DNA from: Bradyrhizobium canariense | GTDB taxonomy: Bacteria > Pseudomonadota > Alphaproteobacteria > Rhizobiales > Xanthobacteraceae | Direction: 5' to 3' | NCBI RefSeq assembly: GCF_900105125.1 | Contig: NZ_LT629750.1 | Location: forward strand, 6,289,001-6,353,000 | DNA: 64,000 nucleotides | Part shown: piece after piece, positions 1 through 64,000 of the stretch | Numbering within the stretch: position 1 is the first letter of the stretch | Layout: each line of letters begins with the position of its first letter | Made by a program: the position numbers and the translations under genes | Notes under the pieces: generated by a model | Database searches by the model: none | What the model was told of the DNA's origin: nothing | The model's input: the letters and a program-made list of their open reading frames with translations, nothing else

Positions 1-159
1 GACGCGGCGGAGCGCGGTTTTCGCCGCGGCGATCTGCGTCACCACGTCGATGCAATAGCGGTCGTCCTCGACCATCCCCGCGAGACCGCGGATCTGGCCT
101 TCAATTCGTTTCAGCCGTTTCAGGCAGGAGGTCTTGATCTCTGCTCGCATGCAGGTCAT
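1..159 (-). CDS. csoR: CsoR/FrmR-family metal-sensing repressor (N-terminal part, runs off the window)
   Basis: Reverse-strand translation from an ATG at 159 gives 53 residues that continue past the window edge. They include RLKRIEGQIRGLAGMVED and RYCIDVVTQIAAAKTALRRV, the typical first helices of the CsoR/RcnR/FrmR (DUF156) repressors. The Cys of RYCIDV is the first ligand of the Cu(I) site in CsoR; the later His and Cys ligands lie outside the window, so the metal cannot be settled from sequence alone. Copper is inferred because the divergent neighbour is a CPC-type copper ATPase. An in-frame ATG at 150 is an alternative start. Confidence 0.85.
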   Translation of the reverse strand, partial: MTCMRAEIKTSCLKRLKRIEGQIRGLAGMVEDDRYCIDVVTQIAAAKTALRRV

Positions 160-176
160 ATACCCCCCTAGGGTAT
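160..176. promoter_or_regulatory. Candidate CsoR operator between csoR and the copper ATPase
   Basis: ATACCC (160-165) and GGGTAT (171-176) form a perfect 6-bp inverted repeat around CCCTA. C-run/G-run palindromes of this sort are the known operator type of CsoR/RcnR-family repressors. The site sits immediately upstream of the csoR ATG and 29 bp before the ATPase start, so one dimer or tetramer could repress both divergent promoters. Binding is inferred. Confidence 0.6.
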
Positions 177-204
177 CTATTTCAAGAGGCCAGGAGAGTA
201 TTCG

Positions 205-2622
205 GTGGCGCAGACAGAACACGCTCATGACCACGCGCCTTCGCACGGTCACGAGACATCCCACGATCATGCGAGCGGCGCGCAGGCCAACGCCTGCTGC
301 GGCGGACATCATGGCCATCAAGATAAAGCCGTCGAAACCGCGGCTGCGATCGATCCGGTCTGCGGCATGAGGGTTGATCCTGCGACCGCAAAGCATCGTT
401 TTTCGTACAACGGGCAGGATTATTTCTTCTGCGGCGCGCGCTGCCGCGAACGTTTCGAAGCCGATCCGGAAAAATTCTTCACCCCCCGCGAGGCCGAGCC
501 GGCGGCGCCGGCCGGCACCATCTACACCTGTCCCATGCACCCCGAGGTGCGGCAGGTAGGACCCGGGAGCTGTCCGATCTGCGGCATGGCGCTCGAGCCC
601 GAACAGGTCTCGCTCGATGATGCGCCCGATCCCGAACTGATCGACATGACCAGGCGATTCTGGATTGCGCTGGCGCTGACCGCTCCGGTGTTTGTGATCG
701 AGATGGGCAGCCATCTCGGGCTGATGCATCTGGTGCCGCCGCTGTGGTCGAATTGGATCTCGCTGGTGCTGGCAACACCGGTGGTGCTGTGGGCGGGCGC
801 GCCGTTCTTTGTCCGCGGCTGGCGTTCGCTGGTCACCCGCAATCTCAATATGTTCACGCTGATCGCGATGGGCACCGGCGTGGCCTTTATCTACAGCGTG
901 GTCGGGACGCTGGCGCCGCAACTGTTTCCGCCCGCCTTCCGCGACATGCATGGCGCGGTCGCGGTGTATTTCGAGGCGGCGGCCGTCATCACGGTTCTGG
1001 TCTTGCTGGGACAGGTGCTGGAATTGCGGGCGCGGGCGCGCACGTCCGGCGCCATCCGCGCGCTGCTCGGGCTTGCGCCCAAAACCGCGCGGCGCATCAC
1101 CGCACATGGCGATGAAGATGTCGCACTCGAGCACATCGTGGTCGGTGACTTGTTGCGGGTCCGTCCCGGCGAGAAGATTCCCGTCGACGGCGTGGTCACC
1201 GAAGGCAGCTCCTTCATCGACGAGTCCATGGTCACGGGCGAGTCGATGCCGGTGTCGAAGGCCGGCGGCGATCATGTGATCGGCGGCACCGTCAACCAGA
1301 GCGGCGGTCTGGTGCTGCGGGCCGACAAGGTCGGCCACGACACCATGCTGGCGCGGATCGTCGACATGGTGGCGCGGGCGCAGCGATCGCGGGCGCCGAT
1401 CCAGCGGCTCGCCGATCAGGTCGCGGGCTGGTTCGTCCCGGCGGTGATTGCGGCGGCGCTGTTGGCATTTGCGGCCTGGATGATGTTCGGGCCGGAGCCA
1501 CGTTTCACGTTCGGTCTGGTCGCGGCCGTCACGGTCCTGATCATCGCCTGTCCCTGCGCGTTGGGGCTGGCGACGCCGATGTCGATCATGGTCGGCGTCG
1601 GCCGCGGTGCGCATGCGGGAATCCTGATCCGTGACGCGCAGGCGCTGGAGCAGTTTGAGCGCATCGACACGCTGGTGATCGACAAGACCGGCACCTTGAC
1701 GGAAGGCAGACCGAAAGTGGTCCGGATCATCGCGGCCGAAGGTTTCGCGGAAAACGACGTGCTGCGGCTGGCGGCCAGTGTCGAGCGCGGCAGCGAACAT
1801 CCGCTGGCGCTGGCGATCCTCAACGCCGCGAAGGAACGTCATCTAAGCCTGAGCGAAGCCGGCGATTTCACCTCGCCATCCGGCAAGGGCGCTACCGGGA
1901 TTGTTGGCGACAAGGCCGTGGCGCTCGGCAACGCGATGCTGATGGGCGAGCTGAAGATCGCAACGCAAGCGCTCGACGGCGCCGCCGAGGCCGCGCGGCA
2001 ACAGGGTTCAACCGCCATCTATGTCGCGATCGACGGCCGCGCCGTTGCCGTCATCGCCATCGCCGATCCGATCAAATCATCGGCGCAAGCCGCGTTGCAG
2101 GCGCTGCGCGATGACGGCCTGCGCATTGTCATGCTGACCGGCGACAACCTCACGACCGCGCGTGCGGTGGCCGGGCAGCTCGGCATCGACGAGATCGAGG
2201 CGGGCATCCTGCCGGAGCGCAAGAGCGAGGTGGTGCAACGGCTGCGCCGCGAAGGCCGCAACGTCGCGATGGTTGGCGACGGCATCAATGACGCGCCGGC
2301 CCTGGCCGCGGCCGATGTCGGCATTGCCATGGGCAGCGGTACTGATGTCGCGATCGAGAGCGCCGGCGTGACGCTGTTGACCGGCGATTTGATGGGGCTG
2401 GTGCGGGCGCGGCGACTGTCGGTCGCGACCATGCGCAACATCCGCCAGAACCTCACTTTCGCATTCCTGTACAACGCCGCCGGCGTTCCGATCGCCGCCG
2501 GCGTGCTCTATCCCGTGTTCGGCATCCTGTTGTCGCCAACGGTGGGCGCCGCCGCGATGGCGCTGTCGTCGGTCAGCGTCATCGGCAACGCGCTGCGGCT
2601 GGCGCGCACCAAACTGGACTAG
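205..2622 (+). CDS. copA: Heavy-metal (Cu/Ag) translocating P1B-type ATPase with YHS and metal-binding N-terminus
   Basis: This 805-residue inner-membrane pump exports monovalent copper (or silver) using ATP. A His-rich tail (about residues 6-38) is followed by a YHS domain (about 49-92, CGMRV...FFCGARC) and a short heavy-metal-binding module (107-133, YTCPMHPE...CPICGM). The P-type core then shows TGES (344-347), the ion-site CPC (449-451), the phosphorylated Asp493 in DKTGT, the HP motif (532-533) and GDGIND (691-696). The start is GTG at 205, preceded by AGGAG at 192-196. There is no classical N-terminal MXCXXC HMA domain; the YHS/HMBD architecture is common in proteobacterial CopA/SilP-like pumps. 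The divergent csoR and its operator suggest copper induction. Confidence 0.93.
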
Positions 2623-2643
2623 TGCTGCGCTGCCCGATGAAGC

Positions 2644-3060
2644 CTATGGGAGGCGCTTACTCATGCTGATGCGCTCCTCAACGCCGTATCCAAGGCTCTG
2701 ATAAAAGCCCAGCACGGCTGCATTCGAAGCCACGACCTGAAGGTTGACCTTGATGCAGCCGAGCGCCGCTAGGCGCCTTTCGGCCTCCTGGATCAAAGCT
2801 TCCCCGATCCCCTGGCGTTGGCTTGATTTGCCAACCGCAATTCGCGAGATCCAGCCGCGATGTCCGTCATATCCGGCCATGATGGATCCCACGACCGAAC
2901 CGGATTCGACGGCGACCAACAAGAGGTCCGGCTGGACTTTCAGTTTTTCGGGAATGGATGTTTTGGCGACATTCCACGCGGTGTCGTTCGGGAAGGCTTC
3001 CCGCCAAAGCGCGTCCACTCCATCGAAATGGCCATCGGTATAGGTCACGATCGAGAACAT
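2644..3060 (-). CDS. GNAT acetyltransferase, YpeA-like
   Basis: The product is about 138 residues and carries the GNAT fold signature: a VVGSIMAGYDGHRGWI strand pair, the acetyl-CoA loop RQGIGEAL, and the C-terminal N-x-AVLGFYQSLGY helix. The GYDGHRG stretch resembles E. coli YpeA, an uncharacterised acetyltransferase. I chose ATG 3060 (MFSIVTYTDGHF) because the longer reading frame from 3126 would overlap the upstream dapA-like gene. With this start there is a 28-bp gap to that gene and co-transcription is plausible. The substrate is unknown. Confidence 0.8.
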   Translation of the reverse strand: MFSIVTYTDGHFDGVDALWREAFPNDTAWNVAKTSIPEKLKVQPDLLLVAVESGSVVGSIMAGYDGHRGWISRIAVGKSSQRQGIGEALIQEAERRLAALGCIKVNLQVVASNAAVLGFYQSLGYGVEERISMSKRLP

Positions 3061-3088
3061 TGCTTCTGGTCCTGCAAGGCGCAAAAAT

Positions 3089-4036
3089 TTAGCTTTGCGC
3101 TCGTCGCGGCAATCGATCAACCCCACGACACCTTTGTTCGATTTCCAGATCGAGACGCGCCGCTAGTTCTGCGCTCACCTCCACCATCGGCAGGCGCACT
3201 TCTGCGCTGTCGATCAGCCCGGTTCGCGACAGCCAATACTTGGCCGGCGCCGGGCTTGGCTCTGCGAACAACAGCCTGGTGAGATCGGAGATGCTCTCCC
3301 AGCGTGCCTGCGCGGCGTCGCGGTTACCTTCCCTGAAAAGCGTCCGCACCGAAGCAAAACCCTCGGTGTCGATATGGGCCGACAGCAGGATCGCGCCGTC
3401 GGCGCCGTCTGAAATCGCGTCGTAATATTGCGTGTCTTCGCCGGTCAGAATGCGAAAGCCCGACGGGCGCCGCCGCAACAGGTCGATGGACTGCGCGCGG
3501 TCGGCGCCGCAATCCTTCAGTCCCACAATATTAGGATGTTCGGCGAGACGGAGCAGGGTCTCGTTGCTGAGGTTGACGGCGCTCCGGTAGGGAATGTTGT
3601 AGAGCACGATCGGCCATGAGGCGTGATCGGCAAGCACGCTGAAATGTTGCAGCAGGCCGCGTTGCGAGGGCCGCACGTAATACGGGCTCGAGATCAGGTA
3701 GCCGTCGATCGGCCAGGCCGCCGTTTCATCCAGCTGATCCAGCATCTTCAGCGTGCTGGCGCCTGACAGTCCCAAGCAGATCGGCATGTAATGTCTGATG
3801 TCGGCCATCTCGGCCCGCGTCAGCGTCACCACTTGCTCAAGTTCGGCGATGCCGAGCGCCATGCCTTCGCCCGAGGTGGCGGCGAGCACCAATCCGTCGA
3901 CTGGTCCACGGGCGTAGTGCCTGACCAGCCGGCGCAACGATGTCTCGTCCAGATCGCCATCACGAAAGGGTGTGACAAGCGGCAGCCACAGGCCCTGCAA
4001 TTGGCTTCGAAGGTCAGCGCTTGAAAGATTGGTCAT
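3089..4036 (-). CDS. DapA-family (DHDPS/N-acetylneuraminate lyase) class I aldolase
   Basis: This 315-residue protein has the TIM-barrel DHDPS/NAL family layout: an N-terminal GLWLPLVTPF strand, the TSGEG loop (54-58, usually TTGE), the catalytic Tyr146 in YNIPY and the Schiff-base Lys174 in GLKDC. The family condenses or cleaves pyruvate with an aldehyde. The real substrate may be L-aspartate semialdehyde or a sugar acid, because the genome probably has another dapA elsewhere (inference). The ATG at 4036 has a good ribosome site (AGGAGATGG). Upstream lies a terminator-like hairpin and a short leader frame suggestive of attenuation. The acetyltransferase gene follows on the same strand. Confidence 0.85.
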   Translation of the reverse strand: MTNLSSADLRSQLQGLWLPLVTPFRDGDLDETSLRRLVRHYARGPVDGLVLAATSGEGMALGIAELEQVVTLTRAEMADIRHYMPICLGLSGASTLKMLDQLDETAAWPIDGYLISSPYYVRPSQRGLLQHFSVLADHASWPIVLYNIPYRSAVNLSNETLLRLAEHPNIVGLKDCGADRAQSIDLLRRRPSGFRILTGEDTQYYDAISDGADGAILLSAHIDTEGFASVRTLFREGNRDAAQARWESISDLTRLLFAEPSPAPAKYWLSRTGLIDSAEVRLPMVEVSAELAARLDLEIEQRCRGVDRLPRRAQS

Positions 4037-4075
4037 GGGTCCATCTCCTAAGGTTTGAGCCGGAGACGGGACAAT

Positions 4076-4104
4076 AAAAAACCCCGTCCAGACGGCGGGG
4101 TTTT
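4076..4104 (-). terminator. Terminator/attenuator hairpin in the leader of the DapA-like gene
   Basis: On the minus strand, CCCCGCC and GGACGGGG (one bulged A) form a 7-bp stem with a GUCU loop, followed directly by six T residues. It lies only 40 bp before the dapA-like start codon, on the coding strand of that gene. It could therefore stop transcription prematurely before the gene. A CGGGG segment from an upstream hairpin (about 4152-4156) is complementary to the CCCCG of the terminator arm and could form an antiterminator. Confidence 0.55.
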
Positions 4105-4127
4105 GGGATCGGTTGTGAGCGAGAAGT

Positions 4128-4202
4128 CTATCGCGCGCGTCGATCTCCAGTCCCCGGAAGGGGAGCTTTTTTCGAGATCGCTGTGCACGAATTCGTGATC
4201 AT
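4128..4202 (-). other. Possible 24-residue leader peptide frame before the DapA-like gene
   Basis: ATG at 4202 opens a 24-codon frame ending in TAG at 4128; its middle reads ISKKAPLPGTGDRRAR. A possible promoter, TTGACA (minus strand, 4237-4232) with 17-bp spacing to CATCAT (4214-4209), would place the transcript start at about the ATG itself. Leaderless attenuator peptides of this kind are known for rhizobial trp leaders. The codons after it can form CCCC/GGGG hairpins and then the terminator at 4076-4104. No strong run of a single amino acid is present (only Lys-Lys), so the signal is unclear. Confidence 0.3.
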
Positions 4203-4288
4203 TGGAAAATGATGATCGATGACATCCGGACTGTCAATGATCCCGGATCAGGGCGGAAACGCCGCGGCATCGAGCGCGAAAAAAGAGC

Positions 4289-4426
4289 AAAAAAAAGCCG
4301 GGCCCAAGAGAGCCCGGCTTAAGGTATTGGCCACGTGAGGCCGACACAATCACCTTCCAAGAGGGATTACTGAGCGTCCGCGCCACTGGAGGAGGGGGAC
4401 AAATGCGCGACGCGAATGCTCAGCGT
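4289..4426 (-). ncRNA. Probable AbcR/alpha-r15-like trans-acting sRNA
   Basis: The minus strand of this gene-free stretch folds into three hairpins. Hairpin 1 (4370-4423) is closed by CUGAGC/GCUCAG and exposes CCCCCUCCUCC in its loop. A single-stranded UCCCUCUUGG (4357-4366) follows. Hairpin 2 (4321-4356) comes next, then a strong rho-independent terminator (4297-4320) with an eight-U tail. Two unpaired CU-rich anti-Shine-Dalgarno motifs and a three-hairpin shape are hallmarks of rhizobial AbcR (alpha-r15) RNAs, which bind Hfq and repress ABC-transporter mRNAs. A promoter (TTGCCG, 18 bp, CATAGT at 4438-4433) puts the start near 4426. LsrB/VtlR regulators are known to activate abcR genes, and the lsrB-like gene ends about 90 bp upstream. 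Family membership is inferred from architecture, not alignment. Confidence 0.62.
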
Positions 4427-4516
4427 GGAGACACTATGATCCCCATCCGCACGATGCGGCAAGCGTCCGAGCCGCATGTCAGTCATGCGGAGACCGGGGG
4501 ATTGTGCAGCGGCGAT

Positions 4517-5440
4517 TTAGGAAGGCCAGCGCTGCGCCTTGCTGACCACGAAGTCGCGGAACACCTGCACGCGCGCAACTGTCTTCAATTCTTCGGGATA
4601 AACAAAATAAGTATCGAGCTGAATTGAGTCGGACTCGCTGAACAGCTGCACGAGGCGGTTGTTTTCCTCGATCAGGTAATCGGGCAGCGCGGCGATGCCG
4701 AGACCCTGCTGGCAGGCACGCACCAGGCCGAGGATGTTGTTGACCTTGAAGTAGGTTTCGCGCGGACCGGTGCCGTTGCGCCCGGCCTCGATCAGCCAGT
4801 TGCGATTCTGCAGATGCGGCGCGACCTGTCCGTCGCTCAGCGTGATGATGCGGTGCGCGTCGAGCTCGTCCAGCGTGCGCGGCGTGCCGAAGCGCTTGAT
4901 GTATTCCGGGGAGCAATAGGCGTGAAAACCCATCGCGAATAATTTGCGCTGGATCAGGTCAGGCTGCGTCGGCTTGCGGGTCCGGATCGCGACGTCGGCC
5001 TCGCGCATCGAAAGGTCGAGTTCCTCGTCGGTGACGATCAGCGAAATCCGGATCTCCGGATAAAGCGCGGTGAACTCGCCGAGCCGCGGGATCAGCCAGT
5101 TGATGCCGACACCCGGCGTGGTCGTGATCTTGAGATCGCCGCTCGGCCGTTCGCGGCTGTCGGTCAATTTGGCGCGTGCCGCCTGCAACTGCATGAAAAC
5201 GTCATGCGCGGTGCGAAACAACAGATCGCCCTGTTCGGTGAGGATGAGGCCGCGGGCATGGCGGTGGAACAGCGATACCGACAGCTCTTGCTCCAGCGCG
5301 CTCACCTGCCGCGAAACGGCCGATTGCGACAGGCCAAGCTGCTCGCCAGCATGCGTGAAGCTGCCAGCTTCCGCCGCTGCGTGAAATACCTTCAGCTTGT
5401 CCCAATCCATTTCAGTAAATCCGTCGCGAGTTCGAGCCAT
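4517..5440 (-). CDS. lsrB: LysR-type regulator, LsrB/VtlR-like
   Basis: This 307-residue LTTR has an N-terminal winged HTH (about residues 12-70, KVFHAAAEAGSFTHAGEQLG) and a LysR substrate domain ending in FRDFVVSKAQRW. The sequence and its position 18 bp after trxB match the LsrB/VtlR group of rhizobia and Brucella. In those organisms it controls redox balance, cell envelope and AbcR sRNAs. An alternative start is the Met at residue 11 (MDWDKLK, 5410), the more usual N-terminus of the family. It is probably co-transcribed with trxB. A candidate AbcR-like sRNA lies directly downstream on the same strand. Confidence 0.85.
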   Translation of the reverse strand: MARTRDGFTEMDWDKLKVFHAAAEAGSFTHAGEQLGLSQSAVSRQVSALEQELSVSLFHRHARGLILTEQGDLLFRTAHDVFMQLQAARAKLTDSRERPSGDLKITTTPGVGINWLIPRLGEFTALYPEIRISLIVTDEELDLSMREADVAIRTRKPTQPDLIQRKLFAMGFHAYCSPEYIKRFGTPRTLDELDAHRIITLSDGQVAPHLQNRNWLIEAGRNGTGPRETYFKVNNILGLVRACQQGLGIAALPDYLIEENNRLVQLFSESDSIQLDTYFVYPEELKTVARVQVFRDFVVSKAQRWPS

Positions 5441-5458
5441 GATTAGTTTCGAGCCATA

Positions 5459-6424
5459 TTATTCCGCAGCCATGCGATCGCTGGCGCGCAGGGCGAGAAA
5501 GCGTTCGGCTTCAAGGGCAGCCATGCAGCCAAGCCCGGCGGCGGTAACGGCCTGCCGGTAGGTTTCGTCGGCGACGTCACCAGCGGCGAACAGGCCGGGC
5601 ACCGAGGTCGCCGTCGAGTTCGGCGCCACTTCGACATAGCCGGATGGTTTCAGCTTGATCTGGCCGAGCACGAGGTCGGTCGCCGGCGCATGGCCGATGG
5701 CGATGAAGACACCGTCGGCCGGCAGCTCGGTCAGGGCGCCGGTTTTGACGTTCTTGAGCCGGACATGGGTGACTTTGCCGGGATTTTCATCGCCGCGGAT
5801 TTCGTCGATCGCATTGTCCCAGACCACCTTGATCTTGGGATGCTTGAACAGGCGCTCCTGCAGGATGCGCTCGGCGCGGAAATGATCGCGGCGATGCACA
5901 ACCGTCACCCGCGAGGCGAAGTTGGTCAGGAACAGCGCTTCCTCGACCGCGGTGTTGCCGCCGCCGACCACCATCACTTCCTTGCCGCGATAGAAAAACC
6001 CGTCGCAGGTCGCGCAGGCCGAGACGCCAAAACCCTTGAATTTCTCTTCGGAGGGAATGCCGAGCCAGCGTGCCTGCGCGCCGGTGGCAAGGATCACCGT
6101 TTCCGCCAGATAGACGTCGCCGCTGTCACAGGTCAGCCGGAACGGCCGCTGCCCGAGTTCGAGCTTGGTGACAAGATCGGTGACGATCTTGGTGCCGACA
6201 TGGGCGGCCTGTTTTTCCATCTGCTCCATCAGCCAGGGGCCCTGGATGACGTCGGCAAAACCCGGATAGTTTTCCACGTCGGTGGTGATGGTGAGCTGGC
6301 CGCCGGGCTGGATGCCCTGAATCAGGACCGGTTCGAGCATCGCGCGGGCCGCATAGATCGCTGCGGTATAGCCGGCCGGGCCGGAACCGATGATGACAAC
6401 CTTGGCATGGATCGCGGCAGGCAT
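5459..6424 (-). CDS. trxB: Thioredoxin-disulfide reductase
   Basis: This 321-residue flavoenzyme transfers electrons from NADPH through FAD to thioredoxin in the cytoplasm. It shows the N-terminal FAD-binding GSGPAGYTAA (13-22), the redox-active CATC (137-140), the NADPH-binding GGGNTA (154-159) and the C-terminal FAD motif GLFAAGDV. Length matches bacterial TrxB. It is the first gene of a likely trxB-lsrB operon and is transcribed divergently from an Lrp-type regulator across a 268-bp intergenic region. Confidence 0.95.
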   Translation of the reverse strand: MPAAIHAKVVIIGSGPAGYTAAIYAARAMLEPVLIQGIQPGGQLTITTDVENYPGFADVIQGPWLMEQMEKQAAHVGTKIVTDLVTKLELGQRPFRLTCDSGDVYLAETVILATGAQARWLGIPSEEKFKGFGVSACATCDGFFYRGKEVMVVGGGNTAVEEALFLTNFASRVTVVHRRDHFRAERILQERLFKHPKIKVVWDNAIDEIRGDENPGKVTHVRLKNVKTGALTELPADGVFIAIGHAPATDLVLGQIKLKPSGYVEVAPNSTATSVPGLFAAGDVADETYRQAVTAAGLGCMAALEAERFLALRASDRMAAE

Positions 6425-6692
6425 GGAGCAGGTCCCTTTCTTAAGGGAATTACGTCAGCGTTTGAACGGAAAGCGCCCGGAAAGGCATCGCGATGGCGCT
6501 GAAAGTGTCAAATCCAAGTCTAAGACATCTGGCGAGCTATGCAAGAATTGCAATACAAGGCGGCGGATTTTCCCCGAAGTTGCGGTAAATGTCGCATCGC
6601 ACGCGCAATAAAATTGCGCAAGCCAGCCGCGCTGGGCTAAGAGTGTTGCCGTTATCTCCAGCAAACCTTGCCAGCCCAGGACCCGGAACCGC

Positions 6693-7172
6693 GTGTCGAA
6701 GAATCTTGACGAAATCGACCTCAAAATCCTCAGCGAAATCCAGGCCGACGGCCGAATCACCAACGTCGAACTGGCCAAACGCGTCGGTATTTCCCCGCCG
6801 CCCTGCCTGCGGCGGGTGAGAACGCTGGAGGAAGAGGGTTACATCCAGGGCTATCGCGGGCTGTTGGATCCGCGCCGGCTCGGCTTTGACGTCACGGTGT
6901 TTGCCTCCGTGCATCTGTCCAGCCAGGCGGACGCCGATCTGCGCGCATTCGAGGAGTTCGTGCGCGCGGAACCACTGGTGCGGGAATGCTGGATGCTGTC
7001 AGGCGAGGTCGACTTCATCCTGAAATGCGTGGCGCCGGATATGGCGACGTTTCAGGATTTTGTCACCCATCTGACGGCGGCGCCGCATGTGCGCAATGTC
7101 AGGACCTCGCTGGTGCTGCATAACTCGAAATACGAGGCGGCGGTGCCGCTGGATTTGAAGGTACCGGGCTGA
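6693..7172 (+). CDS. Lrp/AsnC-family transcriptional regulator
   Basis: The 159-residue protein has the complete Lrp architecture: an N-terminal HTH (LDEIDLKILSEIQADGR, then NVELAKRVGIS and CLRRVRTLEEEGYIQ) and a C-terminal RAM ligand-binding domain. The start is GTG at 6693. Family members respond to amino acids and bind as octamers. The ligand and targets are unknown here; the divergent trxB is a possible target by position only. Confidence 0.88.
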   Translation: MSKNLDEIDLKILSEIQADGRITNVELAKRVGISPPPCLRRVRTLEEEGYIQGYRGLLDPRRLGFDVTVFASVHLSSQADADLRAFEEFVRAEPLVRECWMLSGEVDFILKCVAPDMATFQDFVTHLTAAPHVRNVRTSLVLHNSKYEAAVPLDLKVPG

Positions 7173-7266
7173 GCAGTTCCACCGTCAGTGCGAGCAGCGC
7201 CAGCGACGACCTGTCCGCCGTAGCTTTTTTAGCGAAGGCGGAAGCAATCCGGTTTTCCTTTGCGGC

Positions 7267-7330
7267 CCTGGATTGCTTCGCGGAGCCTGTCATCGGGCGC
7301 GCATTCGCGCGACCCGTTGGCGCAGCAATC
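7267..7330. repeat. Partial copy of interspersed repeat family A
   Basis: GATTGCTTCGCGGAGCCTGT followed by a CATCGGGCGCGCATTCGCGC segment is shared almost exactly with 17330-17395 and 43610-43676. Only the right half of the family A unit is present here. It lies between the Lrp gene and the end of the DoxX gene. Confidence 0.8.
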
Positions 7331-7343
7331 ACGAACCATGCGC

Positions 7344-7751
7344 TCAGCGCTTCCCGCGCATGATCGCATCTAGGCTCCACGGCCCGCCGCCGGCGCAGGC
7401 GAGATAGAGGCAGGCGAAGCAGAACATGATCGCGAGATTGCCGCCGTTCAACAGCGGGATGAAGTTTCGCGGGAAATGCTCGATGAAATAGGCGAACGCC
7501 ATTTCGCCGCACAGGATGAACGCGACCGGGCGCGTAAACAGGCCAAGGATCAACAATCCGCCAAGCGTCAGCTCGAACATGCCGGCGAAGCCGAACATTG
7601 AAAACGGCTCGACTTTCTCGAATATCGTCCCCGCCGGAAATTTCAGGAGCTTTGCCACGCCGTACTGAAACATCAGCAGGCCCGTGATGATGCGGAAGAT
7701 GCTGCGAACCATCGGTTCGCCGGCCCCGAGCATTTTGTTGATCTGTTCCAT
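7344..7751 (-). CDS. DoxX-family membrane protein (second of pair)
   Basis: The product is about 135 residues with four predicted membrane segments of the DoxX/SURF4-like type: RIITGLLMFQYGVAKLLKFP, then ELTLGGLLILGLFTRP, then AFAYFIEHFP, then a C-terminal helix. I chose ATG 7751, with GAGGGCG upstream; a TTG at 7763 would overlap the preceding gene's stop. It is a paralogue of the gene just upstream (shared GEMAFAYFI and HFP motifs), so a tandem duplication is likely. DoxX proteins are linked to redox and sulfur metabolism in membranes; the precise role is unknown. Confidence 0.85.
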   Translation of the reverse strand: MEQINKMLGAGEPMVRSIFRIITGLLMFQYGVAKLLKFPAGTIFEKVEPFSMFGFAGMFELTLGGLLILGLFTRPVAFILCGEMAFAYFIEHFPRNFIPLLNGGNLAIMFCFACLYLACAGGGPWSLDAIMRGKR

Positions 7752-7759
7752 GATCGCCC

Positions 7760-8155
7760 TCAAGCCTTTTTCATCGCCGCATCAACGCTCCACGGTCCCG
7801 CGCCCGCGGTCGACAGATAAAGGCAGGTGAAGCAGTACATGATCGCCAGCGTGCCGCCATTGAGCAGGGGATGAAAGCCTTTCGGGAAGTGCGCGATGAA
7901 ATAGGCAAAGGCCATCTCGCCCGAGAGAATGAAGGCCACGGGCTGCGTCCAAAGGCCGAGGATCAGCAGCGCGCCGCCGACCAGCTCGATGAAACCGGCG
8001 GCGCCGATCAAAGACAGCGGCTTGACGGCGGCATAGGGCGGATAGACCGGAAAGCCGATGATCTTGGCCATGCCATGCTGGATGATCATCAGCCCCGTAA
8101 TAATGCGCAGCACGCTCAGGACGCGCGGCGTCCACGCCGACATTGTTTCATTCAT
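7760..8155 (-). CDS. DoxX-family membrane protein (first of pair)
   Basis: The 131-residue four-helix membrane protein begins MNETMSAWTPRVLSVLRIIT. A strong ribosome site (GGGGGGAG) precedes ATG 8155, which is why I reject the longer frame from 8353. The motifs RIITGLMIIQHGMAKIIGFP, GGALLILGLWTQP and GEMAFAYFIAHFPKGFHPLL mirror those of the following gene. The two genes are adjacent on one strand and probably form one transcript. Confidence 0.86.
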   Translation of the reverse strand: MNETMSAWTPRVLSVLRIITGLMIIQHGMAKIIGFPVYPPYAAVKPLSLIGAAGFIELVGGALLILGLWTQPVAFILSGEMAFAYFIAHFPKGFHPLLNGGTLAIMYCFTCLYLSTAGAGPWSVDAAMKKA

Positions 8156-8415
8156 GATTGCTCCCCCCAAAATTCCGATAAGTCCGATTCGTATCGTGTC
8201 GCGCTCTTCAGGAAAAGCAATCGTCCTGACAAAATTCGGCAGCGTTTCGCAAAGCAGCATAGGAATAATGCCGCGAACGAAGTATTTGCCACGGCTACCG
8301 GCCGGAAATGCCGAAGCCGGTCCGTCATCGCGCCGCTGCGCGTCGCCCACCAAATGAAAGGGCCGGAAAATGATTCCGGCCCCTTTGCAACCCCAGCGAT
8401 TTCAAAAATGCGATC

Positions 8416-8892
8416 TCAGCGCCACTCGACCTTGGTGATCTCGTAGGCCTTGGGCCCGCCGGGCGCCACGACTTCTACCGACGCTCCCTTCTTCTTGCCG
8501 ATCAGCGCGCGCGCCAATGGCGAAGTGATGGAGATGCGGCCCTTTTTGGCGTCAGCTTCCGGCTCGCCAACGATCTGCCACACCGCTTTCTTCTCGGTGT
8601 CTTCATCGACAAGCGTGACAGTTGCGCCGAATTTAATGGTGTCGCCGGACAACTTGCTGATGTCGATGACATCGGCGCGCGCCAGCTTGTCCTCAAGCTC
8701 CGCGATGCGGCCCTCATTGTGGGACTGCTCTTCCTTCGCGGCATGATATTCCGCGTTCTCCGAAAGATCGCCATGCGAGCGCGCCTCGGCGATATGCTCG
8801 ATGATGCGTGGACGGTCCACCGACTGACGCTGCTTCAATTCAACCTCGAGCGCGGCGTAGCCGCTCGCGGTCATTGGAACCTTTTCCATCAT
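8416..8892 (-). CDS. greA: Transcription elongation factor GreA
   Basis: This 158-residue cytoplasmic factor inserts its coiled coil into the RNA polymerase secondary channel and promotes cleavage of backtracked RNA. The coiled-coil tip carries the acidic residues of GDLSEN (Asp42 and Glu45, matching E. coli 41 and 44). The C-terminal FKBP-like domain ([19 protein letters not shown], then [11 protein letters not shown]) is intact. ATG 8892 (MMEKVPM) is preferred, with 8889 equally possible. The longer frame to 9075 lacks family similarity. carB lies downstream of no shared promoter; the gap to carB is about 210 bp. Confidence 0.95.
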
Positions 8893-9104
8893 TTCTCTTG
8901 TCCTTCGATCGCGCGGGCCAGGAGGCGGCACACACGACATGCTTCTTCTTCGATCAGGTTTTCCGAGCCTCACAATGCGGCACCGGACCCTCTCATTTCC
9001 AGCACGGCCAAGCGCCGAAACAGAACAGCCGCATGGCGGAGTGGTTCCGGCCATGTCGGCTTTATCGCCAATCACTTAAGCCGGGGTACGACCCGGCCGG
9101 GTGA

Positions 9105-12100
9105 TCAGGTTTCGGAAAAGTAACTCTGCAGGGTGCGGACCTCAAGGTCCCCGCCCAAATAGGCGCGGATGCCCTGTGCGGCCGCCACGGCGCCCGAAAG
9201 AGTGGTGTAATATGGCACTTTATGCAAGAGGGCAGCTCGCCGCAACGAACGGCTGTCAGCCAGCGCCTGGGGTCCTTCCGTGGTGTTGAAAACCAGCTGG
9301 ATTTCGCCGTTTGTGATGGCGTCGACGATATGTGGCCGCCCTTCCAGCACTTTGTTCACTTTTTCGGTCGGTACACCGCTATCGGTCAGGAAACGTTGCG
9401 TGCCCGAGGTCGCCAATACCTTGAAGCCGAGCGAGTACAGCAGCCGCACCGCATCGACGATCCGGACCTTGTCGATCTCGCGTACCGAGACGAACACCGT
9501 TCCCTTGCGCGGCACCCGGGTGCCGCCGCCGAGCTGGCTCTTGGCGAAGGCGACTTCGAACGAGCCGTCGATGCCCATCACCTCGCCGGTCGATCGCATC
9601 TCGGGGCCGAGCACGGTGTCGACGCCCGGGAAACGCGCGAACGGAAATACCGATTCCTTGACGCCGACATGGCCGAGCTTGCGTTTCTTCAGATTGAAGT
9701 CGGCGAGCTTTTCGCCGGCCATGACCCGGGCTGCGATCTTGGCGACGGGCGTGCCGACCACCTTGGCCACGAAGGGCACGGTGCGCGAGGCCCGCGGATT
9801 GACTTCGAGCACGTAGATATCGCCGTCCTTGATCGCGTATTGCACGTTCATCAAGCCGATCACGTCGAGGCCAAGCGCCAGTTCGCGGGTCTGCCGCTCG
9901 AGTTCGGCAATCATCTGCGCGTCCAGCGAATGCGGCGGCAGCGAGCAAGCGGAATCGCCGGAGTGAATGCCGGCTTCCTCGATGTGCTCCATGATGCCGA
10001 CGACAAACGTATCCTTGCCGTCGCTCAGGCAGTCGACATCGATTTCGGTCGCATCGGAGAGATAGCGGTCGAACAGCAGCGGGTTCTTGCCGAGCACGGT
10101 ATTGATCTGTCCGGTCTTGTCGTTGGGGTAGCGCGCCTTGACGTCGCCGGGCACCAGTTCGGGCAGCGTGCCGAGCAGATAATCGCTGAGCTGGGTTTCT
10201 TCGCGGATGATCTGCATGGCGCGGCCGCCCAGCACGTAGGACGGACGCACCACCAGCGGCAGGCCGAGATCCGCCGCCACCAGCCGTGCCTGCTCGACCG
10301 AATAGGCGATGCCGTTCTTGGGTTGCTTCAGCCGCAATTTGTCGAGCACGCGTTTGAAGCGGTCGCGGTCTTCGGCCAGATCGATGGCGTCGGGCGAGGT
10401 GCCGAGGATCGGCACGTCGGCGGCTTCCAGCGCATGCGCGAGCTTGAGCGGCGTCTGACCGCCGAACTGCACGATCACGCCGTGCAGGGTGCCGTTCTTG
10501 CGTTCGGTGGCGATGATCTCCAGCACGTCTTCGGCCGTGAGTGGCTCGAAATACAATCGGTCGGCGGTGTCGTAGTCGGTCGACACCGTTTCCGGATTGC
10601 AGTTGATCATGATGGTCTCGTAACCGGCATCGTGCAGCGCAAAGCAGGCGTGACAGCAGCAATAGTCGAATTCGATGCCCTGGCCGATCCGGTTGGGTCC
10701 GCCGCCGAGAATGATGACCTTCTTTTTGTCCGACGGCGCGCTCTCGTCGGCGAGATGGCCTGCGAACGGCGTCTCATAGGTCGAATACATATAGGCGGTG
10801 GGCGAGGCGAACTCCGCGGCACAGGTGTCGATGCGCTTGAACGCGGGGCGAACCCCGAGCGCGTGGCGCTTCGCGGTGATGTCGGCCTCGGTGGTCTCGG
10901 CCAGCACCGCCAGCCGCGCGTCCGAGAAGCCCATCGCCTTCAGGCTGCGCATGCCGAAGGCGTTTCCGGGCAGGCCGCTTTTCTTGATCTTGGCCTCCAT
11001 CTCGACGATGCCGCGCATTTCCGCCAGAAACCACGGATCGATCTTGCAGGAGGTGAAGATCTCCTCGTTCGACCAGCCGAGCCGCATCGCCTGCGCCACC
11101 TGCAGGATACGGTTGGGCGTCGGCGTGCCCAATGCGGCGCGGATCGCATTCTTGTCGTCGCCGCGGCCGAGGCCTTCGATCTCGATTTCGTCAAGCCCGG
11201 TCAATCCGGTTTCGAGCCCGCGCAAGGCCTTCTGCAGGCTTTCCTGGAAGGTACGGCCGATCGCCATCACTTCGCCGACCGACTTCATCGAAGTGGTCAG
11301 CGTGGTCGAGGCGCCGGGAAATTTCTCGAACGCAAAGCGCGGAATCTTGGTGACGACATAATCGATGGTCGGCTCGAACGACGCCGGGGTCGCGCCGCCG
11401 GTGATGTCGTTGGCGATCTCGTCGAGCGTGTAGCCGACCGCGAGCTTGGCGGCGACTTTTGCAATCGGAAAGCCGGTCGCCTTTGAAGCAAGCGCAGATG
11501 AACGCGACACCCGCGGATTCATCTCGATCACGACCATGCGGCCGTCGGCCGGGTTGACGCCGAACTGCACGTTGGAGCCGCCGGTTTCCACCCCGATCTC
11601 GCGCAGCACCGCCAGCGAGGCGTCGCGCATGATCTGGTATTCCTTGTCGGTCAGCGTCAGCGCCGGCGCCACGGTGATGGAGTCGCCGGTATGGACGCCC
11701 ATCGGATCGAGGTTCTCGATCGAGCAGATGATGATGCAATTGTCTTTTTTGTCGCGCACCACCTCCATCTCGAACTCTTTCCAGCCGAGAACGGATTCCT
11801 CGATCAGGACTTCGTCGGTGGGGGAGGCGTCGATACCGCGTTCGACGATCTCGATGAATTCATGTTTGGTGTAGGCGATACCGCCGCCGGTGCCGCCCAT
11901 CGTGAAAGACGGCCGGATGATCGCGGGCAGGCCGATATCGTCAAGCGCGCGCAACGCGTCGGGCAGATTCTTGATCTGGATCGAGCGCGGCGTCTCCAGC
12001 CCGATCTTGGTCATGGCCTCGCGGAACCGGCCGCGATCCTCTGCCTTGTCGATGGCGTCGGCCGTGGCGCCGATCATCTCGATGTCGAACTTGGCCAGCG

Positions 12101-12434
12101 TTCCCTGCCGGCGCAGCGACAGCGCGCAGTTCAGCGCGGTCTGCCCGCCCATGGTCGGCAACAGCGCAAAGCCGCCGGGAATGACGTAACGTTCCTTCTC
12201 GATGATCTTGGCGACGATCTCGGGCGTAATCGGCTCGATATAGGTCGCATCAGCCAATTCCGGATCGGTCATGATGGTTGCCGGATTGGAATTGACGAGG
12301 ACGATGCGGTAGCCCTCTTCCTTCAGCGTCTTGACCGCCTGCGTACCCGAATAATCGAATTCGCAGGCCTGGCCGATCACGATGGGACCGGCGCCGATGA
12401 TCAGGATGGTGGAGATGTCGGTTCTTTTCGGCAT
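9105..12434 (-). CDS. carB: Carbamoyl-phosphate synthase large subunit
   Basis: With CarA, this 1109-residue subunit makes carbamoyl phosphate from bicarbonate, glutamine-derived ammonia and two ATP, feeding pyrimidine and arginine synthesis. It shows the duplicated ATP-grasp halves, each opening with a GxGPxxIGQ motif ([38 protein letters not shown]), the paired [18 protein letters not shown] and [16 protein letters not shown] motifs, and a C-terminal methylglyoxal-synthase-like allosteric domain (from about residue 960). Length is normal. carA is separate, about 5 kb further on, with unrelated genes between. The leader contains a palindromic repeat and a terminator-like hairpin. Confidence 0.97.
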
Positions 12435-12462
12435 TCACTCTCACGGGCAGGGAATTGGGCAC

Positions 12463-12491
12463 AAAAAAAGGGCGCGCATGCCGCGCGTCCC
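12463..12491 (-). terminator. Terminator-like hairpin in the carB 5' leader
   Basis: On the minus strand GGG-A-CGCGC and GCGCGCCC form an 8-bp GC stem with one bulge and a GGCAT loop, followed by seven T. It is on the same strand as carB and only 29 bp before its ATG. It could act as an attenuator, because no gene upstream needs a terminator here: the upstream neighbour (MFS gene) ends at 12700. Confidence 0.55.
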
Positions 12492-12498
12492 TCGAGCC

Positions 12499-12550
12499 GA
12501 GAGCGCGATCAGCAAAAGTGGTAGCCGGTTTTGCGTGAGATCGTGCTCTC
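12499..12550. repeat. Palindromic interspersed repeat (family F)
   Basis: GAGAGCGCGATC (12499-12510) and GATCGTGCTCTC (12539-12550) are near-perfect inverted arms around AAAAGTGG...CCGGTTTTGCG. The core AAAGTGG/CCGGTTTT is shared with the palindrome at 54892-54938, so these are two members of one family. It lies in the carB leader. Confidence 0.7.
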
Positions 12551-12556
12551 TTTCGT

Positions 12557-12585
12557 AATATAGGAGCGCATGATCTCAACGCCAA
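12557..12585 (-). promoter_or_regulatory. Candidate carB promoter
   Basis: On the minus strand TTGGCG (12585-12580) and TATATT (12562-12557) are separated by 17 bp, a good sigma-70 arrangement. Transcription from about 12550 would give a leader of roughly 115 nt containing the family F palindrome and the terminator-like hairpin before the carB ATG. Confidence 0.45.
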
Positions 12586-12699
12586 CCGCCTACACCTCGG
12601 CGGATCATGCGCTGGCGCGGGTCACCCTCGCGCGCGGGTGGTCTTTAGAACAGATTTCGCAGTCGCGAAAGAGCTTTAAGGCCGCAATCAACCGGCATT

Positions 12700-13860
12700 T
12701 TATGCAGTTTTGAGCTGCGCCCGCCGTCCCCGAAGCAGGACCATCGCGAGCGCCGTGGCGACGCTGCTGCCGCCGACCCAGCCAAGGTCGGTTGGCGAAA
12801 GCGCCGTGAGGACGATCCCACCCAGCGCGCCGCCGGCGGCGAACCCGAGATACATGGCGGAGGCGTTCAGCGACAACGCGATCATCGAAGCATGTGGCTC
12901 GATGTGCACCAGATGAGCCACTTGGCCGGTGTAAAACGCCCATCCGCCGATGCCCCAGAAAAATATCAGACCGAGCACGGCCGGTCGGGCGTATTCCGGC
13001 GGCGCGAATTTCAGTGCGATCGACTGCAGGATCAGCGCCATCATCATCGTAACCAGGCCCAACGTCGCGGTGGGGACAGGACCGATGCGGTCGGCCAATG
13101 TGCCGCCCAGCATGTTGCCGATCGCCGCGGCGACGCCGAAGATGAGCAACGCGAGGCTGATTTCCGTCGGGCTAAACCGTAGATTATGCAGGGGGATTGC
13201 CAGATAGCTGAAAACGGTAAGGCCGCCCATGGCCCAGAACGAAGTGATTAAAAGCGCACGCAATACTGCACTGTGCCGGGCGACCGCGAGCCGCTGGCCA
13301 AGCGTCGCCGTGTTGCGCGGCAGGCCCCGCGGCAATCCGAACAGCAGCCCGGCGAGCGCGATGGCGCCCAATCCTGCCACCAGGATAAAGGTCGCCCGCC
13401 AGCCGTAATGATTGCCGATCCAGGTTCCCAAGGGTACCCCAAGCACGGTCGCGATGGTCATGCCTGAGGTCACCAGCGCAATGGCGCGGCCACGGCGTTC
13501 TGGCGAAGCGATCGCCACCGCCACCGCAAGCGCCGTCGGCATGCACAGGCCGGCGCCCACCGCCATCAGCATCCGGGACGCCAGCAGCACGGCGAAACTG
13601 CCTGCCAGCACCGCCAGCAGGTTGCCGGCGATGAAACAGCACAGCGCCAAGGTCAGCACGGTCCGTCGGTCCAGATTATTGAACGTCACCGCAAGGATCG
13701 GAGAACCGACCGCATAGGTCAGGGCGTAGGCGGTCACGAGTTGCCCCGTCGCCGCCAGGGAAATCTGCAGGTCGGACGCAATGACCGGCAATAACCCTGC
13801 GATGACAAAAGCTTCCGTGCCGATCGCGAATGCCGCTACGGCCAGCCACAAGACGCTCAT
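12700..13860 (-). CDS. MFS drug/metabolite efflux transporter (DHA1 type)
   Basis: This 386-residue, 12-helix inner-membrane protein starts MSVLWLAVAAFAIGTEAFVI and contains the DHA1 motifs GLLPVIASDL, RMLMAVGAGLCMP and the motif-C-like SGMTIATVLGVPLGTWIG. ATG 13860 is chosen because GAGGG sits 8 nt upstream and the family usually begins with this helix. It is divergent from an ArsR-type repressor, with two near-identical palindromes between them, so derepression by the regulator's ligand is likely. The substrate is unknown. Confidence 0.9.
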   Translation of the reverse strand: MSVLWLAVAAFAIGTEAFVIAGLLPVIASDLQISLAATGQLVTAYALTYAVGSPILAVTFNNLDRRTVLTLALCCFIAGNLLAVLAGSFAVLLASRMLMAVGAGLCMPTALAVAVAIASPERRGRAIALVTSGMTIATVLGVPLGTWIGNHYGWRATFILVAGLGAIALAGLLFGLPRGLPRNTATLGQRLAVARHSAVLRALLITSFWAMGGLTVFSYLAIPLHNLRFSPTEISLALLIFGVAAAIGNMLGGTLADRIGPVPTATLGLVTMMMALILQSIALKFAPPEYARPAVLGLIFFWGIGGWAFYTGQVAHLVHIEPHASMIALSLNASAMYLGFAAGGALGGIVLTALSPTDLGWVGGSSVATALAMVLLRGRRAQLKTA

Positions 13861-13875
13861 TGCCATCGCCCTCAA

Positions 13876-13893
13876 GTTCAATAATCATTGAAC
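13876..13893. promoter_or_regulatory. Operator palindrome 1 (ArsR-MFS intergenic region)
   Basis: GTTCAATAATCATTGAAC is an inverted repeat with 7-bp arms (GTTCAAT/ATTGAAC). It starts 16 bp upstream of the MFS start codon and has the same arms as the palindrome at 13924. It is most likely a binding site for the adjacent ArsR-type regulator. Confidence 0.7.
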
Positions 13894-13923
13894 TATTGTG
13901 CATCAGCGAACGGATGTCAATTG

Positions 13924-13941
13924 GTTCAATAACTATTGAAC
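13924..13941. promoter_or_regulatory. Operator palindrome 2 (ArsR-MFS intergenic region)
   Basis: GTTCAATAACTATTGAAC has perfect 8-bp arms around a 2-bp centre. It is spaced 48 bp centre-to-centre from palindrome 1 and lies just before the regulator gene. The pair suggests autoregulation together with control of the divergent efflux gene. Confidence 0.72.
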
Positions 13942-13966
13942 ATTGCAAGCGCAAAGCCCGATTGGT

Positions 13967-14347
13967 ATGACTGCCCCCATGAGTCGCTCCCTCCAGCATC
14001 CGACCCGTGACCAGATCGACCTGCCGATGGTGCTGGATTGCCTGAGCGATCCCACCAGGCTGGCGATTGTCTATACCCTGGCCCAGCACGAGCGTGCCGC
14101 GACCGAATTGTGCTGCGGCGACTTCAATGCGCTGAGCGGCAAGTCCAATCTCGCCTACCATTTCGCCAAGCTGCGCGAGTCGGGCCTGATGCTGACCCGG
14201 ATCGTCGGCACCAACCGGCTGATGAAGCTGCGCCGCGAGGATCTCGATGCGCGCTTTCCGGGCCTGTTGGACGCGGTGATCAAATCCGCCGCGCGCGACG
14301 CCAAGCGGCTGCAAATTCCCGATGTCGAGACGGTTGGCGCGGGCTGA
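13967..14347 (+). CDS. ArsR-family winged-helix regulator
   Basis: The product is about 126 residues. It has an ArsR/HTH_20 winged helix: VLDCLSDPTRLAIVYTLAQH, a Cys-containing ELCCGDF loop, then SNLAYHFAKLRESGLM as recognition helix and wing. In-frame ATGs at 13967 and 13979 are both possible (the latter gives MSRSLQHPTRD); neither has a strong ribosome site. The two Cys of ELCCGD might sense thiols or metals, but this is speculative. Gene order and operators point to repression of the divergent MFS pump. Confidence 0.85.
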   Translation: MTAPMSRSLQHPTRDQIDLPMVLDCLSDPTRLAIVYTLAQHERAATELCCGDFNALSGKSNLAYHFAKLRESGLMLTRIVGTNRLMKLRREDLDARFPGLLDAVIKSAARDAKRLQIPDVETVGAG

Positions 14348-14377
14348 TTCCGCGATCGCGGTTGCGCCGACGAAAGT

Positions 14378-14454
14378 TGGAGGCCCGGCCTGGATTTGAA
14401 CCAGGATAAAGAGCGATGCACTGCTCCCGCGTCGACGCTTTCCGCCACCGGGCC
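14378..14454 (-). tRNA. tRNA-like gene with an 8-nt anticodon loop (identity uncertain)
   Basis: The minus strand folds into a full cloverleaf of 77 nt with encoded CCA. The acceptor GGCCCGG/CCGGGCC is a perfect 7 bp and the T-arm CCTGG/CCAGG has a 7-nt TTCAAAT loop. The D-stem GCG/CGC has an 11-nt loop. The anticodon stem GGAGC/GCTCT (one G-T pair) encloses AGTGCATC. That loop is 8 nt instead of 7, so the anticodon could be read as GCA (Cys) or TGC (Ala). The D-loop lacks the usual GG. The discriminator is T. It may be a decayed tRNA or an unusual functional one. Confidence 0.6.
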
Positions 14455-14520
14455 ATGCCCATCATCGCCGATCACGCCGCGATGAGCCACGTCTAGCCCG
14501 CATTAACCCTAACCTTTGGG

Positions 14521-15228
14521 TTAATCCCGCGGGTAAAATGCATGGCGCGCCACGAACGTCATCCGCCACGGATTGTGGCCGATATTCGAATGCGCCCGCG
14601 ACGCGGTAAATCCGCATGCGGCGAGCTTGGCGATCATCTCGTCTTCGCTGTAGCGCTGCAGGCCGACCCGCGTGCGCAATTGCCGGTAATCCGACAGCGC
14701 CGTGCTGATCAGGCCGATCAGGGCGTCGCGCAGAAAGCCATGGGTCGCCGCGAAGCGCAGCAGTGCCAGCACGTCGCGCGGCATGCCGACTTCCGGACGC
14801 AGAATATCGCCCACGATCAAACGGCCGGTCGGTTTCAACAGCCGCCGCAGGATCACAAATGCGGAGTCGAGTTCGGCCGGCGTCATATATTGAGCGACCG
14901 AGTTCATGACCGCGAGATCGACCGACTTCTCCTCCATGTTGCGCAGCTCTTCCAGCGAACGCACCCTGATCTTGGTGTTGGGCGCAAACCGCGCGACCAG
15001 CCGGCCGCGGACGCCCGGCGCCGGCTCGACCAGATACAGCTTGCCGCAGGCCTCCGCGACCTTCGCCGCGGACAGCGCCTCGCCGCAGGCATAATCGAGC
15101 ACCACTGCGTCCGGAGAGGAGATGTAGCCAATGATATCTCTGGCGATCAGCTGGAAATGCAGATCGCGGTGCAGCTTGCTCGCATAAATCGTATGCGTGG
15201 AATCGTAATAATCGATCCAGTCGTCCAT
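14521..15228 (-). CDS. SAM-dependent class I methyltransferase
   Basis: This 235-residue protein has the Rossmann methyltransferase motifs: VVLDYACGEALSA (motif I), LYLVEPAPGVR (motif II), DLAVMNSVAQYM (motif IV) and LLKPTGRLIVGD (motif V). The ATG at 15228 (MDDWIDYYDST) is preferred over an upstream GTG at 15234. No neighbouring biosynthetic genes reveal the substrate. It is convergent with the tRNA-like gene's surroundings and divergent from dps. Confidence 0.85.
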   Translation of the reverse strand: MDDWIDYYDSTHTIYASKLHRDLHFQLIARDIIGYISSPDAVVLDYACGEALSAAKVAEACGKLYLVEPAPGVRGRLVARFAPNTKIRVRSLEELRNMEEKSVDLAVMNSVAQYMTPAELDSAFVILRRLLKPTGRLIVGDILRPEVGMPRDVLALLRFAATHGFLRDALIGLISTALSDYRQLRTRVGLQRYSEDEMIAKLAACGFTASRAHSNIGHNPWRMTFVARHAFYPRD

Positions 15229-15350
15229 CGTCACAGGTGTCCGGTAAAAACAGGGGTTCCGGTCCAGGAACCGGAGGGTATATGGCGCGTTAGATGATCC
15301 GGCGAGCCGTAATTGCCGCCAGGTTCCGGTTCCTAACAGGAAGGTTCATC

Positions 15351-15878
15351 GTGAGCAAAGCCAAGTCTGACAAAACCTCGCCCGAACTCGACACCCCGAC
15401 CGACCTGCCGCGCGCTGCGGTGGACAAGCTTTCGGCCTCGCTCAACACGCTGCTGGCCGACGCCTTCGCGCTTTACGTGAAGACCAAGAATTTCCACTGG
15501 CATGTCAGCGGCCGGCATTTCCACGATTATCACATCATGCTCGACGAGCAGTCCGATGCGATTTTCGCCACCACCGATCAGCTGGCTGAGCGGGTGCGCA
15601 AGCTCGGCGGCACCACGTTGCGCTCGATCGGGCAAATCGGGAAACACCAGACCATCAAGGACAACAATGAGGAATATGTCCCGCCGCGCGAAATGTTGCG
15701 CGAGCTGATGGAAGACAACAAGCACGTGGCGGCGGCGATGCGAAAGGCCCACGAACTCGCCGACGACAACAAGGATTCCGGCACCGCCGGATTGCTCGAG
15801 ACCTTCATCGACGAGACCGAGCGCCGCACCTGGTTCCTGTTCGAAGCCAGCCGCCAGGAAGGCGGCAACGAGGCTTAA
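15351..15878 (+). CDS. dps: Dps-family DNA-binding ferritin
   Basis: The 175-residue protein forms a 12-subunit shell that oxidises and stores iron and protects DNA. The inter-subunit ferroxidase residues are visible in NFHWHVSGRHFHDYH and LDEQSDAIF. The Lys-rich N-terminal tail (SKAKSDK) could bind DNA. The start is GTG 15351, supported by AGGAAGG upstream; the open frame from 15294 lacks similarity. It stands alone between a divergent methyltransferase and a repeat. Confidence 0.92.
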   Translation: MSKAKSDKTSPELDTPTDLPRAAVDKLSASLNTLLADAFALYVKTKNFHWHVSGRHFHDYHIMLDEQSDAIFATTDQLAERVRKLGGTTLRSIGQIGKHQTIKDNNEEYVPPREMLRELMEDNKHVAAAMRKAHELADDNKDSGTAGLLETFIDETERRTWFLFEASRQEGGNEA

Positions 15879-15981
15879 GCGCGACAACGAGGCCAGGAGC
15901 CGTCGCCTCGTTATTGCAAGCCGCGACAGCGACGAAGCAATCCGTTGCTTGCCGACGACTCAATCTGGCGGATGGATCGCA

Positions 15982-16083
15982 GGGTGGGCAAAGGCGCTCT
16001 TTGGCGCCGTGCCCACCGTTCACAACGCGATGCGGAAATAGCTGCCGTGCAGATGGTGGGCACGCTTCGCTTTGCCCACCCTA
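15982..16083. repeat. Interspersed repeat, family E (GTGGGCA inverted type)
   Basis: The unit begins AGGGTGGGCAAAGGCGC and ends CGCTTTGCCCACCCTA, giving long imperfect terminal inverted repeats, with an internal GTGCCCACC/GGTGGGCAC pair. A partial copy is at 51365-51398. Its right end overlaps the stop codon of the cupin gene. Confidence 0.75.
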
Positions 16084-16623
16084 CCGCTTGCTGCCGCCAT
16101 GCTTCTTCCATAGCGTCACCAGTGGGCCGCTTTCTCCCATCACCGGATCGGTGCGCGGCAGCTTTACTTCCGGAATGGTCTTCAGCGCCTTTGTGTGATT
16201 TTCAGGCGTCGGGCGCGTGATCTGCATTTTGGGTCCGGGCGGGTAAGCGCCGATCACGCAGAAATCGCCGCTGGCGGACAGGCATTGGTGCCCGGTGCCG
16301 GCGGGCAGGATGGCGACGTCGCCGGCGGAAATCTCAAATTCCTTGCCGTGGTCGCCGCCGAAGCGCACGCGCGCGTGGCCGCGGGCGACGCCGAGCGCTT
16401 CGTGCACGGTGGCATGGTAATGCAGATAGTCGTAGACGCCGTTGCGCCACATATCGCCCCAGCCATTGGCGCCGAACAGTCCCTCGATGGTTTTCTCGGG
16501 ATGATCGTTCTCGACGGGAACTACACCCTTGTAGACCAGAAACGGCATCGGATTATTGGGAACAAGGCCATCGTCCGCAAAGACAACGGCGAACGGTTCG
16601 ACGTCGGCGCTGACAACCGGCAT
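16081..16623 (-). CDS. Cupin-domain protein, YjlB-like
   Basis: The 180-residue protein contains a single small-beta-barrel cupin: YDYLHYHATVHEALGVARG (metal-binding His and Glu) and later AGDVAILPAGTGHQCL. The C-terminal part resembles the YjlB family of cupins of unknown function. No substrate can be inferred. The terminal codon is shared with the end of repeat E, so the C-terminus may have been altered by repeat insertion. Confidence 0.82.
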   Translation of the reverse strand: MPVVSADVEPFAVVFADDGLVPNNPMPFLVYKGVVPVENDHPEKTIEGLFGANGWGDMWRNGVYDYLHYHATVHEALGVARGHARVRFGGDHGKEFEISAGDVAILPAGTGHQCLSASGDFCVIGAYPPGPKMQITRPTPENHTKALKTIPEVKLPRTDPVMGESGPLVTLWKKHGGSKR

Positions 16624-16690
16624 GATTATCTCCTGCGGTGGTTTCTCCTGTGCGTCAGGATAACGCGTAGATCAAACCGGCGTCAGCGGC

Positions 16691-17200
16691 TCACGTTCCC
16701 TTTTTCGTTTCGTTGGGAAACTCGAAAATGAGGCAGGTGGTGGTGGCATGCGCCAGCAGGCGGCCCTTGGCGTCGGTAATGCGCGCTTCGGCGGTCGCGG
16801 CGCGGCGGCCGACATTGAGCGTATGGCCTTCGGTGCGGATGGTTCCGGTATCCTTGGTCATGCCCCGGATGAAACTGATCTTGAATTCGAGCGTGGTGTA
16901 GCCGGTGCCGGCCGGCAGCATGGAATGGACCGCGAGCCCCATCGCGGAATCCAAAAGGATCGCGGCGTAGCCGCCATGCACCGAGCCGATCGGATTGTAG
17001 TGCCGCTCGCCCGGGATGCTGTGGATGACGACGGCGCCAGGCTCGGCCGTGCAATCGAACGGCCCGACGTTCTGCATGATCGGCGGCTCCGGCAATTGGC
17101 CGGAGAAGATGGCGCGGACGAAATCAATGCCCGCCATCGAGGCCATGATCTCGGTCGGAACGACGCCATGTTCGGTATTACGGGAAGCGTGATCGGGCAT
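16691..17200 (-). CDS. PaaI-family acyl-CoA thioesterase (hotdog fold)
   Basis: The 169-residue protein carries the hotdog thioesterase signature GSVHGGYAAILLDSAMG, in which the Asp is the usual catalytic acid, followed by TLEFKISFIRGM and GRRAATAEARI strands. ATG 17200 is chosen (AGGA upstream); the longer frame to 17389 reads through repeat A and is an artefact. It probably hydrolyses short or aromatic acyl-CoAs, inferred from the family only. Confidence 0.87.
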   Translation of the reverse strand: MPDHASRNTEHGVVPTEIMASMAGIDFVRAIFSGQLPEPPIMQNVGPFDCTAEPGAVVIHSIPGERHYNPIGSVHGGYAAILLDSAMGLAVHSMLPAGTGYTTLEFKISFIRGMTKDTGTIRTEGHTLNVGRRAATAEARITDAKGRLLAHATTTCLIFEFPNETKKGT

Positions 17201-17274
17201 GCCAGAATTCCTACGTATGATGACGGACATCATATTAAACGGCGCGCAGATAGCCAGCGCTAACAAGAGAACCT

Positions 17275-17395
17275 CGTCATTGCGAGGAGCGAAGCGACGA
17301 AGCGATCCAGTCTTTCTCTGGACAGATATTTGGATTGCTTCGCGGAGCCTGTCATCGGGCGCGCATTCGCGCGACCCGTGGGCTCGCAATGATGG
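17275..17395. repeat. Interspersed repeat family A, full copy
   Basis: The unit starts CGTCATTGCGAGGAGCGAAG and ends GGCTCGCAATGATGG, so the ends are inverted repeats (CGTCATTGCGAG/CTCGCAATGA). Inside are two inverted GCAATCC/GGATTGC segments. A second full copy at 43557-43676 is nearly identical outside its centre. Confidence 0.85.
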
Positions 17396-17407
17396 CAGGA
17401 CGGGTCG

Positions 17408-18598
17408 CTACGCGCTCTTCTTCGCCCGCATCAGCTCCGCAAACCGCTTGAACAGGTAATGCGAGTCGCGCGGGCCGGGCGATGCTTCAGGGTGATACTG
17501 CACCGAGAATACCGGCTTGCCGTCGAGCTGGATGCCGCAATTGGAGCCGTCGAACAGCGAGATATGGGTTTGCGTCGCGCCTTTCGGCAAGGTCGCCTGA
17601 TCCACGGCAAAGCCGTGGTTCATCGAGGTGATCTCCACCTTGCCGGTAGTCTCGTCCTTGACCGGATGATTGGCGCCGTGATGGCCCTGATGCATCTTTT
17701 TGGTCTTGGCGCCGACGGCGAGGCCCAGCATCTGGTGGCCGAGGCAAATACCAAAGGTTGGCGTACCCGAATCGATCACCTTGCGGATCACCGGCACCGC
17801 GTATTTGCCGGTCTCGGCGGGATCACCGGGGCCGTTGGACAGGAACACGCCGTCCGGCTTCATCGCCAGGATATCTTCGGCCGAGGTGGTCGCCGGCACC
17901 ACGGTAATCTTGCAGCCTTCGCCTGAGAGCAACCGCAGGATGTTGCGCTTGATGCCGTAGTCAATGGCGACGACGTTGAATTCAGGCTCGGTCTGACGGC
18001 CGAAACCTTTTTCCCACGCCCACGGCGTTTCGTCCCAGGTGAAGCGCTGGCCTGATGTCACCATCGGCACCAGGTCCATGCCCTCGAGGCCGGGCCATTC
18101 GCGGGCTTCTTCCTTCAAGCCGTGCAGATCGAATTGACCGTCCTTGGCGTGCGCGATCACGGCATTGGGCATGCCCTTGCTGCGGATCAGCGCGGTCAGC
18201 GCGCGGGTATCGATGCCGGAAAGGCCGATGATGCCGCGCGCCTTCAGCCACAGGTCGAGATGCCGCGTGGCGCGGTAATTCGAGGGATCGGTGATGGCGC
18301 TGCGCAGGATCACGCCGCGCGCGCCCGGCGTTGCCGCCATGTTCACCGTCTCGATATCTTCGTCGTTGGTGCCGACGTTACCGATATGCGGGAAGGTGAA
18401 GGTGATGAGCTGGCCGGCATAGGAGGGATCGGTGAGGATCTCCTCATACCCGGTCATCGCGGTGTTGAAGCAGACCTCGCCGACGGCGTGGCCTTCCGCG
18501 CCGAGGCCGAAGCCTTCCAGCACGGTGCCATCGGCCAGCACAAGGAGCGCGGTCGGCTTGTGGTCCGGCCAAGCGGCGTCGTTTCCAGATGTTGTCAT
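17408..18598 (-). CDS. carA: Carbamoyl-phosphate synthase small subunit
   Basis: This 396-residue glutaminase subunit supplies ammonia to CarB. The N-terminal CPSase domain begins [20 protein letters not shown]. The C-terminal class I amidotransferase domain has the nucleophile Cys in [13 protein letters not shown] and the His/Glu pair in [14 protein letters not shown]. Start ATG 18598 ([10 protein letters not shown]) is preferred to the upstream 18622. The gene is not adjacent to carB, as in many alphaproteobacteria. Confidence 0.96.
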
Positions 18599-18757
18599 GA
18601 GCGCATTACATAATCGTCGCATGCGCGCGCGTCAAAGCCTTAAAGCCGCCGATTCACACGCCAAATGCGCATATTTGACAGGCGGGAAGAGGTTTTTAAT
18701 CTGCGGTTCCCGCAATCAGCCGATTTTCACCCATTCTCCCAATTAAGGAAGCCGAGC

Positions 18758-19465
18758 ATGGACCATGCGATGCCGATTTTGCTCGTTCCGGGCCTGACCT
18801 GTTCGGCGCGAATCTACGCGCCGGTGATGCCGCTGCTGTGGCGGTTCGGGCCGGTGACGGTCGCTAACCATATCCGCGACGACACTATGGGCGCGATTGC
18901 GCGGCGGATTTTGGCCGAAGCGCCGCCGCGCTTTGCGTTGGCCGGGCACTCGATGGGCGGTTACATCGCGTTCGAGATCATGCGGCAGGCGCCGGAGCGG
19001 GTGGCGAAGCTGGCGCTGATCAACACCCAGGCGCGGCCGGACGCCAGTGAAGCCAGCGCCAGGCGCCGCGCGCTGATGGCGCGTGCCCGCGATGGCGGCC
19101 TGCACGACATCGTCGACGAAATGCTCCCGCTCCTGGTGCATCCCGCGCGCGTCCATGAACCGGCCTTGCGAACGCTCTTCCACGACATGGCCGATGATGT
19201 CGGGGTGGCGGGCTTCATCAATCATCAGACCGCGATCATGGCGCGGGCGGATTCGCAGCCGACCATGGCGGCGATCAAATGTCCGACCCTGGTGCTGACG
19301 GGCGATCAGGACATGCTGATCCCCAATAGCCTGTCGAAGGAAATGGCCGAGGGTATCGAAGGCGCGAAGCTGGTCATCCTGCCCGATTGCGGCCATTGCC
19401 CGCAGCCCGAGAAGCCGGAGGTGACGACCGAGGTCCTGGTCGAATGGCTAGGAAACCAGAACTAA
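18758..19465 (+). CDS. Alpha/beta-fold hydrolase
   Basis: The 235-residue protein has the alpha/beta hydrolase pattern: the oxyanion strand MPILLVPGLTCS, the nucleophile elbow ALAGHSMGGYIAFE, the acid-bearing LVLTGDQDMLIP and the terminal His in LPDCGHCPQPEKPE. All three catalytic residues (Ser, Asp, His) are therefore present. ATG 18758 is preceded by AAGGA. The substrate is unknown. Confidence 0.86.
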   Translation: MDHAMPILLVPGLTCSARIYAPVMPLLWRFGPVTVANHIRDDTMGAIARRILAEAPPRFALAGHSMGGYIAFEIMRQAPERVAKLALINTQARPDASEASARRRALMARARDGGLHDIVDEMLPLLVHPARVHEPALRTLFHDMADDVGVAGFINHQTAIMARADSQPTMAAIKCPTLVLTGDQDMLIPNSLSKEMAEGIEGAKLVILPDCGHCPQPEKPEVTTEVLVEWLGNQN

Positions 19466-19538
19466 TGTTGTTTCGATGGCGCGAACGGCCTAGATCAGGT
19501 GTTTGAAGCGGTTTGAGGACTGCACAGAGGACAGAAAA

Positions 19539-19994
19539 ATGCTGCGCGACGACATCAACAATGCGGTCAAGGAAGCGATGAAGGCAAAGGCGGAGCGCAA
19601 GCTTTCCACGCTGCGCATGGTCAATTCGACCATCAAGAATGCCGACATCGATGCACGCGGCCAGGGCAAGCCGCCGCTCAGCGACGGCGACCTCCTGGGC
19701 GTGCTGCAGAAGATGATCAAGCAGCGCCAGGAATCCGTCGAGCTCTATGACAAGGGCGGCCGCGCCGAACTGGCCGCGCAGGAGCGCGAGGAGATCGCGA
19801 TCATTTCAGCCTATCTGCCGAAGCAGATGTCGGAGGCCGACGTGCAGGCGGCGATATCGGCTGTCATCGCCGAGACCAACGCCGCCGGCATCAAGGACAT
19901 GGGCAAGGTGATCGGTGCGCTGAAGGCGAAATATGCCGGGCAAATGGATTTCGGCAAGGCCAGCGGCTTGGTGAAGGCCGCACTGGCGGGGTGA
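19539..19994 (+). CDS. GatB/YqeY domain protein
   Basis: The 151-residue protein is a stand-alone YqeY domain, related to the tail domain of the GatB amidotransferase subunit. It starts MLRDDINNAVKEAMKAKAER and contains LRMVNSTIKNADI, LYDKGGRAELAAQE and the C-terminal DFGKASGLVKAALAG. The start is supported by GAGG at 19527-19530. The family is widespread, often near carA or dnaG in alphaproteobacteria, and thought to interact with tRNA. Its cellular role is unsettled. Confidence 0.92.
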   Translation: MLRDDINNAVKEAMKAKAERKLSTLRMVNSTIKNADIDARGQGKPPLSDGDLLGVLQKMIKQRQESVELYDKGGRAELAAQEREEIAIISAYLPKQMSEADVQAAISAVIAETNAAGIKDMGKVIGALKAKYAGQMDFGKASGLVKAALAG

Positions 19995-20008
19995 GTTTTG
20001 TGGTTCTT

Positions 20009-20140
20009 CCCTCTCCCCTTGTGGGAGAGGGGGCCGAGCGAGGCGGGTGAGGGGTAAGGTCCATCCGTATCGCGCGAACCCCTCACCCGCCTCAATCCCG
20101 CTTCGCGCGATTGCGCCACCCTCTCCCAGGGGGGAGAGGA
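20009..20140. repeat. Interspersed repeat family D, long imperfect palindrome
   Basis: CCTCTCCCCTTGTGGGAGAG, GGCGGGTGAGGGG, CCCCTCACCCGCC and a CTCTCCCAGGGGGGAGAGG end are arranged as nested inverted repeats. The motif CTCTCCC...GGGGGAGAG recurs at 29951-30056. It fills the gap between the YqeY gene and the acyl-CoA synthetase. Confidence 0.75.
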
Positions 20141-20175
20141 TTTGTACCGTGACGGCGATGCGCTAATCTCACGAC

Positions 20176-21786
20176 ATGCTCACCGAAGCTGCAACCTACG
20201 ACGAACTCTATCGCGGCTTTCGCTGGGATATTCCGGCGCGCTTCAACATCGCAACTGCGTGCTGCGACTGTCACGCCGATGGTTCCAACCGGCTGGCGCT
20301 GATCTATGTCGATGAAGACGGCGCTGCGACCCGCACGTCGTTCGATGAGGTCAGTGACTTTTCCCGCCGCTTTGCCAATGTGCTGAAAGCCGATGGTCTT
20401 GCGCGCGGCGACCGCGTCGCGGTGTTTCTGTCGCAATCGCTGGAGTTGCCGATCGCGCACATGGCGGCGTTCCGTTCCGGCCTGGTGTCGATTCCGCTGT
20501 TTGCCCTGTTCGGCGAGGACGCGCTGGAGTTTCGGCTGTCGAATTCCGGCGCCAGGGCCATCGTCACCGATGAGAGCGGCTGGGAGAAGCTGGCAAAAAT
20601 CCGCGACCGGCTTCCGGATCTCAGGAATATCTATGTCATCGGCGAGCGTGTGCCCACCGGCACCAAGCCGTTCTGGTCCTCGCTCAAGGCGGCGTCGGCG
20701 GAATTTGCCACGGTCGATACGTCGGCCGAGGATCCGGCGCTGATCATCTACACCTCGGGCACGACCGGTAACCCGAAGGGCGCGCTGCACGCGCATCGCG
20801 TGGTGCTCGGCCATCTGCCCAATGTCGAGATGTGCCACGATTTCCTGCCCAAGCCCGGCGATCTGATGTGGACGCCGGCGGACTGGGCCTGGATCGGCGG
20901 CCTCATCAACGCGCTTCTTGCGGCCTGGTATCACGGCGTGCCGATCGTCGGTCACCGCGCCCGCAAGTTCGAACCGCAAGCGGCGATGCAGATGATGGCC
21001 GATTACGGCATTCGCAACGTGTTCCTGCCGCCGACCGCGCTGAAACTGATGCGGCAGGCCAACGTCACGCACGCGGGCGTCAAACTGCGCAGCATCTTCA
21101 CCGGCGGTGAATCGCTGGGCGGCGAATTGCTGGACTGGGTGCGCGCCACCTTCGGCATCGATGCCCACGAGGTGTTTGGGCAAACCGAATGCAATCTCGT
21201 GGTCGGCAGCAATTCGAATCTGTTTCCGATCAGACCCGGCTCCATGGGCAAGGCGACGCCCGGCTTCGACGTGCGGATCATCAACGAGAAGGGCGAGGAA
21301 TTGCCGCGCGGTGAACGCGGCATCATCGGCGTGCGGCAGCCGAACCCGTGCACCATGATCGAATATTGGCGCAACGCGGAAGCGACGGCGAAGAAATATG
21401 CCGGTGAATTTCTGCTCACCGGCGATCTCGGCATCCAGGATGAGGACGGCTATTTCTGGTATGTCAGCCGCGAGGACGACGTGATCACCACGGCCGGCTA
21501 CCGCGTCGGGCCGTCGGAGATCGAACACACGCTGATGAAGCATCCGGCGGTGGCGATGTCGGCAGTAGTCGGAATTCCGGATCCGATCCGCACCGAATCG
21601 ATCAAGGCGTGGATCGTGCTGCGTCCGGGCTTTGCGCCCAGCGATGCGCTGGCGCGCGAGATCCAGGATTTTGTGAAGGTGCAACTCGCCGCCCACGAAT
21701 ATCCGCGCTTCGTGCAGTTTGCGGAGTCCCTGCCGCTGACCGCGACCGGCAAGGTATTGCGGCGTGAGTTGCGGGCGCTGGGGTGA
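20176..21786 (+). CDS. AMP-forming acyl-CoA synthetase
   Basis: The 536-residue ANL-superfamily enzyme activates a carboxylic acid to acyl-AMP and then acyl-CoA. It has the P-loop-like YTSGTTGNPKG (about 192-202), the GQTECNLVVG motif, the hinge region TGDLGIQDEDGYFWYVSRED and the C-terminal catalytic Lys in LTATGKVLRREL. The sequence is closest in feel to medium-chain or acetyl-like synthetases (AcsM type), but the acid is not determinable by eye. It is monocistronic, flanked by repeats D and B. Confidence 0.9.
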   Translation: MLTEAATYDELYRGFRWDIPARFNIATACCDCHADGSNRLALIYVDEDGAATRTSFDEVSDFSRRFANVLKADGLARGDRVAVFLSQSLELPIAHMAAFRSGLVSIPLFALFGEDALEFRLSNSGARAIVTDESGWEKLAKIRDRLPDLRNIYVIGERVPTGTKPFWSSLKAASAEFATVDTSAEDPALIIYTSGTTGNPKGALHAHRVVLGHLPNVEMCHDFLPKPGDLMWTPADWAWIGGLINALLAAWYHGVPIVGHRARKFEPQAAMQMMADYGIRNVFLPPTALKLMRQANVTHAGVKLRSIFTGGESLGGELLDWVRATFGIDAHEVFGQTECNLVVGSNSNLFPIRPGSMGKATPGFDVRIINEKGEELPRGERGIIGVRQPNPCTMIEYWRNAEATAKKYAGEFLLTGDLGIQDEDGYFWYVSREDDVITTAGYRVGPSEIEHTLMKHPAVAMSAVVGIPDPIRTESIKAWIVLRPGFAPSDALAREIQDFVKVQLAAHEYPRFVQFAESLPLTATGKVLRRELRALG

Positions 21787-21801
21787 TAAGCGCGCAGCGC
21801 T

Positions 21802-21892
21802 GTCATTCCGGGATGCGCGAAGCGCAGATCCGGAATTCGGAGATTGTGGCGCGAGATTCCGGGTTCGCGCTGACGCGCGCCCCGGAATGACG
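21802..21892. repeat. Interspersed repeat family B, copy 1
   Basis: The unit begins TGTCATTCCGGG and ends GCCCCGGAATGACG, giving inverted ends, and includes the internal GAGATTCCGGGTTCGC segment. Other copies are at 33148, 44549 and 45509. Confidence 0.85.
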
Positions 21893-21914
21893 ATCGGGAC
21901 GACGAGAGCGATAA

Positions 21915-22427
21915 TTACGGCGTCCCGATCCCCAATTTCTTCAGCGCCTCCAGCATCCGCGCTGGCGGCTCCATCTTGATCACTAGCGCCTCGCCGGTTT
22001 CCAGCAGGCTCTTCAGGCTGGAGAGGATCGCGGGCCAGCCCTGACGGCCGCCGGAGAGAATGTCGTCGTCGATCGGCCGGTCATGCGCTTCGGTCATCGT
22101 CAGCTTCACGGCGTTGCCAGCCTGCTCGATTTCGTAAGTCACAAGTGTCGGCCCGAGCTTTTCGATCAGCGCCGGCCAGTTGACGTTAAAGGTGATCGTG
22201 AGCTTGCGCGGTGGATCGCATTCGATCACCTGACCGCTGATGTGCAGCGAACCATCCGGCGCGCGGACGACGTACGCGCCGCCGATCTTCAGATCAACCC
22301 CGACCGCGTTGCCGAAAAAATATTTCCGGCTGAACTCCGCCGACGTCAGCGCCTCCCACACCTTCTCGGGCGTGGCGGCGATGTAGATGACATAGACGGT
22401 CATCGGCTTGAAGCTGTCGATATTCAT
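21915..22427 (-). CDS. SRPBCC/AHSA1-domain protein (third of a tandem trio)
   Basis: The 170-residue protein has a START-like SRPBCC fold of the AHSA1 type: VYVIYIAATPEKVWEALTSA, KYFFGNAVGVDLKIGGAY, then VIECDPPRKLTITF and GWPAILSSLKSLLETGEAL. It begins 8 bp after the stop of the next SRPBCC gene and is the last gene of an ArsR-led operon. It is the most diverged of the three paralogues. Such proteins bind hydrophobic ligands; the ligand is unknown. Confidence 0.88.
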   Translation of the reverse strand: MNIDSFKPMTVYVIYIAATPEKVWEALTSAEFSRKYFFGNAVGVDLKIGGAYVVRAPDGSLHISGQVIECDPPRKLTITFNVNWPALIEKLGPTLVTYEIEQAGNAVKLTMTEAHDRPIDDDILSGGRQGWPAILSSLKSLLETGEALVIKMEPPARMLEALKKLGIGTP

Positions 22428-22435
22428 CGCAACCC

Positions 22436-22897
22436 TCAGCTTTCGGATTTCATCGCAGCGTAGGGAATATCAAGCGGCTTTCCTGTTTCCAGGATGCTCT
22501 TGAGACCCGACAGAATGGCGGGCCATCCCTTGGAGATTCCCAATAAGAATTTACTGTCTTCGGCAAAACCTTCATGCGTCAGCGTCAGCTTGACGAGCTT
22601 GCCATAGGGCTCGATCACGAACGTCGCAAGCGCGGGAAGTTCGCCTCTGTACTCGTCCGACAAATTCACGAACGTGTAAGCCAGCCGTCGCGGCGGGTCG
22701 TACTCGACAACTTTGCCGGCATCGGAAACGGTGCCGTCGCTTCGCACCATCTCGAATGCCGAACCGACCTTCCAGTCCGACCGCAACCGTACACCGAACC
22801 AGTAACGTTCGGTGAAGTCGCCATTGGTCAGCGCCTCCCACAATTTTTCAGGCGAGGTCTCGATATAGGTGACGTAGATGAATTCAGGCTTACGCAT
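22436..22897 (-). CDS. SRPBCC/AHSA1-domain protein (second of the trio)
   Basis: The 153-residue AHSA1-like protein starts MRKPEFIYVTYIETSPEKLW and shares the ALTNGDFTERYWFG block almost exactly with the gene upstream (ALTDGDFTERYWFG). The two coding regions overlap by 8 bp, which implies translational coupling. The conserved C-terminal GWPAILSGLKSILETGKPL occurs in all three paralogues. Recent tandem duplication is the simplest explanation. Confidence 0.9.
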   Translation of the reverse strand: MRKPEFIYVTYIETSPEKLWEALTNGDFTERYWFGVRLRSDWKVGSAFEMVRSDGTVSDAGKVVEYDPPRRLAYTFVNLSDEYRGELPALATFVIEPYGKLVKLTLTHEGFAEDSKFLLGISKGWPAILSGLKSILETGKPLDIPYAAMKSES

Positions 22898-23363
22898 CGG
22901 CCTTCTCCCTGGCGGCAGCCGTCGGAGGATCGAGCATCAAGGCGTGCCCGGTCTCGAGCAGGCTCTTCAGGCTCGCCAAAACCATCGGCCAGCCGCCGGA
23001 GATATCGCGCAGCGTCTTGCCGCCTTCTTCCAGATTGTCGTGCGTCACCGTCAATTTGACGATTTTGCCGCGCGGCTCCAGGTCGAAGGTGACGCGGGAT
23101 ACGCGCTCGCGCTTCGCCTCGGGCGAACATGGGTTCCAGCTATAGACAAGCCGTTTCGGCGGATCGAGTTCGAGCACGTGGCCCTCGACACTATCAGCGC
23201 CTTGCCTGGCGAAGTGATAAGGCGATCCGGGCTTCCAGTCCGAGGCAACGCGATAGCCGAACCAATAGCGCTCGGTGAAGTCGCCGTCGGTGAGGGCTTG
23301 CCAGAGTTTCTCGGCCGATGTCTCGATGTAGGTGACATAGACGAATTCCGGTTTACTCATCAC
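22890..23363 (-). CDS. SRPBCC/AHSA1-domain protein (first of the trio)
   Basis: The 157-residue protein starts MMSKPEFVYVTYIETSAEKL. It carries the family blocks RYWFGYRVASDWKPGSPY, VLELDPPKRLVYSW and GWPMVLASLKSLLETGHAL. It overlaps the preceding ArsR gene by 11 bp and the following paralogue by 8 bp. The ArsR-SRPBCC pairing is common in bacteria; the regulator is often the only linked gene, so the shared function remains unknown. Confidence 0.9.
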   Translation of the reverse strand: MMSKPEFVYVTYIETSAEKLWQALTDGDFTERYWFGYRVASDWKPGSPYHFARQGADSVEGHVLELDPPKRLVYSWNPCSPEAKRERVSRVTFDLEPRGKIVKLTVTHDNLEEGGKTLRDISGGWPMVLASLKSLLETGHALMLDPPTAAAREKADA

Positions 23364-23667
23364 GCTTCTCCAGTTGCCGTTTCAATTCGCTGAGTGCGGT
23401 GAGCTTGCCGCGCTCGAATTTCTTGATCCACCGCTCGCCGATCTGATGGATCGGCACCGGGTTGAGGTAATGCAGCTTCTCGCGGCCATGCTTGAACGTG
23501 GTGACGAGATTGGCCTCTTCGAGAATCCCGAGATGCTTGGTGACGGCCTGCCGTGTCATGGCGAGGCCGTCGCAAAGTTCGTTCAGCGTCTGTCCGTTCT
23601 TGAGATGAAGCCTGTCCAGCAGCGACCGTCGCGATGCATCGGCCAGCGCTTTGAAGACCTCATCCAT
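23353..23667 (-). CDS. ArsR-family regulator of the SRPBCC operon
   Basis: The 104-residue winged-helix protein reads MDEVFKALADASRRSLLDRL, then GQTLNELCDGLAMTRQAVTK and HLGILEEANLVTTFKHGREK, a textbook ArsR/HTH_5 domain with a short basic tail. ATG 23667 is chosen over a longer frame to 23733. It heads the four-gene operon and overlaps the first SRPBCC gene by 11 bp, so autoregulation of the whole operon is likely. No metal-binding Cys pair of the ArsR/SmtB type is seen. Confidence 0.92.
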   Translation of the reverse strand: MDEVFKALADASRRSLLDRLHLKNGQTLNELCDGLAMTRQAVTKHLGILEEANLVTTFKHGREKLHYLNPVPIHQIGERWIKKFERGKLTALSELKRQLEKRDE

Positions 23668-23802
23668 GGCAAGATTCCATGAGAGGGATAATAGGCAACC
23701 AAATGGTTGCATGTCAAGAGCGTGTGTTTGCAACCGGGGCGGACATGGGTATCGTCGCGGCCAGCCAACGAAGATTGGCTTTGAACAGTGGGGTGGAAGA
23801 AG

Positions 23803-25251
23803 ATGAAGTGCCGGGGCTTCCTGATCGCTTTTTTCTCAATGGTTTTCGTCACGTGTTGCGGGCATGCGCAGGCGCAGCAACAGGTGATCGGCGCGCCGCC
23901 GGAAGCGTCGAACATGAAGCTGGTCGGCGGCAATGATCTGCAGGCGCGCAGCGCCTATCAGCCGACCATCCATCATCAGGGCGACCGCTGGATCGCCTAT
24001 ATCGGCCATCACGGCGGCACCGACGATATTCCCGATCCGGTCAATCCGATGACGGGCAAGGCCGAGCCGAACGGCACCTCGATCGTCGATGTCACCGATC
24101 CCGCCCATCCCAAATATCTGCATCACATTCCCGGACAGGAAGGAAAATATGAGTCGGGCGGTGCGCAGATGGTGCGCGTTTGCGATGGCAAGACCCTGCC
24201 GAAAGGTGATCCCAATGCGGTCTATATGCTGCGCGCGGTTGGCAGCGAAGGGCATGAGATCTGGAATGTCGCCGATCCCGCCAATCCTGTTCTGGTGACC
24301 CATATTGGCGAGGGCTTGAAGGACACCCACAAGAATTTTTGGGAATGTGACACCGGCATCGCCTATCTGGTGTCGGGTGCACCTGATTGGCGCACGCGCC
24401 GCATGACGCAGGTCTATGACCTCAGCGATCCCGCGCATCCGGTCAAAATCCGCGATTTCGGCCTGCCCGGCCAGGAGCCCGGCTCGACCGGCGCGGTGCC
24501 GACCGAACTGCACGGCATGATCTCGACCGGGCCCAAGGGCAACCGGATCTATTTCGGCTACGGCACCGACAAGGGCGGCTTCCTGCAGATCGTTGATCGC
24601 GACAAGCTGATCAATGGGCCGAAGGAGCCGACGCCGGACAACCTTCGTTTTCCGGAGATATCGCGGATGCCGATGTCGGCCTTCAACGGCGCCCACACCA
24701 CGTTTCCGATGCTGAACATGCCGATCGCCGAATTCGCCAAGGACAAGGACGGCAAGACCCGCGACATCGTGATGATCGTCGATGAGGCGATCCAGAATGA
24801 ATGCGGCGAGCCGAGGCAAATGGTGTGGTTTGCCGACGTCACGACCGAGACCCGGCCGATGATGATTTCGAGCTACACGGTGCCGGAAGCGAGCGGCTCG
24901 TTCTGCGAACGCGGTGGGCGGTTCGGCTCGCATTCTTCCAACGAAAGCATGGCGCCGGTCTACTACAAGAAGATGGCGTTCATCGCCTTCTTCAATGCCG
25001 GCGTCCGCGCGCTCGACATTCGCGATCCCTATCACCCCAAGGAAGTCGGCTATTTCATTCCGTCGATCACAGCGGCCACCGACAAACGCTGCGTCACCAT
25101 CGACGGCAAGGACCGCTGCAAGGTCGCGATCCAGACCAACAATGTCGAGACCGACGACCGCGGCTACATCTATATCGTCGACCGCGCCAATACCGGCTTG
25201 CACATCCTCGAGCTCACTGGTGATGCGCGCGCCGCCGCGGGTCTGCCCTGA
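23803..25251 (+). CDS. Exported LVIVD-repeat (beta-propeller-like) protein
   Basis: The roughly 482-residue protein starts at ATG 23803 with a signal peptide (MKCRGFLIAFFSMVFVTCC, cleavage probably after HAQA). The body has repeated strands of the form IVDVTDPAHPKYLHHI, IWNVADPANPVLVTHI, VYDLSDPAHPVKIRDF and ALDIRDPYHPKEVGYF, the LVIVD-type repeats that build a propeller. The GSHSSNESM and GGAQMVRVCDG segments are conserved in related hypothetical proteins. It is likely periplasmic. The function is unknown. A GTG at 23788 is an alternative start. Confidence 0.85.
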   Translation: MKCRGFLIAFFSMVFVTCCGHAQAQQQVIGAPPEASNMKLVGGNDLQARSAYQPTIHHQGDRWIAYIGHHGGTDDIPDPVNPMTGKAEPNGTSIVDVTDPAHPKYLHHIPGQEGKYESGGAQMVRVCDGKTLPKGDPNAVYMLRAVGSEGHEIWNVADPANPVLVTHIGEGLKDTHKNFWECDTGIAYLVSGAPDWRTRRMTQVYDLSDPAHPVKIRDFGLPGQEPGSTGAVPTELHGMISTGPKGNRIYFGYGTDKGGFLQIVDRDKLINGPKEPTPDNLRFPEISRMPMSAFNGAHTTFPMLNMPIAEFAKDKDGKTRDIVMIVDEAIQNECGEPRQMVWFADVTTETRPMMISSYTVPEASGSFCERGGRFGSHSSNESMAPVYYKKMAFIAFFNAGVRALDIRDPYHPKEVGYFIPSITAATDKRCVTIDGKDRCKVAIQTNNVETDDRGYIYIVDRANTGLHILELTGDARAAAGLP

Positions 25252-25263
25252 GGGCCTTGAGCC

Positions 25264-25824
25264 ATGCGCCGTTGGCCCGCCATCCTGATTGCGGCTTTAG
25301 CGTTTGGCGCGGTGTCGGGCGTTGCGGCTTATCAAAAAGTGCGGCCGCCCCAAGGCGAGGGTATCCACGGAACCGCCTGGCGTGAGATCGCGTGGCCGTT
25401 TCCGCGCGATGGCTGGCCGGCGGGCCGTGCATTTCATTGCGGCGCGGAGTCATGCGGCGAAGAAGTCGAACTTTACGCGCGGCCGAAGATCGGCTTCTGC
25501 AATTGTGACAGCGGCGTCGCTGATGATGACGAGGTCGACCGCGTCGCCGATCTCGATCTGATGAGCCAACGCTTCGTTCCGCTCGAGGCGGGTGAGGTGA
25601 TCCGGATCGGCGGCATGTCCGGACGAGCGCGGGGCTACGATCTCACGATGCCCGATGGCTCGACGCATACCGCCGTTGGTTTCGCTTTGTCGCGACGCTG
25701 CGACCTCATGGTGGCGGTTGTGCAGGGCAAGGGATCCGCGGCCGGCGTTCAGCGGGTCGCGCGGGATTTTCTCGGCTCGGACGACATGACGCGCTGGATG
25801 ATTGCTGCGTTGAATGGCGGCTAG
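25264..25824 (+). CDS. Hypothetical exported or membrane-anchored Cys-containing protein
   Basis: The 186-residue protein starts 12 bp after the propeller gene, so the two are probably co-transcribed. It has an N-terminal hydrophobic segment (MRRWPAILIAALAFGAVSGV) and a Cys cluster (FHCGAESCGEEVELYARPK, GFCNCDSGVADDDE) that may bind a metal or form disulfides. I do not recognise a family. The likely location is the periplasm. Confidence 0.75.
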   Translation: MRRWPAILIAALAFGAVSGVAAYQKVRPPQGEGIHGTAWREIAWPFPRDGWPAGRAFHCGAESCGEEVELYARPKIGFCNCDSGVADDDEVDRVADLDLMSQRFVPLEAGEVIRIGGMSGRARGYDLTMPDGSTHTAVGFALSRRCDLMVAVVQGKGSAAGVQRVARDFLGSDDMTRWMIAALNGG

Positions 25825-25846
25825 GTTCGCGATCCGTCCTATCAGC

Positions 25847-25882
25847 CGTCATGCCCGGGCTTGTCCCGAGCATCCACGTCTT
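25847..25882. repeat. Interspersed repeat family C, half copy
   Basis: CGTCATGCCCGGGCTTGTCC followed by CGAGCATCCACGTCTT matches the left half of the full family C unit at 44681-44773. The right half is missing and the small Cys-rich gene begins just beyond. Confidence 0.75.
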
Positions 25883-25883
25883 T

Positions 25884-26120
25884 TTATTGCCCGTGGCTGA
25901 CCAGCACGTAGCGGCACGCGGAAGTCAACTTTTGACGATTTTCCTTGAGGCAAGCCAGAATGGTAAAGTCGCCCTGATCCATCAGTTTGCGGCAGAAACG
26001 CTGGACGTCGCGCATGCACGCCTTCTCCTCCTGGTCCGTGCCGCCATGGGCAAGCGCGCCAGTCGGAATCGGGACAGACAACAGGAAGAGCGCCACCAAG
26101 AATTTGTGCATCGTGTTCAT
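25884..26120 (-). CDS. Small secreted protein with Cys-rich (GLG1-like) repeat
   Basis: The roughly 78-residue protein has a signal peptide (MHKFLVALFLLSVPIPTGAL) and a mature part with regularly spaced Cys: EKACMRDVQRFCRKLM, then FTILACLKENRQKL and SACRYVL. This C-x6-FC...CL-x3-N...C spacing is the GLG1/cysteine-rich repeat pattern found in many short Bradyrhizobium secreted proteins. ATGs at 26120 and 26111 both precede the signal peptide. The function is unknown. Confidence 0.72.
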   Translation of the reverse strand: MNTMHKFLVALFLLSVPIPTGALAHGGTDQEEKACMRDVQRFCRKLMDQGDFTILACLKENRQKLTSACRYVLVSHGQ

Positions 26121-26157
26121 TTCCTTAGATTTCACCATGGAGGGGGCGACATGCCGT

Positions 26158-26445
26158 TCATTCCATCACCATCGCATGGTCGTTTCCTGCCGACGCGGCT
26201 GACCGGCGAAGCAGCAACACCAGAGGTACCGCGGCAAGCGAGAGAACCATCATCAGTTTGAAATCGTCGATATAGCTGATGATGGAAGCCTGCATCTGCA
26301 CGACCTGGTCGAGCGCCGCGCGTCCGCTCGCGGTCCACGGACTCCATGCCTGCAGCACGGAGCTGTTGTTGAACGCGTGATTGACCGCCGTGACGGCTGC
26401 GGCGTTGCAAGCGCCCGGGCTTGGCAATGGCCGACCGTAACCCCC
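26158..26445 (-). pseudogene. C-terminal remnant of a DHA2-type (EmrB-like) MFS efflux pump
   Basis: The frame reads NHAFNNSSVLQAWSPWT, then LDQVVQMQASIISYIDDFKL and MMVLSLAAVPLVLLLRR, which is the characteristic end of the last helix of EmrB-like 14-helix transporters. The first 400 or so residues are absent. The sequence upstream turns into an unrelated promoter copy at about 26475. A deletion or rearrangement has removed the pump. Confidence 0.7.
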
Positions 26446-26474
26446 GCACTTTAAGACCAACTTTACGAACGGTG

Positions 26475-26548
26475 CTTATACCGCTGGTTAAAATAAAAAC
26501 CACACTGTATCGTTTACATAATCCAAATCCGGGAAGCTGACAAGGACC
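26475..26548 (+). promoter_or_regulatory. Promoter/operator copy A (diverged duplicate of the tetR promoter)
   Basis: GCTGGTTAAAATAAAAACC, then ACTGTATCGTTTACATAATC and a final GCTGACAAG align almost base for base with the tetR promoter read on the minus strand from 28955 to 28880. The 22-bp core CTGTATCGTTTACATAATCCAA is identical apart from its use on the opposite strand. The TetR protein at 28205 could therefore bind both places. Confidence 0.65.
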
Positions 26549-26555
26549 ATGGTGG

Positions 26556-26864
26556 ATGACGAAATACGAAACCGGCGGTGTGGAACTAACGCGGGAATCG
26601 GGTGGTCCCAATTCGGGAGCCGACGATCCAGCGGAAGCGACGCCGTCGCTCGCGCCCGGCGATCGGGTCCGAATGAGTGCATGGGGACGTGCGCGTCACC
26701 CCAGATACGGTGATCGCCAGGGCCTTATCGTCGGACAGGGATCCCCGAGCAGTTGGCGGGTCAAGTTCGACGGACGAAGACGTATCCAGGCCATTCACCG
26801 TGACTACCTGGAGAAAGTGGAGCGATCCGGCATTGGCACCTTGGGACAATCCGGCATCGAATAA
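26556..26864 (+). CDS. Small hypothetical protein with a KOW-like SH3 motif
   Basis: The 102-residue protein has a disordered N-terminus and a C-terminal block LAPGDRVRMSAWGRARHPRY, then GDRQGLIVGQGS and WRVKFDGRRRIQAIHRDYLE, resembling KOW/SH3-barrel small proteins often seen in Bradyrhizobium. It starts just after promoter copy A, so it may be expressed from it. The function is unknown. Confidence 0.6.
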   Translation: MTKYETGGVELTRESGGPNSGADDPAEATPSLAPGDRVRMSAWGRARHPRYGDRQGLIVGQGSPSSWRVKFDGRRRIQAIHRDYLEKVERSGIGTLGQSGIE

Positions 26865-26929
26865 ATTTTCCAGATGTGCGGGCGGCCTTCACGGCAAAGC
26901 CGCGTCGTTGAGCGGAGCAGGTAATCGTC

Positions 26930-28123
26930 ATGCGTTGTTTTCGTCGGCCGTTGGTGCTGCCATTCGCCATTCTGGCCGCAATGATCATGCTTGCCGGCTG
27001 CAGTTCGCTTCCGCGCACACCGTACACCGTGTCCGATGCGGCATCCTCGACGGTGTTGGATCTTGGCGAACTGCGCAGATATGCTGACGAGCCGGCATCG
27101 ACATTTCTCAAAACAAATCTGAGTTCTCGCTCCGGGCCTCTCAGCTATCTTGCCTTGTCGGGAGGCGGCGCCGATGGCGCCTACGGTGCGGGTGTGCTGA
27201 ATGGCTGGACCGCAGCGGGGACGCGTCCTGAATTTTCAGTCGTCTCGGGCGTGAGCACGGGCGCTCTGATCGCACCATTTGCATTTCTCGGCCCTGCCTA
27301 CGATGCCACGTTGAGGGACATTTATACCAGCGGCATCGCTGAAAGCCTGCTCAATACGCCAAACATCGTGCACGCTCTTTTCGGATCCGGCCTGTTTGGA
27401 AATACGCACCTGCGCGAGCTCGTAGCCCGATATGTCGGCCAGGACATGCTTGCGGCCATCGCGGCCGAAGACGCCAAGGGCAGAAGGCTTCTCATCGTGA
27501 CGACCAATCTCGATACGCAGCGAACGGTGATCTGGGATATGGGTCGCATCGCCAGGATCGGATCCGCCCAGGCGCTGGATTTGTTCAGGGATGTCCTGGC
27601 CGCGTCCGCAAGTATCCCGGTGGTTTTCCCGCCGATGTTGATCGAGGCGGAAGCGAACGGACATCGCTTCCAGGAGATGCATGTGGATGGCGGCGTGACG
27701 GCGCCGGTCCTGACGTTGCCGGAAGCGTTCCTGTTGCGAAACGGAGCGTTCGCCAGGGGTCTGCGCATGAACATCTACGTCCTGGTAAACGATAAGGTCG
27801 AGCGGGACTTTCAGCTGGTGCCGAACAGTACCATCGACATCGCGGCGCGCGCTTCTGCTTCCGTCACGAAAACGCAAATCCGTTCGGTGCTCTACGAGAC
27901 TTATGACTTCGCCCGCCGCAACAACTTCGGATTCAATCTGACTTACGTCGACAAAGATATTCCCTCGCCAGGCTCGTTCGGTTTTGATACGGGCTATATG
28001 CGTTCGCTTTATCAATACGGATATGACAAGGCCAGAACCGGTGATTTCTGGGCGAAGGCGCCGCCATCGGACGATTTCCTACAGAATGGCCTTCGCTACC
28101 GAAGATCAGCCACGTTGCAGTGA
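26930..28123 (+). CDS. Patatin-like phospholipase lipoprotein
   Basis: The 397-residue protein has a lipoprotein signal (lipobox LAGC, so lipidation at the first Cys) and a patatin domain. The oxyanion loop is SGGGADGAYGAGVL, the nucleophile is Ser109 in GVSTGAL, and the dyad Asp253 is in VDGGVTAPV. Family enzymes hydrolyse acyl chains from phospholipids. It probably sits in the outer or inner membrane facing the periplasm. It lies between the two inverted promoter copies, next to a tetR gene, but on the opposite strand from tetR. Confidence 0.9.
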   Translation: MRCFRRPLVLPFAILAAMIMLAGCSSLPRTPYTVSDAASSTVLDLGELRRYADEPASTFLKTNLSSRSGPLSYLALSGGGADGAYGAGVLNGWTAAGTRPEFSVVSGVSTGALIAPFAFLGPAYDATLRDIYTSGIAESLLNTPNIVHALFGSGLFGNTHLRELVARYVGQDMLAAIAAEDAKGRRLLIVTTNLDTQRTVIWDMGRIARIGSAQALDLFRDVLAASASIPVVFPPMLIEAEANGHRFQEMHVDGGVTAPVLTLPEAFLLRNGAFARGLRMNIYVLVNDKVERDFQLVPNSTIDIAARASASVTKTQIRSVLYETYDFARRNNFGFNLTYVDKDIPSPGSFGFDTGYMRSLYQYGYDKARTGDFWAKAPPSDDFLQNGLRYRRSATLQ

Positions 28124-28204
28124 AAGGCGAGACCAGCAGTGATCGTGGCGAAGCGTCGTGCGCTAACGTTCACGCGTCCGCGCAAAGCTGGATGCAGGCG
28201 GACC

Positions 28205-28876
28205 TCAGCGAGCTCTCACGCCATCCAGGAAGAGATTGACGGCAGCTTCTCTCCGCTGCTCCTGAATCTTCGAGCGGATTGCGATACCGTGGAGAATCTG
28301 GCGCTCGGAGGTACTCAGCACAAGGCTGAGGAACAGGTCGGCTGCGATGGTGGGGTCGGCTATCCTGATCTGACCGCGGGCGGCGAACTGCTCAAGCAGG
28401 ATGGCGATGGCCCGAACCGCGCGCAGCCAACCCTCTTCATAGGCGAGCTTTGCCAGCTCCGGAAACTGCACCGCCTGCGCCGCAAGCGTTCGCCGCAGCA
28501 TAATCACCTCAGGCGTCAAAGCGTGGGCCAGCACGTGCCGGCTAAGATCGTGCAGCGTCGTTTCGATGCCCTTGGGGCTGAGCATCGCGGCCTCGGCCGC
28601 GGCCGATAGCGGAGCGAGACAGCGTTGAATCGTGGCGCGCAGGACCGCCGTGAACAGATCGCGCTTGTCATGATAACGCGCATAGACGGTCGGCTTGCTC
28701 ACGCCGGCCGTTTCCGCGACCGCATCGATCGACGTGCAATCAAAACCTCGCTCCATGAACAGCTTTGTCGCGACGTCGAGCAGGCGCGCATCACGCCGCA
28801 CCGCCGCTTCGCGTGTGGGACGGCCGCCGGCCCCCCGCGGGGCAGGACGCGTCGCAACAATTCCTTCCTTCGCCAT
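28205..28876 (-). CDS. TetR/AcrR-family regulator
   Basis: The 223-residue protein has the TetR N-terminal HTH: RDARLLDVATKLFMERGFDC, then TSIDAVAETAGVSKPTVYAR and YHDKRDLFTAVL. The C-terminal ligand domain ends LSTSERQILHG...EAAVNLFLDGVRA, typical of regulators linked to multidrug efflux. Its efflux partner may be the decayed DHA2 pump at 26158. It starts at ATG 28876, with a palindromic-looking promoter region upstream that is duplicated at 26475. Confidence 0.9.
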   Translation of the reverse strand: MAKEGIVATRPAPRGAGGRPTREAAVRRDARLLDVATKLFMERGFDCTSIDAVAETAGVSKPTVYARYHDKRDLFTAVLRATIQRCLAPLSAAAEAAMLSPKGIETTLHDLSRHVLAHALTPEVIMLRRTLAAQAVQFPELAKLAYEEGWLRAVRAIAILLEQFAARGQIRIADPTIAADLFLSLVLSTSERQILHGIAIRSKIQEQRREAAVNLFLDGVRAR

Positions 28877-28879
28877 CCA

Positions 28880-28955
28880 AAGCCTCTTGTCAGCGTGCTG
28901 AAGTTGGATTATGTAAACGATACAGTATAGTTTTTAGTATAACCAGCTATGACGT
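28880..28955 (-). promoter_or_regulatory. tetR promoter/operator (copy B)
   Basis: Reading the minus strand, GCTGGTTATACTAAAAACTA, then TACTGTATCGTTTACATAAT and CGCTGACAAG precede the tetR ATG. ATACTGTATCGTTTAC is the best candidate operator. The rest of the gap to 29288 holds no recognisable gene; 28960-29200 shows no open frame with family features. Confidence 0.6.
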
Positions 28956-29288
28956 TCTTCGTAACACGAGTCCCAAAGCGCCGGATACCGCGCCCGTTGC
29001 AGAACCGTTAGCGCCGGCGATTATCCCCCCGTCCCAGGAGCGGTCGCCCGCGCGAGAGCCGCCGAGCAGCCGCCTCGGCGGCTCTCAAGCCGTCCATATG
29101 GCGACGCTATTGCACCTCTTCATCCCGGCCCGAATTCGCGGAGACTGTGCTTTGGACGGCGCGAAGCGTCGATCCGAGTGGTCATTCTCGCGACCCTTTC
29201 CCACAAGGAAACAGGTTGGAGGGCGATCTTCTCTTGCGATACCATCGTGCCTCGTCGAACAGCCATTCGGATGCACGCGAGTCCCCAC

Positions 29289-29906
29289 ATGTCCCTTCAA
29301 GCCTATCTCGCCTTTGTCGCTGCCTGTATTGCGCTCGCTTTGCTGCCGGGACCAATCGTGACGCTGGTGATCGCCAATGGTCTGCGGCACGGCACCCGCG
29401 CGGCGTTCATCAACATCGCCGGTGCGCAGGCTGGCCTTGCGATCGTGATCGGCGTCGTCGCCATCGGGCTGACCTCGCTGATGGCGACCATGGGCTACTG
29501 GTTCGACTGGGTGCGCTTTGCCGGCGCCGCCTATCTGGTCTGGCTTGGCATCAAGCTCATTCGCTTTCCGGTCGAAGGCGTCAGTACCGATGAGCCGCCG
29601 GCTCCGCCACGCGGCGGATTTTTCCTGCAGGGATTTCTGGTGCTGCTCTCCAATCCCAAGGTGCTGGTGTTCTTCGGTGCGTTCATTCCGCAGTTCATGG
29701 ACATGAACAAGGATCATGTCTCGCAGGTCGCGCTGCTCGGCGTCACCTTCATGGTGATCGCGGCGATGACAGACGGCATGTACGCGCTGCTGTCCGGCCG
29801 GGCCCGGTTGATCTTCTCGGCACGGCGGACGCGGCTGCTGTCGCGGGTATCCGGCGGCTTCATGATCGGCGGCGGCATCTGGCTCGCGCTGACGCGGGCG
29901 CGCTAG
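29289..29906 (+). CDS. LysE/RhtB-family amino-acid exporter
   Basis: The 205-residue inner-membrane protein begins MSLQAYLAFVAACIALALLP and has the family signature LLPGPIVTLVIANGLRHGTR (the conserved PGP near the first helix), then AYLVWLGIKLIRFP and LLSNPKVLVFFGAFIPQF (the NPK-x3-FF motif). About six membrane segments are expected. ATG 29289 is chosen; ATGs at 29271 or 29178 would add a non-conserved stretch. The substrate amino acid is unknown. Confidence 0.88.
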   Translation: MSLQAYLAFVAACIALALLPGPIVTLVIANGLRHGTRAAFINIAGAQAGLAIVIGVVAIGLTSLMATMGYWFDWVRFAGAAYLVWLGIKLIRFPVEGVSTDEPPAPPRGGFFLQGFLVLLSNPKVLVFFGAFIPQFMDMNKDHVSQVALLGVTFMVIAAMTDGMYALLSGRARLIFSARRTRLLSRVSGGFMIGGGIWLALTRAR

Positions 29907-29950
29907 CTGAGGCCGCATTTGGAGTGAGCTCTCGCGGCACGCGCATCTCG

Positions 29951-30056
29951 GCTCTCTCCCTCCTTGCGGGGGAGAGGTGGAGAGGGGGTATCACGAACGC
30001 TGATATTTGCGGCCTACCCCCCTCCCTAACCCTCCCCCGCAAGGGGGGAGGGAAGG
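29951..30056. repeat. Interspersed repeat family D, copy 2
   Basis: CTCTCTCCCTCCTTGCGGGG, then CCCCCTCCCTAACCCTCCCC and CGCAAGGGGGGAGGGAAGG form inverted segments around a TATCACGAACGCTGATATT centre. It resembles 20009-20140. Confidence 0.7.
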
Positions 30057-30100
30057 AGACACCGGGCCTGTGCCTTGCAAGTAAACTACCTGCAACTAAA

Positions 30101-30904
30101 CTAAATCAGCCGCTCCGCGCGCAGCGTTACTTCGATCTCGCCTAAAATCCGCGCCAGCCGCTCGGCCCATTGCTGCTGGCCGGCCTGATCGGAAATCAGG
30201 TCCTGGCGAATCTCGATGCCGGAGTTCATCAGGCTGCGCGCCTCGCCGTGAACCGGGATAGTGTAATCGGTCTCGTCGCTCACGGCATAAGGTTCGTTAT
30301 CGCCGACCACGAGATCGGCCTCGCGGCGCAGATGTTTCAGCAGCAGCGGCGGCAGCCGGGTATCGCGGTGATAAAGCGTGCCGATATGCCAGGGCCTGGA
30401 GATCCCGGCATAGACAGGCGTGAAACTATGCAGCGACACCAGCACCGTCGGCGTGCCCTGATGCAATCGCCGGTCGATGATCTCGTCGATGCGCCGGTGA
30501 TAGGGCTCGAAAATCTGTCGGCGCCGCGCCTCGGCCGCGTCGCGCGCGATGCCTTCATTGCCGGGAATCGTGGTGGCTTCGCTGATGATCGGGATCGAGC
30601 TCGCCGCGGACGGCGGGCGATTGCAGTCGATGACGAGCCGCGAATAACGCTGCGCGACCAGATGCGCGTCCAGATGTTTCGACAGCGTCTCGGCGACGCC
30701 GGCGATGCCGATATCCCAAGCGATGTGACGCGTCAGCTCGCGCTCGGGCAGGCCGAGATCGCTGAGCACGCGCGGAATTAGTCGGCCGTAATGGTCACAT
30801 GTGAGCAGAAACGGCGAATGTCCTTCGGCATTATATTCGTGAATCGGTGGAACCTCCGCGTCGCCGAGGAGTAGGGGTGTGTCGCTGACGCTGTTCAAAA
30901 CCAT
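30101..30904 (-). CDS. N-formylglutamate amidohydrolase-family protein
   Basis: The 267-residue protein matches the FGase/HutG-like family: FLLTCDHYGRLIPRVLSDLG, then HIAWDIGIAGVAETLS, YSRLVIDCNRPP, a zinc-type VSLHSFTPVY and PVHGEARSLMNSGIEIRQDL. The conserved D, H and E residues for metal binding are present. Whether it acts on formylglutamate or another formyl-amino acid is not clear. The only other histidine-pathway gene in the window (hutH) is 10 kb away. Confidence 0.85.
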   Translation of the reverse strand: MVLNSVSDTPLLLGDAEVPPIHEYNAEGHSPFLLTCDHYGRLIPRVLSDLGLPERELTRHIAWDIGIAGVAETLSKHLDAHLVAQRYSRLVIDCNRPPSAASSIPIISEATTIPGNEGIARDAAEARRRQIFEPYHRRIDEIIDRRLHQGTPTVLVSLHSFTPVYAGISRPWHIGTLYHRDTRLPPLLLKHLRREADLVVGDNEPYAVSDETDYTIPVHGEARSLMNSGIEIRQDLISDQAGQQQWAERLARILGEIEVTLRAERLI

Positions 30905-30987
30905 TCCTTCAAACGTTGCCTATCGAAGCAGCATATCTGCTTAGAAATGAGCAATGACCGGTATAGATTAGATCGCCCGAATTTACG

Positions 30988-31893
30988 ATGATTGCTCCGA
31001 CGATGCCGCTACTGACGATCCATCACAAGACCGAATATCGCTATACGCACAACGTGGCGTTCGGCGAACACCGCGTCATGCTGCGCCCGCGCGACAGCCA
31101 CGATCTGCGCGTGCTGTCGAGCGAGCTCGAGATCGCGCCGAAGCCGGCGTCGCTGCGCTGGATCCATGACGTGTTCGGCAACAGCGTCGCGATCGCGACC
31201 TTCGAAGAGCGGGCGGACCGATTGTCGATCGTCAGCACCGCGACGATCGAGCACAGCCCGGCGGAAGAGTTCGCGCTGACCGCCGATGATCCGGCCTATT
31301 TCTATCCGTTCGTCTATGACGACGAGGAATTTCCCGACCTCGTTCAATTCATCACGCCGCAATATGGCGATCCCAATGGCGAGCTGTCGGCATGGGCGCG
31401 CAAGTTTCTCGATGCCGAAGGCGCGACGCCGACCTTCAATATCCTCAGCGGCATCACCCATGGCATCCGCAACGAATTTACCTATCGCAAGCGACATGAG
31501 CACGGCACCCAGCATCCGCTCGATACGCTGCAGACGGGATCGGGCACCTGCCGCGACTTTGCGCTGTTCATGATCGAGGCGCTGCGGCGGCTCGGCATCG
31601 CCGCGCGCTTCGTGTCGGGCTACATCTTCATTCCCGGCGATCGCGCCCATGGCTATGTCGGCGGCGGCAATACCCACGCCTGGGTGCAGGTCTATCTGCC
31701 GAGCGCCGGCTGGATCGAGTTCGATCCCACCAACGGCATCATCGGTACCCGCGATCTCATTCGCGTGGCGGTGGCGCGCGATCCGCGCCAGGCCATTCCG
31801 CTGCACGGGACGTATCTCGGTTCGGCCGACGCCTTCGTCGGCATGGACGTCAGCATCAATGTCGTCTCGGCTTCCGAGGACGCGGGGGTCTGA
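30988..31893 (+). CDS. Transglutaminase-like (cysteine peptidase fold) protein
   Basis: The 301-residue protein has an N-terminal beta-rich domain (LLTIHHKTEYRYTHNVAFGE) and a TGc domain with a complete triad: Cys188 in GTCRDFALF, His230 in NTHAWVQVYL and Asp246 in FDPTNG. Related proteins act as proteases or amidases. It lacks a signal peptide. The next transglutaminase gene starts 2 bp after its stop, so the two form an operon. Confidence 0.9.
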   Translation: MIAPTMPLLTIHHKTEYRYTHNVAFGEHRVMLRPRDSHDLRVLSSELEIAPKPASLRWIHDVFGNSVAIATFEERADRLSIVSTATIEHSPAEEFALTADDPAYFYPFVYDDEEFPDLVQFITPQYGDPNGELSAWARKFLDAEGATPTFNILSGITHGIRNEFTYRKRHEHGTQHPLDTLQTGSGTCRDFALFMIEALRRLGIAARFVSGYIFIPGDRAHGYVGGGNTHAWVQVYLPSAGWIEFDPTNGIIGTRDLIRVAVARDPRQAIPLHGTYLGSADAFVGMDVSINVVSASEDAGV

Positions 31894-31895
31894 TC

Positions 31896-32708
31896 ATGGA
31901 AATCAGGGTAGGCTTCGAGATCACCTACGCGGCGGTGCAGCCGACGCCGATGGTGACGATGCTCAACATCCATCCGTCGCGGTTCGCCGACATCGTCGGC
32001 ACCGAGAGCATCGTCACTGAACCAAACGTGCCGATCGGTTTTTACCGTGACAGCTTTGGCAATGTGTGCGGTCGGCTGGTGGCGCCGGCCGGCGGCGTCA
32101 CCTTGCGCGGCAGCGCGCTGGTGCGCGATAGCGGATTGCCTGATGGGGTGATGCCGACCGCGCAGCAGCTTCCGATCGATCAGCTGCCGGATGACTTGCT
32201 GCAATACCTGATGCCGAGCCGCTATTGCGAAACCGACAAGCTCACCGATATCGCCTGGTCGCTATTCGCTGGCACGCCGCCCGGCTGGGCGCGGGTGCAG
32301 GCCATCGTCGATTTCGTGCACCACCACGTCACCTTCGGCTATCAGCACGCCCATCACATGAAGTCGGCGCATGACGTCTACGAGCAGCGCGCCGGCGTCT
32401 GCCGCGACTTCGCGCATCTGGCGCTGACGTTCTGCCGCTGCATGAACATCCCGGCGCGCTATTGCACCGGCTATCTCGGCGATATCGGCGTTCCCAAGGA
32501 TCCCGCGCCGATGGATTTTTCGGGCTGGTTTCAGGTCTATCTGTCCGGCCAGTGGTACACCTTCGATGCGCGCCACAACCATCCGCGCATCGGCCGCATC
32601 CTGATGGGCACCGGCCGCGACGCCGCCGACGTGGCGCTGACCACGAGCTTTGGCCGGATGGACCTGGTCAAGTTTTTCGTCGTCAGCGACGAGGTCGTGA
32701 CGGCTTGA
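31896..32708 (+). CDS. Transglutaminase-like protein lacking the usual catalytic His
   Basis: The 270-residue protein has the same two-domain plan as its upstream neighbour. Cys169 is present in GVCRDFAHLAL and Asp in YTFDARHN. The position of the triad His (normally H-A-W) reads DFSGWFQVYL, with Ser in place of His. It may be inactive, use another His, or work as a partner of the preceding enzyme. Two-gene transglutaminase operons of this type are common in proteobacteria. Confidence 0.87.
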   Translation: MEIRVGFEITYAAVQPTPMVTMLNIHPSRFADIVGTESIVTEPNVPIGFYRDSFGNVCGRLVAPAGGVTLRGSALVRDSGLPDGVMPTAQQLPIDQLPDDLLQYLMPSRYCETDKLTDIAWSLFAGTPPGWARVQAIVDFVHHHVTFGYQHAHHMKSAHDVYEQRAGVCRDFAHLALTFCRCMNIPARYCTGYLGDIGVPKDPAPMDFSGWFQVYLSGQWYTFDARHNHPRIGRILMGTGRDAADVALTTSFGRMDLVKFFVVSDEVVTA

Positions 32709-32740
32709 TCCGTTCTGCGCTGGCGGGCTAACAAGGCCGC

Positions 32741-33139
32741 ATGAACTCCGATCGTCTCTTCGTCTACGGCACGCTGATGCGTAACTTCGCTCATCCGATG
32801 GCGCAGTTGTTGTCGCGCAGCGCCGATTTTCTCGGCGAGGCGCGCTGCCAGGGCCGGCTCTATCTGGTGAAGCATTATCCCGGGCTGGTGTTGTCGGATG
32901 ACCCCACCGACGTCGTGCTCGGAGAGTTGTACCGGCTCAGGCAGCCCGACGAATTGCTGCGCGAGTTCGATATGTACGAGGCCTGCGGCGAGGGTTTCAA
33001 GGAGCTCACCGAGTATGTCCGGCAGATGCTGAAGCTGACGCTGGCCGACGGCACCGCCAGCGAGGCCTGGACCTACATCTATAACTGGCCGGTCGCGCAT
33101 TTGCCGCGGATCGCGTCCGGGCGGTTCATGGAGAAGTGA
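32741..33139 (+). CDS. Gamma-glutamylcyclotransferase-like (AIG2/BtrG fold) protein
   Basis: The 132-residue protein opens RLFVYGTLMRNFAHPMAQLL, the YGTL(M)R substrate loop of the GGCT fold, and has the catalytic Glu-type region LREFDMYEACGEGFKEL. The family cleaves gamma-glutamyl-amine or amino-acid bonds. It lies 32 bp after the second transglutaminase gene, which suggests a functional link in gamma-glutamyl or isopeptide chemistry, as inference. Confidence 0.84.
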   Translation: MNSDRLFVYGTLMRNFAHPMAQLLSRSADFLGEARCQGRLYLVKHYPGLVLSDDPTDVVLGELYRLRQPDELLREFDMYEACGEGFKELTEYVRQMLKLTLADGTASEAWTYIYNWPVAHLPRIASGRFMEK

Positions 33140-33147
33140 CTGGTACG

Positions 33148-33238
33148 GTCATTCCGGGGCATCGCGCAGCGATGAACCCGGAATCTCGCACCTCATCTCG
33201 AGATTCCGGGTTCGCCCTTCGGGCGCCCCGGAATGACG
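33148..33238. repeat. Interspersed repeat family B, copy 2
   Basis: GTCATTCCGGGGCATCGCGC to CGGGCGCCCCGGAATGACG, with inverted ends and the inner CCCGGAATCTCG/CGAGATTCCGGG pair. It lies between the GGCT-like gene and dnaG. Confidence 0.85.
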
Positions 33239-33342
33239 AGGCCTGTGAATAGCCGGGAGAAGGCGAATAATGTTCGCGTTTTGAGCCGTGCGCCCTATAT
33301 CGATGGTCGGTTGTCACTCGCCTGGACCAAACCACAAACCAC

Positions 33343-35364
33343 ATGCGCTTTACGCCTCAATTTCTCGAAGAACTGCGCGCCCGGCTTCTGGTTTCGGAAG
33401 TCGTGGGCCGCCGCGTGAAATTGAAGAAGGCGGGGCGGGAGTGGAAGGGGCTGTCACCGTTCCAGCAGGAAAAGACGCCGTCCTTCACGGTCAACGACCA
33501 GAAGCAGTTTTACCACGACTTCTCGACCGGCAAGCACGGCAACATCTTCGACTTCGTGATGGAGACCGAGGGCGTCTCGTTCCCCGAAGCCGTCGAGCGG
33601 CTGGCTTCGATGGCGGGGCTGGCGCTGCCGGCGGTGACGCCGGATGCCGCGCGGCACGAGCAGCGCCGCAAGACGCTGTATGACGTGATGGAACTCGCCG
33701 CGAAGTTCTTCGCCGACACGCTGGCCTCGCGCGACGGCGCCAAAGCGCGCGGCTATCTCGGCGACCGCGCGATCTCGCCGGCGACGCAAGTGCAGTTCCG
33801 CATCGGCTATGCCCCCAGCAATCAGCAGAACCGTTTCGCGCTGAAGGAATATCTCGGCGGCCATGGCATTCCGGTCGAGGACATGGTCGAGGCCGGGCTG
33901 CTGATCGCCGGCGACGACATCCCCGTGCCCTACGATCGCTTCCGCGACCGCGTGATGTTTCCGATCACGGACGTGCGCGGCAGGGTCATCGCGTTCGGCG
34001 GCCGTGCGCTGGAAAAGGACGTCCCGGCGAAATATCTGAACTCGCCGGAAACCCCGCTGTTTCACAAGGGCGACAATCTCTACAATCTCGCGACCGCGCG
34101 GCAGGCGGCGCATGACGGCGCCTCGCTGGTGGTGGTCGAAGGCTATGTCGACGTCATCGCGATGGTGACGACGGGCTTTGCCGCCAGCGTCGCGCCGCTC
34201 GGCACGGCATTGACCGAAAACCAGCTCGCGCTGCTGTGGAAGATGGCGGACGAGCCGATCCTGTGCTTCGACGGCGACCGCGCCGGGCAGAAGGCGGCGT
34301 ATCGCGCCGCCGACCTGGCGCTGCCGCATCTCAAGCCCGGCAAGAGTTTGCGCTTTGCGCTGCTGCCCGAAGGCCAGGACCCGGACGATCTCGCGCGTTC
34401 CGGCGGCCGCGGCGCGATCGAGGAAGTGATCGGAGCGGCGCGCGGGCTGGCCGATATGATCTGGTCACGCGAAATCGAAGGCGGCTCTTACGCGACGCCG
34501 GAGCGGCGCGCGGCGCTGGAAGCGCGGATCGGCGAACTCACCAACGGCGTCCGCGACGAAGTGGTGCGGCGCTATTACCGCCAGGATCTCGCCGAGCGCC
34601 TGCAGCGCATGTTCGCGCCGGAAACCGGGCGCGGCGGATACACCAAAGGCAATTACCGGGGTGGGGCGGGGGGCGAATCAGGCCGCCGTTTTCAGCCCCG
34701 CGGCCCCGGCGGAGGCGGCCGGTTCGAACCCCGCGGCGGACGCGGGCAGGGGATAACTCCGGCCGCGGCCTTGGGCGCGGGACCCTATCAGGCGTCGAGC
34801 CCGCAACTGGCCTTGAGCCCGATCATGCGCGGCCAGCGCAGTTCGATCTCCCGCCGCGAGGCCCTGATCCTGCAATCCCTGATTAACCACCCCTGGCTAT
34901 TGCACGACCATCTGGAAGAGGTCGCGGCGCTGGAATTGGCCCATCCCGAAGCCCACAAGCTGCGGGCCGGGATCATCGCCGCCTTCGCCCATGATCATCA
35001 CCACAGTGCCGAGCCCTCCGAGCAGAGCGAGAAAATGCGCGCCGATCTCGATCGTGGCGGATTTTCTCAATTTCTTCAAAGGGTTGAACGGTCGATCACG
35101 ACCCACGCGGTGTGGGGCGCGCAGCCCGGCGCGGCGCGCGAGGACGTTCTTTCCACCTGGCACCAGCTGGTATCCTTGCATCATCAATGGCACTCCTTAC
35201 TTAGGGAATTGAAAGATGCCGAGCTGGCTTTGGGCGACAATGGCAGCGAGGCTAATTTGACGTGGCTGCGTGACGTCAAGGCCAGGATGGCCGAAGTTGA
35301 TGGCACCGAGGCACTGATCGAGGGGTTCGGCGAGTCTTCAGGCCGGTTCCAGCGCAGCGTCTGA
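33343..35364 (+). CDS. dnaG: DNA primase (zinc-ligand residues lost)
   Basis: The 673-residue primase makes RNA primers for replication. The TOPRIM catalytic core is intact: LVVVEGYVDVIAM and PILCFDGDRAGQKAAYRAAD, with the YGTALT-like PLGTALTENQ between. The N-terminal zinc-ribbon region is recognisable (WKGLSPFQQEKTPSFTVNDQ, then YHDFSTGKHGNIFDF), but the four Zn ligands of E. coli DnaG (Cys40, His43, Cys61, Cys64) read Ser, Gln, Asp, Thr. A Gly/Arg-rich linker (about 425-470) precedes the C-terminal DnaB-binding region. rpoD follows, the classic dnaG-rpoD pairing. Confidence 0.95.
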   Translation: MRFTPQFLEELRARLLVSEVVGRRVKLKKAGREWKGLSPFQQEKTPSFTVNDQKQFYHDFSTGKHGNIFDFVMETEGVSFPEAVERLASMAGLALPAVTPDAARHEQRRKTLYDVMELAAKFFADTLASRDGAKARGYLGDRAISPATQVQFRIGYAPSNQQNRFALKEYLGGHGIPVEDMVEAGLLIAGDDIPVPYDRFRDRVMFPITDVRGRVIAFGGRALEKDVPAKYLNSPETPLFHKGDNLYNLATARQAAHDGASLVVVEGYVDVIAMVTTGFAASVAPLGTALTENQLALLWKMADEPILCFDGDRAGQKAAYRAADLALPHLKPGKSLRFALLPEGQDPDDLARSGGRGAIEEVIGAARGLADMIWSREIEGGSYATPERRAALEARIGELTNGVRDEVVRRYYRQDLAERLQRMFAPETGRGGYTKGNYRGGAGGESGRRFQPRGPGGGGRFEPRGGRGQGITPAAALGAGPYQASSPQLALSPIMRGQRSSISRREALILQSLINHPWLLHDHLEEVAALELAHPEAHKLRAGIIAAFAHDHHHSAEPSEQSEKMRADLDRGGFSQFLQRVERSITTHAVWGAQPGAAREDVLSTWHQLVSLHHQWHSLLRELKDAELALGDNGSEANLTWLRDVKARMAEVDGTEALIEGFGESSGRFQRSV

Positions 35365-35714
35365 TTAAAAAATGCTGCGGACGGCCCGGGCCGGAACCGC
35401 GAAAAGACTCGCCAAACCCATGGTTTGGCTGCAAAAACAGGGTTAATGGACGCTTAAGAGGTCTGTAGCATTTTCCGTCGAAGTGGGGGAACGGTTCGCC
35501 GTTAGAAAATCCGTCAAATAAAAATGGCGCGTGTTCTAATTGCAAAACCGATATTCACTTTTGCGGAATACGCACAGGGCCAAGAGGTCATAGCCGGTTG
35601 GAGCACTTTCAGGGTGGCGAGACATCTGCGCCGCCCTTTGCGCGTCATACGTGACGTTTGGATCAAGGCGGGCGCGGCGACGCATCCAGCATGAGCGCGT
35701 TTTAGGAGCAATGA
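35365..35714 (+). other. dnaG-rpoD intergenic region
   Basis: This 350-bp stretch contains no convincing gene. A perfect 8-bp inverted repeat GCCAAACCCATGGTTTGGC (about 35412-35430) could be a hairpin or operator. AGGAG at 35705-35709 is the rpoD ribosome site. Separate rpoD promoters are expected here but no strong -35/-10 pair stands out. Confidence 0.4.
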
Positions 35715-37841
<2,127 letters not shown>

Positions 37842-37848
37842 TTCAGAG

Positions 37849-37880
37849 GTCGTGCCCGGGCTTGACCCGGGTATCCATCG
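37849..37880. repeat. Interspersed repeat family C fragment
   Basis: GTCGTGCCCGGGCTTGACCC followed by GGGTATCCATCG matches the left end of family C. It directly abuts the rpoD terminator. Confidence 0.65.
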
Positions 37881-37888
37881 AGACAAAG

Positions 37889-37913
37889 CGGCGGGCGAAA
37901 GCCCGCCGTTTTT
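37889..37913 (+). terminator. rho-independent terminator of rpoD
   Basis: CGGCGGGC-GAAA-GCCCGCCG gives a perfect 8-bp stem with a GAAA tetraloop followed by five T. It separates rpoD from the retron locus. Confidence 0.9.
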
Positions 37914-38016
37914 GTTCGGGCTCGGAACAATCAAAAGAGCCCTGTGCGGCCAAAACCAGACAAAACAGGAACTCCAGCGACTTTGTCGCGAATCAACGCT
38001 CAATCTCACAATTAAC

Positions 38017-38046
38017 TTGCAATTCGAAGTCAACAGCGATTATAGC
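38017..38046 (+). promoter_or_regulatory. Candidate promoter of the retron locus
   Basis: TTGCAA (38017-38022) and TATAGC (38041-38046) are 18 bp apart, each matching four of six consensus bases. The region is AT-richer than its surroundings. It would start a transcript near 38053, just before the structured leader. Confidence 0.3.
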
Positions 38047-38094
38047 TCGCTGACAGCGAATTTAGTTTGCAAGCGAGTTCCGAATCAGTCGTGA

Positions 38095-38340
38095 GTGTTG
38101 GCTCGCTTGGGCGACATTCATGCCTCCCAAACCGGGCGAGTCAAATCGCTCTAGGGATTCGAAAGAATCCTCCATTGGCCGGTCGTGCGGCACCTGTTCC
38201 TGCGTCGCGCGCCCTCCGCCAAACATAGGCGAACATCGAAAAGGCTTCGATGTTCGCCTGGGAAGCTTAGAGGTCCTTTCGTTCGAGATGCTCTTTGTTC
38301 AAAGGCACCGGGGCAATTTTGCACCGGCGAACAGGGAGAC
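38095..38340 (+). ncRNA. Putative retron msr-msd RNA region (boundaries unresolved)
   Basis: Upstream of the retron genes the sequence is densely self-complementary. There is a hairpin closed by CTCGCTTGGG with CCCAA and GCGAG (38102-38139), a 6-bp stem GGATTC/GAATCC capped by GAAA (38155-38170), and a perfect 14-bp stem (38227-38240 with 38246-38259, arm AGGCGAACATCGAA, 5-nt loop). Short msr stem-loops followed by one long msd hairpin are what retron RNAs show, and the ncRNA usually lies just upstream of the RT operon. I could not identify a convincing a1/a2 end pair or the branching G. Confidence 0.5.
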
Positions 38341-38345
38341 GGTCA

Positions 38346-38522
38346 ATGGTCGATACCACTGATCCACCAAGCGGCGAACGAAAGCGTTCTGGTTTCTGGC
38401 GACAAGTGCGTGGCTTCGGCCGCAACCTTGTCAACAGACAGACGTTCATTATGGCCACCCGCGTCCTCACGTTGATGGTGCGGATAGTCGAACTAGTGAA
38501 CAGGCTACGCGGCGATCTCTAA
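38346..38522 (+). CDS. 58-residue retron-associated small protein
   Basis: ATG 38346 has an excellent ribosome site (AGGGAG, 7-nt spacing). The product has a polar N-terminus (MVDTTDPPSGERKRSGFW) and a hydrophobic to amphipathic basic C-terminus (MATRVLTLMVRIVELVNRL) that could insert into or lie on a membrane. It sits between the putative msr-msd RNA and the HTH gene, 37 bp before the latter, on the same strand. I do not recognise a family. It is the best candidate for a toxic effector or an accessory peptide of the retron, which is inference. Confidence 0.6.
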   Translation: MVDTTDPPSGERKRSGFWRQVRGFGRNLVNRQTFIMATRVLTLMVRIVELVNRLRGDL

Positions 38523-38559
38523 GCTAATTTTCCCAATTTTCGAAAGGTTGAGTGAATCG

Positions 38560-38871
38560 ATGTACGACCGGGCACTGAAATTAATCCGGCAATACCATCG
38601 GCTGTCGCAGGCGGAGCTTGCGGACGCCCTCAATCTATCGCGGTCATTCGTATCCGAACTCGAAAAGCCCGGAGGGAAGAAGCCAAGTATTGATGTGCTT
38701 GAGCGTTATGCCAACTATTTCAAAATCCCAGTCTCGTCGCTGCTCCTATTCGCTGAGCGATCAGGATCTTCGGAGTTGCGCGAAACGTCTCGAGCTTTTG
38801 CCGCCGACAAGGTCTTAAAAATGCTGGAGTGGCTCGAGGAAACCACGCGTGACGAGCTGCGAGCTGGTTGA
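38560..38871 (+). CDS. XRE-type HTH protein of the retron operon
   Basis: The 103-residue protein has an N-terminal XRE/Cro-like HTH: ALKLIRQYHRLSQAELADAL, then NLSRSFVSELEKPG and IDVLERYANYFKIPVSSLLL. The C-terminal 30 residues (FAADKVLKMLEWLEETTRDE) look helical. The start is ATG 38560 (or TTG 38548, MSESMYD). It overlaps the start of the RT gene by 23 bp if the RT begins at GTG 38849, so the two are translationally coupled. HTH proteins define one of the described retron classes; it may regulate the locus or control an effector. Confidence 0.85.
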   Translation: MYDRALKLIRQYHRLSQAELADALNLSRSFVSELEKPGGKKPSIDVLERYANYFKIPVSSLLLFAERSGSSELRETSRAFAADKVLKMLEWLEETTRDELRAG

Positions 38872-39841
38872 TCCGATGAGGAAGAAACCTCGAACCGATC
38901 TCCCTCTGTCAGATTGCTGGCTCTCTGCAATTGACTCACCTTCCACTCTCGCCCGACGGTTATCTACACCAGGCCATAAGTTGTGTGTCGACGATCTTTC
39001 GTCCTTCGCGCGAGATACTGGAAACTATCGACTGTTCCCAATTTTCAACGAGAAGGGCAAAGCGCGTCCTATCCAATGGCCGAAGCGCCGCCTGCAAGGT
39101 GTTCACGCCCGAATTCATAAGTTGCTCTCGCGCGTCGCAGTTCCGAAGTATCTACATTCAGCTGTGCGAGGGAAATCATACATTTCCAACGCAGCCGCAC
39201 ACGATCCGAAAATGCCAACAATCAAAATTGATGTGAAGAAATTCTTTCCATCGGTTTCGCGCGTGGTGATTTTTAATTTTTTCGCGGGCCCACTAAAATG
39301 CCGCCGTGACGTTGCGGGATTGCTCGCCGATATTCTGACCTTCGATGCGCATCTCCCAACGGGAAGCGCGGCAAGTCCGATAATCGCGTACTACTCGTTT
39401 AAACCTATGTTTGATGAAATCGCACAATTCGCGGAATCTCTCGGCCTTACGATGACATGTTATGTCGATGACATGGCCTTGAGCGGTCCCCGCGCCAACA
39501 AAGGCGTTCTTTACGCGATTAGGGGCATTATTGCCCGGCACGGATTGAAATCACATAAGGCGCATACTTTTTCAGGCTTGCAGCCAAAAGTGGTGACGGG
39601 TGTTTGTAATACGGCCGCTGGTCCTCGCGTTCCCAACAAGTTGCATTTGAAGATCAAGAACGGGTTTGATGCTTTGGCGAAAGCTCAAAACGCGGTTGAA
39701 GAAGGCAAAATATTGCGACCGTTGCTAGGAAGAATGGAAGCCGCAGCGCAGATCGACCCCGCATTTAAGGCTCGGGCTAAAACTGTCCGTGCAAAGTATT
39801 CGCGACCAAAAGATGTAGGGGGACTTGAAAAAATTGAATAG
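38849..39841 (+). CDS. Retron-type reverse transcriptase
   Basis: The 330-residue RT would make msDNA from its own ncRNA. Retron-specific motifs are both present: NAAAH (114-118, the NAxxH of region X) and VTG (249-251, region Y). The catalytic core shows IKIDVKKFFPS (first Asp128), LPTGSAASPIIAYYSF (usual LPQGAPTSP) and the active-site YVDD (205-208; most retrons have YADD). GTG 38849 is favoured by GAGGAAA upstream; ATG 38876 is an alternative. Only the RT domain is present, with no fused effector. The locus is AT-richer than flanking genes, suggesting acquisition by transfer. Confidence 0.93.
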   Translation: MTSCELVDPMRKKPRTDLPLSDCWLSAIDSPSTLARRLSTPGHKLCVDDLSSFARDTGNYRLFPIFNEKGKARPIQWPKRRLQGVHARIHKLLSRVAVPKYLHSAVRGKSYISNAAAHDPKMPTIKIDVKKFFPSVSRVVIFNFFAGPLKCRRDVAGLLADILTFDAHLPTGSAASPIIAYYSFKPMFDEIAQFAESLGLTMTCYVDDMALSGPRANKGVLYAIRGIIARHGLKSHKAHTFSGLQPKVVTGVCNTAAGPRVPNKLHLKIKNGFDALAKAQNAVEEGKILRPLLGRMEAAAQIDPAFKARAKTVRAKYSRPKDVGGLEKIE

Positions 39842-39931
39842 AAACTCGTTTCCGGCTTGGTCCCTTAACTCGGTCAATGCGACCGCGTACTAAGCGGGAC
39901 GGTGGTAACTCTAAAAATATCGAGTCGCCAC

Positions 39932-40556
39932 TTATCCTTCCGCCGCCGGACAACTCGGCCCGAACCACCACGCGCTTTCCGTAAACGTCACCGGCACCAC
40001 GCCGCCCGCGACACGTCGGCCCGATGGATGCAGGTTCAGCGATCCGTCCGGCGCGAACGCGCGGTCAAAACTTCCTTCATCGGTCATGGTGAGATCGGGG
40101 CCCGACCAGCGTCCGGCAAAGGTCAGGCGTGGTGGCTGTTCGATCTGGCCGGTGAAGTTCCAGAACACCGGCCGATAATAGGCGCGCAGGCGAAACGCAT
40201 GTCTGTCCATGTCGGACCACACGCGGCCCGGCGTTCCGCCACGCAGCTGAAGCCGGTAGCGCTCGCCAAGCGGTGTGCAGAGATAGCCGTCGCCGCGCAC
40301 GCTGGTGGACGCAAGAATGCGCGAGCCTGAGGGCGACGGCGAAAACCAGATGTAGAACGTGTAGGTGCCGGACGCGGCGTGCGCGACGCCGACGCCTTGC
40401 CGGCCACAGCCGCGTGCGTCCGCCGACCCGATAGATCCACGGCGAGAACGCGGCGTTGACGGTGATGTAGAAAATCGCGCCGAGCGCCAGCAGCACGAAC
40501 AGGCTGGTCAGGCACCCGACGCGGCGCCTGCGGGTGGGTGGCTGGCCTTCGATCAT
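39932..40556 (-). pseudogene. Frameshifted gene for a hypothetical membrane-anchored protein
   Basis: ATG 40556 starts a frame with a membrane anchor (VGCLTSLFVLLALGAIFYI) and NAAFSPWIYRVGG. It then loses sense at about 40413. The continuation is in another frame: GVGVAHAASGTYTFYIWFSP, then SILASTS-like and VRGDGYLCTPLGERYRLQL, to the end AWWFGPSCPAAEG. Removing one C in ACGCGGCTG restores one protein of about 207 residues. It is either a true pseudogene or a sequencing error. The function is unknown. It is the first gene beyond the retron. Confidence 0.7.
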
Positions 40557-40781
40557 GGCGCGATGATGAAATGGGCCGCCCGGGCTTTTAAGCAGAGCGC
40601 GGCACTTTCAAGGGGGAATGCTCCGGAAAACGGAACGCATTGGTGATATCATCATTCAAGCCTGCGCCATCGATCGTGGCGAATGACGCGAGGATAATAA
40701 GGATCATCGCCTGTCTGCAACTCCGCGGAACAACCGTGAGTTCCCGGTTTCCCGCATTTCATCCGGTTTGGACGAGATGTC

Positions 40782-42359
40782 ATGAACCCAGCCAATCCCG
40801 CCTTCCCGAGCACGGCCGTCCTGAAGCCGGGAGCGGTCGACCTCCCGCTGCTGAGACGCATCCATGCAGGTACCGTTGCGCTGTCGCTGGATCCCTCGGC
40901 AACCACGGGCATGCGGGCTTCACAGGCCACGGTTCAGGACATCGTCGACAGCCACAAGGTGGTCTATGGAATCAATACCGGCTTCGGCAAGCTGGTGAGC
41001 ACGCGGATCAGCAACGACCATTTGGCCGAACTGCAACGCAATCTGGTGCTGTCGCACAGCGTCGGAACGGGTGAGCCGCTCTCGCCTGCCGTGGTCCGGT
41101 TGGTGCTCGCGACCAAGGTCGTGAGTTTGGCCCGTGGGCATTCCGGGGTACGGCCGGCGCTGGTCGATGCGCTGCTCGCCTTGTACAACGCGGGCATCAC
41201 TCCCCGCATCCCCGCCAAGGGATCGGTCGGCGCGTCAGGGGATTTGGCTCCCCTTGCACATCTGGCGTGCGTGCTCATCGGTGACGGCGAAGCCTTCACC
41301 GCCGATGGAAAAGTCGTGAAAGGGAGCGAGGCCCTGGCGCTGGTCGGGCTGGAGCCCTTTGTGCTCGGTGCCAAGGAGGGGCTGGCCCTGCTCAATGGCA
41401 CGCAGGTATCAACCGCTCTCGCGCTCTCAGGCTTGTTTGGTGCGGAAGACGTCTTCGCGTCGGCGTTGATCTCGGGGGCGCTGTCGCTCGAAGCCATCCA
41501 GGGCTCCATCAAGCCGTTCGATGCGCGCATCCACGAGGCGCGCGGGCAGGCCGGGCAGATCGCTGTTGCGGCCGCGGTGCTTGCGCTTCTGGAGGGCAGC
41601 GAGATCGTGCCGTCTCACGCCGATTGCGGACGCGTGCAGGATCCGTACTCGGTGCGCTGCATTCCGCAGGTCATGGGCGCATGTCTCGACAATTTGACGC
41701 ACGCGGCGCGCGTGCTGGCGATCGAAGCCAATGCAGCGTCGGACAATCCCCTGGTGTTCGCCGACACCGGCGAGGTGATCTCAGGGGGAAACTTTCACGC
41801 CGAGCCGGTGGCCTTCGCCGCCGACATTTTGGCGCTCGCGATAGCCGAGATCGGCGCGATGGCGGAGCGGCGTATTGCGCTGCTCGTCGACAGCGCATTG
41901 TCGGGCCTGCCGGCATTCCTGGTGCGCGACGGCGGGCTAAACTCCGGTTTCATGATCGCGCAGGTGACGGCCGCGGCACTTGCATCCGAGAACAAGTCGC
42001 TGGCCCACCCCGCGAGTGTCGACAGTCTTCCGACTTCGGCCAATCAGGAGGATCATGTATCGATGGCAACTTACGCGGCGCGCCGGCTCGGCGAGATGGT
42101 GAACAACACGGCCGTCGTGGTCGGCATCGAGGCCATGGCCGCGGCCCAGGGCATCGAGTTGAGGCGCCCCCTCAAGAGTTCACCGCTGATCGAAGCGGAG
42201 TTCGATACGATCCGCTCGCGCGTAGCCTTCCTCGATCGCGACCGCTATCTCGCGTCGGACCTCGAGGCCATGAGGCTCTGGGCCTTGCATGCCGATGGGC
42301 ACATCGCTCCAGCGCTGCTCGCTGCCATACTACCCAGTCAACCCGGGGCATTTTCCTGA
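40782..42359 (+). CDS. hutH: Histidine ammonia-lyase family enzyme
   Basis: The 525-residue enzyme deaminates histidine to urocanate using an MIO group formed from Ala151-Ser152-Gly153 in [14 protein letters not shown]. Also visible are [10 protein letters not shown] (active-site Tyr), [11 protein letters not shown] and the family block [19 protein letters not shown] [19 protein letters not shown]. No other hut genes are nearby, so a role as a different aromatic amino-acid lyase cannot be excluded; the sequence looks like HutH. Confidence 0.88.
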
Positions 42360-42711
42360 TCGCGTGCCGCTGCTCGGTGACCGACGCCTGCGTCGAAAGC
42401 CCAGGCGAGGCGATCACCTGGCGCTTGTTCCGTTGCCGGACCAGACAGGTGCGGCGCGAAACTGATCCGTGGCCGGAATCATTCCGATCATAGCGGCTCT
42501 CCCTTCGGCTGACGGGTCCAGGGGATACCGCCGCGCAGCCGCTTGATGTGGATCAACTGATTTGCAGGCGACAAGCCGCCGGGCGGCAGGTCGCGGGCGC
42601 AAGGGGCATTTTCGAACGAAAAATGGCATGAGAGGTGTTACGATCTCGGGCCACCCGTTATGCCCAAGGTATTGCCAAGGGACTGCCAAGCGACTGCCAA
42701 GGGACTTCCTG
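42360..42711 (+). repeat. Intergenic region with three tandem 11-bp repeats
   Basis: Most of this 350-bp gap shows no gene. At about 42674-42706 the unit GCCAAGGGACT occurs three times in tandem with one variant (GCCAAGCGACT), just before the start codon of the lytic transglycosylase gene. An in-frame reading continues upstream to 42562 but the signal peptide starts at 42712. Confidence 0.6.
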
Positions 42712-43506
42712 ATGACCACGCGCACAAAATTGATAATGGCCGCTATTCTGACCCTGCTCGCGGGCCTGAGCCCACAAGCCCGCGCCGCCCAATGCGGCAG
42801 TGGCCCCGGCGGGTTCGAAGCCTGGAAGAGCGAGTTCGCCCAGGAGGCGAGGGCCAAGGGCGTCGGCGCCTCGGCCGTCCAGGCCTTGATGGCGACGAAC
42901 TACGCCTCGGCGACCATCGCCGCCGATCGCGGCCAGCGAAGCTTCAATCTGTCGCTCGACGCGTTTCTCGCCAAGCGGGGTGCTGCGACCATCGTTGCGC
43001 GCGGACGTTCGCTGAAGCATTCGCAAGGCGCGATGTTTGCTTCCATTCAGCAGCGTTACGGCGTGCCGCCGGGCCCGTTGCTCGCCATCTGGGGCATGGA
43101 GACGGGGTTCGGCAGCCAGCGCGGCAACCAGAACATGCTCTCGTCGATCGCGACGCTGGCCTATGACTGCCGGCGGTCGGCCTATTTCACCGAGCACCTT
43201 TACGCGGCGCTGCAATTGATCGATCGCGGCGCGCTGTCGCCGGCCCAGCGCGGCTCCATGCATGGCGAGGTCGGCCAGACCCAGTTTATGCCGAAGAACA
43301 TTCTCGCCTATGGTACCGGCAATCTCGACGTCGCGGCCAACGCGCTGAGCTCGACCGCGAATTTCCTGAAAGCCCATGGCTGGCGTGCGGGCGCCGGATA
43401 TCAGCCGGGAGAGCCCAACTTCGCCGCCATCGAGGCTTGGAATGCGGCGGGTGTCTACCAGCGCGCCATCGCGCTGATGGGCCGCCAGATCGACGGAGGC
43501 GAGTGA
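42712..43506 (+). CDS. MltB-type lytic murein transglycosylase (first of pair)
   Basis: The 264-residue periplasmic enzyme cleaves glycan strands with formation of anhydromuramic ends. It has a signal peptide (KLIMAAILTLLAGLSPQARA) and the SLT-like MltB domain: IWGMETGFGS (catalytic Glu), TLAYDCRRSAYFTEHL, GEVGQTQFMPKNILAYG and a C-terminal NAAGVYQRAI. There is no peptidoglycan-binding tail. A paralogue follows 230 bp downstream. Confidence 0.9.
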   Translation: MTTRTKLIMAAILTLLAGLSPQARAAQCGSGPGGFEAWKSEFAQEARAKGVGASAVQALMATNYASATIAADRGQRSFNLSLDAFLAKRGAATIVARGRSLKHSQGAMFASIQQRYGVPPGPLLAIWGMETGFGSQRGNQNMLSSIATLAYDCRRSAYFTEHLYAALQLIDRGALSPAQRGSMHGEVGQTQFMPKNILAYGTGNLDVAANALSSTANFLKAHGWRAGAGYQPGEPNFAAIEAWNAAGVYQRAIALMGRQIDGGE

Positions 43507-43556
43507 AGCGGGCTTGCGGGACGCGCCTCTGATGCAAGCGTTACCAGTCTCTCCAT

Positions 43557-43676
43557 CGTCATTGCGAGGAGCGAAGCGACGAAGCAATCCACCTTTCTGC
43601 ACGTTGGCGATATGGATCGCTTCGCGGAGTCTGTCATCGGGCGCGCATGCGCGCGACCCGTTGGCTCGCAATGACG
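43557..43676. repeat. Interspersed repeat family A, full copy 2
   Basis: CGTCATTGCGAGGAGCGAAG to GGCTCGCAATGACGG, closely matching 17275-17395 except in the central spacer. It lies between the two transglycosylase genes. Confidence 0.85.
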
Positions 43677-43733
43677 GTGTGCGGCGCGTATTTTCATGAC
43701 ATGATTGAGATAATCGAGCAGCAAAGGATTCGC

Positions 43734-44537
43734 ATGCGCAAGTTTTATTTGGCCATTTTGTTCAGCACGGTCATCGCCACCCCCTCGTTCGCCGCCCGTT
43801 GTGGTGGGGATTTTAATTCCTTCGTCGCCAGCATGTCGGCGGACGCGCAGGCGGCCGGCGTCTCGCAAGCCGTTATTTCGCAGGCGTTCGGCGGTGTAAC
43901 GCAGGACATGGCGGTGCTGAATTTTGATCGCCGCCAGCGCTACACCTTCAACAAGACGTTCGAGCAATATGTTTCGACCCGCGTCGGCTCGGGGCGCATC
44001 AACACCGGCCGGGCGATGCTGCAGCGGAACGCCGCGCTGCTGTCGCGGATCGAGGCGCGGTTCGGCGTGCCCCGGCAGATCCTGGTCGCGATCTGGGGGC
44101 TGGAGACGGATTTCGGCCATGGCGACATGGGCAAGCTGCCGGTGATCCGGACGCTGACCACGCTGGCGCATGATTGCCGCCGCTCCGAGCTGTTCCAGGG
44201 CGAATTGCTGGCGGCGCTGAAGATCGTGCAGCGCGGCGATCTTCCGTTGCGGGATTTGATCGGCGCCTATGCCGGCGAGATCGGCCAGACGCAATTTTTG
44301 CCGTCGTCCTACATCAAATACGGCGTCGATTTCGACGGTGACGGCCGCGTCGATCTGCGCCACTCAGTGCCCGACGTGCTCGCTTCCACCGCGAACCTCT
44401 TGCACACCAACGGCTTCAAGATGGGCGCGCCCTACGGCGAAGGCAGCGAAAATTTCGAAGCGATGCGCGAATGGAATCACGCCACGATCTATCGCAAGAC
44501 GATCGGGTATTTTGCGGATCAGCTGGTGGGAAGGTGA
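43734..44537 (+). CDS. MltB-type lytic murein transglycosylase (second of pair)
   Basis: The 267-residue paralogue has a signal peptide (MRKFYLAILFSTVIATPSFA), the catalytic IWGLETDFGH and the blocks LAHDCRRSELFQGELLAALK, GEIGQTQFLPSSYIKYGVDF and DGDGRVDLRHS. An AAAGGA site precedes ATG 43734. It and its neighbour differ in the metal- or substrate-binding loop DFDGDGRVDL, present only here, which resembles a Ca-binding loop of some MltB enzymes. Confidence 0.91.
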   Translation: MRKFYLAILFSTVIATPSFAARCGGDFNSFVASMSADAQAAGVSQAVISQAFGGVTQDMAVLNFDRRQRYTFNKTFEQYVSTRVGSGRINTGRAMLQRNAALLSRIEARFGVPRQILVAIWGLETDFGHGDMGKLPVIRTLTTLAHDCRRSELFQGELLAALKIVQRGDLPLRDLIGAYAGEIGQTQFLPSSYIKYGVDFDGDGRVDLRHSVPDVLASTANLLHTNGFKMGAPYGEGSENFEAMREWNHATIYRKTIGYFADQLVGR

Positions 44538-44548
44538 TTGCTATTTGC

Positions 44549-44645
44549 CGTCATTCCGGGGCAGCCCGCAGGGCTGAACCCGGAATCTCGCGCCAATAAC
44601 TTCGAGATTCCGGGTTCGATGCTGTCGCATCGCCCCGGAATGACG
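44549..44645. repeat. Interspersed repeat family B, copy 3
   Basis: CCGTCATTCCGGGGCAGCCC to CATCGCCCCGGAATGACGG, with the usual inverted ends and GAGATTCCGGGTTCG core. Confidence 0.85.
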
Positions 44646-44680
44646 GGTGCGTTTGCGAGGAAACGGCGATCCAGGTTAGT

Positions 44681-44773
44681 TCGTCATGCCCGGGCTTGTC
44701 CCGGGCATCCACGTCTTGGAGGCACCCAAGCAAGAAAGACGTGGATGGCCGGGACGATGCCCGGCCATGACGG
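44681..44773. repeat. Interspersed repeat family C, full copy
   Basis: TCGTCATGCCCGGGCTTGTC, CCGGGCATCCACGTCTT, then the inverted AAGACGTGGATGGCCGGGAC and GATGCCCGGCCATGACGG. The whole unit is a long imperfect palindrome of about 93 bp. Confidence 0.85.
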
Positions 44774-44869
44774 GTGTGGTTTAGGCTGGTTACAAAAACC
44801 GCCCGTCGGGCAAATCACTGTCCAGCCCCGTTTCGAAAAATATTCCACTTTCGTCCATAACCAAATCAC

Positions 44870-45260
44870 CCCTATAGCCGCGCCGTCCCGCTCCCCAGAG
44901 GGGCGGCTCGCGATCGTCACGAACGCGGGGCGGGATGCGGTGGACGCGCGCGGCGCTGTGGACGAACGGCGCCTATGCGTGGACGGCGAAGTCGTGTGGT
45001 CCTGACGCCTCGATGCCGGCGTCAAGTTGGTGATGATGCTTCGCATCACACCGACGACGGTGACAAGAAAGCCCGATCGCCGGGGAGAGCACGAAGGAAA
45101 CCGTTAAAACCACTGCGCAGGGAATGCCGGGTGAACCGGTGTGACCGCGGTGACTAACTCGTGTGCTTTTTTTCACTGCACGCGAGGCTGCGGGGCGCAA
45201 CGGGCGCCCGGCATTCCCTGCGCCCTCTGATTTTCAGAACAGGGCAGGACGTTGACCAGC
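44870..45260. repeat. Long interspersed element typical of Bradyrhizobium intergenic regions
   Basis: The stretch contains GAACGCGGGGCGGGATGCGG, TGGACGCGCGCGGCG, AAGTCGTGTGGTCCTGACGC, GCCCGATCGCCGGGGAGAGC and CCGGCATTCCCTGCGCCCTC. I recognise this wording as a recurrent roughly 400-bp non-coding repeat of Bradyrhizobium genomes (from memory, not a search). GCAGGGAATGCCGGG and CCCGGCATTCCCTGCG near its right end are inverted copies of each other. No gene is visible. Confidence 0.55.
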
Positions 45261-45308
45261 AAACCTCGCGCGAGGTGCGGCGAGATCGCGAAGCCGTGTC
45301 TGACATAC

Positions 45309-45502
45309 GCGTCGTGCCCGGGCAAAAGCGCGAAGCGCGTCTTCGCGCCAGATGACCCGGGCATCCATCAATCTTCGCAATAACTTTTTAGAAGGGGATG
45401 GATTGCCGGGTCGAGCCCGGCCAGGACGAAGTAATTCCTAATTGGCTGCTTGATGATCGAGAAGCATACTCCACGTCGTCCCGGCCTTGAGCCGGGACGA
45501 CG
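45309..45502. repeat. Interspersed repeat family C, variant copies
   Basis: GTCGTGCCCGGG...GACCCGGGCATCCATCAA and GGATGGATTGCCGGGTCGAG...CCAGGACGA (to 45430), followed by GTCGTCCCGGCCTTGAGCCG-GGACGACG (45475-45502), are rearranged family C arms. Confidence 0.65.
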
Positions 45503-45508
45503 CATCGC

Positions 45509-45650
45509 CGTCATTCCGGGGCATGCGTCAGCATGAACCCGGAATCTCGCACCGACAACTTCCAGATTCCGGGTTCGCGACTTTGTTGCGCCCTGGAATG
45601 ACCGCTCGAAGCTTCTGGATTGCTTCGTCGCTTACGCTCCTCGCATGACG
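45509..45650. repeat. Repeat family B copy 4 followed by a family A fragment
   Basis: CCGTCATTCCGGGGCATGCG to GCCCTGGAATGACCG (45509-45603) is family B. Then GGATTGCTTCGTCGCTTACG-CTCCTCGCATGACG (45617-45650) is the end of a family A unit, reaching the stop codon of the SDR gene. Confidence 0.75.
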
Positions 45651-45652
45651 AA

Positions 45653-46495
45653 TTACTTCCCCTTCTTCGTCGCCTTCTCGATCAGGCGCGACAGCACCTT
45701 CCAGTAGGTCGCGGGCCTAAAACGTTGCACCAGGTCCATCAGGCGGGCGTCGTTGCCGATCAGGATGCGCGGCTGGTTCTTCTCGATGCCTTCGATGATG
45801 CGCAGCGCGGCAGCTTGCGGCGTGGTTTTGGCGACCGCGTCGAACCGTTCGATCGCCTGGGCGCGGCGGACATTGTCGGTCATGCCGGTGCCACGGCGCG
45901 AGTTGCGGGCGATGGCGGTGGCGACGCCGCCGGGATGCACGACCGAAAGCCGAATTGGGCTTGCCGCCGCCTGCAATTCGTGGCGCAGGCTTTCCGAAAA
46001 ACCGCGCACCGCGAATTTCGCCGCCGCATAGGCGGTCTGGCCGGGCGGCGCGACGATGCCGAAGATGCTCGAGAGGTTGACGAGGTGCGCCTCGCGCTGC
46101 CGCGAAAGATGCGGCAGGAACGCGCGCGTCGCATGCACCACGCCCCAGAAATTGATGTTCATCAGCCAGTCCATCTCGGCCTGGTCGATCTCGCCGAAAG
46201 TGCCCATCAGCGCGACGCCGGCATTGTTGACGACGATGTTGAGGGCAGGGTGGGCGGTTACAGCAGCCTGCGCGAACTGTGCGATCTGCTCGGGTACGCC
46301 GACATCGACGCCATGCGTCGTGACCTTGCGCTGATGGTCGCGGGCAATCTCGGCGGCGACTGCCTGCAAGCCGGTCTCGTCACGATCGGCAAGGGCGAGA
46401 TCGCAGCCGCGCGCGGCAAGCTCCAGCGCCAGCGCACGGCCGATGCCGCTGGCGGCGCCGGTCACGGCGGCAGCGGATCCACGGATCGCAGTCAT
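45653..46495 (-). CDS. Short-chain dehydrogenase/reductase
   Basis: The 280-residue oxidoreductase has the NAD(P)-binding TGAASGIGRALALELAARG, the NNAG motif in IVVNNAGVALMG, and the catalytic Ser...Tyr-x3-Lys in LSSIFGIVAPPGQTAYAAAK. The classical SDR tetrad is complete. A His/Arg-rich region lacks further substrate clues. It stands alone between the repeat cluster and a divergent receiver gene. Confidence 0.9.
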   Translation of the reverse strand: MTAIRGSAAAVTGAASGIGRALALELAARGCDLALADRDETGLQAVAAEIARDHQRKVTTHGVDVGVPEQIAQFAQAAVTAHPALNIVVNNAGVALMGTFGEIDQAEMDWLMNINFWGVVHATRAFLPHLSRQREAHLVNLSSIFGIVAPPGQTAYAAAKFAVRGFSESLRHELQAAASPIRLSVVHPGGVATAIARNSRRGTGMTDNVRRAQAIERFDAVAKTTPQAAALRIIEGIEKNQPRILIGNDARLMDLVQRFRPATYWKVLSRLIEKATKKGK

Positions 46496-46674
46496 CGGGT
46501 ATTAGCTCCATGTGGGAGGAAAGAATGTGGGGTGAAAAAATGTGCAAGGGCATGCAGCCCTGGGGAGGCCGCAACGGGTTCCCCGGTTTTTATGCCGGGA
46601 ACCGGAAACCATCCAGTCCTTTCGGCCTTTAACTAAAGTTACTTCTTCGGGGCTGATTTCACAGGAGGCCCTTC

Positions 46675-47073
46675 ATGGGACAATCGAAGCCCTTTCGTGC
46701 CACTGCGCTTGTTGTCGAAGACGACCCGATGCAACGGGAAATGATTTGTCTGCTGCTCGAAGAGAGCGATTACGATGTGATCCAGTGCGAAAGCGCGGAA
46801 GCGGCCGAACTGGTGCTGGAAAGGAACGGCGGCTCTTTGCGGCTGATGATGACCGACGTCCACCTCGCCGGCCACATGAACGGTGTCGAGCTTGCGCACA
46901 TCGCCAAGCGGCGCGTGCCCGATATCGACGTGATCGTCACCTCGGGCATGCCGCTGCGGCAGCCACTCCCGGACGGCGCCCAGTTCTGGTCGAAGCCGTG
47001 GGCGCCGCTCGACGTGATCCGTGCGGCGGAACGGATGTCGCTTGCGCACCGGGCCGCCAACGACAACGCGTGA
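46675..47073 (+). CDS. Stand-alone response-regulator receiver protein
   Basis: The 132-residue protein is a single CheY-like domain: the acidic pair in VVEDDPMQRE (residues 15-17), the phospho-acceptor Asp61 in MTDVHLAG, Thr89/Ser90 in IVTSGM and Lys107 in WSKPWAP. There is no output domain. A strong AGGAGG precedes the ATG. No cognate kinase is nearby, so it is probably part of a phosphorelay encoded elsewhere. Confidence 0.92.
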   Translation: MGQSKPFRATALVVEDDPMQREMICLLLEESDYDVIQCESAEAAELVLERNGGSLRLMMTDVHLAGHMNGVELAHIAKRRVPDIDVIVTSGMPLRQPLPDGAQFWSKPWAPLDVIRAAERMSLAHRAANDNA

Positions 47074-47289
47074 GCCGCACTGCTTCCGCGACCGCGGGCG
47101 TCGTGATATCGGCAGTCCCTGATATCGGCAGTCGATGACGCTGTCCTTGCCCGCAAGATGGCTGATCGCGCCGGGCGCGTGCGCTGCTCGCCGGAGGCAG
47201 CGGCGTTCCCGAAATCGCGCAACGTCAGCGCGGAGAATTTAAAATCTGCTATGCTCGTGGCGAGGCACGGTTTGCAGAGGGAGGGCGCA

Positions 47290-47973
47290 ATGACGGGGGT
47301 TTTCCGTGTTTTCTGTGTAATCTCGGCGGTCGGCCTTTTCGTGGTCGGAATGACCCGGGCCGATGCCCAAACGCCGGCTGGCACAGCCCAGATGCCGCCT
47401 GCCGCCGTCCAAGGCGGCAACGGCGCAGCGCAAGCCGGGTCCGCAGTTGTCGTGGACCAGCTCAGCGAATTCCAGAAGGAGAGTCTTGAAATCGAACGAC
47501 AGCGACTGACATTGCAGCGCGATCAACTGGCGCTGGATCGCGAAAAGAGTGGCTGGACTTTCCTCGGTGTCGCAGTTCCCCTTATGGCTGCCGTTGTCGC
47601 GTTGATGGCCGGCATAATTACGATGTTCTTTCAGGCCCGCGCGCAGTTCAACATGAAGGCAGCCGAGCTTGTGCTGGGTTCCTATTCCCCGGCTGCCGCC
47701 AAGAGCCGGGCCGCGATGCTTAGTCGAATGTTCTCGCATTGGCTGAGGGCGGATTTTCCTCAGTCGTTTTCGGCCAATGAGTTTCCGGGCACTCGCCTGC
47801 AAGAGATGAAAATGGAATTATTCCGGGCTCTTCGCGCCAAAGATGCCGACCCGGAACAGGTGGTGCGGCATTGGCTCGCGGTATTCGATGGCGAGAAGAG
47901 CCGTTTCAGCGAATTGTTTCCGGATCTGGCGACGCCCGGGCAGGCAACGAATACCCCCAATCAAAAAAGCTGA
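47290..47973 (+). CDS. Hypothetical membrane protein with coiled coil
   Basis: The 227-residue protein has a signal-like N-terminus (MTGVFRVFCVISAVGLFVVG), a coiled-coil segment (LSEFQKESLEIERQRLTLQR), a membrane helix (LGVAVPLMAAVVALMAGIIT) and a cytoplasmic helical C-terminus. The start is supported by GAGGG upstream. I do not recognise the family. The LysE gene follows 16 bp later, so they may share a transcript. Confidence 0.72.
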   Translation: MTGVFRVFCVISAVGLFVVGMTRADAQTPAGTAQMPPAAVQGGNGAAQAGSAVVVDQLSEFQKESLEIERQRLTLQRDQLALDREKSGWTFLGVAVPLMAAVVALMAGIITMFFQARAQFNMKAAELVLGSYSPAAAKSRAAMLSRMFSHWLRADFPQSFSANEFPGTRLQEMKMELFRALRAKDADPEQVVRHWLAVFDGEKSRFSELFPDLATPGQATNTPNQKS

Positions 47974-47989
47974 AGGACGTGTGACGCCT

Positions 47990-48601
47990 ATGTCGATTGC
48001 CTTTCTGCTGACCTCGCTGGTCGTGGTCGTCTCTCCCGGCACCGGCGTGCTCTATACGCTCGCGGTGGCGCTCAAGCAGGGTTCTCGTGCGAGTGTCGCC
48101 GCCGCGTTCGGCTGCACGCTCGGGATCGTGCCGCACATGCTGGCGGCCATGCTCGGGCTTGCCGCCGTGCTGCACACCAGCGCGGTGGCGTTTGCGACGC
48201 TGAAATGGCTGGGCGTGTTCTATCTGCTCTACATGGCGTGGCAGGCGCTGCGCGAGACCGGCGCGCTTGCGATCGACGCTCCGGCCGCAGGGCGGTCGCA
48301 CCGGCGCGTGGTCGTCACCGGCTTTCTGATCAACATCCTCAATCCGAAACTGTCGATCTTCTTTCTGGCGTTCCTGCCGCAATTCATCGCGGCCGATGAA
48401 AGCCATCCGCTGGCGCGGATGCTGGAATTGAGCGGCGCATTCATGGCGCTGACGTTTGCGGTGTTCGTGGTCTATGGCTTGTTCGCGGCCGGCGTCCGCG
48501 ACCGCATCATCTCGCGGCCGAAGGTGATGACCTGGCTGCGCCGCAGCTTTGCGGCCGGGTTCGCCGCGCTCGGCGTCAAACTGGCGTTCGCGGAGCGGTA
48601 A
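47990..48601 (+). CDS. LysE/RhtB-family exporter
   Basis: The 203-residue inner-membrane protein begins MSIAFLLTSLVVVVSPGTGV and contains LYTLAVALKQGSRASVAAAF, FYLLYMAWQALRETGAL and INILNPKLSIFFLAFLPQF. The SPGTG near the first helix is the family's usual SPGP variant. About six helices are expected. AAGGA lies 12 nt before ATG 47990. It is the second LysE-type gene of the window and is not closely similar to the one at 29289. Confidence 0.88.
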   Translation: MSIAFLLTSLVVVVSPGTGVLYTLAVALKQGSRASVAAAFGCTLGIVPHMLAAMLGLAAVLHTSAVAFATLKWLGVFYLLYMAWQALRETGALAIDAPAAGRSHRRVVVTGFLINILNPKLSIFFLAFLPQFIAADESHPLARMLELSGAFMALTFAVFVVYGLFAAGVRDRIISRPKVMTWLRRSFAAGFAALGVKLAFAER

Positions 48602-48613
48602 TAGCCACACCAC

Positions 48614-48733
48614 CGTCATTGCGAGCCAGCGGATCGGCAGAGCGCCATCCGTTGACAGGATCGGCAAAGCAATCGAGAAGGCCCACAGAGCAAGACTGGA
48701 TTGCTTCGTCGCGAACGCTCCTCGCAATGACGG
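48614..48733. repeat. Interspersed repeat family A, variant copy
   Basis: CGTCATTGCGAGCCAGCGGA to CGCTCCTCGCAATGACGG. The terminal inverted repeats of family A are kept but the inside differs. Confidence 0.8.
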
Positions 48734-48769
48734 CGGAAGGAGACTGCGTCGCGTTTGATGATAGAAATC

Positions 48770-48793
48770 AAAAGGCGGGCTCGAGGCCCGCCG
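48770..48793 (-). terminator. Terminator of the Lys/Ala peptide gene
   Basis: On the minus strand GGCGGGC and GCCCGCC form a 7-bp stem around CTCGA followed by TTTTGATTT. It lies 67 bp after the stop codon of the 22-residue peptide gene at 48860, which supports that this gene is transcribed. Confidence 0.65.
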
Positions 48794-48859
48794 TGTCAAT
48801 TAAATCGCTCATCTGAAATTGGATGCCCGGGCAGAGCGAGGCTCCACCCGGGCGGAAAG

Positions 48860-48928
48860 TCACTTCTTGGACTTCTTGGCCTTTTTCGCCTTCTTCGCCT
48901 TTTTAGCCTTCTTCGCTTTCTTAGCCAT
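48860..48928 (-). CDS. 22-residue Lys/Ala repeat peptide
   Basis: ATG 48928 opens a frame of Met, six AKK triplets and a final SKK. GAGGATG sits just upstream, giving a good ribosome site. A terminator follows. Nine-base tandem repeats encode the triplets, so the number of units can vary by slippage. The sequence is like the basic tails of histone-H1-like proteins. It might bind nucleic acid. An in-frame upstream extension (start near 48976, MPRVAFHSI) is possible. Confidence 0.55.
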   Translation of the reverse strand: MAKKAKKAKKAKKAKKAKKSKK

Positions 48929-49487
48929 AGCATCCTCATTTGAGTTAATGGAATGAAACGCGACACGAGGCATGCTCGGCGGAGGGCCAACCTCGCAACA
49001 TCCTCGAATACAATCCCAGCAGATTCGGAGCGCGATGCCCCGCACCGTCATGCCTTTGTCATTGCGTTATCCACAGTTGTTATGGGTTTTTGCACGATTT
49101 TCGACACGCTAAAGCCTTTTCGAGTGAAAGCGGAGCACCTCCGCTCGCAGCAAGTGCGTCAAGGGATGGAGCTTCGGCCTGATCTAATTAGAACGAGAAA
49201 GCGCCAGACGACGTCACGGTCGACGACGCGAACGATCGAAGCGGCTTCACGCGGGCGCGACAGAGTTAACAAGACACGAAGCCAGAGCATGTATCTGCTC
49301 TGATCCGGAACAGGCGAGGCAATGCTCACGGTTCTTCATCAATTCAAAACCAAACTGCGGATTGCCGCGGCGAGGGTGAGAGTCCGTTAAGCGAGGTGGT
49401 TGCATGTTACTCCGTAAGATCACGGGGATGGTCTGGGATGGTGTTCTATAACAGGGGAGACGGGGCCTTGTACGTTCCGGGTTCACA
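48929..49487 (+). other. Gene-free region before the diguanylate cyclase
   Basis: No frame here has a family signature. A perfect DnaA-box sequence TTATCCACA occurs at about 49064-49072, alone and probably by chance. A short stem AGCGGAG/CTCCGCT is near 49131-49147. The base composition drops in GC relative to neighbours, and the upstream half may be promoter sequence for the divergent Lys/Ala peptide. Confidence 0.35.
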
Positions 49488-50708
<1,221 letters not shown>

Positions 50709-50742
50709 GCGTGTTATGGAGCCGGTTCATCGGAAGCTGGCC

Positions 50743-51366
50743 ATGATCGCCCGTTTGCTGGCGCTCGCGTTTTGCGTCGTCGCGATTTTTACCTCGGCCT
50801 CGGCGCAAACGCCGGACCTCTCGGCCATCGCGCGTCAGTCCGGCACGCCGGACATTCCCGGTTTGAAGATGGTGTGGCTGGCGCCGTGGGGCGATCTGTC
50901 CAACGCTCATCCCTGGCGCAACATCATCGTGCATCAGACCGAGGGCCCGGCCGGTTCGGCGCGCTGGGGTGCGTCGGAGCAATCCAAGAATCCGACGCGG
51001 CGCGGCGTCACCGTCTGGGTCGAAACCGATGGCACGGTGTATTGGTCGGTGCCGGAAAATCTCGTGCCGACCCATGGCGACGGCGGCAACCGCAACGACA
51101 ACAAATATATCGACAACAGCCCGACCTATCATCAGGTGGTCGGCAACAACTCGATCGGCGTGGAATTCGCCGGCAATTATCCTGATGTGACGCGCGGCGC
51201 CACCGACGCGCAGATCGCGGTATGGCGGATTCTGGTTGCCGTGCTGCGGGCGCGCTACGGCATCCCCGTCGATCGGGTCTACGCGCACGACTGGATCGAC
51301 TTCAAGGATGCCCGCTACTGCGAAGGCTGCGCGCTCGCGACGCTGGCAAGAGAGTGGGGGAAGTAG
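50743..51366 (+). CDS. N-acetylmuramoyl-L-alanine amidase (type 2 family)
   Basis: The 207-residue protein has a signal peptide (MIARLLALAFCVVAIFTSAS) and an amidase_2-type domain with zinc ligands visible in NIIVHQTEGPAGSARW, GDGGNRND, NNSIGVEFAGN and the YAHDWID-like RVYAHDWIDFKD. Family enzymes cut the amide between muramic acid and the stem peptide. ATG 50743 has GGAAG upstream; ATG 50716 is an alternative. It follows the cyclase gene by 34 bp. Confidence 0.85.
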   Translation: MIARLLALAFCVVAIFTSASAQTPDLSAIARQSGTPDIPGLKMVWLAPWGDLSNAHPWRNIIVHQTEGPAGSARWGASEQSKNPTRRGVTVWVETDGTVYWSVPENLVPTHGDGGNRNDNKYIDNSPTYHQVVGNNSIGVEFAGNYPDVTRGATDAQIAVWRILVAVLRARYGIPVDRVYAHDWIDFKDARYCEGCALATLAREWGK

Positions 51367-51398
51367 GGTGGCTAAAGCGAAGCGTGCCCACCATCCCA
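51365..51398. repeat. Partial copy of repeat family E
   Basis: GGGTGGCTAAAGCGAAGCGT followed by GCCCACCATCCC is one arm pair of the family E unit at 15982-16083. Confidence 0.6.
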
Positions 51399-51481
51399 AG
51401 ATTTGATCTATCCAATTTAAGAAAGACGTGGATGCCCGGATCAAGTCGGAGCAAGACGGGTTGAGAAGTTCTCTTTCTTCT

Positions 51482-51889
51482 TCAAATCGGCTGCGCCATC
51501 CAGCGAAAGAAGCGGCTGATCAGGCCGGGGCGCCGCAGGCGCTGCTCGGGCATGGTCTCGTCTTCGGCGACGCAGCGCTGATAGAAATATTCATAGAAGC
51601 CGAGATCGTTCGGTTCGGTGACGGTAAAACTCTCGCCTCCGACAAACACCGTGTAGTCGAAGAAGAACGGCCCGAGGAAAGGCATCGTTGGCGTGGCGCG
51701 ATCCTTTGAGATCACAAACTCCGCTGGCTCAAGTCCGTGCGCGACCATGGCCTGCTCGAGCCGCGGCAGCCGGCGCATGAACTCGGGCGAAAACCCGCCG
51801 ACGGTTGATTGCAATCTGATCGCCATGACGGCCCGCGAGAACGCCTCGCTCCTCGGTTTGGCAGCAGCATCTCTGTTCGTCTTTGTCAC
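51482..51889 (-). CDS. Hypothetical cytoplasmic protein
   Basis: The 135-residue protein has no membrane segment or signal. Visible blocks are RLQSTVGGFSPEFMRRLPRL and PFLGPFFFDYTVFVGGESF, with an aromatic-rich C-terminal FYEYFYQRC. I do not recognise a family. Its start at 51889 overlaps nothing important; the + strand gene beyond begins at 51994. It is supported only by length, codon composition and reasonable internal structure. Confidence 0.6.
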   Translation of the reverse strand: MTKTNRDAAAKPRSEAFSRAVMAIRLQSTVGGFSPEFMRRLPRLEQAMVAHGLEPAEFVISKDRATPTMPFLGPFFFDYTVFVGGESFTVTEPNDLGFYEYFYQRCVAEDETMPEQRLRRPGLISRFFRWMAQPI

Positions 51890-51993
51890 TTAATCCCGGC
51901 GGCCGGTTCATGCCAGCTTGGCCCTTTGCCTGCGCCGTTATACCCTGCGTCATACGCGCATGGACCGCACTCGGTCCGCAGGGGGATTTCGCG

Positions 51994-52500
51994 ATGTCGG
52001 CTTCGACGGTCTGGCCATTTGCATCGGCTCACGGTCAGATGTTTCGCCCCCACGGGATGCGAGTTTTTCGGATTTTTCCCGCCATCATTGTTCTGTTGTG
52101 CACGTCGCTGCTGGTGGCACTGGAGACGCCGAGCAAGCCCTTTCTCGACAGGAACAGCTTCTATCTCTCCTCGGCTGGATTTCGGGTGCAGGTCGCCAAT
52201 GATGAAGCCGGAAAACGCGTGCTGCAGGCACTGCCGCCGCATCGTTTCGTGATTCACAGGAACGGCGGCAATGTGCGCTATCTCTATGCCGAGCCGATCC
52301 ACTGTGTCTGCGTCTTCATCGGCACGGAGGAGAATTATCAGGACTATCGCGATATTCTCAGCCGGCCACTGCCGCAAGCCGACAACGTTTCACCCGATTA
52401 CAAAACCCAGGCCGAAGCGCTGTTGTATGGCGATCCCTACGATTGGGACAATCTCAACCAGCCCGACAGCGTCGCGGATTATCTGCGGGCTTATTACTGA
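51994..52500 (+). CDS. Hypothetical exported or membrane-anchored protein
   Basis: The 168-residue protein (ATG 51994, AGGGGGA upstream) has a hydrophobic helix IFPAIIVLLCTSLLVALE and a globular part with RVQVANDEAGKRVLQALPPH, YLYAEPIHCVCVFIGTEENY and DPYDWDNLNQPDSVADYLRA. An alternative start at 52057 (MRVFRIFPAI) would make the helix a signal anchor. The family is unknown to me, though such proteins recur in Bradyrhizobium. Confidence 0.68.
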   Translation: MSASTVWPFASAHGQMFRPHGMRVFRIFPAIIVLLCTSLLVALETPSKPFLDRNSFYLSSAGFRVQVANDEAGKRVLQALPPHRFVIHRNGGNVRYLYAEPIHCVCVFIGTEENYQDYRDILSRPLPQADNVSPDYKTQAEALLYGDPYDWDNLNQPDSVADYLRAYY

Positions 52501-52532
52501 GGGATGAGGCGGCGCGCGCAGCACTCCCCCGC

Positions 52533-52648
52533 TGTCGTCGCCCGGCTTGACCGGCCGATCCAGTATCCCGAGCGCCAGTTGGAGTGCAGGGTGCAAAAAG
52601 CGAGCGCTCCGGAGTACTGGATGCCCCGCCTTCGTGGGGCATGACGAC
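52533..52648. repeat. Interspersed repeat family C, variant copy
   Basis: GTCGTCGCCCGGCTTGACCG to GCCTTCGTGGGGCATGACGAC, with the inner GATCCAGTA/TACTGGATG inverted pair. It lies between the hypothetical gene and the rpoH terminator. Confidence 0.65.
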
Positions 52649-52699
52649 CTGAATGTGTTGGCGGAGGGACGCTTTGATTGGTGAAGCGCCGTGACCAAC

Positions 52700-52724
52700 A
52701 AAAAAGCCGGCGTTGCCGCCGGCT
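52700..52724 (-). terminator. rho-independent terminator of rpoH
   Basis: On the minus strand GCCGGC-GGCAAC-GCCGGC forms a GC stem with six T after it (AAAAAA at 52700-52705 on the + strand). It lies 30 bp after the rpoH stop codon. Confidence 0.8.
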
Positions 52725-52753
52725 TTGATGTCTCTGTTTCGATGGCGCGCAAA

Positions 52754-53650
52754 TTAATGCGCGGCTTCCAGTGCGGCTTCCTGCCGGGCGATCGTACCCT
52801 TGACCGCGGACTGCACCTTCTCGAAGGCGCGGACCTCGATCTGCCGCACGCGCTCGCGCGACACGCCGAACTCGCTTGCCAGATCTTCCAGCGTCATCGG
52901 CTCTTCCGCCAGACGGCGCGCCTCGAAGATGCGGCGTTCCCGGGGGTTGAGTACGCCGATGGCGCCGTTCAGCGCCTGACGGCGATGATCGAACTCCTCG
53001 TGCTCGGCCATGATGGCTTCCTGGTTGGGCGAGTTATCGACCAGCCAGTCCTGCCATTCGCCGGCCTCGCCGTCGTCCCGGATCGGCGCGTTGAGCGACG
53101 CGTCGCCGCCGAGGCGGCGGTTCATGTCGATCACGTCCTGGTCCGTCACGCCCAGCCGCTTGGCGATCAGCTTGACCTGGTCGGGGCGAAGATCACCCTC
53201 GTCCAGTGCGGAGATCTTGCTCTTCGCCTTGCGCAGGTTGAAGAACAGCTTCTTCTGGTTCGCGGTGGTGCCCATCTTTACGAGCGACCACGAACGAAGG
53301 ATGTACTCTTGTATTGACGCCTTGATCCACCACATGGCGTAGGTGGCGAGACGAAAACCCTTTTCAGGTTCGAACCGCTTCACTGCCTGCATCAGGCCGA
53401 CATTGCCTTCCGAGACGACCTCGGAAATCGGCAATCCGTAGCCGCGATAGCCCATGGCTATCTTGGCCACGAGCCGGAGATGGCTGGTGACAAGCTGATG
53501 TGCCGCGTCGCGATCATCATGCTCACGCCAGCGCTTGGCGAGCATGTATTCCTGCTGGGGTTCCAGCATCGGGAATTTGCGGATTTCGGCGAGGTATCTT
53601 GAGAGGCCGGATTCTCCGTTGAGAACCGGCAAGGTAGCTGTACGGGCCAT
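52754..53650 (-). CDS. rpoH: RNA polymerase heat-shock sigma factor (sigma-32)
   Basis: The 298-residue sigma factor directs heat-shock transcription. It has region 2 (SHLRLVAKIAMGYRGYGLPI, then GLMQAVKRFEPEKGFRLATY and AMWWIKASIQEYILRSWSLV), the RpoH box QKKLFFNLRKAK that separates this group from other sigma factors, and region 4 (MTLEDLASEFGVSRERVRQI). It is followed by a strong terminator, and rluD lies upstream on the same strand, an arrangement common in alphaproteobacteria. Confidence 0.96.
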   Translation of the reverse strand: MARTATLPVLNGESGLSRYLAEIRKFPMLEPQQEYMLAKRWREHDDRDAAHQLVTSHLRLVAKIAMGYRGYGLPISEVVSEGNVGLMQAVKRFEPEKGFRLATYAMWWIKASIQEYILRSWSLVKMGTTANQKKLFFNLRKAKSKISALDEGDLRPDQVKLIAKRLGVTDQDVIDMNRRLGGDASLNAPIRDDGEAGEWQDWLVDNSPNQEAIMAEHEEFDHRRQALNGAIGVLNPRERRIFEARRLAEEPMTLEDLASEFGVSRERVRQIEVRAFEKVQSAVKGTIARQEAALEAAH

Positions 53651-53865
53651 TTAGCGCCCTCCAGTGGTTCAGGCCCCCGATAGCGGCGGGCCAGGCAGGC
53701 GGCCTCTATGTTAAAGCCAGTCGCTCTGCGATGTTCCGCGTTGGATATTCAACGCAGGTGCAACATACACCAAAACGGGGGGCCTTTGGAAGGATAACCG
53801 GAGTCACGTCACCGTGTGGCTGCCATAACCTGTTGGCATAACATCGCTTTTCTGAGAGGCCTGCG

Positions 53866-54870
53866 TCATAGCGCCGCTCGTAGCCTCTCCTGCAGGAGAA
53901 GCAAATCCTCCGGCAAGGCCGCCTCCCAATGCAAAATTTCCCCTGTTTTGGGGTGCTCCAGCGCCAGGAGGTATGCGTGTAGCGCTTGGCGATCGAGGGT
54001 GCTCAAGGCCGCCTGGCTTTCGGGACCGAGACGGCCGGCCTTGGTCTTGAAGTGCGGGCCATAGACGCCGTCGCCCATCAGGGGATGGCCGATATGGGCG
54101 AGGTGGACCCGGATCTGATGGGTGCGCCCAGTCTCGAGTTGACAGGCCAGCAGCGCCGCGATCGGCTTGCCGTCGCGGCCATTGAACGCTTCCTGGATTT
54201 CCCAGTGGGTGATGGCCTCGCGGCCGCCGTCGCGCACCGCCATTTTTTCCCGCGCGTGCGGGTGCCGGTCGATCGGCGCATCGACGGTGCCGCGCTGCCG
54301 GTTGGGCAGGTCCCACGCGAACGCCTTGTAGCCGCGGCGCATGGCGCCGGTGCGGCCATGGTCGGCGAATTGCTCGCTCAGCGATTGATGCGCCCGGTCG
54401 TTCTTCGCCACCACCATCAGCCCGGTGGTGTCCTTGTCGAGCCGGTGCACGATGCCCGGACGCCGGACGCCGCCGATTCCGGAAAGGCTCGCGCCGCAAT
54501 GGGCAATCAGCGCATTCACCAGCGTGCCGGTCTCATGGCCGGCGGCGGGATGCACGACGAGGCCCTTGGGCTTGTCGATGACGATGATGTCATCGTCCTC
54601 ATAGACGATATTAAGCGCGATATCTTCGCCCCTGGGCTCGGCGGGAATGGCTTCGGGGACGTCGATTGTGATCGTATCGCCGGCGGCGACATGATAAGCG
54701 GGGTCGCGGATGGAAGCGTCGCTGACGGTGACCGAACCGGCCAGGATCAGCGCTTTCAGCCGCGAGCGCGACAGCTCCGGACGGCGTACCGCCAGCACGC
54801 GGTCGAGCCGGGCCGATCCCTCGTCGCCGCCGACGGTGACTTCCAGCCTTTGACCGCTAGTTGATGACAA
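53866..54870 (-). CDS. rluD: Ribosomal large-subunit pseudouridine synthase D
   Basis: The 334-residue enzyme converts U1911, U1915 and U1917 of 23S rRNA (E. coli numbers) to pseudouridine. It has an N-terminal S4 domain (RLDRVLAVRRPELSRSRLKA) and the RluA-type catalytic motif GIVHRLDKDTTGLMVVAK with the nucleophile Asp, then GRTHQIRVHLAHIGHPLMGD. The start is taken as TTG 54870, preceded by AAGGAACAAGG; the longer frame to 55086 runs into a palindromic repeat and the divergent gene and is rejected. Confidence 0.93.
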   Translation of the reverse strand: MSSTSGQRLEVTVGGDEGSARLDRVLAVRRPELSRSRLKALILAGSVTVSDASIRDPAYHVAAGDTITIDVPEAIPAEPRGEDIALNIVYEDDDIIVIDKPKGLVVHPAAGHETGTLVNALIAHCGASLSGIGGVRRPGIVHRLDKDTTGLMVVAKNDRAHQSLSEQFADHGRTGAMRRGYKAFAWDLPNRQRGTVDAPIDRHPHAREKMAVRDGGREAITHWEIQEAFNGRDGKPIAALLACQLETGRTHQIRVHLAHIGHPLMGDGVYGPHFKTKAGRLGPESQAALSTLDRQALHAYLLALEHPKTGEILHWEAALPEDLLLLQERLRAAL

Positions 54871-54891
54871 GCCTTGTTCCTTTTTTGTTTG

Positions 54892-54938
54892 AGCATGATC
54901 CGGTCGGAAAACCGGTTTCCACTTTTCCGGATCATGCT
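54892..54938. repeat. Palindromic interspersed repeat (family F)
   Basis: AGCATGATCCGG (54892-54903) and CCGGATCATGCT (54927-54938) are perfect 12-bp inverted arms, with GGAAAACCGGTTTCCACTTT between. It lies between rluD and the divergent DUF6476-like gene and resembles the palindrome at 12499-12550. Confidence 0.8.
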
Positions 54939-54952
54939 CTAAAGAGCCCTTG

Positions 54953-55294
54953 ATGACCGATACCGCTGCTACTGTTGCGCCCGAACCGACACCCGAGCAG
55001 GCCGCCCTGTTCGCGCGGGTACGGCGGATGATGCTGATTGCGGGCCTAACCACGACGCTGGCGGTGGCGGCCGTGCTGATCGCCATCGGCTATCGCCTTT
55101 TCCGCTCAGAGGGAAGCACTGTCGTCACCGACGTCACCGCCACGCTGCCGAAAGGCGCCCGGATCGTCGCGACCGGCGTCGCCGGCGACCGGCTGCTGCT
55201 GACACTGGATATAGGAGGTGTGACCGAAATCCGCACCTTCGACGCGCATACGCTCAAGCCGGCCGGGCGGTTGAAATTCGTCAGCGAGCCCTGA
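54953..55294 (+). CDS. DUF6476-like membrane-anchored protein
   Basis: The 113-residue protein has one membrane helix (MMLIAGLTTTLAVAAVLIAI, about residues 26-45) and a periplasmic beta-rich C-terminus (GARIVATGVAGDRLLLTLDI, then IRTFDAHTLKPAGRL). It matches a small conserved alphaproteobacterial family adjacent to rluD that I associate with DUF6476 (from memory). ATG 54953 is preferred to TTG 54950. The function is unknown. Confidence 0.75.
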   Translation: MTDTAATVAPEPTPEQAALFARVRRMMLIAGLTTTLAVAAVLIAIGYRLFRSEGSTVVTDVTATLPKGARIVATGVAGDRLLLTLDIGGVTEIRTFDAHTLKPAGRLKFVSEP

Positions 55295-55369
55295 ACGGCA
55301 CGATCCGCCGGAACGGTGTCCGCCGCGCCTTGCAGCGGGCCGATTTCAAGGCTATTCCCTGAACCGCAC

Positions 55370-55444
55370 GCTCCCTTCGTCTAGCGGTTAGGACGCGGCC
55401 CTCTCAAGGCTGAAACAGGGGTTCGATTCCCCTAGGGAGCGCCA
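55370..55444 (+). tRNA. tRNA-Glu (CTC)
   Basis: A 75-nt cloverleaf with acceptor GCTCCCT/AGGGAGC, a D-arm TCTAGCGGTTAGGA, an anticodon loop CTCTCAA (anticodon CTC, Glu), a T-arm GGGGTTCGATTCCCC and an encoded CCA. Its 3' end is adjacent to a decayed mobile-element remnant, as expected for an integration target. Confidence 0.96.
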
Positions 55445-56144
55445 GCAAAGTCAGGCACTTAGGTAGCCATCAGCCGCGTTGGTTGAATAATGGTTGAATA
55501 AGACGCTGGTGAACAGCGGCGAACGCTTGGGGAATTTGCTGCCGACATTAGCAGACTAGCCTCCGCGCGATGCCTCACTGTGGCTGGCGCATTCGCGAAA
55601 AATTTCCTCGCCGCCCTTGGTTTCCGGAAATATTCAAACCGCCGCTGACGTGCGCTGTCGTACGCGAGCGCCCTCGGATGTTCGCATTGACGTTGCTCGT
55701 CGCACAATCAACTCTTGTCCTGTCGAGCTTTGTGCGAATAGGAGGGCTACGTGAGATACAATCGACGAGAGAAAACTGGCGGACAACAGTCACAAGTCAG
55801 TCTATCCGCTCCGAAAGCCGCAGAACCGAGCACGATGCCATTCGCCCAGCGGCTCACCTGCACGATTGATGATGCATGACCGGCTTGGGACGCACGAAGC
55901 TTTACGAGTTGATAGGAGCTGGGCAAATCGTCACGACAACAATCGGACAACGCGATATCGGCGGAAAGAAAAGGACTTGTTGCAGAACGAAGAACGTGGC
56001 GGCTGTAGCGCCGAGTTTGGAGGAGCCGCAACATGAACACCCGCGTTGTCGCGAACATGCCTGATCTCGCTAACTGAGTGTTGATTTCCGATAACTCGCC
56101 GCCCGATCGTGCGGGCGGCAGCGCAGCCTATGGAACCAAATGAA
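55445..56144 (+). other. Decayed region downstream of tRNA-Glu
   Basis: About 700 bp with no intact gene. Just after the tRNA, GGTTGAATAATGGTTGAATA is an imperfect direct repeat (GGTTGAATAA twice). The region includes an excisionase-like remnant near 55787-55980. The GC content falls below that of flanking core genes. This fits a largely deleted integrative element. Confidence 0.5.
55787..55980 (+). pseudogene. Remnant of a small excisionase-like HTH gene
   Basis: The frame reads SAPKAAEPSTMPFAQRLTCT, then IDDA followed by a stop at 55877. One base off, TGLGRTKLYELIGAGQIVTT continues the same HTH (usual wording IDDACRITGLGRTKLYELIG). A short deletion around 55875 has lost the CRI codons and shifted the frame. 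These small HTH proteins accompany tyrosine integrases at tRNA genes. Confidence 0.65.
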
Positions 56145-56690
56145 TCAACGGCTGTACTGAAGTACCAGCTGGGCGGTAGCGAGTGCTTCGCCATGGGCGA
56201 CATAGCCGACCCACGCGGCCGTCGCATTCGTGGGCACGTCGAGCGCGCTGACCTTTAGCGCCGTCAGGGTGAAGATGTATCGATGAGCAGGCCCCGGAGG
56301 CGTGCATGGCCCGCCATAGCCGGGATTGCCATAGTCGGTTCGACCTTCGGCCGCGCCTGCGGGCAAGCCGTAATTGGACGTCACACCTTCCGGCAGGCCG
56401 GTGGCTGTCGCGGGAATGTTGTAGACGACCCACTGCCACCAGCCTGACCCGCTCGGCGCGTCAGGATCGAAGAATGTGAGCAAGAAGCTGCGCGTGCCCG
56501 CCGGCGGATTCTTCCAGGTCAAGGCCGGCGACAGATTGCCGCCAACACAGTCGAGGCCATTGTACACTTGCTCGGTCTTGATCTTGTCGCCTGGTCGATA
56601 GCTCGGGCTAGACAGTTCAAATGTCGCGCCAAAGGCGGCGGAGGACATGGCTAGGCTCGCGGTGGCGAGTGCGAAAATAAGAGTGCGCAT
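56145..56690 (-). CDS. Exported YbhB/YbcL-type (PEBP) protein
   Basis: The 181-residue protein has a signal peptide (MRTLIFALATASLAMSSAAF) and the phosphatidylethanolamine-binding-protein motifs: GNLSPALTWKNPPAGTRSF, DPDAPSGSGWWQWVVYNIP and a conserved TDYGNPGYGGPCTPPGPAHR ligand-site loop. It is probably periplasmic. The ligand is unknown. It follows the DoxX gene on the same strand by 44 bp and could be in one operon with it. Confidence 0.9.
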   Translation of the reverse strand: MRTLIFALATASLAMSSAAFGATFELSSPSYRPGDKIKTEQVYNGLDCVGGNLSPALTWKNPPAGTRSFLLTFFDPDAPSGSGWWQWVVYNIPATATGLPEGVTSNYGLPAGAAEGRTDYGNPGYGGPCTPPGPAHRYIFTLTALKVSALDVPTNATAAWVGYVAHGEALATAQLVLQYSR

Positions 56691-56734
56691 GGAAGTCTCC
56701 TACTCGATCAGATGATTTTTCAAGCGGGCGAGGC

Positions 56735-57163
56735 TCACGCTTCGGCGGTGGTCCACTTGGCGAACGTCGGCGTCGGCATGAGCGCCAGTGCGCCGTCGCC
56801 GAGCAGGGCCTGCACGACCAGCGCGACGATCCAGAAGGCGGGGAATTCCCAGCCGCCATTCGGGTTGTTGAAGAAGAAGCCGTTTGCGGCGTGGACGGTG
56901 ACGATCGCGCCCAACAGGGTCGGAATGCCGACCAGGGCAGTGAACCGAGTCCAAATCCCGAGGATGAGGCTGACCCCCGCCATGAACTCGACCAGCATGG
57001 TGGCGTAGGCAAGCGCCGGCGGCAGGCCGAGGGATGCGAAGTATTTCGCCGTGCCCGCGGGGGTGAAGACGAAGAACTTGAGCCCGTCATGGGCGAGGAA
57101 CAGGATGCCCAGCGTCACGCGCAGGGCCAGGGTGGCGTAGGGAGCGGTGCGGGTGTCGATCAT
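56735..57163 (-). CDS. DoxX-family membrane protein
   Basis: The 142-residue four-helix protein begins MIDTRTAPYATLALRVTLGI and contains FLAHDGLKFFVFTPAGTAKY, GVSLILGIWTRFTALVGIP and NGGWEFPAFWIVALVVQALL. GAAGGAAA precedes ATG 57163; a longer frame to 57448 lacks similarity. It is not a close paralogue of the DoxX pair at 7.3-8.2 kb. It lies downstream of a LysR gene on the same strand, which may regulate it. Confidence 0.88.
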   Translation of the reverse strand: MIDTRTAPYATLALRVTLGILFLAHDGLKFFVFTPAGTAKYFASLGLPPALAYATMLVEFMAGVSLILGIWTRFTALVGIPTLLGAIVTVHAANGFFFNNPNGGWEFPAFWIVALVVQALLGDGALALMPTPTFAKWTTAEA

Positions 57164-57745
57164 GGCGCGATTTCCTTCGGCTGGATTGATGTCGCCTGGA
57201 AGATGCGCCCATTCGAACCGGGTGATTATCCGGTCATTCCGGGGGTATTTAATTCCATATTGGAAGGCATGGCCTTCACCAGCCCGATCCCATGACGGCT
57301 CGCCGCGGTAGTGGGTGAACAAAGTAGCCGTCGTGATCACGGGGTGTATCGTCAGAAACCCCGAGAAGACGCGACTGTTGGGGTTGCCTGTGTAGTCAAC
57401 CAGAGGCGCAAAGCGCAGAGTGATCGGAGCCGCCTCGACCGCCACCATGAGACTTCTGCGTCGCGTTTCTCAGTGGCGGCCCGTCTACAGGAGGCTACGG
57501 TGAAACTCTGTAATACACGTCCGTTGCAACGGCGATGTCCGGGGCGGGAATCCCAATAAAGTCGACGATCGTCAAACCAGGCGGTTGCCGCCTGCTTGAC
57601 TGGATCCGCCGGCCGAGCAGGGCGAGCCGCTCTGGCCTTGGCGAAGGAAGCTTTCATCTGAAGTGATGCGGAACTCTCGGGCTGTGGCGTACACATCGGC
57701 GGGGTTGGCCATCGCCAGAGAAGGCTTGCATCGCTCGCCGACATA
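57164..57745 (-). other. Gene-poor region between LysR and DoxX genes
   Basis: About 580 bp without a convincing gene. Short frames on both strands show no domain. CAGGAGG at about 57486 precedes only a 19-codon frame. Part may be the promoter of the DoxX-YbhB pair. Confidence 0.35.
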
Positions 57746-58639
57746 TTATCTTGCCAAGTGCTCGACCAGAAAATCGATCAAGGTTCGGACCTTCGCAGGC
57801 TGGCGCCGGCCGGCCAGAGTGATCGCGTGAACCGCATGAATTTCGACGGTGGGCTGGTCGAGTTTGATCTCGACGAGCGCACCCGAGGCGAGTTCTCGGT
57901 CGACGAGAAAGTCAGGCGCATAGGTGATGCCGATCCCGGCCATCGCCGCCAGCACCAAAGCATCGCCGTTGTTGGCCCGCAAGTTTCCCTGAATGGACTG
58001 GACGATATCTCCCTTCGCACCGAAGTGCCATTGACGGTCGCCGAGCCGTTCGGACAGGGCATATCCCAGGCAATTAAGGGTGCGCAGGTCTGCAGGTGTT
58101 CTCGGCGTGCCGTGTCGCGCAAGATACGAGGGCGAGGCGCACAGCAGAGTTCGGCAAGCAACGATCTTGCGGGCGATGAGACTGCTGTCTTCAAGTCGGC
58201 CGACCCGGATCGCCATGTCCCAACCGTCCGCTTGAAGGTCGACCACGCGGTCGCTGTAATCGAGGTCGACCGATAGATCCGGATGCATTTCAAGAAATTT
58301 CGGCAGGATCGGCGCCAAGACGCGCAGACCGAAGGAGGTGGGAACGCTGACGCGTAGCGTCCCACGCACGGTGACTTGGTGATCGCTCGCAAGCGCGTCC
58401 GCCTCTTCAAGATGAAGGAGGATGCTCTCCACCTCGCTGAGATATCGCCGTCCGGCTTCGGTCACCGATACGCGCCTTGTGCTTCGATGGAAAAGAGCGA
58501 CTCCGATCCGTCGTTCAATCGCATCGATGTGTTTGGTCGCAAGCGTCGGCGATACGCTCAATGCTCGCGCGGCCGAGGATATGCTCCCTAGCGACGCAAC
58601 TTTAAGACAGATTTGCATTCCCGTGATGCGATCCAGCAA
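57746..58639 (-). CDS. LysR-family regulator
   Basis: The roughly 297-residue LTTR has the HTH LLDRITGMQICLKVASLGSI, then SSAARALSVSPTLATKHIDA and IERRIGVALFHRSTRRVSVT, and a substrate domain with LRVSVPTSFGLRVLAPILPK. Start choice is uncertain: TTG 58639 (LLDRITGMQ) fits the family, with GTG 58651 an alternative; the frame from 58804 is too long. It is divergent from the large regulator at 58865, and its likely targets are the DoxX and PEBP genes downstream. Confidence 0.82.
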   Translation of the reverse strand: MLDRITGMQICLKVASLGSISSAARALSVSPTLATKHIDAIERRIGVALFHRSTRRVSVTEAGRRYLSEVESILLHLEEADALASDHQVTVRGTLRVSVPTSFGLRVLAPILPKFLEMHPDLSVDLDYSDRVVDLQADGWDMAIRVGRLEDSSLIARKIVACRTLLCASPSYLARHGTPRTPADLRTLNCLGYALSERLGDRQWHFGAKGDIVQSIQGNLRANNGDALVLAAMAGIGITYAPDFLVDRELASGALVEIKLDQPTVEIHAVHAITLAGRRQPAKVRTLIDFLVEHLAR

Positions 58640-58864
58640 TTGACACCTCACTCTCCGGGGGTGAACCCATCTGTCAATAAAGCGGATTATCATTAAAAAG
58701 CAGCATGCCATTTGTCTGGCCATGATGCTTTTGTTCGACCCTTCTGGTCGATTTCCCAATTCCGGCGTGGCAACGGACCTCTGCTGGCGATTGTCCCTGG
58801 CCACATTCGGGCTTGCGGCTTCGTTGATGCTCGAAGCAAACCGCGGCTTCGTGGACCGCCAGTT

Positions 58865-61800
58865 ATGCTAAAGTCGCCGACTTTTCGGATCGATCCGATC
58901 AATCTCTGCATATGGCGGACAGATGCAGGAGGAATGGACCAGCGCCTAAAGCTACCCCCAAAAACGTTCGACGTGCTCCGCTACCTCGTCGAAAACGCTG
59001 GTCGGTTAGTGACCCACGACGAATTGCTGCACGCGCTTTGGCGCAACGTCCATGTGCAGCCCGAAGTCCTGAAAAGTCATGTTCTCGCTATCAGGACAGC
59101 CCTTGGCGACAAAACCGAGGCCCCGCGGTTCATCGAAACTCAGCGCGGCCGCGGCTATCGCTTCGTCGGGCCGATTAATTGCGCATCAGACTTCCCACGA
59201 CCGGCTGATGATTCCGTCCCACTTGGATGCTTTGCCGGTCGCGCTGAGCCCATGGCAGGACTGCTGGGGCTGCTCCATCGAGCCGCCGCCTGCGACCCTC
59301 AGGTGGCGTTCGTTAGCGGCGAACCCGGGGTCGGAAAAACCACTCTGATCGAACAGTTTCTTGGTCAGACTACAAGCTATCCGGATCTTGGGGTTGCGAA
59401 GGGGCGATGTATCGAGGGCTTCGCCGGAGCGGAATCTTACTATCCGGTACTCGAGGCGCTTGGCAGCTTGTGCAAAGGCCCCAACGGCGTTGGCGCCATT
59501 CAGGCCCTCGTAACCCTGGCTCCAAGCTGGGCGAGCCAGATGCCGGCGCAGGTTCCTGTCGAGCAACGGGCCCTCTTAAACCTGCAAGCCGTTGAAGGCG
59601 CACAAAGACGCATGGTGCGCGAGGCGGCCAGCCTCATCGAGGCGCTCGCAATGGAGCGCCCGCTGATCCTCATCCTTGAAGATCTGCATTGGGCTGACTA
59701 CGCGACCATAGATTTACTGTCTGCGATCTGTCGGCGCCGATCGGCGGCCAGACTCTTGATTATCGCAACCTATCGCCTTGAAGATCTCAAGACCGCCCGC
59801 CACCCTCTGAAGCGGGTGACACGTGAGCTTTCAGCCCACGGATATTGCACCGAGGTGGAGCTTGGACCGCTGCCCGAGCCGGCTATCGCGGACATTCTGA
59901 AGGGCGCGGACGGCAAATCACCCTCGGCAGCTTTTACGCGGTTCATTCATGAACGATCCGGCGGCAACCCATTGTTCATGCGGATCACGCTGGACCACCT
60001 CGCCGGGTGCGGAATGGTTGCCCGTGAGACGCGCGGTTGGCGTCCCCTCACCACCGTTGATAAGTTGGCTCGTGAAACGCCCCCCACTCTTGGCCGGCTG
60101 ATCGAGTCACGCGTCGAAGGAATGACCGACGAGCAGCAACTGGTGCTTGAAGCAGCCTGCGTCGCGGGCGTCCATTTCGATACGGCAAGTGTTGCGCCCG
60201 CAGCTGATATGGACGAGCAGTCGTTCGAGGCGATTTGTGAGGAACTCGCTAGGCGCACAAGTTTCATTCGCAGGGGTGAAGAGCGAATCTTACCCAATCA
60301 CGCCCATGTCCGCCCCTACGCGTTCAATCACGCAATCTATCGTCAGATCCTTTACGATCGCATTGGGCCAGCTCGTCGAGCGCATCTCCACCGCGCGATT
60401 GGCGTGCGGTTGGAGGAGATCTACTCACCTGATCAACGGAATGACCTTGCCGCCCGCCTTGCACAGCATTTTGCGTTCGCGCGAGACTGGCCGAAAGCCC
60501 TGGACTATCTGCGTTCCGCCTTACGCATTGCCAACAGCCGTTCAGCGCGGCGGGACGCTCTTGTCATTCTTGATCGTGCCGCGGAATTGGCCGCAGGCCT
60601 TCCCGACGGCGCCCGAATTCCTGCTGAAATCGAATTTCTTGAGCGGCGCGCTGCCATTCAGGCTGCAACCCACGATCGCAAGGCAGGGGAAACGTATGCG
60701 AAGCTCGCGGAGATGGCCGCTCGTCACCGCGACACCGCGGCCCAGATTCGGGGACTTCTGGGCCTATCGTTTGTGCTCAGCTGGCACGATCTCGACGGCA
60801 GCCTTCGTGTTCTCGGCGAGGTTCTCGATCTCAGTGACAAAGCCGATCCAAATCTACAGGATTACTGCCTGACCACGGCGCCTTTGGGGGCATGGCTGGA
60901 ATCGGATTGAGGCACGCCGGTGTGAGGAAGCCGTCATCCGGGTAAGAAACCGCGGCGACGAACTCATCATCGCGCGGTCGTCCATAAATTTCAGCATTTT
61001 TTGTATACTTTCGGCACGATACCGTGAGGGACATGATTTATTGACTGGCGGATATCGCCTGTTATGCGAAAGCCCCAACAGTCTTGTCGAAGCCGACTTG
61101 GCGCGAGCTGCATCGCTGCATCACATTGGCGTACCCTGGTCCCTATCTCTAATGGGAGAATTAGGTGCCGCACTTTCGCACTACGATGCGAGCATTGCAG
61201 TGTTTGAAAAGAACGACGATACATTTGCTGTCCGCTCCTTCCAAATACATCGTAGCGCCCTACTTTTTCACGTATTGCCTTTCCAAGGCGCAGTGCAATC
61301 CTGCCTTCCAGTTTTGTCACAGGGAGAGTATTGCAACGGAAATCGCGCCTCTGGGGGCACCACCGTTCCCCCGCCCGAACGTAGAATAGCATTGATCTAT
61401 TGCGGGTTGGCCGAAATGGGGCTGGGAAACATTGCGTCAGCGCTGCATAGACTGCACTCAGCCGAAGAAGAAATGGCGCGCCATCCGGCTCATCTAGACT
61501 GGTATTGGCGTCTTGCCCTGGAATGGGGCGTAGTCAACATCCTCATAGCCGAGAGGAATCCAGCCGCGGCGGCAGTCCGCGCTGAGCAACTTTCAAACCT
61601 GGCTGCACAGACCGATGAGCGCACTTGGCAGGCCCTCGCGTGGGAGGCGTGCGCGCGCGGCGTTGTTGCGCGGCGAAACATCGGTCGCGACTGACTATGT
61701 CGCCAGAGCCATAGCGGCGTGCGAGGGAGGTAAGGCCCCGCTCGCCGAATGGCGTGTGCATGCCACGGGTGTAGCAACCTATAAAGTCCTCAAGGACGCT

Positions 61801-61920
61801 CGCCAGGTAAAAGCACACACCCGCTTGGGCGCGGCCGCGAGGAAGCGCCTCGCCGAGACGCTGCCGAACGAACACCCTGTCCGACTAATATTCGAACAGC
61901 GCAGCACCTCGCCCCGTTAG
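58865..61920 (+). pseudogene. Winged-helix/ATPase/TPR regulator broken by two frameshifts
   Basis: The first part (58865-60910) has an OmpR/PhoB-type winged helix (KLPPKTFDVLRYLVENAGRL...RGRGYRFVGPI) and an AAA-like ATPase with SGEPGVGKTTLIEQF (Walker A) and LILILEDLHWADYAT (Walker B). At about 60895 the frame shifts by one base: the lost protein continues RCEEAVIRVRNRGDELI and then GGYRLLCESPNSLVEADLAR to 61694, all TPR-like. A second shift near 61650 in GCGCGCGCGG leads to ALLRGETSVATDYVARAIAA, ending at 61920. Joined, it would be about 1018 residues. Related intact proteins have this domain order. It is either decayed or misassembled. Confidence 0.72.
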
Positions 61921-62016
61921 TCGATAAATTCGGGTCGCTTCTACGATCTGCCGGGCTGAGGCTTTTGCCGCCATTCACACCGCCCGATCGAAATTTCCAG
62001 CTTTCTATCGTATCGA

Positions 62017-63723
62017 TCACAAGAGGCCTAATTCTCCAGCTCGAGATACGGCCTCAGTCCGGGTGCTGACAGCTAACTTCAAAAAAATGCGCTTAATGTG
62101 CGACTTGACCGTTTCAGGCGAGATATTGAGAGATTGAGCGACCCGTTTGTTGGCGAGACCGCGACTGATCAGTGCCAAGATCTCGCACTCTCGTGTGCTA
62201 AGCCCGTCACTTGCTTTGCTCCATGGTTTGGCCGAAGCACGCTTTGCATCTCGAGCGTCAAGACACGCGGATAAGCTCCCGAGATAGGGAAGAAGAGCGC
62301 GGTGCCCGCCTGGCTCGGGCCCTTGAGCATAGGCATAGGCCCGCTTCAGCAACGCACCGACCCCAGCCCCTCTGTCCATAAAGACCTGATAAAGTCCCGT
62401 GCTTGAACCAACTTGAAGGGTTCGAAAAAATAATGTGTCGGCCTCGTGAGTTTCCCCGATATGCGCAAGCATGCCGGCCAGCTCAATCGCCAATTGACAG
62501 GCGGTATAGAGCTCATGTCGCTCTAATGCTTGATGATAAAGCAGACGAAAAGCTGCCGCTGCTTCTATCGAAGGGGATTCAGCCCAGGAAACGCGCCAGT
62601 ACGTAAGAGTGCGGCACCGTACAACCTCGGAGCGTCTATGGGCCGATCCGACGTTGTGGGTCTGGGCGGCGCGGTCGAGATGTTCGACGCAGGCGCGGGC
62701 TTCGTTCAAGCGGCCCTCTTGCAGCAACAAGAGGGCTCGTTCAGCGATGCTCGCCGCGACGAGGCGAGGCCATCCGCGGCGGCCGCCCAGGGCCTCCGCC
62801 TCCCGCAGCAGCAACGCCGCAAGGTCCCATTGCATCCTGTGTCTCGCTATCCGCGCGAGAACAAGATAGCCCCGCAAAGCGCACTCGACGGAGCCCTGCG
62901 CACTGATCGCAGAAAGCTTGTCCCGGAGCATCACCTCAGCTGCGTCCAGATACCCTTCTTCATAGAGCACCTGTGCGGTCAGACACACCGGTAGAGCAGC
63001 CAATCCTGCGGCGGATCGGAGCCCAGCTTCGGAAATTTCTCGCGCATCGGACGCTAGGCGTGCCGCCGTCGTAAAATGCAATTGCTCAAGTTCCATGGCC
63101 GCCTCGATGGACAGGTTGAACACCGCCGAAAGCGTCTGCGATCGCCCAGTCCTCGCGTCAGGTGGCCACCGGGGTAAAGCATAAAAAGTTTCCAGTTCAC
63201 CCAGTTGCCAGTATAGAAAGTGACAAAGGGTAGATGCGACATGATGATCCTCACCATAGGCTGCCTTCTTAAGGCATGACTCTGCGATCGAGAGAGCGGC
63301 CAAGCTGTCATCCTCGAAGGCCAGGCCAACCGCGCGAAGGAGTTCTGTTGCAGCCCGAAACCGCTCCCCCACCTCGGTCGGCAAATCACCGATTTCCAGC
63401 TCGATCCGATCAATCTCAGCGAATGCCTCATTGATCTGCAACGCCAACATCATGCGCCAGGCCCTCGCCAAGCTGCGCCGGATCTGAGGCGCCGACGCGC
63501 CGGTGAGATTCCGTTGCGTCTTGCACCGCCCGCTTGTGCCGGGCGTCGTGATGGGCGCGGGGAGGCTCCGCGCGATGACCTGAATCAGGTTCGCGCCATC
63601 ATCAGGCAAGTGCCGCGGCCCGAATGCAGGTTTCTCAACCTCGCTCCACGGCGCAGTGAATCGAGACCCCCGGGGTCGAAGCGCGTCTTCGCTGCACGAT
63701 CCTAGAAAGCTCCCTTCCGCCAT
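62017..63723 (-). CDS. LuxR-family regulator with a TPR-like (MalT C-terminal) region
   Basis: The 568-residue protein lacks an N-terminal ATPase but has a long helical repeat region (about 90-440, e.g. AAAYGEDHHVAST-like KKAAYGEDHHVASTLCHFLY, LLLREAEALGGRRGWPR) and a C-terminal LuxR HTH (DGLSTRECEILALISRGLAN, then SLNISPETVKSHIKRIFLKL). This is the C-terminal two-thirds of MalT/LAL-type regulators. It is convergent with the broken regulator, whose TPR part is similar in type but not obviously homologous. The first 90 residues are low-complexity and the true start may be later. Confidence 0.78.
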   Translation of the reverse strand: MAEGSFLGSCSEDALRPRGSRFTAPWSEVEKPAFGPRHLPDDGANLIQVIARSLPAPITTPGTSGRCKTQRNLTGASAPQIRRSLARAWRMMLALQINEAFAEIDRIELEIGDLPTEVGERFRAATELLRAVGLAFEDDSLAALSIAESCLKKAAYGEDHHVASTLCHFLYWQLGELETFYALPRWPPDARTGRSQTLSAVFNLSIEAAMELEQLHFTTAARLASDAREISEAGLRSAAGLAALPVCLTAQVLYEEGYLDAAEVMLRDKLSAISAQGSVECALRGYLVLARIARHRMQWDLAALLLREAEALGGRRGWPRLVAASIAERALLLLQEGRLNEARACVEHLDRAAQTHNVGSAHRRSEVVRCRTLTYWRVSWAESPSIEAAAAFRLLYHQALERHELYTACQLAIELAGMLAHIGETHEADTLFFRTLQVGSSTGLYQVFMDRGAGVGALLKRAYAYAQGPEPGGHRALLPYLGSLSACLDARDAKRASAKPWSKASDGLSTRECEILALISRGLANKRVAQSLNISPETVKSHIKRIFLKLAVSTRTEAVSRAGELGLL

Positions 63724-64000
63724 AGCATGATCCTGATGCGGTCAGTGACAAGGGAGCCGCGGGGCCGACCGCCAGTCGGTCGGCGCCACTAGTACCGACG
63801 AAACGCCCAGCAGTCGTGATTTCGAGGTATTTTTCTGGTAAAGATTTGGTATTGTTTCGTATTGGTTCCACCCTCTTCCCAAGTTACGTCTCTTATAGAT
63901 GCCGCTGCGAGTTTAACCGGAACGTTGCATTTCGATTGGACCATCGTCGAGGCGGCGGGACCGACGATGTCAGAAGCGCCCCCCTTCCTTGCCGGGCATT
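63724..64000. other. Right-edge intergenic region
   Basis: GCCGACCG-CCAGT-CGGTCGGC (63764-63784) is a perfect 8-bp stem upstream of the LuxR-type gene, perhaps an operator. A frame rightwards from about 63860 through an ATG at 63967 (MSEAPPFLAGH) is open at the window edge but too short to judge. Confidence 0.3.

Follow-up and report, generated by a model that had tools for sequence, protein, structure and literature searches.

Introduction

Retrons are anti-phage elements of bacteria and are usually described as consisting of a reverse transcriptase (RT), a non-coding RNA and a separate effector, and the motifs of retron RTs are named NAxxH and VTG. In Retron-Eco1 (Ec86), the a1 inverted repeat carries CUUAG and a2 starts with UAAG; in this and other tripartite retrons the msd is non-coding and the effector is a separate enzyme. 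Small membrane toxins have a hydrophobic or amphipathic helix, and type I toxin-antitoxin systems combine a short basic or hydrophobic peptide with a structured message and an antisense strand.

According to the portions of PMC8989520 used here, retron RTs recognise the RNA between inverted repeats and prime at an adjacent conserved guanosine, and RNase H1 shapes the resulting RT-DNA. Retron RTs are reported in an excerpt from PMC12039810 to make cDNA constitutively. Type VI retrons, as characterised in an excerpt from PMC8541194 that cites Mestre 2020, comprise an RT, a DNA-binding protein and small auxiliary proteins. Here we describe a locus of this type in which the small open reading frame (ORF) appears to lie inside the retron RNA itself.

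Results

The locus and its insertion site

The window analysed here is a 64,000-nucleotide stretch of the Bradyrhizobium canariense genome (7.84 Mb, single contig). Downstream of rpoD (35715–37841) it carries a peptide ORF, a gene for an XRE-type HTH protein and an RT gene, in this order. The initial annotation, made from the letters of the sequence, had described three same-strand genes forming a compact unit, and all of them indeed lie on the + strand within 38346–39841:

38346–38522, + strand: small ORF of 58 aa, basic, with a predicted hydrophobic C-terminal helix, nested in the proposed retron RNA
38560–38871, + strand: XRE-type HTH protein, HTH_VI (PADLOC HTH_VI 3.4e-30; Pfam HTH_3 2.6e-9)
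38876–39841, + strand: retron reverse transcriptase, type VI (PADLOC RT_VI 7.2e-77)

When compared with classified retron RTs in PADLOC, the RT scores 256 bits for RT_VI and 124 bits for the next type. Both retron motifs named earlier are present, NAAAH at residues 114–118 and VTG at 249–251 (numbered from GTG 38849), and the N, A, H, T and G of the two motifs are invariant across 43 RT sequences. The RT start is more plausibly ATG 38876, just past the HTH stop, than GTG 38849; the HTH gene starts at ATG 38560, with TTG 38548 as an alternative. The nearest solved chains by sequence are the retron RTs Ec86 (7v9u, E 9e-11), Ec67 and Kva2. Because the RT_VI and HTH_VI profiles both match and the structural neighbours are retron RTs, the locus is, on its sequence, a type VI retron, with the type assigned by PADLOC profile scores. 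RT_VI, HTH_VI and a small auxiliary ORF (38346–38522) are all found, as are the NAxxH and VTG motifs and a structured RNA between a1 and a2. The earlier retron reading is in this way sharpened to a type, and its mention of an HTH-associated retron class fits the HTH_VI match.

The locus is AT-richer than its core neighbours, as had been noticed, with a GC content of 51.8% (37917–39841) vs 61.6% in rpoD and 64.9% at 40000–43500. Homology to the same genus stops between 37823 and 37924 (29 rpoD loci compared; 35 same-genus genomes searched), and we therefore place the left edge of the insert at approximately 37917. Three further loci (L011, L012, L016) match the window across the rpoD-to-RT stretch at 81–83%, so that the retron lies after rpoD in four of the examined loci, the window included, which upholds the proposed insertion after this gene; L013 matches the window only from 38038 on and L014 only from 38115 on. 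Bradyrhizobium is among the closest named records both by RT and by the rpoD-to-RT stretch. A comparison of this site in related genomes had also been suggested: in other relatives the post-rpoD site holds different cargo, and in L095 it holds 678 bp without a 90-aa ORF, followed by the next conserved gene.

The locus adjoins the presumed rpoD terminator, a terminator-like hairpin at 37889–37908 followed by a T run, as read from the letters. A terminator scan places this hairpin on the − strand only. Scanning for promoters yielded a single match, at chance level and on the opposite strand. Upstream of the genes lies one further element, with a putative function:

38046–38061, + strand: CTCGCTGACAGCGAAT, an inverted repeat that may serve the HTH protein as operator

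The CTCGCTGACAGCGAAT repeat is kept in six of seven aligned close loci, with the outermost pair lost in the window, and L015 keeps half of it.

The close RT relatives (58–93% identity, best 120 of 352) come from alphaproteobacteria and metagenomes, and the diverged ones include 17 phage records (P2-like phages and one Mu-like phage among them) and plasmids. One RT subfamily extends to E. coli, where 99 genomes out of 5426 complete ones carry it. RT relatives also occur on IMG/VR contigs, where a search with the RT alone gave six distant RTs of 22–28% identity. Among 60 related genomes, the close RT match was confined to the own genome, eight others being RTs 27–33% identical, and a plasmid collection gave no DNA-level match to the locus. 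Loci in alpha-, beta- and gammaproteobacteria, on plasmids and in P2-like phages repeat the peptide-HTH-RT order, and the alphaproteobacterial host, which had been thought worth study, is not unusual.

Fold of the RNA around the small ORF

The RNA of positions 38215–38540 has a minimum free energy (MFE) of −135.6 kcal/mol (z −6.56; none of 100 shuffles was as stable), and its MFE structure is identical to the centroid. Of the "structured leader" proposed in the initial annotation, the structure is borne out and the restriction to a leader is not, as the retron RNA spans approximately 38227–38534 and contains the whole peptide ORF. Its predicted parts are:

38227–38259, + strand: stem-loop P0, directly 5′ of a1 (13 pairs, 5 compensatory; 100% of counted cells paired in seven sequences)
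38260–38275, + strand: a1 inverted repeat, pairing with 38514–38534 in the MFE fold
38276–38285, + strand: b, 5′ strand of the msr stem, pairing with 38375–38384 (compensatory in 3/10 pairs in the close set and 6/10 in the alignment of model R2, see below)
38291–38338, + strand: stem with apical hairpin and GCAAU loop (compensatory in 5/10 pairs in the close set and 10/10 in the R2 alignment)
38375–38384, + strand: b′, 3′ strand of the msr stem, within ORF codons 10–13 (from fold and covariation)
38385–38519, + strand: predicted msd between b′ and a2, template for a ~135-nt RT-DNA that would be antisense to what remains of the ORF (ends inferred)
38514–38534, + strand: a2 inverted repeat, which takes in the ORF stop codon at 38520–38522 (from fold and duplex tests)

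Computation shows that a1 and a2 enclose the ORF and that the covarying b:b′ stem ties the leader to codons 10–13. This placement puts the start of the ORF inside the msr and makes the rest of the coding sequence the msd, which forms hairpins in the window fold, in the folds of L125, L107 and L126 and in the enterobacterial-type consensus. The putative branch guanosine would, from its position, be G38270 in the CUUAG of a1, and a TAG in or adjoining a1 recurs in many loci. The stem 38291–38300:38329–38338 holds the Shine-Dalgarno sequence AGGGAG (38333–38338) on its 3′ strand, and in the window this has a probability of 0.16 of being unpaired. Sequestration of the Shine-Dalgarno sequence was rejected as a general rule, since it is more paired than the whole RNA in only 31 of 50 loci.

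In Rfam, only tRNA reached the gathering level in the whole window and six type VI loci gave no match; below threshold, the region 37900–38700 matched two families, both unrelated (E 0.26 and 6). No retron family of Rfam matched this RNA.

Pairing and covariation across loci

An alignment of seven close loci shows a conserved block 5′ of the ORF that is complementary to a second conserved block at the stop codon; L015 carries a change here that is compensated. RNAalifold recovered the window plan from these seven loci with 23 of 107 pairs compensatory, and in a recount 25 of 107 pairs had changed on both sides, vs 9.0 (sd 2.1) in shuffled and 2–9 in slid controls. The a1:a2 helix varies little in this set (2/16 pairs compensatory), and its covariation is visible across distant loci. 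Separate folds of L125 from a Yersinia phage (z −4.9), L107 from a chromosome of another class (−4.0) and L126 from an E. coli P2-like phage (−4.2) follow the window plan, and the consensus drawn from seven enterobacterial-type loci agrees with it (25/82 pairs compensatory).

For a wider comparison 126 records were scanned, of which 51 were kept, 34 were removed as near-duplicates (>93% identity over 300 nt) and 41 were excluded because the HTH match was absent at 1e-12 or the upstream sequence was too short. Nearly all of L037–L059 are among the excluded records, their scores pointing to other RT types, as are, for instance, L017, L026, L113 and L115–L118. The 51-locus set is conditioned on the HTH gene, and the HTH scan left out L002–L010 and L061–L100. 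Fold z-scores are below −2 in 48 of the 51 loci, with a median of −4.3 (40 shuffles each).

Two measures of pairing were discarded. A closing helix of at least 7 pairs is present in 49/51 loci but also in 987/2040 shuffles (48%), and a free local-pairing score was too noisy (median rank 7/39; own mean 28.0 vs 24.5 in control windows, p 0.0015). The latter was replaced by duplex energies with dinucleotide shuffles and a sliding profile; the duplex and local-pairing tests both used 40 loci, without L054, L109 and L127. The 5′ stretch paired significantly with the 40 nt around the ORF end (p<0.05) in 15/40 loci (Fisher 2e-11; the loci are related, and this and the following Fisher values overstate their independence), compared with 11/240 for six control windows. 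By a single-helix statistic for a1:a2, p was below 0.05 in 22/51 loci and above it in 29/51, examples of the latter being L104 (p 0.80, with a fold lacking a1:a2), L112 (0.79) and L034 (0.64). For 20 of the 22 significant loci, the start of a2 lies between −7 and +14 nt from the stop codon of an ORF frame; in L114 it lies at +27, and L023 has no intact ORF.

The sliding profile (33 selected representatives; the longer loci L111, L112 and L114 omitted) has two peaks, the first at the ORF end (−45 to −9 from the HTH start; 16/33, Fisher 1e-10) and the second in the first third of the ORF (−195 to −159; 13/33, Fisher 2e-8), and at both the adjoining windows are significant too. At most 2/33 loci are significant between the two peaks (windows −150 to −114 through −75 to −39), and at most 3 inside the HTH gene. 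The second peak is the b:b′ stem, the sequence of which diverges widely between loci while complementarity is kept.

The same profile bears on whether the fold might be just a translation-control leader of the peptide gene, with the true msr-msd elsewhere, for example in the leader at 38095–38225. That stretch is conserved in close loci and has further hairpins of its own. When the upstream block was shifted by 100 nt (−440 to −340), no downstream pairing peak was obtained in the 33 representatives (all Fisher ≥0.12), and the pairs that were found fit the retron plan of inverted repeats round a template beside a conserved guanosine, as set out in the portions of PMC8989520 used here. We consider a leader-only function very improbable. 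On this evidence the nested ORF appears to be a property of the type VI class and not of the window locus alone.

Covariance models

A first model (R1), reaching from a1 to b′, was built on the seven close loci and run on the window and 47 other loci, four of these 48 being training members. Untrained matches were obtained in L018 (E 1.6e-9), L020, L019, L107, L101 and L021 (0.12). Each of them falls where expected, −331 to −162 from the HTH start; no other match appeared at E up to 10, and across the whole own genome R1 matches one place. A second model (R2), rebuilt from 12 loci and run on 39 others, gave 11 matches at the expected place, of which 10 were new relative to R1 and 9 had E<0.01, phage loci included. 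R2 had one off-target match in L035 (E 0.19) and two weak matches in the window beyond the element (E 0.15 at 32401–32504, and 2.7); control DNA of 333 kb, made up of other RT loci and the rpoD regions of relatives, gave none. In the R2 alignment, which is biased towards the model, 26/35 pairs are compensatory, vs 13.0 in shuffled and 9–13 in slid controls. Together R1 and R2 cover 23/51 loci, training loci included, and miss 28/51.

The small ORF and its peptide

An ORF of 47–82 aa is found at the matching position in 50 of the 51 non-redundant loci, with ATG as start in 49; this is a raw count of ORF presence (42–100 aa), uncorrected for chance. The small peptide had been singled out as a peculiarity of this locus, a view that does not survive the recurrence of the ORF before the HTH gene and the auxiliary ORFs described for type VI (PMC8541194, in the excerpt used). 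The dN/dS of the ORF is 0.23–0.59 in 21/21 pairs of the close set, which is a guide only, because the RNA structure constrains the same codons. Over the first 18 codons 19 dN/dS values were computed, of which 3, at low dS, are above 1, and over the remainder the range is 0.12–0.90; the low dS is what a constraint on the RNA would give and is no proof of protein selection in that part. We take the small ORF, on these comparisons, to be real.

The peptide matches no PADLOC, Pfam, NCBIfam or PHROGs model at the limits used, and its homologues form 45 clusters, the query included, all without a Pfam domain. AlphaFold predicts helices at residues 10–27 and 31–57 with a mean pLDDT of 74.7 and block means of 80–94 in the second helix. 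The peptides are basic in 48/50 loci, with charges of +1 to +18; their C-terminal half is as a rule hydrophobic or amphipathic, and some are only mildly hydrophobic. L111, L112 and L114 have a different small ORF. In L111 and L114 it is acidic and flanked by a significant a1:a2 helix; in L112 the helix is not significant.

The charge of the peptides, the mild hydrophobicity of some and the acidic variants would all suit an accessory role, in which the peptide would bind to RNA or DNA of the retron, or in which translation of the ORF would only time RNA folding and the expression of HTH protein and RT. Against this, the unit holds no other effector gene, and the recurrent hydrophobic or amphipathic C-terminal helix resembles small membrane toxins. 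We regard an accessory peptide as unlikely.

Discussion

We favor, as on balance the probable reading of the sequence data, a type VI retron in which one RNA is both the template for reverse transcription and the messenger of the peptide, and in which the RT acts as a brake on the peptide. The nested RNA is supported by the fold z-score, the compensatory changes, the two duplex peaks and the models that recover untrained loci. The RT would bind the msr, prime at the conserved guanosine and copy the msd, beginning next to the stop codon and ending at b′, giving a DNA of ~135 nt antisense to codons 14–58, and RNase H would degrade the copied RNA so that the message is lost. As ribosome and RT would exclude each other on one RNA, and copying would cost the message through RNase H, we take the RT to be a brake. 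Folding, RT occupancy and copying could each hold down the output of peptide, and the HTH protein may repress the operon. With less weight we suggest that a phage that interferes with the RT, with the RT-DNA or with RNase H of the host would allow the RNA to be translated, and that the basic, membrane-seeking peptide might then stop the infected cell. Constitutive cDNA synthesis, as reported in the excerpt from PMC12039810, is what a standing brake would need. In L016 and L054 the RT frame is broken and the small ORF is intact, which argues against a brake by the RT alone, unless the HTH protein and the RNA fold are enough, or sequencing error accounts for the break.

The main rival to the brake shares the nested RNA and reverses the sign: the fold would silence the ORF, and RT-DNA induced by phage would open it or pair in trans with other copies, so that the peptide is translated. 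The start region does lie in the msr with the window's Shine-Dalgarno sequence paired, and the ORF kept beside a broken RT frame in L016 would be harmless if the RT activates. According to its title, a preprint reportedly describes ssDNA from reverse transcription that relieves the repression of a retron antiviral protein at the level of translation, which would be the opposite sign to a brake. Against activation, copying in cis followed by RNase H would destroy the message itself (RNase H1, in the portions of PMC8989520 used here), retron RT activity is reported as constitutive (PMC12039810, as excerpted), and we found no route by which antisense DNA over codons 14–58 would free the start. 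We judge activation by RT-DNA to be rather doubtful. Returning to the brake, we offer tentatively the wider idea that type VI retrons could be self-silencing toxin messengers, with the RT-DNA as a DNA antitoxin that removes the message it was copied from and could also pair in trans with other copies, and with the toxin set off by any phage that puts the RT, RNase H or the RT-DNA out of action.

If the nested plan is true of the whole type, type VI does possess an effector, concealed in the template, and sensor and trigger would be combined on a single molecule. The plan gives an exact prediction of the RT-DNA. It also calls for caution in genome editing, as replacement of the msd in such retrons would delete the peptide. 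Our literature search found no paper placing an ORF inside a retron RNA; the search missed the type-defining work, and priority is not claimed.

By its sequence, the locus is a further member of a described type, and the coding msd nested in the type VI RNA is the feature set out here. It resembles type VI retrons, which also occur in P2-like and Mu-like phages, in RT_VI, HTH_VI, the small upstream ORF and the gene order, and differs from them in nothing at the gene level. With Retron-Eco1 and the tripartite retrons it shares RT kinship (the 7v9u match) and the plan of a1/a2, msr and msd (PMC8989520, in the portions used), whereas in the window the msd is an ORF and the unit has no enzyme. DRT2 (neo), as presented in the excerpt from PMC12039810, likewise has reverse transcription and a toxic ORF on one RNA, but builds its gene by repeated copying after infection, whereas the window ORF is ready-made and the predicted DNA is antisense to it. 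The likeness to type I toxin-antitoxin systems is one of analogy, in peptide type and antisense geometry only, and here the antisense strand would be DNA, copied from the toxin message itself.

Cargo downstream of rpoD

The stretch 3′ of rpoD is a cargo site in the genus, its counterpart in the window being 37917–43790, and across the 10 relatives examined (L090–L098 and L100) the length of the cargo found there ranges from 678 bp to 7.5 kb. A protein scan was made of seven chosen cargo proteins, taken from four of these 10 relatives, and its results are listed by locus.

Cargo after rpoD in four relatives, as assigned by the protein scan
L091: DUF5131/PDC-M41B
L094: M78 peptidase/CapP-like
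L096: ABC-3C CTD9 and LmuB-like
L097: type IIG restriction enzyme and Fic

A second, partial rpoD 3′-end lies a few hundred bp 3′ of rpoD in the related loci L061/L090 (236 bp, 87% identity) and in L066/L094 (315 bp, 81% identity). Judging from these partial copies, it looks as if the end of rpoD were a target used by elements.

Elsewhere in the window, ARAGORN reported one further feature, which had no Rfam match at gathering level:

14378–14454, minus strand, tRNA-like gene, anticodon undetermined

Variation among related retrons

The leader of the window's retron contains two more hairpins (38095–38170) 5′ of the stem-loop P0, and these are kept across the seven aligned close loci, the window included. 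In L176, an Acinetobacter plasmid carries a retron of the same family with a gene for an OXA-type carbapenemase beside it.

Among the related retrons, L016/L054 have an intact small ORF and a split RT frame, while L023 has an intact RT and a frameshifted small ORF; these breaks could be either real decay or sequencing error. In three further loci, L111, L112 and L114, the small ORF is of a different kind (68–82 aa), and in L111 and L114 it is acidic and again located between the inverted repeats a1 and a2. Possibly, these three loci constitute a subtype with another peptide.
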